From positions 1 through 41,618 of the IMG/VR virus record IMGVR_UViG_3300048921_000054: a stretch of DNA of 41,618 nt; one strand, 5' to 3'. The position numbers were made by a program, and so were the translations under genes. Under the pieces are notes generated by a model. The model did no database searches. It saw nothing but the letters and a program-made list of their open reading frames with translations, and had not been told where the DNA came from. This document shows, piece by piece, positions 1 through 41,618 of the stretch. Source of the stretch: a virus. Within the stretch, counting starts at the first letter, position 1; every line of letters starts with the position of its first letter.

Positions 1-1
1 T

Positions 2-49
2 GCGGCCGGTGCGGCACTCTTGCTACGTCTGTTCAGCCGTAAAAACTGA
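2..49 (+). CDS. C-terminus of an unidentified membrane protein (partial)
   Basis: An open frame enters from the left edge and ends with TGA at 47-49, giving 15 residues, AAGAALLLRLFSRKN. The tail is very hydrophobic and then basic (R..RK), as at the cytoplasmic end of a last membrane helix. An intrinsic terminator follows 20 bases later, which supports a real gene end. It could be a phage gene, for example a membrane-bound O-antigen modifying enzyme of the kind epsilon15-like phages carry near this end, or a host gene. Too little is visible to decide. Confidence 0.4.
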   Translation, partial: AAGAALLLRLFSRKN

Positions 50-68
50 AAGATGAGATAAAAGAAAA

Positions 69-103
69 GCGCCCGCAGCTATTCACTGCGGGCGCTTTTT
101 TAC
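69..103 (+). terminator. Intrinsic terminator after the left-edge gene
   Basis: An 11-bp perfect stem, AGCGCCCGCAG (69-79) with CTGCGGGCGCT (87-97), has a 7-nt loop and is followed by a run of T to about 102. An A-rich tract precedes the stem, so weak bidirectional use is possible, but the lysis genes on the minus strand stop at 216. About 110 bases between this hairpin and Rz1 hold no recognisable gene. Confidence 0.85.
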
Positions 104-215
104 GTCAGAAATATCAATGTCTTGTTATATACAGAGCGATTATATGATTGTTTTTGCTAATATTTTAATTTGCATCGTCACGTAATACCGTCACCCGTAC
201 CGTTCTGGGGTGAAG

Positions 216-497
216 TTAACCCGGTTTGGCGGTGGCACGGCAGGAATCAACAGCGGCATTCAGCTCTTTCTCGTAACCGATCCGCTGGTGGCGCTCAGCA
301 CGCAAAGCCCGCATCTGTTTATCGATGGAAGAACCGATCGGCAACCGGTCAACAGCGAAGGCTGGCGCTTCGATTGCACCAGGATCACATGGTACCTGCA
401 CCGGCACTTTCACTTCAACATAAACAGGGTCAGGAACAGCAGCGCGTCCGGCACAACCGGTCAGGACCACGGCCAGGGTTATCATTAGCCATTTCAT
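216..497 (-). CDS. Rz1: Rz1-like outer-membrane spanin lipoprotein
   Basis: A 93-residue protein. The start chosen at 497 gives MKWLMITLAVVLTGC, a type II signal peptide with lipobox LTGC (Cys15), so the mature protein would be a lipid-anchored outer-membrane spanin. The following segment is rich in Pro and Val (PDPVYVEVKVPVQVPCD), as in Rz1 proteins, and the rest is probably helical. The ATG overlaps the Rz stop codon as ATGA, so the two are translationally coupled; upstream in-frame starts inside Rz would give no signal peptide at the N-terminus. It would work with Rz to fuse inner and outer membranes in the last step of lysis. Confidence 0.8.
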   Translation of the reverse strand: MKWLMITLAVVLTGCAGRAAVPDPVYVEVKVPVQVPCDPGAIEAPAFAVDRLPIGSSIDKQMRALRAERHQRIGYEKELNAAVDSCRATAKPG

Positions 498-880
498 TTC
501 GCACGCTCCCGCGTAAGCTCGGCATCGAACGCAGAAGATGCTGCAGCGCAAACGTCAGGACTATCTACACGCTCCGACAACACATCGTTGGCTTTGTCGT
601 AATCATCTTTCGCAGATTTTCTGGCGGCGGCCACGTCATCCTTCGCCTTCTTCTCTCTATCCAAAGCAGCCTGCTGAAGCGCTGTGATTGCCGTATTCTG
701 AGAATGAATAGTGGCATCCGCCTGGCGCTTGAGGTTGCCGCAAGTTGTCAGCTTGTCGTTAAGCTTATCGATGGTTGGCTGGTAATGCCGTCCAGCCAGC
801 CATGCGCCGAGGCCAACAACAGCACTCAGCGCCAGCAGAACGACGATGATATAGACGATGCCTTTTACGGGGTTAGACAT
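494..880 (-). CDS. Rz: Rz-like inner-membrane spanin
   Basis: A 128-residue protein with an N-terminal membrane anchor (about residues 7-30) followed by a periplasmic helical domain rich in Ala, Lys, Asp and Glu, typical of the i-spanin coiled coil. It starts 16 bases before the endolysin stop and ends in the Rz1 start, completing the usual order holin, endolysin, Rz, Rz1. Family knowledge: i-spanin and o-spanin form a complex across the periplasm that disrupts the outer membrane. The assignment rests on architecture and position, because spanin sequences diverge strongly. Confidence 0.85.
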   Translation of the reverse strand: MSNPVKGIVYIIVVLLALSAVVGLGAWLAGRHYQPTIDKLNDKLTTCGNLKRQADATIHSQNTAITALQQAALDREKKAKDDVAAARKSAKDDYDKANDVLSERVDSPDVCAAASSAFDAELTRERAK

Positions 881-1380
881 AATTCCTTCTCCTTATCGCG
901 GCGAGTGACCAGACCGGGCAATACCTTGCCGTCGGCGTGTACCCAGCGCGGGAACTGATTGCACCCATCAGTGATCCGGCCCTGCCTGAACATCCAGAAC
1001 ATCGTGGACTTCTGCATCGCCGGACAGCCCATGTTAAACGTCACGCTAACGGCAGCATCAAATGCCCCCTGTTTCAGCTTCTCCCCGTCGGCGTACCGGT
1101 TAACGCACTTCTCCGCATCGAGGATGTTCCTTTCCCAGTCAGCGGCGATCTGCGCATCACTCTTGCGGACGCCAGGCTTAACGCCATGCGTGTTGCCCAC
1201 GCCGTCAGTCCAGACATCTGCCGGGCATTTGTACGGGTCACGCTGGCAGGATTCCGCATTACCGATCAGTTCCAGCCCCGGCTCGCTGGTTCTGACCTGC
1301 CCGCTGGCCACCACCATTGCGATGATTGCCGCGACAGAACAGATGGCACCGGCTTTACCGGCTTTCCTGATGGCGCTCAT
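865..1380 (-). CDS. SAR endolysin, glycoside hydrolase 24 lysozyme, P1 Lyz-like
   Basis: A 171-residue muramidase. Residues 11-27 form a weakly hydrophobic Ala/Gly/Ser-rich signal-anchor-release segment. The catalytic triad fits the family spacing E-x8-(D/C)-x5-T: Glu43, Cys52 and Thr58. Cys14 in the SAR segment, Cys45 and Cys52 match the layout known for phage P1 Lyz (Cys13, Cys44, Cys51). There the catalytic Cys is caged by a disulfide while the enzyme is membrane-tethered and freed by exchange with the SAR Cys after release. I infer the same activation here. The start overlaps the holin stop (ATGA) and the end overlaps Rz by 16 bases. Confidence 0.88.
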   Translation of the reverse strand: MSAIRKAGKAGAICSVAAIIAMVVASGQVRTSEPGLELIGNAESCQRDPYKCPADVWTDGVGNTHGVKPGVRKSDAQIAADWERNILDAEKCVNRYADGEKLKQGAFDAAVSVTFNMGCPAMQKSTMFWMFRQGRITDGCNQFPRWVHADGKVLPGLVTRRDKEKELCLTP

Positions 1381-1697
1381 GCGTCGTTACTCGCACGTTG
1401 CAGGGCTTCGTGAACTATCTCAATTGCGGCGGGAGGTTTTGCGGGGTCATAATTTCTGAGGAATTCGGCATACAAATCTGTGCGCCTTTTCTCATCAGCA
1501 ATGGACGCCAATTTTGCAGCCTTGTTAATGCGATAAGTGCGGATGGTATAGATGGCACCGACGACGGTCCCGATAATGAAGGTGTAATCCTGAAGTGAAA
1601 GAAGTGCTGTTCCGGCGGTAACTGTGGCCCAGAGATAGGTGATCCAGCTCCCGACGGTGTTTAATGCGTTTTGTATCCAGTTCTGAACTTGGTTCAT
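1377..1697 (-). CDS. Holin, class II, possibly a pinholin
   Basis: A 106-residue protein with two predicted membrane helices, about residues 16-35 (GSWITYLWATVTAGTALLSL) and 38-55 (YTFIIGTVVGAIYTIRTY), followed by a charged helical tail with many Lys, Arg and Glu. It lies directly upstream of the SAR endolysin and is coupled to it by an ATGA overlap. Holins set the time of lysis by permeabilising the inner membrane. Because SAR endolysins are exported by the Sec system, the partner needs only to depolarise the membrane, so a small-pore pinholin is plausible but not shown by the sequence. Confidence 0.8.
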   Translation of the reverse strand: MNQVQNWIQNALNTVGSWITYLWATVTAGTALLSLQDYTFIIGTVVGAIYTIRTYRINKAAKLASIADEKRRTDLYAEFLRNYDPAKPPAAIEIVHEALQRASNDA

Positions 1698-1775
1698 GAT
1701 GCAGCCCCTTTGGAGTAGGTTGCATCATGATACACAATAATTCACATACGGATAAAAATTACCTTCACAGGTTGT

Positions 1776-2033
1776 TTACGAATCCAGTAGGGAGATCAGT
1801 TCTTCAATGATTAAGTTCTGCTCAGCAGAATTTCCTGCCGCCATCACGAACCGCTCTTGAATGCTTAAAACGGTTTCATCAAGTGAGTCATCACATAGAA
1901 GAACTGCATCAACGATAAACTTATCACGCCTTTCCATCTGTTCTTTTGTGATTTCAAGACCAGATATCCCAGCGTAATAATCAAGAATACCCCTGTATAA
2001 CATATCTGCATCTTTAGATTGTGTGCCTTGCAT
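1776..2033 (-). CDS. Small acidic protein of unknown function downstream of the tail spike
   Basis: 85 residues from the ATG at 2033, one base after the tail spike stop, so probably co-translated with it. The protein is acidic and apparently all-helical, ending in a Glu/Leu-rich tail (IIEELISLLDS), without membrane segments or known motifs. The DNA is AT-rich like the distal tail spike, suggesting that the two moved together as a host-range module. By position it could be a spike chaperone or assembly factor, but I do not recognise the family. Confidence 0.6.
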   Translation of the reverse strand: MQGTQSKDADMLYRGILDYYAGISGLEITKEQMERRDKFIVDAVLLCDDSLDETVLSIQERFVMAAGNSAEQNLIIEELISLLDS

Positions 2034-2034
2034 T

Positions 2035-4248
2035 TCATTCTCCCCAGAACCCGATACGGGCCTCTTTAACATAGTTGTTTATGACATTATTAGTCGCCGT
2101 AATGTATAGCTCCAAAGCATTAGCAAGGCCGTGATTTGTGTCGGCCGATAATATATATCCTGGAGAAGATCCACTGACTTGCGCTACGAGGTTTGTATCA
2201 ACAAGAGTATCTGATGCTGATACTTTGCCATTAGTCATCTCAACGTAAGGCGCCTCTCCAAGGTTTCCGTCAAATGCAAGCATTCTGCGAACACTGATTG
2301 CCATCGTAGACCCGGCAGTCATAGAGCCAGCATTGAACGTCAAAAACATACGGACATCATTGATGGCTTTCATTGTTGCAGGAAGCTGATAAGAGAACGA
2401 TAAATTCACCCCAGCCTTGGTGCCTATTGTTTTCGATGATGTTACTGATGACGTATCTGCACGATCGTTTAACAGCATGTCAGCAGGCCGCAAATATGCA
2501 TACTGATAACGCCACCCTTTGACATTGTTTAGTGTAAGAAAAGAAGATGGGAAATTAGATCCACCGAAAACCATTGATTTAGGTGTAAAATTAAACGTGT
2601 TATCTGAGGCGTTATTGTTTCCAAAAAATACGTCCCCGATGCAATTAATAGCAGATATGTTATCAACAACAGCATATTTAGCGCGAGTAGAAAACGCATA
2701 GTCGCAATTGTTTGCATATATATCTGCTATATGATTAGGTTTCGCAGGGTCGTTAAAAGAAGAATCTGTGTAATAAGTTGATAATGCTGAAACAGCATTG
2801 CCAACATGTATGTTTTTTGCCGAGGTGCCCTTTGCATTATTAATCAGCCCACCTTCAGATGAAGCGGTTCGCCCTAAATCAAGAATAGTAATGTTGTAAA
2901 AATGACAATCCTCTACGTAGTTGGTAGCGAAACCAGATCCGTTAGGTGTTCCAGCCGTAAGAGGATTTATTTGAACAACGTCGTGTATAGTACAGCCGGT
3001 TGAGTTGGAAGCAAATCCCACCGAGTAAAACGTCTTAACCAAATCCCCAGTATTCACTACTAAGTTATAGGCATGGCAATTATGGTTAGAAGGCGTTTCT
3101 GGTGAACCATCTGAACCCATACCGATAGCCTGAGTCCATCCGTCAAATGTCAAGTCATAAGCATAACTGTCTACAGCATTAACAAAATTAACAGCATACC
3201 CACCGTTACCACCACCAATTGTATGCTGCGCCGTAAGATGCCCATTATGAACACGACAGTTTTTTGCTTCTCTAAAAGATGGGTTGTCGCGAAGATATTG
3301 TTTTAAAGCTGGGTTTACATAAGAAGTGTTGATTGTTGTCGCTGCCGGATAAGTTCCTGCAGAATAAGCGTCTAAGGCTTTTTCACGATTAGCCTCATAG
3401 CTCGAACCAATAACAATTCCTCCCCTGCCAATATTAAAAATAGGGTTAAGGAAAACTAATGTTGAGCCACATAAATCAAGTTCGGTGTTATCACGAAGGA
3501 AAATTGGATAATCCAGATAATATACCCCTCCGCGCAGAGTTACCTTACCACCACCCCTATTATAAATAGCCGTCAGAGCCTTCTGGAATGCATAAGAGTT
3601 AGTATGTGCATCTGAAATACCACCACCAGCCTTTGCCCCAAAATCTTCAACACTAAGCGAATCGCGCATCTTTTCCTGGAATGTGCGATAAATAGCCCCA
3701 ACTCCAGTTTGAATAAACCAACCGAAACCACCAACAACTCCAGCAATCATCTTCTCTACATATGAAACCATGCTGCGATTATTGACGGCGTCCTGCTGAT
3801 TTATCGGATCTGCTAGATTAGCAATGCGATATTGTTTTGCGTCGTAAAATTTAGACTTAACTGTAGGGCGACGTAGTGACAAACCGAACCACGTGGCAAC
3901 CTGCTGAATGATCATTGTCAGGTAGTCGAAAGCATCCTCATGAACTTCAGCGAAGAACGTACCCTGATTGCGTAAATCCGTTTCCTGCACAATAGCCAGA
4001 TCGCGCTCAATCACCAAAGAATAACCGTTCGGAAGTGCCTGAGGCAGGACAACAGACCCACCATTGTATGAACCAGACCCTGTGACTGTGTAATCAGTCC
4101 CGAGCGTGAGAACCGTCTCAACTTCCTGAAGGTCAATCCGTGTGACTGTTAGGTTTGCTGAATTTAGTATGCGAAATGTGTAAGGGAAAACGGTGGTAAC
4201 TCCATTCCCCGTGTATGCGGCTTGGTTAACCTCAGTTGAAACAGTCAT
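2035..4248 (-). CDS. Tail spike with beta-helix receptor-binding or polysaccharide-degrading domain
   Basis: 737 residues. Residues 1-150 form an N-terminal virion-attachment domain of the type seen in podovirus tail fibres and spikes (TEVNQAAYTGNGVTTVFPYT at the N-terminus). From about residue 199 (SVEDFGAKAGGG, then GGGKVTLRGGVYYL) the sequence has the pattern of a right-handed parallel beta-helix of the pectate-lyase type, which in phages binds and cleaves O-antigen or capsule. The C-terminal 150 residues look like a trimerisation or carbohydrate-binding module. The enzyme specificity cannot be read. The distal two-thirds is AT-rich compared with the virion operon, as expected for exchange of the receptor-binding part. 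Confidence 0.85.
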   Translation of the reverse strand: MTVSTEVNQAAYTGNGVTTVFPYTFRILNSANLTVTRIDLQEVETVLTLGTDYTVTGSGSYNGGSVVLPQALPNGYSLVIERDLAIVQETDLRNQGTFFAEVHEDAFDYLTMIIQQVATWFGLSLRRPTVKSKFYDAKQYRIANLADPINQQDAVNNRSMVSYVEKMIAGVVGGFGWFIQTGVGAIYRTFQEKMRDSLSVEDFGAKAGGGISDAHTNSYAFQKALTAIYNRGGGKVTLRGGVYYLDYPIFLRDNTELDLCGSTLVFLNPIFNIGRGGIVIGSSYEANREKALDAYSAGTYPAATTINTSYVNPALKQYLRDNPSFREAKNCRVHNGHLTAQHTIGGGNGGYAVNFVNAVDSYAYDLTFDGWTQAIGMGSDGSPETPSNHNCHAYNLVVNTGDLVKTFYSVGFASNSTGCTIHDVVQINPLTAGTPNGSGFATNYVEDCHFYNITILDLGRTASSEGGLINNAKGTSAKNIHVGNAVSALSTYYTDSSFNDPAKPNHIADIYANNCDYAFSTRAKYAVVDNISAINCIGDVFFGNNNASDNTFNFTPKSMVFGGSNFPSSFLTLNNVKGWRYQYAYLRPADMLLNDRADTSSVTSSKTIGTKAGVNLSFSYQLPATMKAINDVRMFLTFNAGSMTAGSTMAISVRRMLAFDGNLGEAPYVEMTNGKVSASDTLVDTNLVAQVSGSSPGYILSADTNHGLANALELYITATNNVINNYVKEARIGFWGE

Positions 4249-4298
4249 GGCGCGGCTCCGCGTTGGTGGTTATCCGCTCATCTTACCGCCTATTTATC

Positions 4299-4326
4299 CC
4301 TATATGAATTTTAATTACCCATGCAA
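4299..4326 (-). promoter_or_regulatory. Candidate promoter for the tail spike gene
   Basis: On the minus strand TTGCAT (4326-4321) and TATAGG (4304-4299) are separated by 16 bases, about 50 bases upstream of the spike start. Neither box is a strong match. A separate promoter is needed if the virion operon ends at the terminator at 4958-4975. The nearest operator lies about 10 bases upstream of the -35 box. Confidence 0.4.
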
Positions 4327-4335
4327 ATAATAATT

Positions 4336-4352
4336 ATTACCATATAGGTAAT
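4336..4352. promoter_or_regulatory. Repressor operator O1, ATTACC-ATATA-GGTAAT
   Basis: This is an inverted repeat with perfect 6-base arms and a 5-base spacer, matching the phage-wide consensus RTTACC-N5-GGTAAC. It lies between the minus-strand tail spike and the plus-strand gene at 4443, so it could control either or both. Confidence 0.65.
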
Positions 4353-4442
4353 TTTTTAATTACGTGCATTTCACCTCATTCCATAAATTTGGATTATGAT
4401 ATATGTATATATAGCCAGTATTCTTAATGGGGTTAAAAAGCA

Positions 4443-4712
4443 ATGCGCTCTGGAGAATTTAAAGAATATCACTACCCTTGCACAGATTCGTATTCAGAAC
4501 AGATACATACAAATAAAGGGGTCGCATCATTAAAAGAAGGTTCGAAAATTGAAAGCTTGCTTTTGCAGTTGCACGATCAAGGGCACGACATCTCTGGAGC
4601 AATGACAGAACTGAAAGCGCTACTGAACTATGTCACCAGCAATCAGGGAACAATGCGGGATATTGAGACGCACCTCACCTATTTGCTGCAAAAGGCGCGA
4701 AGCGAGATATGA
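4443..4712 (+). CDS. Unknown accessory protein on the strand opposite to the late genes
   Basis: 89 residues, starting at ATG 4443 behind a purine-rich stretch (ggggttaaaaagc). It contains the segment GSKIESLLLQLHDQGHDISG and an otherwise helical sequence with no membrane segment or motif I know. It sits in AT-rich DNA between the ejection-protein operon and the tail spike, transcribed against both. This is the typical situation of a moron, a gene expressed from the prophage independently of the lytic programme. A -10-like TATGAT or TATATA lies at 4395-4411 without a clear -35. Function unknown. Confidence 0.6.
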   Translation: MRSGEFKEYHYPCTDSYSEQIHTNKGVASLKEGSKIESLLLQLHDQGHDISGAMTELKALLNYVTSNQGTMRDIETHLTYLLQKARSEI

Positions 4713-4751
4713 TTTCTCTTTGAGAATTTAACTTAAGAGAATACTTTTGAT

Positions 4752-4769
4752 AGGCTACATTTGTGGCCT
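4752..4769 (+). other. Hairpin between the two plus-strand accessory genes
   Basis: AGGCTAC (4752-4758) pairs with GTGGCCT (4763-4769), one G-U pair, around a 4-base loop. No T-run follows, so it is more likely a processing or translation-control element in the leader of the small secreted protein than a terminator. Confidence 0.35.
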
Positions 4770-4789
4770 TAACTACACACAGGTATTAC

Positions 4790-4951
4790 ATGAAAAAAAT
4801 ATTCGCAATGCTTCTGGTCACTCTTTCTCTCGGCGCATCCGTACAAGCATTTGCCGGTAACTGCCAGCATGATGGTGACACGGCATCAGATGGGTCAATT
4901 TGTGGCGGACGTTCAGAGGATTCCCGCGAAGGTGGTAAAGGGATTCGTTAA
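4790..4951 (+). CDS. Small secreted protein with a C-x3-DG...CGGR motif
   Basis: 53 residues from ATG 4790, chosen because it gives a clean Sec signal peptide (MKKIFAMLLVTLSLGASVQA, cleavage near AFA). The GTG at 4763 would put nine residues in front of it. The mature part of about 30 residues is polar and Gly-rich, with two cysteines in CQHDGDTASDGSICGGRSED that could form one disulfide in the periplasm. Similar tiny secreted proteins with this motif occur in enterobacteria and their prophages with no assigned role. A 7-bp hairpin at 4752-4769 separates it from the gene at 4443. Confidence 0.65.
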   Translation: MKKIFAMLLVTLSLGASVQAFAGNCQHDGDTASDGSICGGRSEDSREGGKGIR

Positions 4952-4952
4952 T

Positions 4953-4975
4953 AAAAAAGCCCCACGGATGGGGCT
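4953..4975 (-). terminator. Intrinsic terminator of the virion operon
   Basis: On the minus strand the stem AGCCCCA/TGGGGCT (4975-4969 with 4964-4958, loop TCCG) is followed by TTTTTTATT. It begins at the stop codon of the membrane protein gene at 4974 and would end the long transcript from the terminase and structural genes. The plus-strand reading has no T-run after the stem. Confidence 0.85.
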
Positions 4976-5147
4976 ATGAAATTGCGTAAACAGCGAGGTT
5001 GGCAACAATAACGAAAGCAATTATAGCTGCCAATATTCTGCATCTTGTGCCAACTGATGCCAGTTTTATTAACAGCCAGATGATGACCGTCGCAGCCGCT
5101 ACAACTCCGATAAACCACGCAGCCATAATCAGTAAATGTTCAATCAT
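4974..5147 (-). CDS. Small membrane protein with two helices, end of the virion operon
   Basis: 57 residues starting MIEHLLIMAAWF. The start at 5147 overlaps the stop of the preceding 921-residue gene as ATGA; longer forms would begin inside that gene. Two membrane helices are evident (about 4-25 and 36-55), with a short basic loop containing TRC between them. It is the last gene before the terminator. Position and topology would fit a virion, superinfection or lysis accessory protein, but I know no family. Confidence 0.6.
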   Translation of the reverse strand: MIEHLLIMAAWFIGVVAAATVIIWLLIKLASVGTRCRILAAIIAFVIVANLAVYAIS

Positions 5148-7909
5148 TCCCCTACCGCCTTTCCTAAATCTGGCGCTCTGCGCGGCGAAGTATCCCCCGG
5201 CTCCCACCAACTGGTTACGTCATACTGACGCTCCGCTCTGTCTTTTGCCCGGTCATTATAACCAGGGTTCGCCATTTCTTGCAGTTGTTGCAGAATAAGA
5301 TGATTGAATGCGGCCTTGGTGTACCACAGGTTAGCAAAAGGGATCACCATGCGGGCCGTGTTAATGGCATCAGCACCGAATGATGTCTCTTCTCCCATCA
5401 GCGCCTTCTGAGGGTTGGTGATTGCCAGCTTCATCAACTGCTCAGCAAAGCCGAGAACAGGACCGCCCAGCGTTGCGGCGATACTCGATCCATATTGCGT
5501 ATGGTCTTGGAACAGAAAGTCACCATAGATGCCGAATGACCCCCCTTTCAGTAAAGCCTGAATCCATGATTTACCCGTCGTCATATCGATCGGGTCATTA
5601 CCGGTTAGCAGAGCGTTCATCTGGTTTGCAAACATCCCGGCAATGGTCGTCCCGCCGATATACGCGGCGAGGAATTTTATTGCAGGCACCGTATCCAGAT
5701 CCCGGGATCGGGTGACCAACTGACGGAAACCTGCGAAAGGCGTAGTTTTGAAAAGCATCGCTGACTTCAGCAACTCCCCAGCCGTCTCGCGCTCAAACGT
5801 ATCGATGCCTGTGGCTGTGGTGACTGCGCTGGTCATCTCGCCGTGAGTAATGCCCAGCAACTTCTGTGCGGCTTCTGCCTTGGCGTTCCTGATCAGCCGG
5901 TTGATGGTTTGCTCTGCCTCAGCATCGAATGCTTCAGACAGGGATTTTCTGCGCGTATCCGGCATTTCGCCCATTTCTGCCAGTGCGTTTTTTGCACCAG
6001 CACGGATGCTGTCTATACGGTCGGCCAGAATTTCACGCACCTTTGCTTCCGGGACAGCGTAAATACCGTCAGGTGTCATGCCCATTGCGCCGCTGGTATT
6101 GAGCGGTCGCAGTTCTGCGGCATTCATGATCGCCCAGTCTTCCTGAGTCCAGCCCTTATTCGCGAGCACCGTTTTGTCAGACGCCTTCAGAGAATCCAGC
6201 GTTGGATATTTACGTGACATGTCACCAATGTTTTTATACATCAGCAAACCGAACGAAGCTTTGTTTGCCCGGTCCATTGCAATAAGACCTGACCACTTCA
6301 GGGTTTTCTCAGCGAACCAGCCAGTGATGCCGCGAGACAGGTCGAAACCGCCCATCTTGCTGACGACAGCCGCGTGCGAGTCCACCAGCAGGCCAAGATC
6401 AGCAGCAGCACGCTTTGCATCACCACTGAACAGTAACTTGATGGTGCTGGCCGACAGACGCATCCCTTTGCTGTCAAAACCCAATGCCATCGCGTTGGCG
6501 CGCATGATCCCCTGATCGCTGGCTGCCGTCCAAACTGAAGTACCGAGCATGGCTGATGTCATCAGGTTACGCAGGCCGCCAATGGCCGAAGAGAACACGC
6601 CGGAGTTCTGCACACCATTCAGGCCTGCCATTGAGTTAAACATGCGCTCAACCATATTGCGCTGCGCCTGCATATCAGAAACAGATTTACCACCGCCCTC
6701 GCTGGAAACTGATTTGCTATACAGGCGATCGGCTATCAATTTAAAGTTGGCTGTACTGTCCGGGCCGAATGCCTTCACCACACCCAGATCCCGCGACGCA
6801 GATTGCAGGTGAGATAACATCACACCCGCCACCGGCTGCGCTGTGTAGCGTTCCATATAATTGAAATGGCTGGTGGCATCTTTAAAGGCCATGACACGAC
6901 TTTGAGAACCACGGTTTTTAATCCCGCCGCTGCCCATGTACGCGCCTGGCTCAATTTTGTTGGCGCCATCGGTGGACTTGGTTTCATAAATGGCCGCCAG
7001 TGCTTCACGGTATTCCGCATCGTTCATCGGCGAACCATCCTGGTTCACGTACTGCGTGCGATCCTGTGTGTCGTATACATCGTCAATCCACTTACGGCGT
7101 GCAAACTCTGCTGGCGGCATACGGCCTGACACAATAGCAGCAGTACGCTCTGAAACTGGCAAGGTGGCAAGCCATTCATCTCTGCCAGCAGCACGGATCA
7201 GGTCAGCATCATCAACGTATGGGAGGTTCCAGTCATCACGCAGGCCAATATCAAACCCGTTATCGTTCATCTCCTGACGCGAGCGGCTGGTGACGTCGCT
7301 CCAGATCTTGGCGATTTTCTTCGCTGGCGCGTTGCCAGTGTCTTCACCGTAAATCTCTTTCAGCAAATGCAACTGACTGGATTTGGCTACAGTCTGGTCA
7401 AACGGGTTACGGAATCTCTGCTGACTTAGCGCCTGTGACTGTTGGAAGAACTTCTGCACTTCCGGCCCTGCCGCTGTCATCTCTGCACTGAGTTGGCGGC
7501 TCCAGTCCTGATAGGCACCATTCGCAAGTTCTTCAGCAGAGGTGATGTCTAATTCTTTTCCATTCCACGTTTTACGCCCGGCGAAAATAAACTGTGACAG
7601 GTTCTCCGGAGTTTGCTCATTAGCCGGAAAACTATCATTCAGCTTTTTCGTGATGTTCGTGATGGCAATGGCGTTCTGTGCCAGACGCTGGCGCTTTTTG
7701 TACACCTCATGCACAACGCGCTGGGCAGCCAGGTCAGCAGCCTCTTTATATGTCTGTGCATCCGGGATACCAGACTTACCGGCCTTTGCATTGTTGCGGC
7801 TAACCTGCCGAACAGCATCCTTAATGCGGTCCTCAATATTTTTAATCTCGTCTGATTTAGGCAGGCGGCCGAGCGTGTTGGCGATGGCATCAATACAGGC
7901 TGATTTCAT
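5144..7909 (-). CDS. Large internal virion (ejection) protein, last of three
   Basis: 921 residues, the third of three consecutive very large genes between the tail tube proteins and the tail spike, the position of T7 gp14-16 and the internal proteins of epsilon15-like phages. It is largely helical with long amphipathic stretches, and residues from about 700 contain Gly/Ala-rich hydrophobic segments (FLAAYIGGTTIAGMFANQMN) that could enter the host membrane. I see no catalytic motif. Inferred role: carried in the capsid and ejected to form the DNA channel through the cell envelope. It overlaps the upstream gene by TAATG and the downstream small membrane gene by ATGA. Confidence 0.7.
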   Translation of the reverse strand: MKSACIDAIANTLGRLPKSDEIKNIEDRIKDAVRQVSRNNAKAGKSGIPDAQTYKEAADLAAQRVVHEVYKKRQRLAQNAIAITNITKKLNDSFPANEQTPENLSQFIFAGRKTWNGKELDITSAEELANGAYQDWSRQLSAEMTAAGPEVQKFFQQSQALSQQRFRNPFDQTVAKSSQLHLLKEIYGEDTGNAPAKKIAKIWSDVTSRSRQEMNDNGFDIGLRDDWNLPYVDDADLIRAAGRDEWLATLPVSERTAAIVSGRMPPAEFARRKWIDDVYDTQDRTQYVNQDGSPMNDAEYREALAAIYETKSTDGANKIEPGAYMGSGGIKNRGSQSRVMAFKDATSHFNYMERYTAQPVAGVMLSHLQSASRDLGVVKAFGPDSTANFKLIADRLYSKSVSSEGGGKSVSDMQAQRNMVERMFNSMAGLNGVQNSGVFSSAIGGLRNLMTSAMLGTSVWTAASDQGIMRANAMALGFDSKGMRLSASTIKLLFSGDAKRAAADLGLLVDSHAAVVSKMGGFDLSRGITGWFAEKTLKWSGLIAMDRANKASFGLLMYKNIGDMSRKYPTLDSLKASDKTVLANKGWTQEDWAIMNAAELRPLNTSGAMGMTPDGIYAVPEAKVREILADRIDSIRAGAKNALAEMGEMPDTRRKSLSEAFDAEAEQTINRLIRNAKAEAAQKLLGITHGEMTSAVTTATGIDTFERETAGELLKSAMLFKTTPFAGFRQLVTRSRDLDTVPAIKFLAAYIGGTTIAGMFANQMNALLTGNDPIDMTTGKSWIQALLKGGSFGIYGDFLFQDHTQYGSSIAATLGGPVLGFAEQLMKLAITNPQKALMGEETSFGADAINTARMVIPFANLWYTKAAFNHLILQQLQEMANPGYNDRAKDRAERQYDVTSWWEPGDTSPRRAPDLGKAVGE

Positions 7910-9816
7910 TACGGATTCCTTAAGAAGCAGGCAGCGGCCACGGAATAAACATTCGATTCTTTCTGCGCGGTAGCAATCTGTTCATCCAAATCAGCCAGCG
8001 CCTGAGATAGCGTAACCTCTTGGCCGGTGTCGGGATGAAGTATTTTTGTTTCTGCATCAGCGGCCAGGTCGCGAGCAGTCAACAGGTCAAAGCTGTTTCC
8101 CGAGATGACTTCACCGGTATCCGGGTCCGTGCTTACCGCGCCAGAATCTTCCCGGCCAGATGAAAATGCACTACCTTCGCGCAATGCGGTTGGTGGAACG
8201 TCTGCATCAGCACGCGGCGGTGTAGTCGAAAGGCCAGCCTCACGGATATCTGCCTCCATCGCATCACGCATCGCAAGGCCTGTCACCTCTGTTTCAGGTC
8301 TAACCAACCCATCCAGACCCCTGATCTGCTGTGAGATATTAACTGGATCGCCATTTATCAGGCTTCGGGTTGCAGCATCCATAGCAGATACGTGCGCATT
8401 TACGCTTTCATTTGAGGCATGGATCACCGGCGCTGATTCAATGTCATAGTGCAGACCTTCGTTCAGTACATGGGCAGCATCGACATCGCTCGGTTTAATC
8501 GGCGACTGGTCAACAACATCGCGGAGGCTTTCAGGGATGATGCCCTGCTCAATGCGTGACAAGTCTGCTTTAGCTTCGAAAAATCTCCCGCCCCTGCTGC
8601 TGTCCGCCAGAGTTGCTGATTTTGTTTCGATTTGCTGTCGCAGATCCGTAACCTGCGCATCAAGTTGTGCGACCGCCTCTGAGCGCGTTGCCCGGGCAGT
8701 TGACAGTGTCTTTCCGCTGCCGGTTAGTTGGGTGTCTTTAATCTGCTGTAACTGTTTAGCAGCCTGGTCATACTGATATTGAAGATCATATATTTCAGAA
8801 GAGAGAGCCTTTCTCTCACCAACAGGTAAAAGGTTGCCAGCCAGCCCCTGAAGTTCAGCCACCCGAGATTCATAGGTTGGTGCAGGCGCGCTATCAACAG
8901 GTGCTGCATCTGCAACAGGAGCAGCCGACTCATTACCTGCTGACGCAACCGGCTCAGGTTGTACTGTTGTCCCATCATCAGGGATTGTCGCAGGTGCTGG
9001 CTGGCCTTCTGGCGCGGCTTCCGGCATAGCGTTACGCGTGGCAGTCCAGTGATGAAGGCCACCGAACGATGCCCCGAGAACAGCATCAACCATAATTGCC
9101 TGACCATCCCAGACGCGATACTGCTTCGCCATGTCTGAATAGCCGTTCTCGTCCAGCGTCTCACCCATCGCAAACCGGTTTAGACCACCAAACGATGTAT
9201 TGATCCCCACGCCCGATAACAGCCTGGTTGCCAGGCGTCCGCCAGCGGCAGCCGGTAATGCCATGCCCAAGGCATTGAACGCAGCCTGCTCAGTCGCCAG
9301 TGTTGTGGCTGTTTCAGGATTAACACCCTTTTTCAGAAAGTCCTGCCGAGTTGGCTCAAAGCTGCTGCCAAAGGCCACAGCCCCACCCGCCACCGGACCG
9401 CCAACGACTGTTGCGCCTATCGCTGGCACAAACTGACCGAGGCCATTCAGTATTTGCGCTGCGGTACCCTGAGTTGTGGCATCTGGTTTGACATACTGAC
9501 GAGCAGACTCAAGGGATTTAGTTGTGCTGTCATAGGCGTCATTCATTGCCTGGTCGGCGCCGGGATAAGCAAGTTTCAGCAGGTTGACGTTAGGTGCCGG
9601 TGAGTATGCAGCAATCTGAGAATCGACCAACTGGTTTGCAAACGTCAGTGCAGTCTGGCCGAGTCCAATAGTCCCTTCTGCGGCGCCGCGTGGAAAAGCT
9701 GACAGTGAACCGGCGAAGAATGTCGGATCATAGTCTTCTGGTCGGGCTGCTTTATCCTCTGACAGATTGTCAGTCCATGCCTGACCTTCCGGTGCTAAAT
9801 CAAAGATATCAGCCAT
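7909..9816 (-). CDS. Internal virion (ejection) protein with hydrophobic N-terminal half
   Basis: 635 residues. Residues 35-260 contain several Gly/Ala-rich segments (GQFVPAIGATVVGGPVAGGA) compatible with membrane insertion. Residues 290-310 are Ala/Pro-rich, and residues 330-420 form a Gln/Ala-rich coiled coil (YDLQYQYDQAAKQLQQIKDT). The C-terminal part is polar. No enzyme motif is seen. Membrane-active plus coiled-coil regions in a large virion gene fit a DNA-ejection protein. The stop and the next start share TAATG, and the upstream 840-residue gene overlaps by one base, indicating one coupled module. Confidence 0.65.
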   Translation of the reverse strand: MADIFDLAPEGQAWTDNLSEDKAARPEDYDPTFFAGSLSAFPRGAAEGTIGLGQTALTFANQLVDSQIAAYSPAPNVNLLKLAYPGADQAMNDAYDSTTKSLESARQYVKPDATTQGTAAQILNGLGQFVPAIGATVVGGPVAGGAVAFGSSFEPTRQDFLKKGVNPETATTLATEQAAFNALGMALPAAAGGRLATRLLSGVGINTSFGGLNRFAMGETLDENGYSDMAKQYRVWDGQAIMVDAVLGASFGGLHHWTATRNAMPEAAPEGQPAPATIPDDGTTVQPEPVASAGNESAAPVADAAPVDSAPAPTYESRVAELQGLAGNLLPVGERKALSSEIYDLQYQYDQAAKQLQQIKDTQLTGSGKTLSTARATRSEAVAQLDAQVTDLRQQIETKSATLADSSRGGRFFEAKADLSRIEQGIIPESLRDVVDQSPIKPSDVDAAHVLNEGLHYDIESAPVIHASNESVNAHVSAMDAATRSLINGDPVNISQQIRGLDGLVRPETEVTGLAMRDAMEADIREAGLSTTPPRADADVPPTALREGSAFSSGREDSGAVSTDPDTGEVISGNSFDLLTARDLAADAETKILHPDTGQEVTLSQALADLDEQIATAQKESNVYSVAAACFLRNP

Positions 9817-12338
9817 CAGTTAGCCCTCACGCTTACGGTGATTTCTTTCCCTGTGCGCGGGTCAACTGCCCAGCGGCCACTGCCTGACAGCAGGCGATAC
9901 TGACCGCTGCCAACGTTAACGGGCGTGAAGTTGGATTGGCCTGCAGGATTCAGCCCTGCCTCTTTCAGTGCGTCCTGAGCAGCCACCGTGTACCGGTCTT
10001 TGAACGTGCTTTTATCCATGCCAAAGGGCATGACGACATCACCACCCTGGAATCCTTTGTACACGCCGCCGGTTGCCATCAGTGCAGCCTTCTCTGCCGC
10101 GTCACTATTCACAGCGGTGGTCGCCGCATCGCCTGCATCGCCAGACCGGTATACGATCCCTGCGTATGCAGCTTTATAAATACCGAAGGCCATCTGACGT
10201 GCCTGCGGGTTATTGGCAAATGCATTGCCAACTTCATCATCGAATTTGCGCGTCAGTTTGTCGTCGCTCGGCAGACTGACCGGGCTGATCCCAGCTTTCT
10301 TCATCTCTTCTGTCGGGTTGACCAACTGATCGCCCAGCAGGATGGTTTTCGATGCGTCGTATTTATCCATCGTCGGTTTGTAGGCGATGAAATCACTGTA
10401 GGCAATACTGCCTGCGCGGTTGTCATATTGGTTGTCAGGCTTGCCCAGCAGCAAAGCGGAATAGGCCACAGCCGCGCTGTTTGGTGCCACAGCGCCAGCA
10501 AACTGACGCATTGCAGCAGGAGGGAGATTCTGCCCCATCGACTGAAGCATTGAAATTGTCTGATCGACGTTGGTGGTACCGCGAATGATTTGCGTGAAAC
10601 CCGCCGCTTCCTGCTGTGAAAGAAGTGGCGCGTTAATACCAATAGCTTTCAAATCACCACTGCTGGCGAACCGGCTTTTGATTTCATTGGAAACGTCATC
10701 CGGGTTGCTGGTGCTCAGTGGCTTATATGCGCCGAGGTCAATAGCTGCACCATACGGATCAGACTGTCGCTTTTGAATCACTGCCGCTGCAGCCGCTTTT
10801 ACATGGTCATAAGCACTAGCGCGTGAGGCGTAACCCTCACCGTCTGCTACCGTAGGTTCAAGTGATTTAACGGCAGCATTGATGCTGGCGGTAGGTAGAG
10901 TACGAAATGCACCAATATACTCACCGGCTTGTCGCTGGTTATCCAGATCCTGATAACGCTGCTGCCCTTCCCGGTAGCCATACGCGGCCACGAAATCTGA
11001 CTGGCTTGGCATGTTCGGATATTGAACACCGCGCTGGTAAGCGGCAGAGGCATCACGAATGGTATCGTCAAGCTGGGTGCGGTACTGAGCCTGTTGCTGC
11101 TTGCGCAACGCATCCGCCTGGCGGATAACAGTCGCCTGAGTGCTGGCATCCAGTTCATTGAAGTACGGGGTTTTGGTGACGCGGGCGACGGTATCCAACT
11201 GGGAGAACCCAAGAGCAGCCTGTACGCCTTTGTTCACCTGATCGGCACTGTAAGGAACCTTGCCATTTTCCTGCTTCATGATGGCGTTACACAGGCTTGC
11301 CAGCGTATTGGCATTGGTCAGGTCAAGCGGCTGATCAGCTGTAACACCGAGCTGCGCACACACGCTTTTGATGTAAGCCTGAGTGTCATTCTCTTTGCCG
11401 TCTTTGCCCGGTGGTGCCCAGCGGCTGATGATTTCAGCAGGTGTGTCGATTCCTTGCCTGCCATATGACAACAAGTTGCGCCCAAGAGCACGGATCCCAT
11501 GCTCAGGCGTCTCGAATTTAGCAAAGCGGCCATCACTGCCGATCTGTCCCTGCCAACTGTTGCTGTCATTAAACTCAATGTTCCCCGGATTGTTATTGCG
11601 GATGCCACGGGTACCGTCCACGACTTGTCCAGATGACACGCGAGTAGTGCCGCCAACGTCAGCCGGTTCCCCGTTCTGCGTAATGACGGCCATGTAATCT
11701 GAACCGAGCTGAGCATTAGCCGCGCCCAGCGCAGCGCGCTGAGTGTATTTAGTCTGCTCTGCCTGAATCTGTTCCGGTGACCAGCCCTGCGCGGCGCCAT
11801 AGGTTTCAATGGAGTTTTTTGTACGGGCATTGTTCAACTGATAAGCAGCAGGATCCGAATATAGGGACGCTGCCTGTGTGACGCCAGTTTCAACGATGGC
11901 CTGCTGCTGTCCGGCACGGTATTGCTGCATCTGCCCGTACTCATGCCGCTCAGCAGCACCAGATAGTTGGATTGCACCAGACTCCATCTGACGCTGCCAG
12001 TCACGCTGACGTGTTGCAGGAACTGACGCTGCCAGTTGGCTTGCCAATTCATGGTACTGACCGACAGCTTTCGGCGCGCTGCCGAGGGCGTTGCTGCCTT
12101 CGAGCTGATTCTGTGCCGTCTGGATCCCCTGCATGCCAGCATTCAGTTTAAGAACCGCATCCTGATACTGGCCGTCGTCGTATTTCACTTTCTCCTGAAC
12201 GATGACGTTGGAAAGGTTCTGACCAAAATCAGCGATAGCATCCAACGCACCAGGACGTTGCTGAATGTTGGCAGTGTTAACTGGACCAGGGCGATCTACA
12301 CTCTGCTGCTCATAACGTGGTACTGGTACTGTTGGCAT
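9816..12338 (-). CDS. Internal virion protein carrying a RNNNPGN-type peptidoglycan-active domain
   Basis: 840 residues. Residues 1-220 are Gln-rich and helical. Residues about 243-360 contain GIRNNNPGNIEF, then GRFAKFETPEHGIRALGRNL and SRWAPPGKDGKENDTQAYI, the signature of the RNNNPGN domain found in virion-associated wall-degrading proteins. The remainder is helical. I infer that the protein is ejected and locally opens peptidoglycan so DNA can pass, comparable in role to the transglycosylase domain of T7 gp16. It lies between the gp14-like protein and the other two ejection proteins. The enzymatic specificity is not established by the sequence. Confidence 0.75.
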   Translation of the reverse strand: MPTVPVPRYEQQSVDRPGPVNTANIQQRPGALDAIADFGQNLSNVIVQEKVKYDDGQYQDAVLKLNAGMQGIQTAQNQLEGSNALGSAPKAVGQYHELASQLAASVPATRQRDWQRQMESGAIQLSGAAERHEYGQMQQYRAGQQQAIVETGVTQAASLYSDPAAYQLNNARTKNSIETYGAAQGWSPEQIQAEQTKYTQRAALGAANAQLGSDYMAVITQNGEPADVGGTTRVSSGQVVDGTRGIRNNNPGNIEFNDSNSWQGQIGSDGRFAKFETPEHGIRALGRNLLSYGRQGIDTPAEIISRWAPPGKDGKENDTQAYIKSVCAQLGVTADQPLDLTNANTLASLCNAIMKQENGKVPYSADQVNKGVQAALGFSQLDTVARVTKTPYFNELDASTQATVIRQADALRKQQQAQYRTQLDDTIRDASAAYQRGVQYPNMPSQSDFVAAYGYREGQQRYQDLDNQRQAGEYIGAFRTLPTASINAAVKSLEPTVADGEGYASRASAYDHVKAAAAAVIQKRQSDPYGAAIDLGAYKPLSTSNPDDVSNEIKSRFASSGDLKAIGINAPLLSQQEAAGFTQIIRGTTNVDQTISMLQSMGQNLPPAAMRQFAGAVAPNSAAVAYSALLLGKPDNQYDNRAGSIAYSDFIAYKPTMDKYDASKTILLGDQLVNPTEEMKKAGISPVSLPSDDKLTRKFDDEVGNAFANNPQARQMAFGIYKAAYAGIVYRSGDAGDAATTAVNSDAAEKAALMATGGVYKGFQGGDVVMPFGMDKSTFKDRYTVAAQDALKEAGLNPAGQSNFTPVNVGSGQYRLLSGSGRWAVDPRTGKEITVSVRAN

Positions 12339-12347
12339 GACGTCACC

Positions 12348-12908
12348 TTAGAATGTGAATGCGTTTGTTCCATATTTCGATTTGCTGGCATTGGTAAATA
12401 GCCCTGCTGATGAACTTGAGCCAGCAGCCGAACCACCAAGACCCATTGTCTGGTAGGCAGAGAATCCAGATAGCGATGCATTCAAAATTGTTGAGCCAGC
12501 TTTTGAATATCCGGCGTTCTGGTCAATCTGCCCCTGCGCACGGCTGGCGCTGGCTTGGAAATCCAGACCAGCAGCCTGGCGCTGCGCATTATTGATGGTA
12601 GTCAGCGCATCAAGTTCAGTGCCTGATGCGGTATCACCGAAGGTATTCAGCGCCGATCCGGATGTCATATCCGTACCATTGGCACCGAATGCTGCCGCCT
12701 GCCGCCCAACAATTTGCTTGCCCTGATTTCTCTGCTGAAGCGCCTGCGCATTGCCCGCATTAATCGCATCACGCCCTGCCTGTTCCTGCGCGTCTGCGTT
12801 GGCGTTTGCAACTTTCTTCGCGTCGTTGCCTTGCTTCACTGCGCTGGCAGCCGATGCAGCCGCTGCAATGGCAGTAATAGCCAGAACTGCTGTGGTTGGC
12901 TCACACAT
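12348..12908 (-). CDS. Internal virion protein, T7 gp14-like
   Basis: 186 residues. The N-terminus has a hydrophobic Ala-rich stretch (AVLAITAIAAAASAASAVKQ) followed by an Ala/Asn/Gln-rich helical region and a Gly/Ser-rich tail. This composition, the size and the position just after the gp13-like gene match T7 gp14-type proteins, which are ejected first and insert in the outer membrane. A conserved-looking block (RQAAAFGANGTDMTSGSALN) is typical of these proteins in enterobacterial podoviruses. The assignment is by composition and synteny. Confidence 0.7.
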   Translation of the reverse strand: MCEPTTAVLAITAIAAAASAASAVKQGNDAKKVANANADAQEQAGRDAINAGNAQALQQRNQGKQIVGRQAAAFGANGTDMTSGSALNTFGDTASGTELDALTTINNAQRQAAGLDFQASASRAQGQIDQNAGYSKAGSTILNASLSGFSAYQTMGLGGSAAGSSSSAGLFTNASKSKYGTNAFTF

Positions 12909-13372
12909 TATTCAGCCCTCAGATGGAAATGGTGGAAAGGTAATTGCAACGCGCCATAGGGTTGCGCGTCATTTAGCGTGAAACCAAGCCAGTGCAGCCA
13001 CGATTTCGCGGCGGTATTGCGGGCATCAACAAAGTTTTCGAGGCGCGGGTACAGCGCCAGCATTTGTGCCAGTACCGGGTGACAATGACGAAGAAAGGTA
13101 ACCTGCACTTTCTCCAGCCTGTCGGTGCCAACCAGCCAGGGAACCCCGAAGCCGGTAAGCATTGAGGCAGGACAGACACCAAAGATCCCTACAACCTCAC
13201 CATCGATGAGACCAGCCCAGCAGATTGATGAGGCATTCATCGACCGGCGCAACACTTCGTCAGGATTGATAAGTGCAGCAGCATAGAACTCGTCAATGTC
13301 CGCCTGGCGAATGAAAGGCAGCATCTCTGCTGCGTGCTGCTCTGTGGCCGGTACGATTTCGATTTTGCGCAT
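12908..13372 (-). CDS. T7 gp13-like (DUF2833) protein with a GNAT-like fold
   Basis: 154 residues from ATG 13372, which has AGGTGG five bases upstream; an in-frame GTG at 13381 is the alternative. The sequence looks like a short GNAT-type protein (AGLIDGEVVGIFGVCPAS, then ARNTAAKSWLHWLGFTLND) and resembles the phage family of T7 gp13, needed for morphogenesis. Whether it binds acetyl-CoA is unclear, since the pyrophosphate-binding loop is not well conserved. It lies between the nozzle gene and the gp14-like gene, exactly as in T7. Confidence 0.7.
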   Translation of the reverse strand: MRKIEIVPATEQHAAEMLPFIRQADIDEFYAAALINPDEVLRRSMNASSICWAGLIDGEVVGIFGVCPASMLTGFGVPWLVGTDRLEKVQVTFLRHCHPVLAQMLALYPRLENFVDARNTAAKSWLHWLGFTLNDAQPYGALQLPFHHFHLRAE

Positions 13373-13373
13373 A

Positions 13374-15833
13374 TCAGCCACCTACCGTAATTTTCGGGAT
13401 GATGGACAGAATGGAGAGCGGAAGCGGATCCGACTGACTGACGATTACGCGGCCTGACTTATCCCACTCCGAATCGAGATCAACGGTCACCAGTCCGGTT
13501 TTATTGCTGACCGGGTCGTCGTAAAACTCAAACTCACGCTGCGGATATTCGTACATCTTCCCGCCCGGCGTTCCGGCGAAAATACCGCGGCTGTCCTGCA
13601 CCATGATGTCGGCTTTGTTGATGATTTTTTTCTTGTCGAGAATGGTTTCCTGCCCGGCGAAATTGATGTCCAGCGTTTCAATCACGGCGTTAATTGGCAG
13701 CCCGACATGGACAACAGCCCCTGGCGTTTCCAGTGAAATAGCGCCGCCGCTGACAACCTTTTGAGGTTCAACATTGCCGTCGGAAAGAATGCTGACGGTC
13801 TGGCCTTCGAGGTGAGACAGGCCGGAGAAATTGGCTTTCGCCATATTCCATGACGCGGTGACCACACCCTGAAATTGTGCAGGCACGTTTCTGTTTGCGC
13901 GCACCGTGACAACATTCCCACTGCCTACTGCGACAATCAGCAACTTCAGGATCATGTCAGTCGCATCTTCGGTGTATGGCAGATGAATTTCATCGCCAAC
14001 ATTCCCGCCTGAGAAGAAGCTGGCGCCGCTGATTGTCAGCGTGTAATCAGTGCGATAATCCCAGTCTCCGCTACCACCAGTCAGGATGACGGTTCTTGCC
14101 CCGTCAGTATTGCGGCCGTCGTAACTCAGCCCGCTATCAACGATGAATGAATCGCTGATGTCTGCGAACATGCGGGAATCGAGACGCTCTATGTAGCGCT
14201 TGGTCTGCCCGTTAATAACGCGGCGCACAACGGCATACACAGCATCTTCATTACCTTCACTGATGCTGCAAACTGACTCGTAATAGCCGTTTGTCACCGG
14301 GTGCGGGTGCCATGCGACAACCTGCTGATCGCGCAGATAAGTCAGGCCCATGAGCAGGCCATCATCACGGATGCACCAGACGATGCTGAATGGCGTGATG
14401 GCGAAAGCCCAGTCAACAATCTGGTGACCGATAAACAGATGGTTTGCCAGAATGGTGAGGTCAGAACCCTGAAATCCGTCAACATCGAATGAGTACGCCA
14501 GATCGCGAACAGCACCACCCTTCTGCTGCACGAACAACGCTACATTGCTGATGGCAATCGGCGGCACATCGCTGGCGCCGTTCTGTCCCTGAGAGCTGAA
14601 ATTGAACGTCGAAGGTGTAAGCGTGCTGGTCTGGTCGCCGTTGACCTTGTATTCACCGCCGGATGTCAGGACCACCAGAGAACCTACATCGATCATGTGC
14701 CTGATTTTATTCAGTTGCCGACCGGCATACGTATAGCTGATCGCATCATCATCGACGGACGGAACAGAAGTACCGAAGTCTTTATAGTCGCCGCTCTTGC
14801 TAGTCCATACCGTTTGTGGGAATGAGTTAGAGGCAGCGAACATCAGGCGCTGCTGGAAATAAACGACGGTAGACGGATAACCATCCACGCTGTTCCATGC
14901 GAACTTCGCCCACTTGTAGCTCGGCGTCGTAACCAGGTCTTTAGGCAGACGGTTAACAACATCAGCGGTCGCGGTCAGGCCGTCACCAGCGACAGCCGTA
15001 ATTCTGGCAATGCCATTACCACTATGCAGATACAGCCATTCGACGCTGTTGTCTTCGCCATACCAACCATCCAGAGCCTTGCCATCTGTGTGCGTCGGCG
15101 CAACGGTACCGGTCTTACCTGCGCGTGTGCATTCATAATAGTTGGTTGAGTATCGGATCTGATCACCGACGACAACAGTTCTGTCTGTTTCCCACTTCGC
15201 GATTTCACCGGTGTTCAACTGCTCGATAAAGAACAGCGTCCCTACCTGTTCAGCAGTGAATATGGCGCTCGTTGACGTGAGCGTGACCGTGCCTGTTTCT
15301 CCTGAGGTGGCGACTGTTATCGCCTCATCAATGTTGCCATCCTGAAACGGGCCATCGTTGGTGCTTACCAGCGCGGTGCGCCAGTCTTCATTGCCATACC
15401 TGCGGATTTCCATAGGCGGATAATTGGCATGGCAGATGGTCATCACGTCAGCGGACTGCGTGAACTTCAGCATGAACAGATCGGCTTCGGCGTAAGGTGT
15501 GGTCACCTCCACCGGCTGGCCTGTGCTTGGTCCTGATGTATAGAGAACCGGAGCGCCATTAGCCCAGACGCGCATATAGCCTGCGCCAAATTCCAGCGCA
15601 AAGGTCTGGCTCACTGAGAACTGGAATGGGATTAACCGGCATTTCTGTGAGGAGTTTTTTGCCTCGCCAAGGAAGCGGAATCCGGCGCGGTTATCAACCC
15701 CGCCAAACTGGCGCACCATGAAGTTACGGCAGCGGCGCAGTGAACTGGCGTAGCGCTCAAGGTCAACGCGGCCGTAAAGGTTTGGGGAGATTTCACCACC
15801 GGCAAATGATGCCTGCATTGCGCTAACGGCCAT
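13374..15833 (-). CDS. Tail nozzle protein, T7 gp12 (tail tubular protein B) type
   Basis: 819 residues, beginning with a block typical of this family (SFAGGEISPNLYGRVDLERY, then SLRRCRNFMVRQFGGVDNRAG). The rest is beta-rich with many aromatic and Gly residues and no catalytic motif. In podoviruses a hexamer of this protein forms the distal tail tube below the adaptor ring and carries the spikes. It directly follows the adaptor gene, overlapping it by one base, and its stop overlaps the start region of the gp13-like gene. I am confident of the role from the N-terminal block and synteny. Confidence 0.8.
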   Translation of the reverse strand: MAVSAMQASFAGGEISPNLYGRVDLERYASSLRRCRNFMVRQFGGVDNRAGFRFLGEAKNSSQKCRLIPFQFSVSQTFALEFGAGYMRVWANGAPVLYTSGPSTGQPVEVTTPYAEADLFMLKFTQSADVMTICHANYPPMEIRRYGNEDWRTALVSTNDGPFQDGNIDEAITVATSGETGTVTLTSTSAIFTAEQVGTLFFIEQLNTGEIAKWETDRTVVVGDQIRYSTNYYECTRAGKTGTVAPTHTDGKALDGWYGEDNSVEWLYLHSGNGIARITAVAGDGLTATADVVNRLPKDLVTTPSYKWAKFAWNSVDGYPSTVVYFQQRLMFAASNSFPQTVWTSKSGDYKDFGTSVPSVDDDAISYTYAGRQLNKIRHMIDVGSLVVLTSGGEYKVNGDQTSTLTPSTFNFSSQGQNGASDVPPIAISNVALFVQQKGGAVRDLAYSFDVDGFQGSDLTILANHLFIGHQIVDWAFAITPFSIVWCIRDDGLLMGLTYLRDQQVVAWHPHPVTNGYYESVCSISEGNEDAVYAVVRRVINGQTKRYIERLDSRMFADISDSFIVDSGLSYDGRNTDGARTVILTGGSGDWDYRTDYTLTISGASFFSGGNVGDEIHLPYTEDATDMILKLLIVAVGSGNVVTVRANRNVPAQFQGVVTASWNMAKANFSGLSHLEGQTVSILSDGNVEPQKVVSGGAISLETPGAVVHVGLPINAVIETLDINFAGQETILDKKKIINKADIMVQDSRGIFAGTPGGKMYEYPQREFEFYDDPVSNKTGLVTVDLDSEWDKSGRVIVSQSDPLPLSILSIIPKITVGG

Positions 15834-16438
15834 TATGACAACCTCGCTATGGTGAACTCCGATTCTGGCACCAGTGGTTCCTGAGATTCATTATTGGAAT
15901 GCGCAACGCCTGCCAGCACCATCGCGTTGTACATCTGCAGTGCTTTATTGCCAAGATCACCAGAGGCGGCCAGTGGCATGGCAAATTCAGCGGCCAGCTT
16001 CCAGCTCAGAGCGTCGGCGAACTGTGCGTCAAACATGTTCGGGTCTGTGATCTTGCCAACGTAACGCAGTTGGGCTTCAGGCTGATTGGTGTAGATTATC
16101 TTCCCGGTGCCTGCTGCATCTGACCCCACCTCATACGTCACACGCATCCCCGGCGCCGGATAACGGATACCAGGCGTCATGATTTCTGTAATGCGCATGC
16201 AGTCTGTCGGATAGCGGTATGCAAACTGCCAGTCAGTTGAAGGAGTATCCAGATCGGCAAGGGCGACACGCTTTGATGCGAAGTTCCAGTCGAAATCACT
16301 CAGCACGGTATCGCGTGAGGACTCATAGAATACGTTGGCAACATCGGCCTGCTTACTCTGCTCGCTCAGGCTGTTGATGGTTCGTGAGCTGCCGATGCGC
16401 ATCAGCGCGATATTGCAGATCTGGATAACTGAGGCCAT
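15833..16438 (-). CDS. Tail adaptor, T7 gp11 (tail tubular protein A) type
   Basis: 201 residues, starting MASVIQICNIALMRIGSSRT with the following ARDTVL-like block (YESSRDTVLSDFDWNFA), characteristic of the podovirus head-tail adaptor family. About residues 65-140 are beta-rich and the C-terminus (ALSWKLAAEFAMPLAASGDL) is helical. A ring of this protein connects the portal to the tail nozzle. It is joined by single-base overlaps to the genes on both sides. Confidence 0.85.
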   Translation of the reverse strand: MASVIQICNIALMRIGSSRTINSLSEQSKQADVANVFYESSRDTVLSDFDWNFASKRVALADLDTPSTDWQFAYRYPTDCMRITEIMTPGIRYPAPGMRVTYEVGSDAAGTGKIIYTNQPEAQLRYVGKITDPNMFDAQFADALSWKLAAEFAMPLAASGDLGNKALQMYNAMVLAGVAHSNNESQEPLVPESEFTIARLS

Positions 16439-16767
16439 TACGCATCACTCCCGTACAGCGTGTCAGCGGCGGTCTTCTGTGGCTCAGCAGCGCCATCCAT
16501 CAGGCCGATATCAGTGATCTGCATTTCCACGCTACTGTATGAGTCTTCACCATCTTCACGCATGCTGGTAGACAGCACTTTCACTTTGCCGACCAGCATC
16601 ATTTCAGACCCGACCTTAGGCAATGCAATGCCCAGCTTTTTCAGCGTTTCATCGTTGAGGGTAATGCGCAGGCCCCAAGGATAATCGTCACGCTCTACCG
16701 TCTTGCCTTCTTCATTTTGAAAGCTGTCAGTTCCCTGCTTAAGATTGACCATCTGCGGTTGTTTCAT
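16438..16767 (-). CDS. Head-associated protein, candidate capsid staple (epsilon15 gp10 position)
   Basis: 109 residues, no membrane segment. The middle contains a beta-rich segment (VGSEMMLVGKVKVLSTSMRE) and the sequence SYSSVEMQITDIGLM, compatible with a small jelly-roll. Length and position, third gene after the major capsid protein, match what I recall for the epsilon15 gp10 staple. The C-terminus KTAADTLYGSDA closely resembles that of the scaffold (RSAADVLYGKN), suggesting a common capsid-docking peptide. The alternative is a general phage structural protein of unknown location. Confidence 0.55.
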   Translation of the reverse strand: MKQPQMVNLKQGTDSFQNEEGKTVERDDYPWGLRITLNDETLKKLGIALPKVGSEMMLVGKVKVLSTSMREDGEDSYSSVEMQITDIGLMDGAAEPQKTAADTLYGSDA

Positions 16768-16817
16768 GTCGATGCTCCGGAGAGTAAAGGGGCTTTCGCC
16801 CCTTCAGGAAGTGACTG

Positions 16818-17174
16818 TTAAACGCCTAACTCAGCGCGTTTTTCAGCAATTTTGGTCTTCATGGTTTCAGCCTTCATGGCCGGGTGCGGCGCAGCGTTGA
16901 ATAGCGCTTGGTATTCATCACGCAAAGCAGCCAGATCGATATCAGCCTGATTAGAACCGCCACCTTCGGTATTCAGACCCAGTGGCTTATCACCTTCTGG
17001 CTCTGGCTCCACGTAGTTCTTATCAGCCTTCTTCTTCGCTTCTTTAGCCGCGTCATTGATCGGCTCCAGCGCGCTGCCTGGTTTGCCGTCGTATTCCACT
17101 TCATCACCTTCAAACAAGAGCTGTTTGTGGATGTATGAAGTAGCCAGCACTTTGTAACGTGCAACTTCTGACAT
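16818..17174 (-). CDS. Head-region protein of unknown function
   Basis: 118 residues. The N-terminal 35 residues (RYKVLATSYIHKQLLFEGDE) look like a small beta domain, followed by a charged linker rich in Lys, Glu, Pro and Asp, and a C-terminal helical hairpin (LRDEYQALFNAAPHPAMKAE, ending IAEKRAELGV) similar to the short HeH/LEM-type modules often found in phage head proteins. It lies between the Bbp16-like cement gene and the candidate staple gene. The role is unknown; a capsid accessory protein is likely from position. Confidence 0.6.
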   Translation of the reverse strand: MSEVARYKVLATSYIHKQLLFEGDEVEYDGKPGSALEPINDAAKEAKKKADKNYVEPEPEGDKPLGLNTEGGGSNQADIDLAALRDEYQALFNAAPHPAMKAETMKTKIAEKRAELGV

Positions 17175-17185
17175 GTTGCCCCCTG

Positions 17186-17620
17186 TTATTTAACGGTGAA
17201 GCCAGACGCGTAGAACGTATTCGCATCGACATCGAGGTTAATACCGGCAGTGAAAGCACCAGCAGTCAGTGGGCCAGTTGCCACCACGTAGTTAACGCGC
17301 AGGTATTTCAGAACGCCCTGCGGAACTTTGGTGGACAGAATGCGCTTACCGGCCACTAATGCCGCCAGCGCCAGAGACCCGCTGTCATACAGCGTTACCC
17401 AGGTGGCGTTATCGGTACTGGTTTGCAACTGAACGTTAAGGGTCGCAGCACCGGCGGCAGTAGCCGTGGTATTGACGTTGACCCAGAATTCAAGTGGCTC
17501 ACCCACGCCAATATCGCGGCGCGTGCCTTTCAGCGGACTTAGGTCAATCACATCGGTTGAAGCAGCTGTAGCGGTAACCGCCTGCGCTTCGGAGAACATC
17601 AACAGTTTGTCGAGGATCAT
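17186..17620 (-). CDS. Bbp16-family capsid cement protein
   Basis: 144 residues, beginning MILDKLLMFSEAQAVTATAA and containing RRDIGVGEPLEFWVNV, the hallmark of the cement protein family named after BPP-1 Bbp16. The rest is beta-rich and Ala/Thr-rich, consistent with a jelly-roll. In BPP-1 the protein sits on the capsid surface at local two-fold axes and stabilises the shell. It lies directly downstream of the capsid gene, as in BPP-1. Confidence is high for the family, based on recognised sequence blocks. Confidence 0.8.
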   Translation of the reverse strand: MILDKLLMFSEAQAVTATAASTDVIDLSPLKGTRRDIGVGEPLEFWVNVNTTATAAGAATLNVQLQTSTDNATWVTLYDSGSLALAALVAGKRILSTKVPQGVLKYLRVNYVVATGPLTAGAFTAGINLDVDANTFYASGFTVK

Positions 17621-17675
17621 CTTTATTTCTCCAATGAGTGGGCTACATCAGCAGCCCATCAGTTAAGGTCAGCGG

Positions 17676-18659
17676 TTAAACAACGCGTGCTTCAGTTTCC
17701 AGAAGCGCATCGGTTTCGCGGATCGGCACGTTACGGAACGTAGTCCAGAACTCGCCTTCGGTTTCTTTCACAGACAGAGCCAAAGAGGCTTTGCTCAGCG
17801 ATTGAATGTCCAGGTATTCGTTCAGGGTGCGGTTCATGTAAAACACAGGCTTGCCCATGCCACGGTTCGGGATGCGGTGCAGCGCTTTGATCATCAACTT
17901 GACGATATCAACCGGTGTGGTTGCATCCAGATCGCTGATATCAATGTTTGCGATGCGCACGACATAACGCCAGTCACGCAGGCATAAACCGTTATCCCAC
18001 TTGTAGTGAGAGCGGTACCCTTCGTACTTACCGCCGTTTGCATCGAACAGGGTCTGCTGGCCTTTGTCTTCATGGCTCAGACCTGCTTTCTGACCTTTCG
18101 GGAAGATACCGTGCACAGTATTTTCGCCCCACACCACAAGCCAGATGGATGCGTTATCAGTGCCGGTACCACCAGCATCAATAATGTTTTGCGCATTACC
18201 AGCTGACAGGCTGGAATAACGAGAAGAAAGGCCCATAAACTGCTGTGGGTTAACACTGGTATCGCCATAGAAAAGCGTGGTTGCCATTGATTGGTTCATG
18301 GCTTCGAGGAATGCACGGTCTTCTGAAAGACGGAATTCACCGGTGTTACCATTCAGATCAGCCAGGGACTTATCAACTTCTGAATAGGCTTCCAGCATGC
18401 CGCATGCATCAGTGATCTGGACGGTGGTTGATTTACTTGGCTGTACGCCATAGTTCAGCAAACGCCAGGTGGCATTTGGCAAACCAGAACGCACGGTTGT
18501 GCGGTGACCGGTTGGCAAATTGCCTTCTACAAATGGCATGTCTTGCAACACGGCATTCGTCTGAGAGAGCAATTCAGTGATTTTGTCGATCTTGCCTTGT
18601 GGGTCTACACGTTTACCCCAGTCGGCCAGCGTAAGCGCTGTGGTGCTTTTAACAGCCAT
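17676..18659 (-). CDS. Major capsid protein, BPP-1/epsilon15 type
   Basis: 327 residues, close in length to the capsid proteins of BPP-1 and epsilon15. It lies between the scaffold and the cement genes. Characteristic blocks include LADWGKRVDPQGKIDKITEL near the N-terminus, PFVEGNLPTGHRTTVRSGLP, and GKPVFYMNRTLNEYLDIQSL near the end. Known for the family: an HK97-like fold, topologically permuted in BPP-1, assembling a T=7 icosahedral head. No prohead protease gene or cleavable delta domain is evident, so assembly is probably driven by the separate scaffold. It has a clear stop and a 12-base gap to the scaffold. Confidence 0.88.
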   Translation of the reverse strand: MAVKSTTALTLADWGKRVDPQGKIDKITELLSQTNAVLQDMPFVEGNLPTGHRTTVRSGLPNATWRLLNYGVQPSKSTTVQITDACGMLEAYSEVDKSLADLNGNTGEFRLSEDRAFLEAMNQSMATTLFYGDTSVNPQQFMGLSSRYSSLSAGNAQNIIDAGGTGTDNASIWLVVWGENTVHGIFPKGQKAGLSHEDKGQQTLFDANGGKYEGYRSHYKWDNGLCLRDWRYVVRIANIDISDLDATTPVDIVKLMIKALHRIPNRGMGKPVFYMNRTLNEYLDIQSLSKASLALSVKETEGEFWTTFRNVPIRETDALLETEARVV

Positions 18660-18670
18660 ATGTCAATTCC

Positions 18671-19420
18671 TCAGTTTTTTCCGTACAGAACATCGGCCGC
18701 ACTACGCTGGCCACCAGTGTTTGGCATGATCATGGAGTCTTCACTCATGGCCTTGCCGACTTTCACGAAACAGCGCACCAGATCGGGATGATTCCCCAGA
18801 CCAGTGGTTTCCAAATATTCACGCAGACCGGCAGGAGCGAAGGTGTCCAGCGCCTTCTGTGCCAGCCCGACATTCGCAACGAACGCATCACCGCCGATCT
18901 CTTTGTCGGTCTTGACTTCGTTCGCCCAGGCTTCGGTTTGCTTCGCCCAGTTTTCCTGCTGGCGCGCTTCAATCTTCGGCAGAATGTCTTTGCCGTAGAT
19001 GTCCACAAGCTTTTGCGCCTGCTCGTTGTTCAGGCCAAGCTCACGGGCGACAGGTTCCAGAGCAGCCGTCATTTCGGCATCTAGATCTTGGCCTTCAACC
19101 GGTGACTTGAATTCGTACTTTTCAGGCACCTTGTCGGCTTTGTCTTTGGCTTCTTTATCTGCCGCAGCTTTGTCTGCTAATTCCTTCTCCTGCGCCAGTT
19201 GCTCGGGAGTCTTCTCGCCTGCTGCTGGCTTCTCAGTTTCACCGGCAGGTTTCTCCGTGGTTGCAGGCTTCTCGGCAGCAGAAGATTGTTCAGCGGGCTT
19301 CTCAGCAGAAGTCTCTGCGGCTGATGCGGCTGGCGCTTCAGTACCGGCAGCACCGCCTGCGTCACTGCCTGCATCAGCAGACTGGAGGCGGCGCAGCACC
19401 AAACGTTCGAATAAATTCAT
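18671..19420 (-). CDS. Capsid scaffolding protein
   Basis: 249 residues. Residues 13-100 are low-complexity, rich in Ala, Glu, Pro and Lys (for example AAEKPATTEKPAGETEKPAA). They are followed by a helical region (LDAEMTAALEPVARELGLNN and onward) and a C-terminal block with NHPDLVRCFVKVGKAMSED typical of podovirus scaffolds. The last residues, RSAADVLYGKN, are a likely capsid-binding tail. It immediately precedes the capsid gene. Scaffold proteins guide capsid assembly and leave or are degraded before packaging. Confidence 0.82.
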   Translation of the reverse strand: MNLFERLVLRRLQSADAGSDAGGAAGTEAPAASAAETSAEKPAEQSSAAEKPATTEKPAGETEKPAAGEKTPEQLAQEKELADKAAADKEAKDKADKVPEKYEFKSPVEGQDLDAEMTAALEPVARELGLNNEQAQKLVDIYGKDILPKIEARQQENWAKQTEAWANEVKTDKEIGGDAFVANVGLAQKALDTFAPAGLREYLETTGLGNHPDLVRCFVKVGKAMSEDSMIMPNTGGQRSAADVLYGKN

Positions 19421-19436
19421 CTATCTTTCCCCGTTA

Positions 19437-19760
19437 TCAGATCGGAATGGTTTGTGCTTTCAACTGCGCCAACACGGCATTCAGGGCTGTACGAATTAAT
19501 GCGGTGTCAGCCAGTAGTGCGTTGTATTTGGTGACCAGATCGTTGTGGTCTGCGAGCAGACCGGGAACGTCGGTTGCAACTGAGGCGGTGTCGGCAGTTG
19601 CAGTCGCGGCAGCAGCAGCGGCAATGGTCACGCCAAGCTTCACACCACCCGCAGTTGTTGAAGTTGGAGCAGGTACGGTGGCGCCGGTCTCATCGACGAC
19701 TTCCACAATTTGATTACCGCCATCAAAGCGGGCGATACGCTGGGTCTGAACTCTAGCCAT
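19437..19760 (-). CDS. Possible head fibre or head-decorating protein
   Basis: 107 residues. The N-terminal part (ARVQTQRIARFDGGNQIVEV) is followed by an Ala/Thr-rich stretch with KLGVTIAAAAAATATADTAS and a helical C-terminus (LLADHNDLVTKYNALLADTA) that could form a short trimeric coiled coil. This organisation recalls small phage head-fibre proteins. It is translated from an ATG overlapping the end of the Bbp19-like gene by 8 bases and precedes the scaffold gene. The identification is tentative. Confidence 0.5.
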   Translation of the reverse strand: MARVQTQRIARFDGGNQIVEVVDETGATVPAPTSTTAGGVKLGVTIAAAAAATATADTASVATDVPGLLADHNDLVTKYNALLADTALIRTALNAVLAQLKAQTIPI

Positions 19761-20070
19761 TGCCGTCTTCCTCTTTCGCTTCTTTCGCCATCACAAGCCA
19801 CATATCAGGGCAGACGCGCATCACGTTGCTGAATACGCGAAGACCGGCGTTACGTTGGCCTTCATTAAAATTCGTTGCGTTGTTGTCCCCGGTGAAGCTG
19901 GAGGCGAACACCTTTGTTTCTTCCAGAAGAGACCAGACGAACCGGCGGCCTGAAACTGTGTTCATGATGTTTTCGATGTCCTGATCATCACGCTTTGCCA
20001 GTTCTGCGGCCTTCTTCTGCTCCTCTTCTAACCGCTGCTCGTTCTCTTCCTGTTCGTAGACTTGGCTCAT
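19753..20070 (-). CDS. Bbp19-like phage protein
   Basis: 105 residues. After a Glu/Lys-rich N-terminus, the block SGRRFVWSLLEETKVFASSF, then NEGQRNAGLRVFSNVMRVCP, matches the Bbp19-type family found beside portal genes of BPP-1-like and other podoviruses. The biochemical role is unknown. It overlaps the portal stop as ATGA and the next gene by 8 bases. Its conservation in this position suggests a part in head assembly or portal incorporation. Confidence 0.75.
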   Translation of the reverse strand: MSQVYEQEENEQRLEEEQKKAAELAKRDDQDIENIMNTVSGRRFVWSLLEETKVFASSFTGDNNATNFNEGQRNAGLRVFSNVMRVCPDMWLVMAKEAKEEDGNG

Positions 20071-21728
20071 GGCTGCATTGCCCCCGCGACGGCTGACAGC
20101 GCGCTCGGCTGATCTGTCTGGGTTTCACTGAGGGCTTTCGCACCCTGCACTGCTGCCATGCTGGTTTGCATAGCCTGCTGTTGCTGCTGCTGTTTGGCGC
20201 GTTGTTCACGTACCTGCGCAACCTGGTCACTGGTCGCGATGATGGTGGCCGGAACGCCAACCATGCTGCCGTAGTCATCGATCGCCTGATCGACGTTGAG
20301 TTTGTCCAATGCAGCAGGATTGGCCTGAGCCAGACCACCGACGAAGCCGACGAAGCGCTCAATGGAGCCAATGCCTACGGCTTTCTGTGCCTGAGCCATG
20401 ACAGAGATGTATTCAACGCGCAGCGACTGCCCAGCCAGCTCAGGCGGAGCCGGTGGCAACATGTTCTTGCGCGCCATGATGTTGAAGATTCGGTCGATGG
20501 AGGGATCGAGAAACTCATCGTTGAGGCGTTCCAGCACCGGCCCCAGCATCAGCAGCTTCTCTTCCTTCATCTCGACCACGGCTTCCACCGGCATACTGCG
20601 TGTGTTGACGTTTTGCAGCATCATGAATAGGTCAACGAAGTAGCTGGAGTTGATGAGGGAGCGTGTGTCCTGAATGTCGGCCACCAGCTCATTGATCTTT
20701 GGGTTGATTGTGTAAGCTGGTTGGAAAGAAGTATTGCTGCTGACCTGGTCAACGTAAGTGATCTCACCAGGAAGCAGGCTGGCGCGTTGGTTGCGTAAGC
20801 TGGACGGCCCCACCATCGGCGGATTAACAAGTTTGTCGATGGCTTGAGCTTTGCGGCGTTGCTCGAGCTGTAGAGCTTTAACGCTACCCAGCGCAATCAT
20901 GCCCGGACATGACGAACCGTAAACATCCTCGCCGTTGATATCCCAGCGCGGCGCCATGATCGGCATATCATCAAAACCTTTCTCGCTCAGCAGCTTGTCA
21001 CCGCCGCCACCGCACTCTAAATAGACAGAAGAAAATTTCTTGTTCTTCGAATCCATCTTGCCGGTGTCGCGGTTCATGTTCGGCTCAACGACGTGAACAA
21101 CTTCAAACCACTGCTCGTATTGCTGGCTGGTCCATGCTGATTTAACGCTGTCACTGACGTTATCCAGGCCGAAGCGCTGGACGATTTGGCGGCATGTCAT
21201 AGAGAACTTGCGATAAACGGTATCGACCTGCAGGCGGTCGCTGTTCGACAGGCAGTAACTGCCGATCGGGAATGGGTGCGTGCGAATCACATCTTCGTCG
21301 TCTTCCAGCAGTGACATCGCTGTTGTGCCGAAGGTGCCCAACTGGCCGTAAACAATCGGCAATGACTGGTACCAGTTCGATTTGTTCATCACATCGTTCA
21401 TGCGGTTCTGAACAGTTTCGAGCCAGAACTTAACCGGCCCGTATTCCATCATGTCCGGGTCAGGTGTGCCGAGGGTGAACCACGGGCGCGTCGGGCTGGT
21501 TATACCGGACAACATGCCGCTGGATAGCGTGCGGCTCGCCAGTGTCGCTGTTGGATCAACGATGTTGGTATTGCGCTTAGACTGGTTGCGTTCAGTGGTG
21601 AGGAATCGGCTGCTGCGAGGCAGAACAAAATCTGACAACTCGCGCCAGTGCGGATCAAACGATGAGCGCTCTGTTTCCAGAGATGCCAATTGCTTGATGT
21701 AAAACTGCTTGCGCGATTCTTCAGCCAT
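20067..21728 (-). CDS. Portal protein (head-to-tail connector)
   Basis: 553 residues, T7/epsilon15-type portal. The N-terminal block (SLETERSSFDPHWRELSDFV, then LPRSSRFL) and the following NIVDPTATLASRTLSSGMLS, SPTRPWF are typical. A Gln-rich C-terminal tail (REQRAKQQQQQQAMQTSMAA) could reach into the capsid as a barrel. A ring of this protein forms the DNA entry vertex, docks the terminase and later the adaptor. It lies downstream of the small gene at 21732 with a 3-base gap, and upstream of the Bbp19-like gene. Confidence 0.88.
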   Translation of the reverse strand: MAEESRKQFYIKQLASLETERSSFDPHWRELSDFVLPRSSRFLTTERNQSKRNTNIVDPTATLASRTLSSGMLSGITSPTRPWFTLGTPDPDMMEYGPVKFWLETVQNRMNDVMNKSNWYQSLPIVYGQLGTFGTTAMSLLEDDEDVIRTHPFPIGSYCLSNSDRLQVDTVYRKFSMTCRQIVQRFGLDNVSDSVKSAWTSQQYEQWFEVVHVVEPNMNRDTGKMDSKNKKFSSVYLECGGGGDKLLSEKGFDDMPIMAPRWDINGEDVYGSSCPGMIALGSVKALQLEQRRKAQAIDKLVNPPMVGPSSLRNQRASLLPGEITYVDQVSSNTSFQPAYTINPKINELVADIQDTRSLINSSYFVDLFMMLQNVNTRSMPVEAVVEMKEEKLLMLGPVLERLNDEFLDPSIDRIFNIMARKNMLPPAPPELAGQSLRVEYISVMAQAQKAVGIGSIERFVGFVGGLAQANPAALDKLNVDQAIDDYGSMVGVPATIIATSDQVAQVREQRAKQQQQQQAMQTSMAAVQGAKALSETQTDQPSALSAVAGAMQP

Positions 21729-21731
21729 CGA

Positions 21732-21938
21732 TTAAGCCCCCAGCAGGGTTTTGCCCGATGCAGCGGCCGGAGTAGATGTGTCGCCCTGAGCAGACGTGAG
21801 GATCGTGGACTTCTGACCAGCGGCTGCACGGCGGCGGCGCTTCTCTTCGTCAGTGGCGTTCACAACGGCTTCGTCTTGGGCTTGCGGCGCTGATTGCACC
21901 TGAGGTGTAGAGGTTTTTGGAGAGCTACCGATGCACAT
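21732..21938 (-). CDS. Small polar protein upstream of the portal
   Basis: 68 residues, beginning MCIGSSPKTSTPQVQSAPQA, then a basic patch EEKRRRRAAAGQKSTILTSA. It is low-complexity and probably disordered, with no membrane segment. Small proteins of this kind, often starting MC.G and ending near LLG, are common just before podovirus portal genes. The role is unknown, perhaps in head assembly. Because the plus-strand RNA unit separates it from terL, it is the first gene of the structural operon after that interruption. Confidence 0.65.
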   Translation of the reverse strand: MCIGSSPKTSTPQVQSAPQAQDEAVVNATDEEKRRRRAAAGQKSTILTSAQGDTSTPAAASGKTLLGA

Positions 21939-21990
21939 GATTTTTTCATCCGCAGAAAATAATTACCATTTAACCATATTAGAATATTTA

Positions 21991-22019
21991 TTGACAATTA
22001 ATAGATGTGTAGTTACCTT
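21991..22019 (+). promoter_or_regulatory. Promoter of the structured RNA unit
   Basis: A perfect -35 box, TTGACA (21991-21996), is followed after 17 bases by a weak -10, TACCTT (22014-22019), which lies inside operator O2. The predicted start is near 22026. The overlap implies direct repression in the lysogen. The flanking 50 bases are AT-rich. Confidence 0.6.
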
Positions 22020-22028
22020 TAAGGTAAC
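22012..22028. promoter_or_regulatory. Repressor operator O2, perfect palindrome GTTACC-TTTAA-GGTAAC
   Basis: This is the best site of the set: a perfect 17-base inverted repeat around a central T. It covers the -10 box and start region of the structured RNA promoter, so bound repressor would exclude RNA polymerase. Confidence 0.75.
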
Positions 22029-22573
22029 TATTGAGTCGTCATGATTGATAGCTGGTATGAAACCACAGTGAAAAGAACGGTCGTAAAAACGACGCCGGAG
22101 CGTAACCGGTGGTAGTACGGGGCAGCACGGTAAAGCCTGCCAGTTCGTAAAGCACGTGACTGCGTGTTACCCGAACCGCGTTGGCTGGGAGGTCAGCACC
22201 CAACAGGTAAGAGCGCTTGAAGCAAGAAAAGGAAGCGATAGCGAACTGAATGGATAACTGTCGAGTGCTCTTTCCGTTGAGTCGGACATCTCAACACCCG
22301 TTCCATTACCAAATGAAAACTTACATGCAAGCCGCAGGCAGTGCCTGTTATCTGCAAAGGTTTAAAAACTGGAGCAGTCCGGTACTGGAACCGGATCACC
22401 GAACTCAGCGTTGCTGGACGTAAACCAGCGTATTACCGCATGAGCATTGATTCGATAACCTCCAAGGCTTAACGATGTGGTGCTTGGCGGTGCTCAGCCG
22501 GTAATACCTGTGACCGTGATACATCCCATTGCTGTGTGTAGTCTTTCGCCTCCTTCGCCGGGGGCATTTTTTT
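22026..22573 (+). ncRNA. Large structured RNA of unknown family, about 550 nt
   Basis: No convincing reading frame covers this stretch, but it is full of helices. Perfect or near-perfect pairs are 22080-22084/22089-22093, 22095-22098/22106-22109, 22121-22125/22137-22141, 22143-22147/22172-22176 with inner 22153-22156/22163-22166, 22180-22187/22194-22204 (two blocks), 22211-22218/22263-22270 (two G-U), 22276-22281/22290-22295, 22335-22339/22343-22347, 22378-22383/22390-22395 and 22413-22417/22425-22429. A long stem, 22430-22438/22499-22507 plus 22441-22446/22491-22496, encloses 22462-22466/22483-22487. Unpaired CGUAA motifs recur (22101, 22146, 22419). It has its own promoter, operator and terminator. 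Size and ornateness recall GOLLD and ROOL phage RNAs; I cannot assign it. Confidence 0.75.
22548..22573 (+). terminator. Intrinsic terminator of the structured RNA
   Basis: GCCTCC (22548-22553) pairs with GGGGGC (22560-22565), one G-U pair, around TTCGCC, followed by ATTTTTTT. It lies 17 bases before the ATG of the gene at 22591, so the RNA would normally end here, with read-through giving the mRNA. Confidence 0.8.
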
Positions 22574-22590
22574 AACCTCGAGGTATACCC

Positions 22591-23136
22591 ATGAGCGACA
22601 AAGATATCGAGCAGGAAATTCAAGCCAAAGGCAAAACCGCACCCCGCATCACGCCTGACCATATTGAGTCTGTGATTTCTAAATGCCATTTTATTAACGC
22701 TGGAAAATCATTGCGTGCTGTCTGGCCTGTTCCTGAAATGGCTGACCATGTTAGCCCTGTGCTTAATCTATTAACCATCTGTGTTCTGGTTCTCAAGAAT
22801 GGATTTACCGTTACCGGCGAATCAGCCTGCGCCAGCCCAGATAACTTCGACGTGGAGATCGGACGTAAGATTGCGCGTGATAATGCTGTGCAGAAGGTTT
22901 GGGCGCTGGAAGGGTATTTGCTGAAGCAGAAACTTTACGTCGCTGGTGAACGCGGCATGATGATTGAGTACGTGCAGGACTCCATTAAAGAAGGCTACAA
23001 GCCATACTATGGATTGCCTGAAAAATGCCTTGCATGGCTTTCTGACGAATGTCTTAAGATCGAATATGATTTAGCTGTGGAATACTACGCGCCCGGGCCA
23101 GACGGAAAGTCACCGCAGCGCGGAGTTGGTGAGTAA
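22591..23136 (+). CDS. N4 gp49 / Sf6 gp66-like protein
   Basis: 181 residues. Residues 17-110 fit the phage family of N4 gp49 and Sf6 gp66: ITPDHIESVISKCHFI, a variable part, then NGFTVTGESACASPDNFDVE, IGRKIARDN and VWALEGYLLKQKL. Function is unknown; the family is widespread and usually near early or accessory genes. The C-terminal 70 residues are an unfamiliar extension. A Shine-Dalgarno GAGGT lies 7 bases before the ATG. It is on the plus strand between terL and the portal operon, both minus, and behind the terminated structured RNA, so its expression probably depends on read-through or an unseen promoter. Confidence 0.8.
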   Translation: MSDKDIEQEIQAKGKTAPRITPDHIESVISKCHFINAGKSLRAVWPVPEMADHVSPVLNLLTICVLVLKNGFTVTGESACASPDNFDVEIGRKIARDNAVQKVWALEGYLLKQKLYVAGERGMMIEYVQDSIKEGYKPYYGLPEKCLAWLSDECLKIEYDLAVEYYAPGPDGKSPQRGVGE

Positions 23137-23153
23137 GCCTTCCCAGTGAGATT

Positions 23154-23176
23154 AGCCCGCCGCGTGCGGGCTTTTT
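23154..23176 (+). terminator. Intrinsic terminator after the gp66-like gene
   Basis: AGCCCGC (23154-23160) and GCGGGCT (23166-23172) pair around CGCGT, followed by TTTTATT. This closes the plus-strand unit and prevents antisense transcription of terL, whose stop is at 23226. Confidence 0.9.
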
Positions 23177-23225
23177 ATTGGCAACTCCTGCAGAATTTGC
23201 AGTAGTTCGAATGTCTGCCAATGCG

Positions 23226-24701
23226 CTACTTATAGGGATCATAATCTGTGGCCACCTGATTAACAGCCAATCCGCCCGGCAGGTTCTGTCTTTTGGTGAC
23301 TGGGAATGCAAATGTCAGCACTAGAGCATCAGCCTTGCCTGGTGAGCGCCCTATCCGCTTTTTGATTTCCTCCTTGGCTTCCAGCACGATTTTCCCGTCA
23401 GTACGCACTTTGTATTCCGCAGTGCTCAGGTCGTCGGCTGTTTCCTGATCATCCAGAGAACCGCCAATCTTCAGCCACGATTTGCAACTGTTGTACATCT
23501 CGCCGCGCTTGTTCAGCATCTGTGGATCGGTTGAGCCACCGCCGAACGGTACCAGTTGCCACGTCCTGCCCCAGCCGTCGCCGATGGATTTGATGCCGTT
23601 GCCGTAACCGAAGTCGATAAACACCTGGTCTGCTTTGTACTGGTCTTCAAAGTCAGCAATGCGCTTCGCGGATATCAGTTCGTCAGTGGTTTTCGGGTAT
23701 GTGCCGAGGCATTTGCTGTGCAGCCCCTGACGCATGTAAATCACGAAGTCATCCGCGCCGGAATATGCAGGGTCAACGCCGATGATGATCGGGGCGTGCG
23801 ACACCTCGGCGGCTGTCCACTGGCGCTTCATGGCGGCATCGGTCAGGCCGGTAGGGATGAACTGCGCCTCTGATACGTCAGGGAAGATGCCACGCACACG
23901 CACCTTCACGAAGTCGCTGTCCTCGCCGTAGTCGTCAACCCACTTTTGTAGCTGCTCTTTGTTGGTACCCTCAACCGTGCGGCTGTCAATCTGTGCGCAG
24001 TGCCAGCGGTGCTTGTACTTACGGAAGCATTCGCGGAAACGTCCGCTGTTACGGGTCGGGTTCCCGAATGCCACCCAGATGATTTCTGTGTCTTCGTCCG
24101 TTAGTGCGCCTTCGGCAACCTCCCACACCAGATCAGCAATGTTGGACGCTTCATCGAATACAACGATGATGCGCTTGCGCTCGTTGTGCAGACCGGCGAA
24201 TGCTTCAGTATTGTGCTCGCTCCACGGGATAGCATCGGCGCGCCAGCGTTTATCGTGGCCGCTGTCATTGCTGTACATCGCAGTGGCGGTTGTCGTGAAC
24301 CACGGCTTGGTGATTGCGAGGTTCGACCATTTGATGATTTCCGGCCACGTCTTGGTGCGCAACTGGTTCTCGGTGTTGGCGGTCACCACCACCTTACAAT
24401 CCTCGCAGGTGGACATGCCCCAGTTCATCAGCATGGAGATGAATGCAGACTTACCGATACCGTGCCCGGATGCCCTGGCTATCATCAGCGGCTGGTGCCG
24501 TGTTGCCGGGTTTTGCAGATGGTCGCGTATCTCGCGGAATGCATCAGCCTGCCATTTCCTCGGGCCCGCTGCGTGTGCCAGCTCGGTGCCCTCTTCGCCC
24601 CAAGGGAACGCGTAATGCGCATAGCCCAGCGGGTCATGCGTGAAACTGGCGATATCTTCAATCAGCTGTTCTTCCGGGGAGAGTACGGCGGCATCGGTCA
24701 T
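23226..24701 (-). CDS. Terminase large subunit
   Basis: 491 residues. The ATPase domain has Walker A in ARASGHGIGKSA (Lys84, Ser85) and Walker B IIVVFDEAS (Asp183, Glu184). The RNase H-like nuclease has IIGVDPAYSG (Asp310), FIDFGYGNGI (Asp363) and GKADALVL (Asp458). It drives ATP-dependent DNA packaging through the portal and cuts the concatemer. It is coupled to terS by an ATGA overlap. Downstream the operon is interrupted by the plus-strand RNA unit before the portal genes. Confidence 0.93.
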   Translation of the reverse strand: MTDAAVLSPEEQLIEDIASFTHDPLGYAHYAFPWGEEGTELAHAAGPRKWQADAFREIRDHLQNPATRHQPLMIARASGHGIGKSAFISMLMNWGMSTCEDCKVVVTANTENQLRTKTWPEIIKWSNLAITKPWFTTTATAMYSNDSGHDKRWRADAIPWSEHNTEAFAGLHNERKRIIVVFDEASNIADLVWEVAEGALTDEDTEIIWVAFGNPTRNSGRFRECFRKYKHRWHCAQIDSRTVEGTNKEQLQKWVDDYGEDSDFVKVRVRGIFPDVSEAQFIPTGLTDAAMKRQWTAAEVSHAPIIIGVDPAYSGADDFVIYMRQGLHSKCLGTYPKTTDELISAKRIADFEDQYKADQVFIDFGYGNGIKSIGDGWGRTWQLVPFGGGSTDPQMLNKRGEMYNSCKSWLKIGGSLDDQETADDLSTAEYKVRTDGKIVLEAKEEIKKRIGRSPGKADALVLTFAFPVTKRQNLPGGLAVNQVATDYDPYK

Positions 24702-25264
24702 TTGTCTTCACTCTGCTCTTTGACGCGGCGGCGGGCGTTCGCCATGCGGTCAGCGATAGTTACGGTGCCGCTCACCTCGATGCGCTCTTTGAACGCCATA
24801 ACATCGACGTGCTTACCGATCAGCTCGAGGTTCTTCACTTTGTCCGGCCATTTGATTTTTTGCAGCGTGGATTCAATATCTTCGTCTTCATCATTCTTAC
24901 CAGCCATGCGGATCCGGTTGATGTCCAGCCCGCTGAGCGTGGTGCGCCATATCTTCGGCCACTGGCTGATCGGCTTGAGCCCGCCGTCATCTTCGAGGAT
25001 ATCCAGCACATCCATCTGGTCGATTTCCACCAGACGCAGCAGCACGTAGTCAGCACTGACGCGCAGGCGCTTATTGCGCGCTTCCATCAGCGCTTCGATA
25101 CGTGCAACCACCTTTGGCAGGTTCATGAGGCCAGCAGCCTTTTGCGTGGCTGTCTTGACCGAGTAGCCAGCATTGATTGCTGCCTGTCGCTGGTTGCGCG
25201 GATCCTTCAGTATCTCCTGACAGAACAATTCCATTTGCGCATTAAGTTTACCTTTCTCAGCCAT
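24698..25264 (-). CDS. Terminase small subunit
   Basis: 188 residues from ATG 25264 (MAEKGKLNAQMELFCQEILK). A GGGGGT Shine-Dalgarno lies about 8 bases upstream, within operator O3; upstream in-frame starts would lie across the operator. The N-terminal helix-turn-helix region (RNQRQAAINAGYSVKTATQK) recognises the packaging site in this family, and the C-terminal half is acidic and helical for oligomerisation. It is first in the packaging operon and overlaps terL as ATGA. Confidence 0.85.
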   Translation of the reverse strand: MAEKGKLNAQMELFCQEILKDPRNQRQAAINAGYSVKTATQKAAGLMNLPKVVARIEALMEARNKRLRVSADYVLLRLVEIDQMDVLDILEDDGGLKPISQWPKIWRTTLSGLDINRIRMAGKNDEDEDIESTLQKIKWPDKVKNLELIGKHVDVMAFKERIEVSGTVTIADRMANARRRVKEQSEDK

Positions 25265-25268
25265 AATA

Positions 25269-25285
25269 GTTACCCCCACGGTAAT
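25269..25285. promoter_or_regulatory. Repressor operator O3, GTTACC-CCCAC-GGTAAT
   Basis: The operator occupies the region between the -10 box and the ATG of terS, overlapping the ribosome-binding site in the DNA. A repressor here would block transcription of the packaging and perhaps the virion operon directly. Confidence 0.65.
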
Positions 25286-25311
25286 CATAACACGCAAAAG
25301 AAAACCGCCAA
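25284..25311 (-). promoter_or_regulatory. Promoter of the terminase operon
   Basis: On the minus strand TTGGCG (25311-25306) and TATGAT (25289-25284) are 16 bases apart, about 20 bases upstream of the terS ATG. The -35 box lies in the upstream terminator hairpin, and the -10 box touches operator O3. Confidence 0.6.
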
Positions 25312-25320
25312 GCGGCGGTT
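25294..25320 (-). terminator. Intrinsic terminator ending the early minus-strand operon
   Basis: On the minus strand AACCGCC (25320-25314) and GGCGGTT (25309-25303) pair around GCTT and are followed by TTCTTTT. It separates the Ea22-type early operon from the terminase operon, which needs its own promoter. Confidence 0.8.
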
Positions 25321-25373
25321 ATTCTGGTTGACAGAACGCTGTCTGGATGTAAAACCGGTTGACACAAATAATC

Positions 25374-25385
25374 GTGACATGTCAC
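25374..25385. other. Palindrome GTGACATGTCAC with nearby duplicated GGTTGACA
   Basis: This perfect 12-base palindrome overlaps the end of the gene at 25382. GGTTGACA occurs twice just to the left (near 25326 and 25357), 31 bases apart on the plus strand. No plus-strand gene follows. It may be a binding site, but no function can be assigned. Confidence 0.3.
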
Positions 25386-25726
25386 ACCGTAAGTTTTGTC
25401 TCATGCCAGCCCATCGTCTGCCAGCATGCGCCTTCGCCGATGAACGCACAGCCCTGCTTATCACCTGGTAACGCGTCGCCGCACTTCCCACATTTGCGCC
25501 AGGCTTGCTCGGTGAGCTGCGCCTGCAACTCTGCGTTGTCTTTGCGGATCAGCATGGTGATGTACTCGTCCATGTCGTACGGATCGCGCTGCGGGCGGCG
25601 TAGTGCGCAGTTCTGCCGGAGCATATCGACTTCCTGCCGGTCTAGCGCCACCTCGACCTTTTGCAAACCGGCGTCACACTGGCGTGCACGCTGCGCGGCT
25701 TTGCGCTCTGCTGCGGATTTAGCCAT
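25382..25726 (-). CDS. Small Cys-containing phage protein, unknown
   Basis: 114 residues from ATG 25726, which has GGAG 8 bases upstream. The N-terminus MAKSAAERKAAQRARQCDAG is basic and helical. The C-terminus has CGKCGDALPGD...C...C, four cysteines that could bind zinc. Similar proteins occur at the end of early operons of enterobacterial phages without assigned function; nucleic-acid binding is possible. It overlaps the preceding gene by 8 bases and is followed by the operon terminator. Confidence 0.65.
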   Translation of the reverse strand: MAKSAAERKAAQRARQCDAGLQKVEVALDRQEVDMLRQNCALRRPQRDPYDMDEYITMLIRKDNAELQAQLTEQAWRKCGKCGDALPGDKQGCAFIGEGACWQTMGWHETKLTV

Positions 25727-25964
25727 TGTCTTTCTCCAGTTCAGCAATGTGAGACAACAACTTCTGACGATCTTCTTCCCACCGCTGCTGACGTAGACCC
25801 ATGGCTTTGGTAGCTGTGTAAAGACGATTCTCCATGTCGCTATCTGCAGCCATACAAATAACTCGCCATTCTTCAGGTGAGAACTCGCGGCGATTCCCTC
25901 CCTGCCTGAGAACGATAACCTGTCTTGCATCATCCCGGTATACGGTAGCTTCTTGCTCTGCCAT
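25719..25964 (-). CDS. Small helical protein, unknown
   Basis: 81 residues from ATG 25964, one base after the stop of the upstream gene. MAEQEATVYRDDARQVIVLR begins a short beta-like region. It is followed by SPEEWRVICMAADSDMENRL and a coiled-coil C-terminus (QRWEEDRQKLLSHIAELEKD). No known motif. It belongs to the early minus-strand operon of small accessory genes. Confidence 0.6.
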   Translation of the reverse strand: MAEQEATVYRDDARQVIVLRQGGNRREFSPEEWRVICMAADSDMENRLYTATKAMGLRQQRWEEDRQKLLSHIAELEKDNG

Positions 25965-25965
25965 A

Positions 25966-26754
25966 TCACTCACCGTCCTTTTTGACGATGCCGCCAGCGG
26001 CCTCGATTGCTGCGTCACCGTAGATTTTGCCGATTAACTGAGCGCCTTCTATGGCTGCATCCGAGATGGAGTAAATCACTGCACCTGTGCAGTTCGCGGC
26101 AAATAGGAACCCCACTGGCACGACCGGCTTTTGCGGGGCGGTGAATAGAACCCTGCGATCCCATTCGTCTGGATTTTTAATCGGAGTGTTATACTCGGCC
26201 TCTGAAACCTCAACCCATTCATTTTGAAGTTCAGAGCCGTCAAGCAAGCGCATTTGATACACCGGCACCTGATCACCTTTCAGCTCTTTTGACGGCTGTG
26301 CGTTCAGCGCTCGTTCTACCGCATCTTTCTCCGCTTGCGTAAAACGCAATGAACGAGCCGCGCTGACTAGCACTTTAGGATCAGCAGAACGCTGGTGCAG
26401 CATCATCGCAAAATTGGCAATATCCTCGAATGTTCCGGTATTCCCTTTCGTCAGATGATGCACGAGTAATTCAGCAAGATGTTCAACGGAACATACTTCA
26501 GGATGATCCCAACCACTGCGCCCTTTGTTGCGAGCAGCAGCCAGCTTTTCTTTGCAGCAGCTCGCGAATAGGTCGAAATGGAAATCATCAGAGTGTTCAG
26601 CAGGGGTGGACTGCTCGCCTTTCAGCTCACGGATGGCGATTAGCTCGTCGATAATAATTAAGAACTCTTCAATTGTTGGTTCTGCGACGTCATGGTGATC
26701 GATAAAACCTGATAATTTTCCTTTGATGGATTTGACTCGTTCAATATCAATCAT
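25966..26754 (-). CDS. Ea22-like phage early protein with a conserved NKGRSGW domain
   Basis: 262 residues. The N-terminal 45 residues resemble Ea22/Ead-type early proteins (SIKGKLSGFIDHHDVAEPTI). Residues 70-120 contain a block widespread in enterobacterial phages: ARNKGRSGWDHPEVCSVEHL, then HLTKGNTGTFEDIANFAMML HQR. The C-terminus has hydrophobic, Ala/Ile-rich stretches. Function is unknown. Such proteins are modular and recombine between phages. It overlaps the neighbouring gene as ATGA at 26751-26754. Confidence 0.6.
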   Translation of the reverse strand: MIDIERVKSIKGKLSGFIDHHDVAEPTIEEFLIIIDELIAIRELKGEQSTPAEHSDDFHFDLFASCCKEKLAAARNKGRSGWDHPEVCSVEHLAELLVHHLTKGNTGTFEDIANFAMMLHQRSADPKVLVSAARSLRFTQAEKDAVERALNAQPSKELKGDQVPVYQMRLLDGSELQNEWVEVSEAEYNTPIKNPDEWDRRVLFTAPQKPVVPVGFLFAANCTGAVIYSISDAAIEGAQLIGKIYGDAAIEAAGGIVKKDGE

Positions 26755-27023
26755 GGTCTGATCTCCGTGCGACCACCAAGCAAGTGGATAGCTATACGCT
26801 CAAGCAGCGTTAATTTACGGGATTTCCCACGCGCGTTAACGATTTCTGGCTTACCGATCGGTGGATAATTAACACGCACAGACTGACTATCCAGCGCGTG
26901 AGATGCTTCCAAAAGCGCTGATTTGAGATATTCAGGGCATTCCTTTTGTACGCGCTCACCGTCAGAGATAACCCCAGCGATACCCTGTAATTTGCTGCCT
27001 AAATTGCTAAGATATTTTTTCAT
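26751..27023 (-). CDS. Hypothetical early protein
   Basis: 90 residues, MKKYLSNLGSKLQGIAGVIS at the start and a basic C-terminus (ARGKSRKLTLLERIAIHLLG). No recognised domain and no membrane segment. It is three bases downstream of the Ea22-like gene and coupled to the following one by ATGA, so it belongs to the same operon. Confidence 0.6.
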   Translation of the reverse strand: MKKYLSNLGSKLQGIAGVISDGERVQKECPEYLKSALLEASHALDSQSVRVNYPPIGKPEIVNARGKSRKLTLLERIAIHLLGGRTEIRP

Positions 27024-27026
27024 TGC

Positions 27027-27644
27027 TTACTCCTTAACCGCATTAAAACCGTTGGCGTGAATATTTTTTACAACAGCATCAGCCCAGTACCAATCATCTC
27101 CGTCAATGCGCTGAATAGTTGGCAGCACCACGGGATTAGCCAACTTAGCGCGGAGTTCTGCGTTTTGATTCATGAGGCGCGTTACTTCATGTTCCAACAC
27201 TGAACCTGCATTGGTTTCGGTTACATGCTCAGCCCATTCATTGTTCTGTAAAAGGGTCACAATCGCGCCAACATCTTCTGAAATCGCCGAGTACGCATCA
27301 CGCTCTTTCTCTGCTTTCTCCCGCATATTTGCCTGAGTGTTAACGTGCAGCACTAAATCATCAGCCCGCTGGCGCAGTTCGCGAGCACAATCCATTGGTG
27401 AAGCACCGGTCTGGTCGCAGCGCTCTTTTGAGAAGCCGACGATCCCAGCCAGTTCGTCAAAGCTTGCGCGGATATCATCAGCCCGCTGGCGTTCTGCTTC
27501 TAGCTGGTCGAGCGCGTCGATACACTGCTGGTACATCGGGTCTACTTTTCCGAGTCCCATCACGCAGTCCATCATCATTTCGTGCTGTGAAATAGCCGAT
27601 TGCAGCCTTTTACGCAGCGCCGCGATATCTGTTGTATCAGTCAT
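27027..27644 (-). CDS. Ea22-like coiled-coil early protein
   Basis: 205 residues. It is predominantly helical with repeated Glu, Arg and Gln-rich segments ([15 protein letters not shown]-like spacing, then [20 protein letters not shown]) and the modular C-terminus found in Ea22/Ead family proteins of lambdoid phages ([20 protein letters not shown]). Early, non-essential and of unknown function in lambda relatives. Its start overlaps the cytosine methyltransferase stop as ATGA. Confidence 0.6.
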
Positions 27645-28549
27645 GAAGCTGCTCCTTCAAACGCAATGATAAATTCCGTTGCTGCTTGAGGAACGATGGC
27701 GTTTCCGTAGGCGCGCAGTCGTCCCACTCGGTTGGTAATCCCATTAGCCAGCGGGAATGTGCCGGATTCAACTGGCCGCCACTTTCCATCTCTGCAGAGG
27801 AGCCAGTCAGCATCTCTCCAGAGGCCGTTAACCGGTGTGGCGATCGAGGAAGACCCTGCTCCGTTGAGTAGTCCAGCCTGTCGAACATCCTGTCCTTCCC
27901 GTCCGAGCGCATTGTTGTCGGACCCGACCCCTTGTAATCGCTGGTGGTCGGCGTTGACCATCCCGCCAGACGACTCAACCCTGCTAAGGTTTGAAGCCCA
28001 CGCGCGGTTTCCGGTTGCGGATTGATGTTGCACGTTGGAGTGGGCCAGCCGCCTTGCACCGAAAGTGAGTCGCTGTCTGATATGCGGCGCGCCGACGCTA
28101 CAAGCTGGCAGTACGGCCGCCCCGCAGGCGTAGCCTTGCTCTTCCAGCTCATTGAATAGATCATCGAGCCAGTTTTTTCCAATCGCTGCCGCAACCTGCT
28201 CTCCAAAGAGAATTGCAGGCTTGCGCTCTTTGATGAGCTTGAGCCAGACAGGAGCAAGATGTCGTTCATCGGCAGTTCCGAGCTGATTGCCGGCAGCGCT
28301 AAATGGCTGGCATGGGCAAGAACCTGTCCAGACCTGCTTGCCATCTGGCCATCCTGCATTTCTAAGTGCGAGTGACCAGGCGCCAATTCCCGCAAAGAAG
28401 TGGCACTGAGTAAATTCTGTGAGGTCTTCAGGTTTGACATCGATGATGCTCCGTTCGTCAACATAGCCCGGTGCTATGTGGCCAGCTTTAATAAGGTTGC
28501 GCAGCCATTGGGCAGCGTAAGGGTCGATTTCGTTGTAATACGCTGTCAT
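27641..28549 (-). CDS. DNA (cytosine-5) methyltransferase
   Basis: 302 residues. Motif I is [10 protein letters not shown] (51-60), motif [11 protein letters not shown] with catalytic Cys80, motif VI EQV (117-119, where ENV is usual), motif VIII RQR (158-160), and motif [11 protein letters not shown] near the C-terminus. It transfers a methyl group from S-adenosylmethionine to C5 of cytosine. The target-recognition region between residues 170 and 270 is short, so specificity cannot be told. No restriction endonuclease gene is adjacent, so protection of phage DNA against host restriction is the likely role. It overlaps both neighbours by ATGA. Confidence 0.88.
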
Positions 28550-28977
28550 CCCTTCCTCCCAGCGCGCAGATTAGCGGCGAAATTAACCAGTTCTTCACGT
28601 GGTACGGCTTCAACCTGAACACCTAACTGACTACCGTATAACCAAGGTGCAGATTCAGCGGCCTGTTCAATCGCTTTTGCGCCAATCTCAGCGATAGCGG
28701 CATCCGTGGCTGGTGTTTCTCGAGTTCCGGCAATCAACTCACCATCATCACGAACGAATGCAATACCAGCATCAGAAAGCGCGTCGATAACCTGCGCCCA
28801 GCGGACGACATTAGATTTCATGTCTTTCACGCATACTTTCGCCGGTACTTTTACGGTGCGGTTCTTCAGCTCCGCATTCTCAGCCACCAGCCCATGCACA
28901 TACTCAATGACCTCTTGCGGTAGCCCTTCAAGCGAAGGCATAGCAGCCTTAACCTCTGTTAACTCGTTATTTTTCAT
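28546..28977 (-). CDS. Ea22-like early protein
   Basis: 143 residues from ATG 28977; an in-frame TTG at 28995 is less likely. It contains an N-terminal helix pair (SLEGLPQEVIEYVHGLVAEN) and a C-terminal block (AKAIEQAAESAPWLYGSQLG, then [19 protein letters not shown]) common in modular enterobacterial phage early proteins. Function unknown. It overlaps the methyltransferase as ATGA. The spacing to the DksA-like gene is 22 bases. Confidence 0.6.
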   Translation of the reverse strand: MKNNELTEVKAAMPSLEGLPQEVIEYVHGLVAENAELKNRTVKVPAKVCVKDMKSNVVRWAQVIDALSDAGIAFVRDDGELIAGTRETPATDAAIAEIGAKAIEQAAESAPWLYGSQLGVQVEAVPREELVNFAANLRAGRKG

Positions 28978-28999
28978 AATATTTATCCCATTCAAAATG

Positions 29000-29212
29000 T
29001 TAACGATGATTACGGTTTTTAATTTCCTGCACTTCTTTGCAGCCTACGCAAAGCTGCACACCTGGCAGCGCAACGCGGCGTTCTTCCGGTATATCGTTGC
29101 CGCATTCGGCACAGAATCTGGCTGATGGTCTGGTCGAATGCTGGGTGACGGCCTTCAGGCGCATGTCCAGAATCTGCTGTTCTGTTTCGCTGACGTGGTC
29201 TAAGTGGTCCAT
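29000..29212 (-). CDS. DksA/TraR-type zinc-finger protein
   Basis: 70 residues from ATG 29212. The C-terminal half holds the C4 zinc finger CAECG...CVGCKEVQE with spacing C-x2-C-x17-C-x2-C, as in TraR and short phage DksA homologues. The N-terminal helix HVSETEQQILDMRLKAV could enter the secondary channel of RNA polymerase. Such proteins alter promoter choice in the manner of DksA with ppGpp; I infer a role in shifting host transcription during lytic growth. It starts within the RuvC-like gene stop (TGATG). Confidence 0.85.
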   Translation of the reverse strand: MDHLDHVSETEQQILDMRLKAVTQHSTRPSARFCAECGNDIPEERRVALPGVQLCVGCKEVQEIKNRNHR

Positions 29213-29688
29213 CAGGCTTTCACTCCTAATCCGTGGCGGGCGATGAGCAGTGCGTCGGCAAGGGCCTGCCCTTTGGCTTTTGCATCGAGGGAACGCAGTG
29301 ACGGGTAAAGCTGAACTGCCCGGCTGCGCGCCGCGTCTTTGTCGCTGCCGATGAGGCCCGCTGATTTCTTCCACGCCTGCGGGGTGACGAGTGAGTACGG
29401 CAGGAACATGCCCTGCAGGATCCCTTCGACGTTGCCCGCTGCGTGGCCGAACGTGAACATTGAGCTGACTCCCTGCCCCGGCATTGCGCCAACCTGTTCC
29501 AGATATGCGTGAGCGATAAGGCCACGGTACTGAAGCAGGAACGTTGCTACCTGTGCGCCGTTAACGCGGGATTTCGTCCCTACCTTCACGGTTGGCATGC
29601 TCAGGTGGCTGATGTAAGCGCCGTGCTCATTGATAACGACAATGGCGCCAGAGCAACCGGGGTCGATCCCTACGAATAACTTGGTCAT
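29212..29688 (-). CDS. RuvC-like Holliday junction resolvase
   Basis: 158 residues, the full family length. RNase H fold with acidic residues Asp9 (FVGIDPG), Glu64 (AYLEQV) and Asp145 (ALADALLIARHG), plus Asp116 near a conserved Lys117. It would resolve branched DNA before packaging or during recombination, consistent with the RecE/RecT pair in the other early operon. It overlaps the upstream 69-residue gene by one base and the DksA-like gene by one base. Confidence 0.85.
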   Translation of the reverse strand: MTKLFVGIDPGCSGAIVVINEHGAYISHLSMPTVKVGTKSRVNGAQVATFLLQYRGLIAHAYLEQVGAMPGQGVSSMFTFGHAAGNVEGILQGMFLPYSLVTPQAWKKSAGLIGSDKDAARSRAVQLYPSLRSLDAKAKGQALADALLIARHGLGVKA

Positions 29689-29897
29689 CAGTTGCCCCTT
29701 ACCGCTTTCTCAAACATCTTCACGACAAGCTTGGCTGCCTGCGAACGACGACGAGCGAAGCGTGTTTTACCGCCGCCAGATACCTGGAATGTGTCCAGAG
29801 TGCGGTTGTGCTCAATGCGATAGCCGGTTGCTTTCCCACCCAGGGTGAGCAACTGAACGCCGCCAAATGACGCCACCAATTCGTATTTAATTTCCAT
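29688..29897 (-). CDS. Small basic protein, first gene after the 29.9-kb operators
   Basis: 69 residues from ATG 29897, with GGAG 7 bases upstream; an upstream in-frame extension would run through two operators. The sequence is beta-like at the start (YELVASFGGVQLLTLGGKAT) and basic at the end (KTRFARRRSQAAKLVVKMFE), suggesting nucleic-acid binding. Family not recognised. It heads the operon with RuvC-like, DksA-like, Ea22-like and methyltransferase genes. Confidence 0.6.
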   Translation of the reverse strand: MEIKYELVASFGGVQLLTLGGKATGYRIEHNRTLDTFQVSGGGKTRFARRRSQAAKLVVKMFEKAVRGN

Positions 29898-29910
29898 TGA
29901 GTCGCTCCAA

Positions 29911-29927
29911 TTACCTTTAAGGTAAAC
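29911..29927. promoter_or_regulatory. Repressor operator O4, ATTACC-TTTAA-GGTAAA
   Basis: This near-perfect site lies 14 bases upstream of the ATG at 29897. It is paired with O5, one base away, so two dimers could bind side by side on nearly the same face of DNA (18-base period). Confidence 0.65.
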
Positions 29928-29928
29928 A

Positions 29929-29945
29929 TTACCATTTTGGTAACT
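29929..29945. promoter_or_regulatory. Repressor operator O5, ATTACC-ATTTT-GGTAAC
   Basis: This is the second site of the pair upstream of the gene at 29688-29897. A TATAGT -10-like box on the minus strand (29950-29945) abuts it, though no good -35 is seen. The remaining 150 bases up to the P-like gene hold no other feature. Confidence 0.65.
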
Positions 29946-30103
29946 ATATTCAACATAAAAAACGCGCTTGCTTTCACAAAACGCACCATCGCTAAAACGC
30001 TCTGTAACGCACCACAATCGTTTATGGATTTAAAACCATCTCATTATGTGGCTTTACTGCTTTAAATCGATTCTTGGGGGTGCTGGTTAAGGATTTTCTC
30101 CAT

Positions 30104-30757
30104 TCAGGACTTTTTCTTATCCAGTAAATCCATCCACGCAGGACGGGGACGCGTTTTATTTTCGATTCTTGTGGCCGGTGTCGGCACCTGTTCACCTGCG
30201 GCCAACTTCGCTGCCCAATCCCGGATCTCAGTACGCAACGCTTTATCGACATCCGCCTCTGACAGGTTGTAACGCACCATGCGCTGGCGCACCGATGTGC
30301 AGATCCAGTACAGCAGCCAGTTTTTGTTCGTCCACGGGAACAGCTCAGCGCTGTCGTAGTAACCACGTTCCCGGCAGTAGCGTTTGAATTCCTTCGCCAC
30401 GTCCTCGAACGGGATACCCAGCTCAGTGCTGCTGGTGCTGTGTACCAGAGCCAGAAAGTCTGTCAGGTCTGGGGCAAAGTTATTCCCCTCTTCCAGGCTG
30501 CGGCGCATGCATGCTGCCATGCCCGCTTTGATCTGGTCATTGGTGAGTTTGCCAATCGCCTGGATCCAGAGTGATGATGGGGCCGCTCCGTTCCTGCTCG
30601 TCCATTTGTCGGTATACATCTCGGTCATTTTCTTCCAGAAGAAAATCGCCTTCCTCGAGGCCGAGTTCTTTGCTGAGTCTGTCGGTGGCCTCTCTAACGG
30701 CTTCTGCTGCGCGGCCTTTGTAATCGCTTCCTGAACCAGATCTTCTACTCGCTTCAT
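30104..30757 (-). CDS. Lambda P-like replication protein (helicase loader)
   Basis: 217 residues from ATG 30757, with AGGTGG 5 bases upstream; a GTG at 30766 is the alternative. The block LTNDQIKAGMAACMRRSLEE, then FAPDLTDFLALVH, resembles lambda P-type proteins, which recruit the host DnaB helicase to the phage origin. It lies immediately after the O-like gene and shares 221 bases with it in another frame. The C-terminus is basic (TRIENKTRPRPAWMDLLDKK). Confidence 0.75.
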   Translation of the reverse strand: MKRVEDLVQEAITKAAQQKPLERPPTDSAKNSASRKAIFFWKKMTEMYTDKWTSRNGAAPSSLWIQAIGKLTNDQIKAGMAACMRRSLEEGNNFAPDLTDFLALVHSTSSTELGIPFEDVAKEFKRYCRERGYYDSAELFPWTNKNWLLYWICTSVRQRMVRYNLSEADVDKALRTEIRDWAAKLAAGEQVPTPATRIENKTRPRPAWMDLLDKKKS

Positions 30758-31451
30758 GTTGTCCACCTTTGAGTTCGAATAAACCTACCCAGCCGTTAGC
30801 CATGCTCTGCTGGATTATTGCCAACTGTTTTTGCTGATTACCACCTGACAGCTCAAGCAGTTTGTTTATCGCTGCACCCTCACTTCTGGGGGTTGGTTGG
30901 TATTTTTTGTATTTCATATCCCGCCGGTAGAGATTCCACTCCTCCCATGCCTGAGCATTGAGCTGTGGCGGATAATCAAAAACCTGTTTTTTCTCTCGGG
31001 GGACTACAGGGGGATCTGTTTCTTTTATCTCTTCTCTTCTCTTCTCTTCTCTGGTCACACTTTTGTCACGCTGTGTGCGTGACACATTTTCTTCCTCCTC
31101 GTTATCGCGCTGCTTGGCCTTGCGAGCCGCTCCCAGCGCCCTTTTCTTGGCTCCTGAACCGTTATGTCTATCGAAATTTGGGAAGAATAATTCCCCGTTT
31201 GGCATCTCTTTAAGCCAGTTAACTCGGTCATCAAGAAGTGCATTCGCAAATCCGTCACACGATACGACACGGTCTAGTATCTTTTTTGTCACGCTGCGAG
31301 CGTGACCATCTATCGTGTTTGCATCAGCCCAACACCAGAGTTTTAAGAGCTTGCCTATGACGCTGTCGGCATCCAGATCAAGGATTTCAGCAATCAGAAA
31401 CACCTCTATCTTTTGGCTTGTCGATACCTCTACTTTGATCCAATCGGCCAT
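30537..31451 (-). CDS. O-like/DnaT-like replication initiator
   Basis: 304 residues. Residues 1-110 form a winged-helix domain (MADWIKVEVSTSQKIEVFLI, FPNFDRHNGSGAKKRALGAA) typical of phage replication initiators. A highly charged linker follows (residues 115-150, EEEENVSRTQRDKSVTREEK), then a helical domain with WEEWNLYRRDMKYKKYQPTP. The last 73 residues are encoded over the P-like gene in another frame. The linker DNA contains a palindrome and a polypurine tract that I take as part of the origin, as iterons lie within lambda O. It overlaps the upstream zinc-binding gene. Confidence 0.75.
   Translation of the reverse strand: MADWIKVEVSTSQKIEVFLIAEILDLDADSVIGKLLKLWCWADANTIDGHARSVTKKILDRVVSCDGFANALLDDRVNWLKEMPNGELFFPNFDRHNGSGAKKRALGAARKAKQRDNEEEENVSRTQRDKSVTREEKRREEIKETDPPVVPREKKQVFDYPPQLNAQAWEEWNLYRRDMKYKKYQPTPRSEGAAINKLLELSGGNQQKQLAIIQQSMANGWVGLFELKGGQHEASRRSGSGSDYKGRAAEAVREATDRLSKELGLEEGDFLLEENDRDVYRQMDEQERSGPIITLDPGDWQTHQ
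31020..31083. repeat. Candidate replication origin: iteron palindrome and polypurine tract
   Basis: GTCACGC-TGTGT-GCGTGAC at 31065-31083 has 7-base arms, with a further GTCAC at 31054. To the left, 31029-31052 is a run of CTCTT repeats (purines on the coding strand). Palindrome next to a purine-biased, easily melted tract within an initiator gene resembles the organisation of the lambda origin. A second copy lies at 31288. Confidence 0.5.
31288..31306. repeat. Second iteron-like palindrome
   Basis: GTCACGC-TGCGA-GCGTGAC has the same arms as the site at 31065-31083, preceded in both by TTTT. It lies in the part encoding the winged-helix domain. The 223-base distance is long for iterons, so one of the two may be a coding coincidence. 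Confidence 0.4.
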
Positions 31452-31675
31452 CAGCGCACCTCCTGAACGTTCCCCTGAGCATTAATCTCGGCGCGTTTGG
31501 AGTGGATGAGTTTTCTTAACTTGGTCTGATAATCAGATGAATGTTTGGCGCTGCACTCAATGCACACGCCATTACTGGTGAATCGCTCGGAGTCGTGCCC
31601 ATGTCGGCACTTCTTCCCGGTGTAAAAGCGAAGAGAGCCTACTTCTATGGCCTCTACTCTGGTAATAACCTTCAT
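31451..31675 (-). CDS. Small Cys/His-rich phage protein
   Basis: 74 residues. The motif YTGKKCRHGHDSERFTSNGV, then CIEC, offers C-x2-H-x-H...C-x2-C ligands for one zinc ion, resembling zinc-binding parts found next to HNH proteins, but the nuclease residues are absent. The C-terminus is basic. It is coupled to the O-like gene by ATGA, so it probably serves replication or its control. Function unknown. Confidence 0.65.
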   Translation of the reverse strand: MKVITRVEAIEVGSLRFYTGKKCRHGHDSERFTSNGVCIECSAKHSSDYQTKLRKLIHSKRAEINAQGNVQEVR

Positions 31676-31783
31676 GATGCAGTCCTTTAACTGTGTTCTG
31701 TGATATAAGAATGCATGTATTTTTCACAACGATCAACCGTATTTGGATTTTTGTTACCTCCCTGATAAGCGCCCTTGATTTTG

Positions 31784-31813
31784 AGGCATAAAAAAACCTC
31801 CCGAAGGAGGTTT
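31784..31813 (-). terminator. Intrinsic terminator between cro-like and replication genes
   Basis: On the minus strand AAACCTCC (31813-31806) and GGAGGTTT (31801-31794) pair around TTCG and are followed by TTTTAT. It lies downstream of the Cro-like gene and upstream of the replication genes, the position of tR1 in lambda. Either antitermination or an internal promoter would be needed for replication genes. Confidence 0.85.
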
Positions 31814-31841
31814 GCTTAACCTGGTGAAGGCTGAATATGAA

Positions 31842-32063
31842 TCATTCGTAAAAAAGACCAATGAATTTTTCTTTGGAAACGTCCGCGCCAGCCGCAACAC
31901 AAGCCTGATGCAGGTTGCTCATCAACTCGGTGCGCGGCACCTTATTTTTATTAATGAGATGGGATTTTATGTACCCCGGCGTTGTACCCGCATTGGTAGC
32001 AACTTGCAGACGATTTTCAGGACTCAGGCTTAGCCAGAACTTTTTGAAGTCGAAATCGTTCAT
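31842..32063 (-). CDS. Cro-like regulator
   Basis: 73 residues from ATG 32063, with GAGGATAAA directly upstream. The region ENRLQVATNAGTTPGYIKSH with following LINKNKVPRTELMSNLHQAC is a helix-turn-helix of the kind in Cro-type phage regulators. It is transcribed divergently from the CI-like repressor across three operators, and a terminator follows the gene. I infer that it represses the repressor promoter and sets the lytic course. Confidence 0.75.
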   Translation of the reverse strand: MNDFDFKKFWLSLSPENRLQVATNAGTTPGYIKSHLINKNKVPRTELMSNLHQACVAAGADVSKEKFIGLFYE

Positions 32064-32098
32064 TTTATCCTCGTTTAAATCGCTATATCGGGTCAATG

Positions 32099-32115
32099 AT
32101 TACCCAAAAGGTGGC
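32099..32115. promoter_or_regulatory. Repressor operator O6, ATTACC-CAAAA-GGTGGC
   Basis: One good and one degenerate arm. It is the site nearest to the Cro-like gene in the divergent regulator region and therefore likely a site controlling that promoter. Confidence 0.55.
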
Positions 32116-32129
32116 TTCCTGCAAGCGTG

Positions 32130-32146
32130 ATTACCAAAATGGTGCA
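32130..32146. promoter_or_regulatory. Repressor operator O7, ATTACC-AAAAT-GGTGCA
   Basis: One good and one degenerate arm. It directly abuts O8 with a 17-base period, so two dimers could bind cooperatively in the cro/cI intergenic region. Confidence 0.6.
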
Positions 32147-32163
32147 TTTACCTTTTTGGTAAC
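32147..32163. promoter_or_regulatory. Repressor operator O8, TTTACC-TTTTT-GGTAAC
   Basis: A strong site 48 bases before the repressor ATG, probably overlapping the repressor promoter (a TAAATA -10-like box lies at 32171-32176). It may serve autoregulation. Confidence 0.6.
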
Positions 32164-32210
32164 TTTGATTTAAATAGCATCAACACGTTTCCCGAACCCA
32201 TAAGAAGGCC

Positions 32211-32807
32211 ATGAAAAGCATCCACGACATCAGAAGAGAAAACCTCAAAACTATCATTCAGAAAGACTTTGACGGTAGGCAGATCCGCATGGCGGAAGCT
32301 TTGGGTTTTCAGCCTAATTTGATATCGCGTTGGATGGCTTCGCCGGAGATGGCCAGTGCAAAAAATATTGGCGGAGCATCAGCCAGGAAGATTGAAGCCG
32401 CTGCCCGCAGACCGGCGTTCTGGCTGGACACTGACCACGCCATGTCTATTGCCGCAGATGTTGAGCCAGTAGACGCCAACACAGAGATTGGCATTATCGC
32501 AGCCAATAACCTCACCGCGTGGATGCAGGCCAATAAAGAACTGAGAACACAGGCAGCAGTTGCCGAAAAGGCAGAAGTCGGCCAGTCCACTATTAACCGT
32601 CTGCTGAAACGCGAGGCGAGCATTTCTATTAACAACCTGGCTGCCATCGCTGCCGTGTTTAACCGCCGCGCATATGAAATGCTGATCCCGCCGCATGACG
32701 AATCAGTCATTCAGTATGACCACAGCCGGTATGCAGCACTGCCAGCGGAAGATAAAGCCAAGATCAAATCCTTCATCGACTTTGTGATGAGCGAAAACTC
32801 AAAGTAA
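32211..32807 (+). CDS. CI-like repressor with two helix-turn-helix domains and no cleavage domain
   Basis: 198 residues with AGAAGG before the ATG. The first DNA-binding region is IRMAEALGFQPNLISRWM (about 25-42) with the downstream GASARKIEAAARRPAFWLD typical of phage repressor N-termini. The second is a complete Xre-type domain, QAAVAEKAEVGQSTINRLLK with SISINNLAAIAAVFN. The LexA/CI peptidase domain, with its Ser-Lys dyad and Ala-Gly cleavage site, is absent. Position opposite the Cro-like gene and before the early operon marks it as the lysogeny repressor. Induction by RecA-stimulated self-cleavage is therefore not expected. Confidence 0.75.
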   Translation: MKSIHDIRRENLKTIIQKDFDGRQIRMAEALGFQPNLISRWMASPEMASAKNIGGASARKIEAAARRPAFWLDTDHAMSIAADVEPVDANTEIGIIAANNLTAWMQANKELRTQAAVAEKAEVGQSTINRLLKREASISINNLAAIAAVFNRRAYEMLIPPHDESVIQYDHSRYAALPAEDKAKIKSFIDFVMSENSK

Positions 32808-32874
32808 TCCCCTTCTACATTTCTGCGCTATACATCATGGCACCAGACCACATCATTTCCTTTTGCCACAAATA

Positions 32875-32891
32875 ATTACCTTTTCGGTAAC
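32875..32891. promoter_or_regulatory. Repressor operator O9, ATTACC-TTTTC-GGTAAC
   Basis: A strong site 19 bases upstream of the -35 box of the early promoter. It pairs with O10 across the promoter, 74 bases centre to centre, a distance that would allow DNA looping. Confidence 0.65.
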
Positions 32892-32909
32892 TTTATTTCT
32901 TGCTAACGA

Positions 32910-32938
32910 TTGACACCACCCGTAAATGAATTTAAATT
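32910..32938 (+). promoter_or_regulatory. Early plus-strand promoter
   Basis: TTGACA (32910-32915) and TAAATT (32933-32938) are separated by 17 bases. The predicted start near 32945 is covered by operator O10. It drives the long early operon from 33098 to about 40091. Confidence 0.75.
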
Positions 32939-32948
32939 ACCTCTATCG

Positions 32949-32965
32949 GTTACCGAAATGGTAAC
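32949..32965. promoter_or_regulatory. Repressor operator O10, GTTACC-GAAAT-GGTAAC
   Basis: Both arms match the consensus perfectly. The site lies at the start of early transcription. An additional degenerate copy, ATTACC with GGTTAC, overlaps the -10 box just before it. Confidence 0.7.
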
Positions 32966-32966
32966 C

Positions 32967-32980
32967 CGCTCTTTAACAAT
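32967..32980 (+). promoter_or_regulatory. boxA-like antitermination element
   Basis: CGCTCTTTAACAAT matches the NusB/NusE-binding boxA of rRNA leaders and lambda nut sites. It sits about 20 bases into the predicted early transcript. A small hairpin, CCGC-AGAC-GCGG, follows about 20 bases later and might act as boxB. No lambda N-like gene is recognised. Confidence 0.55.
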
Positions 32981-33045
32981 CAGGACGACATACACTACCG
33001 CAGACGCGGCTTATAGAAGGTATATCCCATGTAGTGTTTTTACTC

Positions 33046-33069
33046 CCTGCGCCCTTACGAGAGCGCAGG
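33046..33069 (+). other. Leader hairpin before the 35-residue gene
   Basis: CCTGCGC (33046-33052) pairs with GCGCAGG (33063-33069) around 10 bases, without a T-run. Similar hairpins precede the next two small genes (33213-33228 and 33445-33478), suggesting mRNA-stability or processing elements. Confidence 0.45.
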
Positions 33070-33097
33070 CGTAAATCCACTTAACGGAGATTTAAAA

Positions 33098-33205
33098 ATG
33101 ATGGAGTTTATTAAAAACCCAATTTTATGCGGAATGATTATCACAATTCTCGTTCCTGTTATCACTGTTATAGCTTTCGAAATTTGGGAAAAAATTACCG
33201 ACTAA
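33098..33205 (+). CDS. 35-residue membrane protein
   Basis: A tiny gene with a good ribosome-binding site, ACGGAG 9 bases before ATG. The product, MMEFIKNPILCGMIITILVP then VITVIAFEIWEKITD, has one membrane helix (about residues 9-28). First gene of the early operon. Small single-helix proteins in this place in phages may act on host membrane functions or superinfection; the function here is unknown. Confidence 0.6.
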   Translation: MMEFIKNPILCGMIITILVPVITVIAFEIWEKITD

Positions 33206-33212
33206 CTTAACC

Positions 33213-33228
33213 GCGCCACGGACGGCGC
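33213..33228 (+). other. Intercistronic hairpin before the gene at 33248
   Basis: GCGCC and GGCGC pair around ACGGAC. It is followed by CACTTAACGGGGATTTGAAA, which repeats the sequence before the 33098 gene with two changes, indicating a duplicated expression cassette. Confidence 0.45.
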
Positions 33229-33247
33229 ACTTAACGGGGATTTGAAA

Positions 33248-33442
33248 ATGTTCAAACATACGAAAAATGGTCAGGGTGATTCTGTTTATTCTGCCGAAGA
33301 TCGCGACGGTGACGAATTCAGTGTCGAGTTTTACGGCAACGAAATGGTTGAGATGATGGCATATAGCGACACCGGTTGCATCGTCATGGATAAAGCCCAG
33401 GCTATCGCATTTGCAGAATTAATTTTGACACAACTCAAATGA
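33248..33442 (+). CDS. Small acidic protein, unknown
   Basis: 64 residues from ATG 33248 behind ACGGGGATTTGAAA. The sequence is acidic with GDSVYSAEDRDGDEFSVEFY, then MAYSDTGCIVMDKAQAIAFA; no membrane helix. It resembles small early phage proteins of unknown function. The ribosome-binding region is a near copy of that of the preceding gene. Confidence 0.6.
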   Translation: MFKHTKNGQGDSVYSAEDRDGDEFSVEFYGNEMVEMMAYSDTGCIVMDKAQAIAFAELILTQLK

Positions 33443-33444
33443 TT

Positions 33445-33478
33445 TTACCGCTGCCCTTGCGTGCGAGGGCTTCGGTAA
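33445..33478 (+). other. Two-part hairpin before the gene at 33500
   Basis: TTACCG (33445-33450) pairs with CGGTAA (33473-33478), and inside it GCCCT (33453-33457) with AGGGC (33466-33470). No T-run follows. It is the third hairpin in front of consecutive small early genes. Confidence 0.45.
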
Positions 33479-33499
33479 GGCCACAACCGGAGTTAGTCA

Positions 33500-33700
33500 A
33501 TGAAACTGATAAACACGTTAACCGGTGAGATCTTCTTAGTCCGTCGCCGCGGTTGCGATTACCGGGTAGAAATATCTGATAAACCACGTAGCACCATGAC
33601 AATGGACGAGCGCCAGTTCCTGGCATTCACGTTCAAACCGGAAATTCAGGAAATAAAAGAGCCAGAAACACCGGCTCACTATTTTTTACGCCTTGAATAG
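33500..33700 (+). CDS. Small phage protein, unknown
   Basis: 66 residues with CGGAG 9 bases upstream of the ATG. The N-terminal half is beta-like and basic (MKLINTLTGEIFLVRRRGCD); the C-terminal half is acidic (FKPEIQEIKEPETPAHYFLR). No recognised domain. Its stop codon is the first base of operator O11. Confidence 0.6.
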   Translation: MKLINTLTGEIFLVRRRGCDYRVEISDKPRSTMTMDERQFLAFTFKPEIQEIKEPETPAHYFLRLE

Positions 33701-33716
33701 TTACCAAAACAGTAAC
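33700..33716. promoter_or_regulatory. Repressor operator O11, GTTACC-AAAAC-AGTAAC
   Basis: One mismatch from the consensus. It lies inside the early operon just before the gene at 33733, about 750 bases downstream of the early promoter, so it may act as a transcription roadblock or control a secondary promoter. Confidence 0.55.
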
Positions 33717-33732
33717 TAATTAGGAGCATGAC

Positions 33733-33867
33733 ATGCGTTTCACGATCCAAAACGGTAAACACGTTTTCACCATCAACGGCCAGACCCGCGCTTTTGAGAG
33801 TTTCCGCAGCGGCGTGGAATGGGCATACATCACTAAAACGGCGATGAAAATTGCCAGCGAAATTTAA
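33733..33867 (+). CDS. 44-residue early protein
   Basis: Starts at ATG 33733, with AGGAGC 6 bases upstream. Product MRFTIQNGKHVFTINGQTRA then FESFRSGVEWAYITKTAMKI, ASEI: a short beta hairpin followed by a helix, no membrane segment. No known family. Located between operator O11 and the coiled-coil gene of the recombination operon. Confidence 0.6.
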   Translation: MRFTIQNGKHVFTINGQTRAFESFRSGVEWAYITKTAMKIASEI

Positions 33868-33877
33868 GGACACAGCA

Positions 33878-34921
33878 ATGAGTGAAGAAAAACAATTACC
33901 TTCCGTTGTTATCACGGAAGACATGGCACCAACACTTTACGTGCCAATGGGGTTAGACGGTTTTCTGGCTGAAATCCGCGCAGCAGTAAACGAGGTCCCC
34001 GACCTCAGCACCAAAAAAGGCCGTGACCGTATCGCGTCTCTGGCCGCATCAGTCAGCCGCAGCAAAACAGCAGTAGAAAAACCGGGTCGTGAGTATCTGA
34101 AGCGTCTGAAGGAAGCGGTTAAACCTGCAGAAGGTGAGCTGAAACGCTTTGTGGATGCGTGTGATGCATTGCGCGACGAAATTCGCCTACCTCTCACCGA
34201 GTATGAAAACGCTGAGAAGCAGCGCGTAGCTGATCTTCAACACCGCCTTACATGCCTTCGCAATTCTTCACAGGTAATTGATGAGTTCGGGTCCTCATAC
34301 CACTCATCTGAAATCTCTGACCGACTCACTCAGGTGAAAGCAATCGCCATAGACGAAAGCTGGCAGGAATTAACAGCTGAAGCCGGTGTAGCGAAAGATG
34401 CTGCGGTTACGAAACTGGAACAGGCGCTCGAACTGGCGACAAAACGTGAAGCAGAAGCCGCTGAGCTGGAAAATCTTCGAATTCAGCAGGAAGCACAGCG
34501 CCAGAAAGATCTGGAGGCCGAACGTGAAAAAGAAATTGCTGACCGCGTCAAGCGAGAAGCGGATCAGGCAGCGCAGGCAGAACGTGAAGCATCGGCAAAA
34601 CGCGAAGCTGATGCACTGGCGGCACAGATGAGGGCTGAGCGCGAAAAGAAAGACGCCCTGGAAAAGGCTGAGCAAGAAAAACAGCAGGCAATCGCTGCCG
34701 AGCAGTTAAGAGCCCAGCGGGCTGAACAGGCCCGGTTAGCAGAGCAACAGCGTATCGCTGATGAAGCCGCTGCCCGTGCTGCAAACGTTGAGCATAAACG
34801 CTCAATTAATCAGAAGGCTGTCGCTGATTTAGTCGCTGCCGGTGTTCCTGAGGAATGCGCTGTTATCTGCATCCGCGCCATTGCATCCGGGAAAGTATCT
34901 GCAATCAACATCAATTACTAA
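33878..34921 (+). CDS. Long coiled-coil protein of the recombination operon
   Basis: 347 residues from ATG 33878, with AAGGACA upstream. Residues 1-120 are globular (TKKGRDRIASLAASVSRSKT). About residues 160-320 are a continuous Ala/Glu/Gln/Lys/Arg-rich coiled coil (EKEIADRVKREADQAAQAER). The C-terminus DLVAAGVPEECAVICIRAIA is a small conserved end. Proteins of this shape precede the exonuclease and RecT genes in many enterobacterial phages. Resemblance to TolA is only composition. Role unknown, perhaps organising recombination proteins. Confidence 0.65.
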   Translation: MSEEKQLPSVVITEDMAPTLYVPMGLDGFLAEIRAAVNEVPDLSTKKGRDRIASLAASVSRSKTAVEKPGREYLKRLKEAVKPAEGELKRFVDACDALRDEIRLPLTEYENAEKQRVADLQHRLTCLRNSSQVIDEFGSSYHSSEISDRLTQVKAIAIDESWQELTAEAGVAKDAAVTKLEQALELATKREAEAAELENLRIQQEAQRQKDLEAEREKEIADRVKREADQAAQAEREASAKREADALAAQMRAEREKKDALEKAEQEKQQAIAAEQLRAQRAEQARLAEQQRIADEAAARAANVEHKRSINQKAVADLVAAGVPEECAVICIRAIASGKVSAININY

Positions 34922-34933
34922 AAGGTGAATGCC

Positions 34934-35221
34934 ATGACCTCACCCGCATTTCATGAGCGGCTGGAAGAAAGCCGCTGGGAACAAAGTTACGCCGACGAGC
35001 GCAAAGAAGAAATGCTGACTGAGCGCGCGGCTGAACTGGCAAAAGAGTTTCCAGATACTTTCTGGAAAGCCCTGAGTCCGTTTCATGAGTTGTCGCACTT
35101 CTCTTCAGCAATGTCGAAAACGGTCTGTTTAGAAGCCTATCAGGAACTGGTGACGGCGATTTGCATGGAACAGGCCAAAGAAGAATACGACTACCGGTTT
35201 TTAATGGGGGAGGAACTTTAA
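34934..35221 (+). CDS. Small helical protein upstream of RecE-like exonuclease
   Basis: 95 residues from ATG 34934, with AAAGGTG 7 bases upstream; an in-frame GTG at 34925 is the alternative. The sequence (FHERLEESRWEQSYADERKE and ETMKT-free helical remainder ending EYDYRFLMGEEL) shows no recognised motif. Its stop overlaps the RecE-like start (TAATG), so the proteins are probably made together. Confidence 0.6.
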   Translation: MTSPAFHERLEESRWEQSYADERKEEMLTERAAELAKEFPDTFWKALSPFHELSHFSSAMSKTVCLEAYQELVTAICMEQAKEEYDYRFLMGEEL

Positions 35222-36042
35222 TGAAGCCGGGCATCTATCACGATATTTCTAACGAGGAATATCACAGCGGCGAGGGGGTCAGTAAGTCCCAGCTCGATGA
35301 TGTCGCAGTGAACCCAGCGATCTTCCCCTGGAAGAAAACAGCGCCGGTCGATGATGAAAAGCTGAAAGCCCTGGACATGGGTACAGCGCTGCACTGCCTG
35401 CTGCTGGAGCCAGATGAATTCAGCAAACGGTTCATAAAAGCGCCGGAGTTTAACCGGCGCACCACCGACGGCAAGGAGCGTGAAAAGCAGTTCCTTAAGG
35501 ATTGTGAGGACACAGGCAAAACGGTCATGGACTTCGAACAGCACCGGAAACTGTCGCTGATGCAAGGTAGCGCAATGGCCTACCCACCGGCGCGCTGGCT
35601 GCTGGAAGCTGACGGATATACAGAGGCATCAATCTTCTGGAAGGACGATGAAACCGGCGAGATTTGCCGCTGCCGGCCAGATAAATACCTCAAAGATCGC
35701 CCGGTCATCGCTGACGTGAAAAAGGTTGCCGACATGGACCGGTTCTCCCGGCACATCGAGGAGTTTCGCTACCACGTGCAGGACGCAATGTACCGAGACG
35801 GGTTCTACCAGACCTTCAATGAATATCCCCTATTCGTCTTCATCGCTGTCAGCGAAACGATCGACTGCGGACGGTATCCGGTGCGCGTTTTCGAACTCGA
35901 CACAGAAGACGTGGCAGAAGGTCACCGGCTCTACCGGCGTGATCTGAATACTTTCCATGAGTGCCGAACCAGCAATGCCTGGGGCGGTATTGAAAAAATC
36001 CAACGCCCTGCGTGGGCAAGAAAACAGGACGGGTTCCAATGA
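35221..36042 (+). CDS. recE: RecE-like 5'-3' exonuclease (PD-(D/E)xK family)
   Basis: 273 residues, corresponding to the C-terminal nuclease domain of E. coli RecE only. Family motifs: SKSQLDDVAVNPAIFPWKK near the N-terminus, MGTALHCLLLEPDEF, then CRCRPDKYL...PVIADVKKV, carrying the Asp and Asp-x-Lys of the active site, and FRYHVQDAMYRDGF. It digests one strand from double-strand ends to give 3' tails for RecT. Its stop overlaps the RecT start as ATGA. Confidence 0.88.
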   Translation: MKPGIYHDISNEEYHSGEGVSKSQLDDVAVNPAIFPWKKTAPVDDEKLKALDMGTALHCLLLEPDEFSKRFIKAPEFNRRTTDGKEREKQFLKDCEDTGKTVMDFEQHRKLSLMQGSAMAYPPARWLLEADGYTEASIFWKDDETGEICRCRPDKYLKDRPVIADVKKVADMDRFSRHIEEFRYHVQDAMYRDGFYQTFNEYPLFVFIAVSETIDCGRYPVRVFELDTEDVAEGHRLYRRDLNTFHECRTSNAWGGIEKIQRPAWARKQDGFQ

Positions 36043-37133
36043 GCAATCAAGAAATGACAATTGTGCAGGATCAGCCTGCGACCATGACGGCCAGTAATGC
36101 AGTCTTTAACCCGCAGGCACTTCAGCAGTTGAAAGATTTCGCAGACATGATGTCGAATTCCAGCATCAGCGTACCTGCTCACTTCGTAGGCAAGCCCGCA
36201 GATTGCATGGCCGTCGTAATGCAGGCGATGCAGTGGGGTATGAACCCGTACGCAGTGGCACAAAAAACCCACCTGATTAACGGCGTGCTCGGCTACGAGG
36301 CGCAACTGGTAAATGCTGTGATATCCAGTTCAAACGTTATACAGGGTCGCTTCCACTATGAGTACGAAGGCGACTGGTCGAAGTGCACAAAAACAAAGGA
36401 AGAAACTGTGCAGCGGCCCGCGAAAGGCGGTGGAACATACGGAAAGACCGAGCGAGTAAAAGGCTGGTCTGATGCTGACGAAGAAGGCCTGTCGGTTCGT
36501 GTTGGCGCTATTCTGCGCGGCGAAACTGAAATTACCTGGGGCGAGCCGGTATATTTATCCGGCGTAGTGACTCGCAACTCGCCGCTGTGGGTTTCAAACC
36601 CTAAACAGCAGATCGCTTATCTCGGTGTTAAGTACTGGTCTCGGCTCTACTGCCCAGAAGTGATCCTCGGCGTTTACACGCCTGATGAGTTAGATGAAGT
36701 ACCACGCGTTGAAAGAGACATCACTCCGACGCGAACTTCATCTTCCGACCTGAATAACGTGATCAACGGCGTGGTTGAAGATAAGCCAGCTGAAAACACA
36801 GAGCTGGTCACCGAGTTAACAGCGCTGATCAATGATGCAACCACTCTTGAAGAGGCCAATGCAGCCGGTGAAAAGGTGAAAGAAAGCCAGTCACTGATTA
36901 GCAAAACAGCCTATGACGAACTGCTGTACGCCGCGAAAGTTAAGTATGTGCGCCTAGACAGTCACCACTTTATTGAGGCAGCGATCAACAGCCTCGACCT
37001 CGGTGATGAAGACCGGGCAGACAAATTTGCCGCGGTAGAGAAAGAACTGAAAAAGCGGGAACAAAAGCTCGGCGCTGAGCTGTTCGAAGCCTTCAGCATC
37101 ACCCTGAACGATCTCCGTCCTGAATTCCAATAA
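36039..37133 (+). CDS. recT: RecT single-strand annealing protein
   Basis: 364 residues from ATG 36039. RecT family blocks are clear: VQDQPATMTASNAVFNP, HFVGKPADCMAVVMQAMQWG with MNPYAVAQKTHLINGVLGYE, and LWVSNPKQQIAYLGVKYWSR. It binds single-stranded DNA and anneals homologous strands, with the RecE-like nuclease. The C-terminal 100 residues are a variable acidic extension. It is translationally coupled to the exonuclease. Confidence 0.92.
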   Translation: MSNQEMTIVQDQPATMTASNAVFNPQALQQLKDFADMMSNSSISVPAHFVGKPADCMAVVMQAMQWGMNPYAVAQKTHLINGVLGYEAQLVNAVISSSNVIQGRFHYEYEGDWSKCTKTKEETVQRPAKGGGTYGKTERVKGWSDADEEGLSVRVGAILRGETEITWGEPVYLSGVVTRNSPLWVSNPKQQIAYLGVKYWSRLYCPEVILGVYTPDELDEVPRVERDITPTRTSSSDLNNVINGVVEDKPAENTELVTELTALINDATTLEEANAAGEKVKESQSLISKTAYDELLYAAKVKYVRLDSHHFIEAAINSLDLGDEDRADKFAAVEKELKKREQKLGAELFEAFSITLNDLRPEFQ

Positions 37134-37177
37134 CCACCATGCGGGGCAGTCGCCCCGCGCCTCTTGAGGATCAACCT

Positions 37178-37453
37178 ATGAAAGCAGCAGTACGTAAAAC
37201 CAAACTCTTGAGCATGGTGCCTCTGTCTGAGTACGCCATCGACAAGTTAGAAAAAGCCGGTGACTTTCCAAAGCGTTTCCCGCTCACCAGCCGCGTCGTG
37301 GCGTGGGATCAGGAAGAAGTTGAAGCCTGGTTGGATGCTCGTAAGCAGAACCCTGAGCTGATCGAGCGTGACCCGTCACTTGCCACGAAGAACGCCAGCA
37401 ACCCGAACCACCTGAAAGCTCAGCTACGCGCAGAACAGCGCGCCGGGGTGTGA
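37178..37453 (+). CDS. AlpA/MerR-like DNA-binding protein, candidate excisionase
   Basis: 91 residues from ATG 37178, with GAGGATCAA upstream. The pattern MVPLSEYAIDKLEKAGDFPK, RFPLTSRVVAWDQEEVEAWL is that of small AlpA-type winged-helix regulators. Such proteins regulate integrases or act as excisionases. Here int is 3 kb away on the other strand, so the excisionase role is only inferred. The C-terminus is a basic tail. Confidence 0.75.
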   Translation: MKAAVRKTKLLSMVPLSEYAIDKLEKAGDFPKRFPLTSRVVAWDQEEVEAWLDARKQNPELIERDPSLATKNASNPNHLKAQLRAEQRAGV

Positions 37454-37476
37454 CAAATCAATTTAGGAGTACAGCC

Positions 37477-37806
37477 ATGAATAAATCTCAGCCGGTTGGA
37501 AACCTAAATTCTATGACCGGTCACCCGATTCTGTACAAGGAACAACCGAGCGGCGCGAAAGCTTACTGGGAAGGAAAGCAGGTCACCTGCCGCTGTCCGG
37601 CGTATGAGTTCCCGCACCGGTTCACTGGTGGAAGATGCACCGGGTGGCATATGGCGAAGAACTGCTTCGACAACCGGATCAGTTGCCAAAACTGCAACTG
37701 CCTTCACTCAGGCGGCTGCGACGTTGTGAACGAGACAGAAAGCCCGGCTGAATGCCTGTTCGTGCTGGATTTCTGCGCGGATTATCAAATCAAATTACGG
37801 CGGTAA
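37477..37806 (+). CDS. Cysteine-rich phage protein, probably zinc-binding
   Basis: 109 residues from ATG 37477, with AGGAG 8 bases upstream. Nine cysteines include C-x-CPAYEFPHRFTGGRCTGW, then CFDNRISCQNCNCLHSGGCD. The spacing would suit one or two zinc sites. Common in enterobacterial phage recombination operons, function unknown. It follows the AlpA-like gene and precedes the ANR regulator. Confidence 0.65.
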   Translation: MNKSQPVGNLNSMTGHPILYKEQPSGAKAYWEGKQVTCRCPAYEFPHRFTGGRCTGWHMAKNCFDNRISCQNCNCLHSGGCDVVNETESPAECLFVLDFCADYQIKLRR

Positions 37807-37809
37807 AAC

Positions 37810-38025
37810 ATGACCATCGGTTACATCAACCTGTCAGCGCAAGCAGTGGCCGCAGAACAATGCGGCGACTTTGCCGAGGCTGCGAAACTCTGGGCGGCAG
37901 CCAATGCGCTGGCGAATGGCAAAAACGTTTACTGGTCTGACGAACGCGCCGACTTCTGCCGCAAGGCTGAGAAGCGCGCCAAGGTCGTGGCCGGGGAGGC
38001 TTTCCCGCATGAGCGAGCCATCTGA
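37810..38025 (+). CDS. ANR-family regulator
   Basis: 71 residues. The ANR signature is present: AAEQCGDFAEAAKLWAAANA, then GKNVYWSDERADFC. ANR proteins are small negative regulators; plasmid and pathogen members (Aar) bind AraC-type activators and H-NS. Phage members may alter host virulence gene expression, but the target here is unknown. The gene starts 3 bases after the previous stop and overlaps the next. Confidence 0.8.
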   Translation: MTIGYINLSAQAVAAEQCGDFAEAAKLWAAANALANGKNVYWSDERADFCRKAEKRAKVVAGEAFPHERAI

Positions 38026-38143
38026 AAAACCAAAGGCAGAACAGCCTTTACTCGATTACAACCGTGCGGCCGGTAAAAGCCGCAGTCTGGCTAAGTTGGC
38101 AGAGCTGAAAGCGAAACTGGGGCTGAAGGGGAAGCAATCGTGA
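38009..38143 (+). CDS. 44-residue basic protein
   Basis: From ATG 38009, with GGGGAGG upstream, overlapping the ANR gene by 17 bases. The product is polar and Lys-rich (SEPSEKPKAEQPLLDYNRAA, ending LAELKAKLGLKGKQS), probably one helix. It is coupled to the following methyltransferase by TGATG. A real gene is likely given spacing and coupling, although function is unknown. Confidence 0.55.
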   Translation: MSEPSEKPKAEQPLLDYNRAAGKSRSLAKLAELKAKLGLKGKQS

Positions 38144-38619
38144 TGGAAAAACAAATCCTAGATATGTGCTGCGGCTCCCGGATGTTTTGGCTCGATAAAC
38201 AGGATGACCGCACCGTATTCAGTGACGTGCGCAGCGAAGAACACACGCTTTGTGACGGGCGCCAACTGGTGATCAGCCCGGACGTGCTTGCCGACTTCCG
38301 CCAGTTGCCATTCGCCGATAACAGTTTCTCCCAGGTAGTCTTCGATCCTCCGCACCTCGAGCGCGCTGGCGTGAATGGCTGGATGCGGAAGAAGTACGGT
38401 GCTCTGGACAAAGATACATGGCGTGAAGACATCGCCGCCGGTTTCCGTGAAGCGTTCAGAGTGTTGCGGCCACACGGCACGCTCGTTTTTAAATGGAACG
38501 AAACGCAGATACCCGTTGCCCAGGTTATCGCGCTGACCGACCAGAAGCCGACCATCTGGCAGCGCACAGGCAAAGGCGACAAAACTCACTGGATCCTGTT
38601 TTTGAAGGAGTCAGCATGA
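38143..38619 (+). CDS. SAM-dependent methyltransferase
   Basis: 158 residues from ATG 38143. Motif I is ILDMCCGSRMF (5-15) and the catalytic motif VVFDPPHL (66-72). C-terminal strands GFREAFRVLRPHGTLVFKWN complete a small Rossmann fold. The DPPH variant of D/N-PP-Y occurs in phage DNA or nucleotide methyltransferases; no target-recognition domain is seen. It directly precedes a larger DNA methyltransferase, and overlaps it by 4 bases, so the two may act together. Confidence 0.78.
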   Translation: MEKQILDMCCGSRMFWLDKQDDRTVFSDVRSEEHTLCDGRQLVISPDVLADFRQLPFADNSFSQVVFDPPHLERAGVNGWMRKKYGALDKDTWREDIAAGFREAFRVLRPHGTLVFKWNETQIPVAQVIALTDQKPTIWQRTGKGDKTHWILFLKESA

Positions 38620-39740
38620 CCTACCAACTGATAATCGGTCGCTGTGAAGATGTCCTAAGCGGAATATCTGACAGCAGTGTTGACTCTATAGTAACTGACC
38701 CACCATATGGCCTGAATTTCATGGGGCATAAGTGGGATTATCAGGTGCCAACAGTTGAACAGTGGGCCGAGTGTCTGCGCGTACTCAAGCCTGGTGGGCA
38801 TATTCTGGCATTCGGCGGATCACGCACTTATCACCGCCTCGTTGTGAACATTGAAGATGCGGGCTTTGAGATCCGCGATCAGCTGATGTGGATTTACGGA
38901 AGCGGCTTTCCTAAGTCAAAAAATCTGCAGGGTGAAAACGCCGGGATGGGTACTGCACTTAAGCCCGCACATGAACCGATCGTCATGGCTCGCAAACCGC
39001 TGATCGGGACTGTTGAGACGAACGTCGAGCAGTTCGGTACCGGCGCGCTGCACATCGATATCTCCCGCGTTCCGACGGAAGAGGCCCTAACTGGTGGCGC
39101 TGGCGCACTTCTGTCGCATGTTCGAGATGATAAAGCGCCAGACTGCGCAGAATGGCAACCAGGGCAGCTTGGCCGCTGGCCTGCAAACGTCATTCATGAC
39201 GGTAGTGAAGAGGTGATAGCTGCATTCCCTGACGCTAAAGGTCAGCAAGGCGACCTGAAAACTACAGGGAAATCCCGGCCTGCACGCGTTTGTTATGGCG
39301 ATATGAATGCGCCTCGCGAACATGCCGCTCGAGTGGAGATCAGCAGATCAGCCGCACGATTCTTCTACTGCGCGAAGGTCACGAAGACAGAACGCGATGA
39401 AGGAATGGAAAGGTTTGTGCCGGTCACAGCATCTGAAATGACCGGCGGCCGCGTAGAGGGAAGCGCTGGTCTCAATGATCCGCGTGCTGGTGCTGGGCGA
39501 ACATCTGGCGCACGTAATGCTCACCCAACTGTTAAACCCTGCGAACTAATGCGCTATCTCTGCCGCCTGATAACGCCTGCTAGCGGCACGGTACTGGATC
39601 CGTTCATGGGCTCCGGTTCGACCGGTAAAGCTGCCATTCTCGACGGTTTCAACTTTATCGGTATTGAGCTTGATCCTGACCATCTGACTACCGCCGCCGC
39701 GCGCATTGCTCACTCAGTAAAGATGGTTGCTGATGAATGA
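38616..39740 (+). CDS. DNA N4/N6 methyltransferase, DPPY type
   Basis: 374 residues from ATG 38616. DPPY at 28-31 (SIVTDPPYGLNF) is followed by a long middle region with target-recognition potential, then HPTVKP at 303-308 and the SAM-binding DPFMGSGSTG at 328-337. This beta-type order is typical of N6-adenine or N4-cytosine methyltransferases of phages. No restriction enzyme accompanies it. Likely role: modification of phage DNA against host restriction. Confidence 0.9.
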   Translation: MTYQLIIGRCEDVLSGISDSSVDSIVTDPPYGLNFMGHKWDYQVPTVEQWAECLRVLKPGGHILAFGGSRTYHRLVVNIEDAGFEIRDQLMWIYGSGFPKSKNLQGENAGMGTALKPAHEPIVMARKPLIGTVETNVEQFGTGALHIDISRVPTEEALTGGAGALLSHVRDDKAPDCAEWQPGQLGRWPANVIHDGSEEVIAAFPDAKGQQGDLKTTGKSRPARVCYGDMNAPREHAARVEISRSAARFFYCAKVTKTERDEGMERFVPVTASEMTGGRVEGSAGLNDPRAGAGRTSGARNAHPTVKPCELMRYLCRLITPASGTVLDPFMGSGSTGKAAILDGFNFIGIELDPDHLTTAAARIAHSVKMVADE

Positions 39741-39802
39741 ATTAAACGGAATTTAACTTGTTTATTAATTTAACAACCAATTTAAATCTATGAGGAAATA
39801 AA

Positions 39803-39904
39803 ATGAACAAATTACCGGTTTGGGTTTTATGGGCAATAGCAGTTGCAGCCTGTGGAATATGCTGGGTTGCGGTAAGCATGATTGCTTATGTGGTGTGGAA
39901 GTAA
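39803..39904 (+). CDS. 33-residue membrane protein
   Basis: From ATG 39803 behind TGAGGAAATAAA. The product MNKLPVWVLWAIAVAACGIC then WVAVSMIAYVVWK is almost entirely one long hydrophobic helix. A good ribosome-binding site and the location in an otherwise empty stretch support a real gene. Function unknown. Confidence 0.55.
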   Translation: MNKLPVWVLWAIAVAACGICWVAVSMIAYVVWK

Positions 39905-39935
39905 GTTTTAAAAAGTAAAATCTGGAGAACAAAGC

Positions 39936-40091
39936 GTGAACTTTACACTTATTACATTAATGGCAAGACTGCCGCAACTGGCGGCAGTGCTCGGGGCAAT
40001 CTATCTGGCATCACAGGGAAAAGATGGCTGGGGATGGTTGATTTTTTTAACATTAGTGATGGACTGTTCCATCGAATTGAAAACAGATTAA
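39936..40091 (+). CDS. 51-residue membrane-associated protein
   Basis: Begins with GTG at 39936, with TGGAGAAC 6 bases upstream. Product MNFTLITLMARLPQLAAVLG then AIYLASQGKDGWGWLIFLTL, VMDCSIELKTD: two hydrophobic segments. Its stop overlaps the int stop from the opposite strand by 4 bases, so the genes converge directly without a terminator. Similar short proteins occur beside int in other enterobacterial prophages. Confidence 0.55.
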   Translation: MNFTLITLMARLPQLAAVLGAIYLASQGKDGWGWLIFLTLVMDCSIELKTD

Positions 40092-41290
40092 CCCTTCTCT
40101 TTCTCGATCCACCCATCCACCATATCCGCCCACTGCTGCAACATGTCCCGGCGCTGCTCCGCGTATTCTGCTTTGTTGTAGACTGCGCGGACGCCGCGCT
40201 GCTCATGCGCCAGACACTTCTCAATCCAGTCAGTATTAAATCCAGCCTCATGCAGTAGCGTTGACGCCGTCCGGCGCAGGTCATGGACAGTGAAATGCTC
40301 GAGTTCAATTCCCTGCTTTACCCCCATCATTTTTATTGCGTTCCTGATCAGAGCATTCAAAGCAGCATCCGAGAGAGGAGCATCATCACTGAATCTTCCA
40401 GGGTGAATGTACGCGGCATTTCCGTAGATAACATTGAGCCCTACAAGTATGTCGTAAGCCTGATCTGAGAGATAAACGACGTGTGCCCGTGACATTTTCA
40501 TTAGGGATGCTGGAATAGTCAGGGTTCTTTTTTCAAAGTCCACCATGTCCCACGTTGCAAGAACGAGTTCACTTTTCCTGAGCATTGTCAGCAGGAGAAG
40601 CTTTAATAGCATGCGCATCGAGGGCGCGTGGCCAGTACAGTTGAGACCGTTGAAGAACATGCCGATCTCCCTTTCGGTAAGCGTCCTGTCTCTCGGCTTG
40701 AATTTCGCTATGCTGCCTGCGCGAATTCTGTCAGCCGGGTTATCACCATCGTAGCCCCTGTCCTGTGCAAACCTGAAAACCTTCCCGACGATATCCCTGA
40801 TCAATAAAGCTGTGGATGGTGCGCCCCCATCACGGATTTTCTCACAGTGCTCTCTCAGCAAGGATGGCGTGATCTCTTTCAACATCATCCTCCCGTATAC
40901 CGGTGTGATGTGCTTACTCAGGGTTGCTGTGCGCAGCGCCATGGTTGACGGTGCAATATCCCACTGCTTAAACCACGCATCAGCATAATCAGAGAACCGG
41001 GTGGCATTCTTAACGCTGGTTTTACCCTGTCTTTTCTTAACAGAGGGGGACTCACCGGCATCAACCATCTTTTTGGCTTCGTTAAGCTTCTCTCTGGCTT
41101 CTGCCAGGGTTATCCCATCAGGTCCGTACCTTCCTATTGTCAGCGTTTCACGGCGACCGTTAATGCGGTAGTCATATCGAAAGCTGACGGTACCGCCAGT
41201 TGATACGGCAACATATAGTCCGTCTCTGTCTGAAACCTTGTACAGCTTGGCCTGCGGCTTGAGGCTCTTTAATTTTGTGTCAGTGAGCAT
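40088..41290 (-). CDS. int: Tyrosine integrase, P4 type
   Basis: 400 residues. The N-terminal DUF4102 arm-binding domain (DRDGLYVAVSTGGTVSFRYD) is followed by a SAM-like core-binding domain (ATRFSDYADAWFKQW) and the catalytic domain: Arg238 (LRKSEL), His336 and Arg339 (HDLRRT), His362 (LAHE) and nucleophile Tyr371 (AVYNKAEY). It recombines phage and chromosome attachment sites. Its promoter region contains operator O12, so expression may be shut off in the lysogen. The host boundary lies about 200 bases beyond its start. Confidence 0.93.
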   Translation of the reverse strand: MLTDTKLKSLKPQAKLYKVSDRDGLYVAVSTGGTVSFRYDYRINGRRETLTIGRYGPDGITLAEAREKLNEAKKMVDAGESPSVKKRQGKTSVKNATRFSDYADAWFKQWDIAPSTMALRTATLSKHITPVYGRMMLKEITPSLLREHCEKIRDGGAPSTALLIRDIVGKVFRFAQDRGYDGDNPADRIRAGSIAKFKPRDRTLTEREIGMFFNGLNCTGHAPSMRMLLKLLLLTMLRKSELVLATWDMVDFEKRTLTIPASLMKMSRAHVVYLSDQAYDILVGLNVIYGNAAYIHPGRFSDDAPLSDAALNALIRNAIKMMGVKQGIELEHFTVHDLRRTASTLLHEAGFNTDWIEKCLAHEQRGVRAVYNKAEYAEQRRDMLQQWADMVDGWIEKEKG

Positions 41291-41321
41291 TGCGATTTTC
41301 CAGAGTTCAATACCGTCAGTG

Positions 41322-41338
41322 GTTACCTAAATGGTGCC
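41322..41338. promoter_or_regulatory. Repressor operator O12, GTTACC-TAAAT-GGTGCC
   Basis: One perfect arm and one arm with two changes. It is 32 bases upstream of the int ATG, hence in its promoter region, and links integrase expression to the same regulon. Confidence 0.55.
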
Positions 41339-41363
41339 GGTATAAGAGCGATAAACTTACTCT

Positions 41364-41396
41364 GAAAAATAAATACCGTCAAAAAAACCGACGGTA
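41364..41396 (-). terminator. Intrinsic terminator upstream of int
   Basis: On the minus strand TACCGTC (41396-41390) and GACGGTA (41380-41374) pair around a T-rich loop and are followed by TTTATTTTT. It would stop transcripts from the host gene before they reach int. Confidence 0.6.
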
Positions 41397-41411
41397 AAAT
41401 GATGCTCTCTG

Positions 41412-41435
41412 AAATCGTGGTCAATCGTTAAAAAG
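41412..41435. repeat. 24-bp direct repeat, copy 1, candidate attachment core
   Basis: A 24-base sequence, AAATCGTGGTCAATCG followed by TTAAAAAG, is repeated exactly at 41476-41499. The repeat lies between int and host DNA, where the attachment site is expected. The other prophage end is not in the window, so the core cannot be confirmed. Confidence 0.55.
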
Positions 41436-41464
41436 AAAAAGAGCGCCGTCATTGCTGGGCGATC
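41431..41464 (-). terminator. Probable terminator of the host gene
   Basis: On the minus strand GATCGCC and GGCGCTC (41464-41458 with 41447-41441, one mismatch) form a stem followed by TTTTTCTTTTT. It lies between the two direct repeats, 50 bases after the host gene stop. Confidence 0.55.
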
Positions 41465-41475
41465 TATGTATTTCC

Positions 41476-41499
41476 AAATCGTGGTCAATCGTTAAAAAG
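41476..41499. repeat. 24-bp direct repeat, copy 2
   Basis: Identical to 41412-41435, with 40 bases between the copies. This copy is 13 bases from the host stop codon and could be the original chromosomal core. Confidence 0.55.
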
Positions 41500-41512
41500 C
41501 TCTGGTATATAA

Positions 41513-41618
41513 TTAATGTCTGAGGATGTACATTTCCTGACTGTAAGCCACATCCTCCGGGTTATTAATCGGATAGCCTTTCACCCAGGGTTTGATCAGA
41601 CGGCCGTTGGTGTACTGA
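41513..41618 (-). CDS. C-terminus of OppA/MppA-type periplasmic peptide-binding protein (host, partial)
   Basis: 35 residues run in from the right edge and stop at 41513. The end, with NGRLIKPWVKGYPINNPEDV and AYSQEMYILRH, matches the conserved C-terminus of peptide-binding subunits of Opp-type ABC transporters (compare ...YTRNMYIVKH of OppA); MppA is the closest by memory. The gene is on the chromosome side of the candidate attachment repeat, so the prophage apparently inserted just downstream of its stop without breaking it. Confidence 0.75.
   Translation of the reverse strand, partial: QYTNGRLIKPWVKGYPINNPEDVAYSQEMYILRH

Follow-up and report, generated by a model that had tools for sequence, protein, structure and literature searches.

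Introduction

RprA is a host sRNA of approximately 105 nt. Among large and ornate phage-borne RNAs, GOLLD and ROOL occur near tRNA genes (PMC12286853). The PasD sRNAs, which are structurally related to STnc100, have been detected by RIL-seq and northern blot, and PasD and STnc100 are RIL-seq-detected sRNAs located near Q (PMC13192938).

The window analysed here is an IMG/VR virus record of 41,618 bases, and its closest named relatives in the phage collection (approximately 78-80%) are Klebsiella ST11-OXA245phi3.2, Enterobacter Tyrion, BUCT554 and epsilon15. An initial annotation had described a large, ornate and unclassified RNA between the terL and portal genes. The window RNA consists of an sRNA-like core, formed by an RprA-like 3' segment and a terminator, into which widespread structured modules have been assembled.

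Results

The stretch 22012-22573 is a real, free-standing non-coding RNA gene of approximately 550 nt on the strand opposite to the packaging genes. It lies between the portal gene (20067-21728, (-) strand; PHROG 332 head-tail adaptor) and terL (23226-24701, (-) strand; PHROG terminase large subunit), and the next gene past its terminator (22591-23136) belongs to the Phage_gp49_66 family. The statement that 22026-22573 holds no credible gene is borne out: the four internal ORFs have no PHROG match better than E 0.2, the whole sequence is exchanged between close relatives, and no conserved reading frame across the stretch was found in the homologues. Coding potential was accordingly rejected.

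The slot between portal and terL is conserved in epsilon15-like phages. Among the IMG/VR relatives, gathered via the portal protein, nearly all epsilon15-like contigs have a palindrome, TTACC-N5-GGTAA, 307-350 nt from the portal start, and in the loci with the 3' end covered an RNA of 211-860 nt with a T run at its end lies downstream of it. The initial annotation knew of no such family in epsilon15-like phages, which is too narrow, since the slot is filled in nearly all of those examined, epsilon15 included, and since one of its modules (module A, below) reaches lambda and P1. In some relatives other genes replace 22591-23136, and the slot therefore also behaves as a moron site.

The -35 box TTGACA (21991-21996, (+) strand, opposite to portal and terL) is followed by the -10 sequence TACCTT (22014-22019), which lies inside and is covered by a palindromic operator, GTTACCTTTAAGGTAAC (22012-22028). 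Of the promoter first proposed for the RNA, the TTGACA is thus present, but the -10 is poor and a consensus scan for this reason finds no promoter. Of 38 epsilon15-like loci, 36 carry TTGAC exactly 16 nt before the operator. The operator palindrome occurs in nine copies in the window, against 0.69 expected, and several of these adjoin an HTH repressor gene (32211-32807), which together with the flanking copies probably constitutes the immunity region. In epsilon15 the same palindrome is found at the corresponding place, where the record annotates a lysogeny 'repressor' site. Since the promoter carries the lysogeny operator of the phage, transcription of the RNA is expected to be shut off in the prophage and to take place during lytic growth.

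The folding energy of the RNA is -183.7 kcal/mol (z -2.2); of 200 dinucleotide shuffles, 5 fold at least as stably, and elsewhere in this phage there are 549-base segments with values down to z -3.4. Minimum free energy was therefore considered too weak as proof of structure, and the structure was tested by homologues instead. The energy is only modestly low and by itself does not establish the proposed density of structure beyond random sequence; covariation in the homologues does show that the RNA is structured. The cmscan of the window against Rfam gave nothing at gathering thresholds, RprA being the only weak match worth noting, and no Rfam family was found for modules A and B; with compensatory changes in its homologues, the RNA is indeed large, ornate and unclassified in Rfam.

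The 5' domain (22079-22110, (+) strand) contains a hairpin (22079-22094) and a T-arm-like hairpin (22094-22110; 5 bp, 7-nt loop AGCGTAA). The stretch 22069-22110 is identical at 42 of 42 nt to a unit in the Rahnella plasmid pRAHAQ01, where it sits within an acceptor-like helix after a module A, and the domain is retained in the relatives L110-L112 and L116-L118. It is followed by an inserted domain (22111-22197, (+) strand) of three hairpins (22121-22141, 22143-22176 and 22183-22197), which is missing from the three closest relatives, replaced in L116-L118, and 80% identical over 90 nt to the Pantoea phage PdC23 (blast block 22119-22214). Between PdC23 and the window, two helices show paired changes, from GGCAG/CTGCC to GGCGG/CCGCC and from GCACG/CGTGT to GCTCG/CGAGA.

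Module A (22199-22284, (+) strand) is a long hairpin, CCAACAGGTAAGAGC...GTGCTCTTTCCGTTG. With the hairpin CAACAGGTAAGAGC...GCTCTTTCCGTTG as query, 98 stretches were found in IMG/VR. An alignment of 54 diverse copies extends over an 18-pair stem in which 96.9% of cells pair and 11 of 18 pairs show changes on both sides; there are 40 cells with both-side changes against 7.4 in shuffles, none of 500 shuffles is as high, and slid controls are far lower. The covariance model built from this alignment (R1) scores the window hairpin at 58.1 bits (E 9.5e-15, filters off), although the window is one of the 54 training rows and its score is hence no independent test. By this score and by its compensatory base changes the window hairpin belongs to the module A family.

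R1 also finds module A in P1 (four copies) and in lambda (67.7 bits) and IME10, in both of which the module is part of the late leader, between Q and S. In lambda (J02459, L113) the module occupies 44786-44868, with a cassette that continues to approximately 44990, between orf-64 and S; the cassette has a 9-bp acceptor-like helix and CCA, and the record does not mark the element as an RNA. In P1 (AF234172, L114) four copies with cassettes are found at approximately 69064-70090 between dmt and tciA, near tRNA-Asn and tRNA-Thr. The plp gene annotated in P1 overlaps two of these copies in antisense orientation, and may be a spurious annotation. Epsilon15 gives a weak match (L011 2277-2359, 18.9 bits) to a divergent module A, and its record annotates an RNase III processing site exactly over it. 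In a species-level sample, whose strict filters lose weak matches, module A was found in 26 of 149 Enterobacteriaceae species genomes (17%) and in none of 228 other genomes of the class. With a query derived from lambda (module A and cassette), matches were obtained in 1,015 of 5,426 complete E. coli genomes, in 151 of which they extend along most of the query, and these matches are mostly without annotation. Antisense R1 matches were discarded as an artefact of the near-palindromic hairpin. Lambda-type elements in contigs assigned to Oceanobacillus, Leeuwenhoekiella, Neobacillus, Shewanella, Chromatium, Streptomyces and Pseudomonas (L201-L206, L197) were not counted; they were taken as lambda contamination because several of the contigs are approximately 48.5 kb and because the R1 scores of L197, L201 and L204 are identical to that of lambda. 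In one contig (L126 3437-3557, (-) strand) the tip of module A holds an apparent whole tRNA-like fold with the T-arm GCAAGGTTCGATTCCTTGC, as if a tRNA were nested in the hairpin.

As a rule, what comes after module A is a tRNA-like cassette with an acceptor, D- and T-like arms and often CCA, and sometimes it is a true tRNA. By Watson-Crick pairing, 57 of 90 units have a strand complementary to GTTGTGGTG directly 3' of module A, where shuffles give 4.3, and in 20 of these 57 it is followed by CCA; a laxer test (8 of 9, G-U allowed) was abandoned as useless, since its controls reach 98%. Some of the cassettes can be aligned on acceptor-, D- and T-like helices, which are 95.7% paired and show compensatory changes at six pairs. 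True tRNAs occupy the slot in six units (Arg-TCT in five, Gly-CCC in one) and start 2-3 nt inside the last strand of module A, and the Rfam tRNA model calls the cassettes of PdC23 (L002, 37.4 bits) and L039 (46.4 bits) at slot +2. There was no need to assume an X1-Y-X2 switch with strictly exclusive pairings: in Y, pairs 4-9 belong with X2, and GTT(G) belongs mostly with X1. A P1-like tRNA region (L076 1237-1321, (-) strand) gives a selenocysteine tRNA match below threshold (44.6 bits, gathering 47).

In the window, no tRNA-like cassette stands directly 3' of module A. Its slot is occupied by a tiny hairpin, GTTGAG-TCGGACAT-CTCAAC (22276-22295, (+) strand; 8-nt loop), to which the cassette has shrunk, whereas the closest relatives (L116-L118) have the cassette. 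Neither ARAGORN nor Rfam finds a tRNA in the window, while the same slot in relatives does give tRNA calls. The window RNA has lost the tRNA-like cassette and gained other domains. The cassettes resemble phage tRNA genes and tRNA-like structures in the acceptor-like helix, the D- and T-like arms and, in many, the CCA, but they differ in their fusion to a hairpin on the 5' side, which shares sequence with the acceptor strand; tRNA calls are missing for most of them, and that of the window is only the mini-hairpin.

Module B (22335-22412, (+) strand) is composed of a hairpin (22335-22347), the conserved AAGGNNTAAANNCTGGAG and a second hairpin (22378-22395). It is found in Erwinia MIF8, Klebsiella pKP-BM327, SonariX, Salmonella and Enterobacter plasmids and 10 further IMG/VR contigs. 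In a set of sixteen sequences hairpin 2 pairs in 100% of cells, and four of its five pairs show both-side changes. Roughly one copy in two is at most 500 nt from tRNA genes (ARAGORN, within a 500-nt neighbourhood). In L004, L212, L214 and L218 module B stands directly before a module A-type hairpin, and in the window, too, the two modules lie next to each other.

A T-arm-like hairpin, GCTGG-ACGTAAA-CCAGC (22413-22429, (+) strand), follows module B, and a counterpart, GCCGG-GCGATAT-CCGGC, stands directly after module B in the Salmonella plasmid L004. The CGUAA-type loops earlier said to recur are in part such hairpins with a 5-bp stem and a 7-nt loop (22094-22110 and 22413-22429). Next comes the 3' helix (22430-22507, (+) strand), the longest stem of the initial annotation, whose two parts (9 + 6 bp) are both there: GTATTACCG (22430-22438) pairs with CGGTAATAC (22499-22507), with GAGCAT/GTGCTC inside. 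The inner joint GAGCATT/GGTGCTC (22442-22448 with 22489-22495) carries a swappable apical cassette (22449-22488, (+) strand).

The RNA is a mosaic, in which modules and apical tips have been traded between phages at conserved helix joints. In three close relatives, with portal proteins 95-96% identical, similarity to the window extends as far as 22109 and resumes at approximately 22330, from where it runs to the terminator, with other sequence between. The apical cassette 22449-22488 is swapped in L110-L112 and L116-L118. Blast matches to the window RNA fall in blocks, which belong to the Rahnella plasmid, to PdC23, and to Schitoviridae, SonariX and plasmid prophages (the last at 22335-22414). 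The tip of the 3' helix is homologous to the module A tip of L094, which has a different stem (86.7% over 30 nt, E 7e-7). The joint GAGCATT/AGTGCTC bears exchangeable tips, and tips recur on the basal stems AGGTAA/TTTCC, GATGA/TCAGC and ATGCAA/TTTCA. By blast connectivity, which gives approximate clusters, 112 units fall into 55 apical (tip), 66 downstream and 44 upstream clusters, and the lambda apical cassette is paired with 10 downstream and 8 upstream partners.

The RNA ends in an intrinsic terminator, as annotated (22548-22573, (+) strand; hairpin 22548-22565 plus T7). Immediately before it, the segment ATTGCTGTGTGTAGTCTTT (22528-22546, (+) strand) is identical over 19 nt to E. coli RprA; these belong to a longer alignment, of 61 nt, with the 3' half of that sRNA. 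The RprA model (RF00034) gives 36 bits (E 0.017, 22464-22575), under the gathering score of 70, and the window RNA is not an RprA by this measure: the likeness is to the 3' half, with ATTGCTGTGTGTAGTCTTT and the terminator, while the remaining 490 nt are unrelated. CTGTGTG precedes the terminator in 23 of 34 epsilon15-like RNAs, short module-less ones included. Taken together, the RprA identity and the presence of CTGTGTG even in module-less RNAs suggest that the 3' end represents an sRNA core.

Other known RNAs were compared as well. The M3 RNA of phi80, a classic RNase P substrate, was rejected as a family member, since its record describes a homologue of lambda OOP RNA. svsR was rejected since it sits at the 3' end of cI, and lambda PreS since it maps between ea10 and ral (PMC12197685). 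The initial comparison with GOLLD and ROOL did not hold, as neither Rfam model matches the window at gathering or even at E<=10, and membership was rejected; parts of the RNA are instead related to RprA and to tRNA-like RNAs of the STnc100 type. STnc100 (RF02076, gathering 47 bits) has no match in the window but is the closest Rfam family, with 33.4 bits for the P1 cassette and 32 bits for L083, both under gathering. On the P1 cassette its outer helix is aligned onto the acceptor-like helix. STnc100 and PasD share with the cassettes an outer TGGTG/CACCA helix, a 5' hairpin and a 3' hairpin of CCGG type, and, in lambdoid prophages, a location in the phage late region. The STnc100 match differs in spanning only the cassette, with neither module A nor module B. 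As the STnc100 model aligns to the P1 cassette, STnc100, and hence PasD (PMC13192938), look like fragments of a larger architecture of module A and cassette.

Discussion

The reading that best explains our data as a whole, and to which we would give about an even chance from the sequences, is that of an Hfq-type sRNA, made in the lytic phase, whose modules are tRNA mimics or decoys and are shuffled between phages. Such an RNA would be repressed in the prophage by way of its operator and expressed in lytic growth. It comprises the sRNA-like core, that is, the RprA-like 3' segment and the terminator, with widespread structured modules assembled into it. In the commonest pair, module A followed by the tRNA-like cassette, the acceptor-like helix would stack on module A. 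The 3' part may bind Hfq and pair with host mRNAs in the manner of RprA, and the tRNA-like and apical modules may be read by host tRNA-handling proteins; they could be processing sites of RNase P or RNase III, or decoys for tRNA-targeting nucleases. An arms race or changing targets would account for the rapid swapping. The covariation, the tRNA nature of the slot, the modularity, the conservation of operator and -35 box and the RprA-like 3' end all count for this explanation, as does the detection of the related PasD sRNAs as expressed RNAs (PMC13192938). The features in line with an Hfq-type sRNA are the terminator with its U-tract and the RprA-like segment. On the other side, the RprA match is under the Rfam gathering score. 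The window copy is without the tRNA-like cassette, so a function based on tRNA mimicry may be lost here, and the frequent swapping could be simple recombination among related prophages without selection. The lambda module, in the late leader upstream of S, could act in cis.

It is possible, though we think it rather unlikely, that the RNA is a regulatory sRNA of the STnc100/PasD/RprA type only, with modules that are interchangeable seed carriers and stabilisers and not tRNA mimics. The RprA-like 3' end, the alignment of the STnc100 model to the P1 cassette and the detection of PasD and STnc100 by RIL-seq near Q (PMC13192938) are all consistent with this, but it leaves unexplained why bona fide tRNAs are found in the same slot with the same junction, and why the acceptor-like helix is accompanied by CCA.

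Somewhat more doubtful is a cis-acting leader or processing element, in which module A would be a handling signal for RNase III, RNase P or RNase E, serving to protect or mature the tRNAs and late messages next to it, and would have no function in trans. This would fit tRNAs that begin within the 3' strand of module A, the lambda and IME10 copies between Q and S, and the RNase III site annotated over the divergent epsilon15 copy. However, in epsilon15-like phages the RNA is served by a promoter and a terminator of its own and does not lead into a conserved gene; which gene lies past the terminator varies among these phages.

Degenerate tRNA-like cassettes and mosaic exchange at short conserved joints could also be what is left of decaying tRNA arrays, kept as recombination or exchange sequences with no RNA function, but compensatory changes on both sides of the helices and the conservation of promoter/operator and terminator make this improbable. 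Least probable of all is an RNA-only nanocage of the GOLLD/ROOL kind, oligomerising perhaps around tRNAs or other cargo: size, ornateness, phage location and modules near tRNA genes in relatives recall those RNAs (PMC12286853), but beyond size and neighbourhood the cage idea finds no support, with no sequence or structure match to either family, and a strongly modular RNA, whose length in this one slot ranges from 211 to 860 nt and whose domains are exchanged as wholes, is ill-suited to a fixed quaternary interface.

If the shuffled sRNA with tRNA-mimic or decoy modules is considered beyond the window, we may tentatively speculate, at less than even probability, that enterobacterial phages, including lambda and P1, share a combinatorial, domain-shuffled RNA system. 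It would consist of a fixed hairpin joint and an acceptor-like joint with plug-in apical tips, tRNA mimics or true tRNAs, and might provide fast-evolving tRNA decoys that counter host defences aimed at tRNAs, or else interchangeable sRNA effectors. The window RNA would be one assembly of this kind on an RprA-mimicking core.

The genome of phage lambda is one of the most studied. The structured RNA element that its late leader shares with P1 has apparently gone unrecognised, since Rfam gives no match there at gathering and most of the E. coli matches are unannotated. No description of the lambda/P1 element or of its link to the tRNA-like cassette was found in open-licence full texts, an absence that is no proof. 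The module A family offers a clean natural case of RNA domain shuffling and ties the prophage sRNAs STnc100 and PasD to tRNA mimicry. Known relatives exist. Module A, shared with lambda and P1, where it stands beside tRNA-like units, points to a large and mostly unclassified family of phage RNAs that trade their parts.
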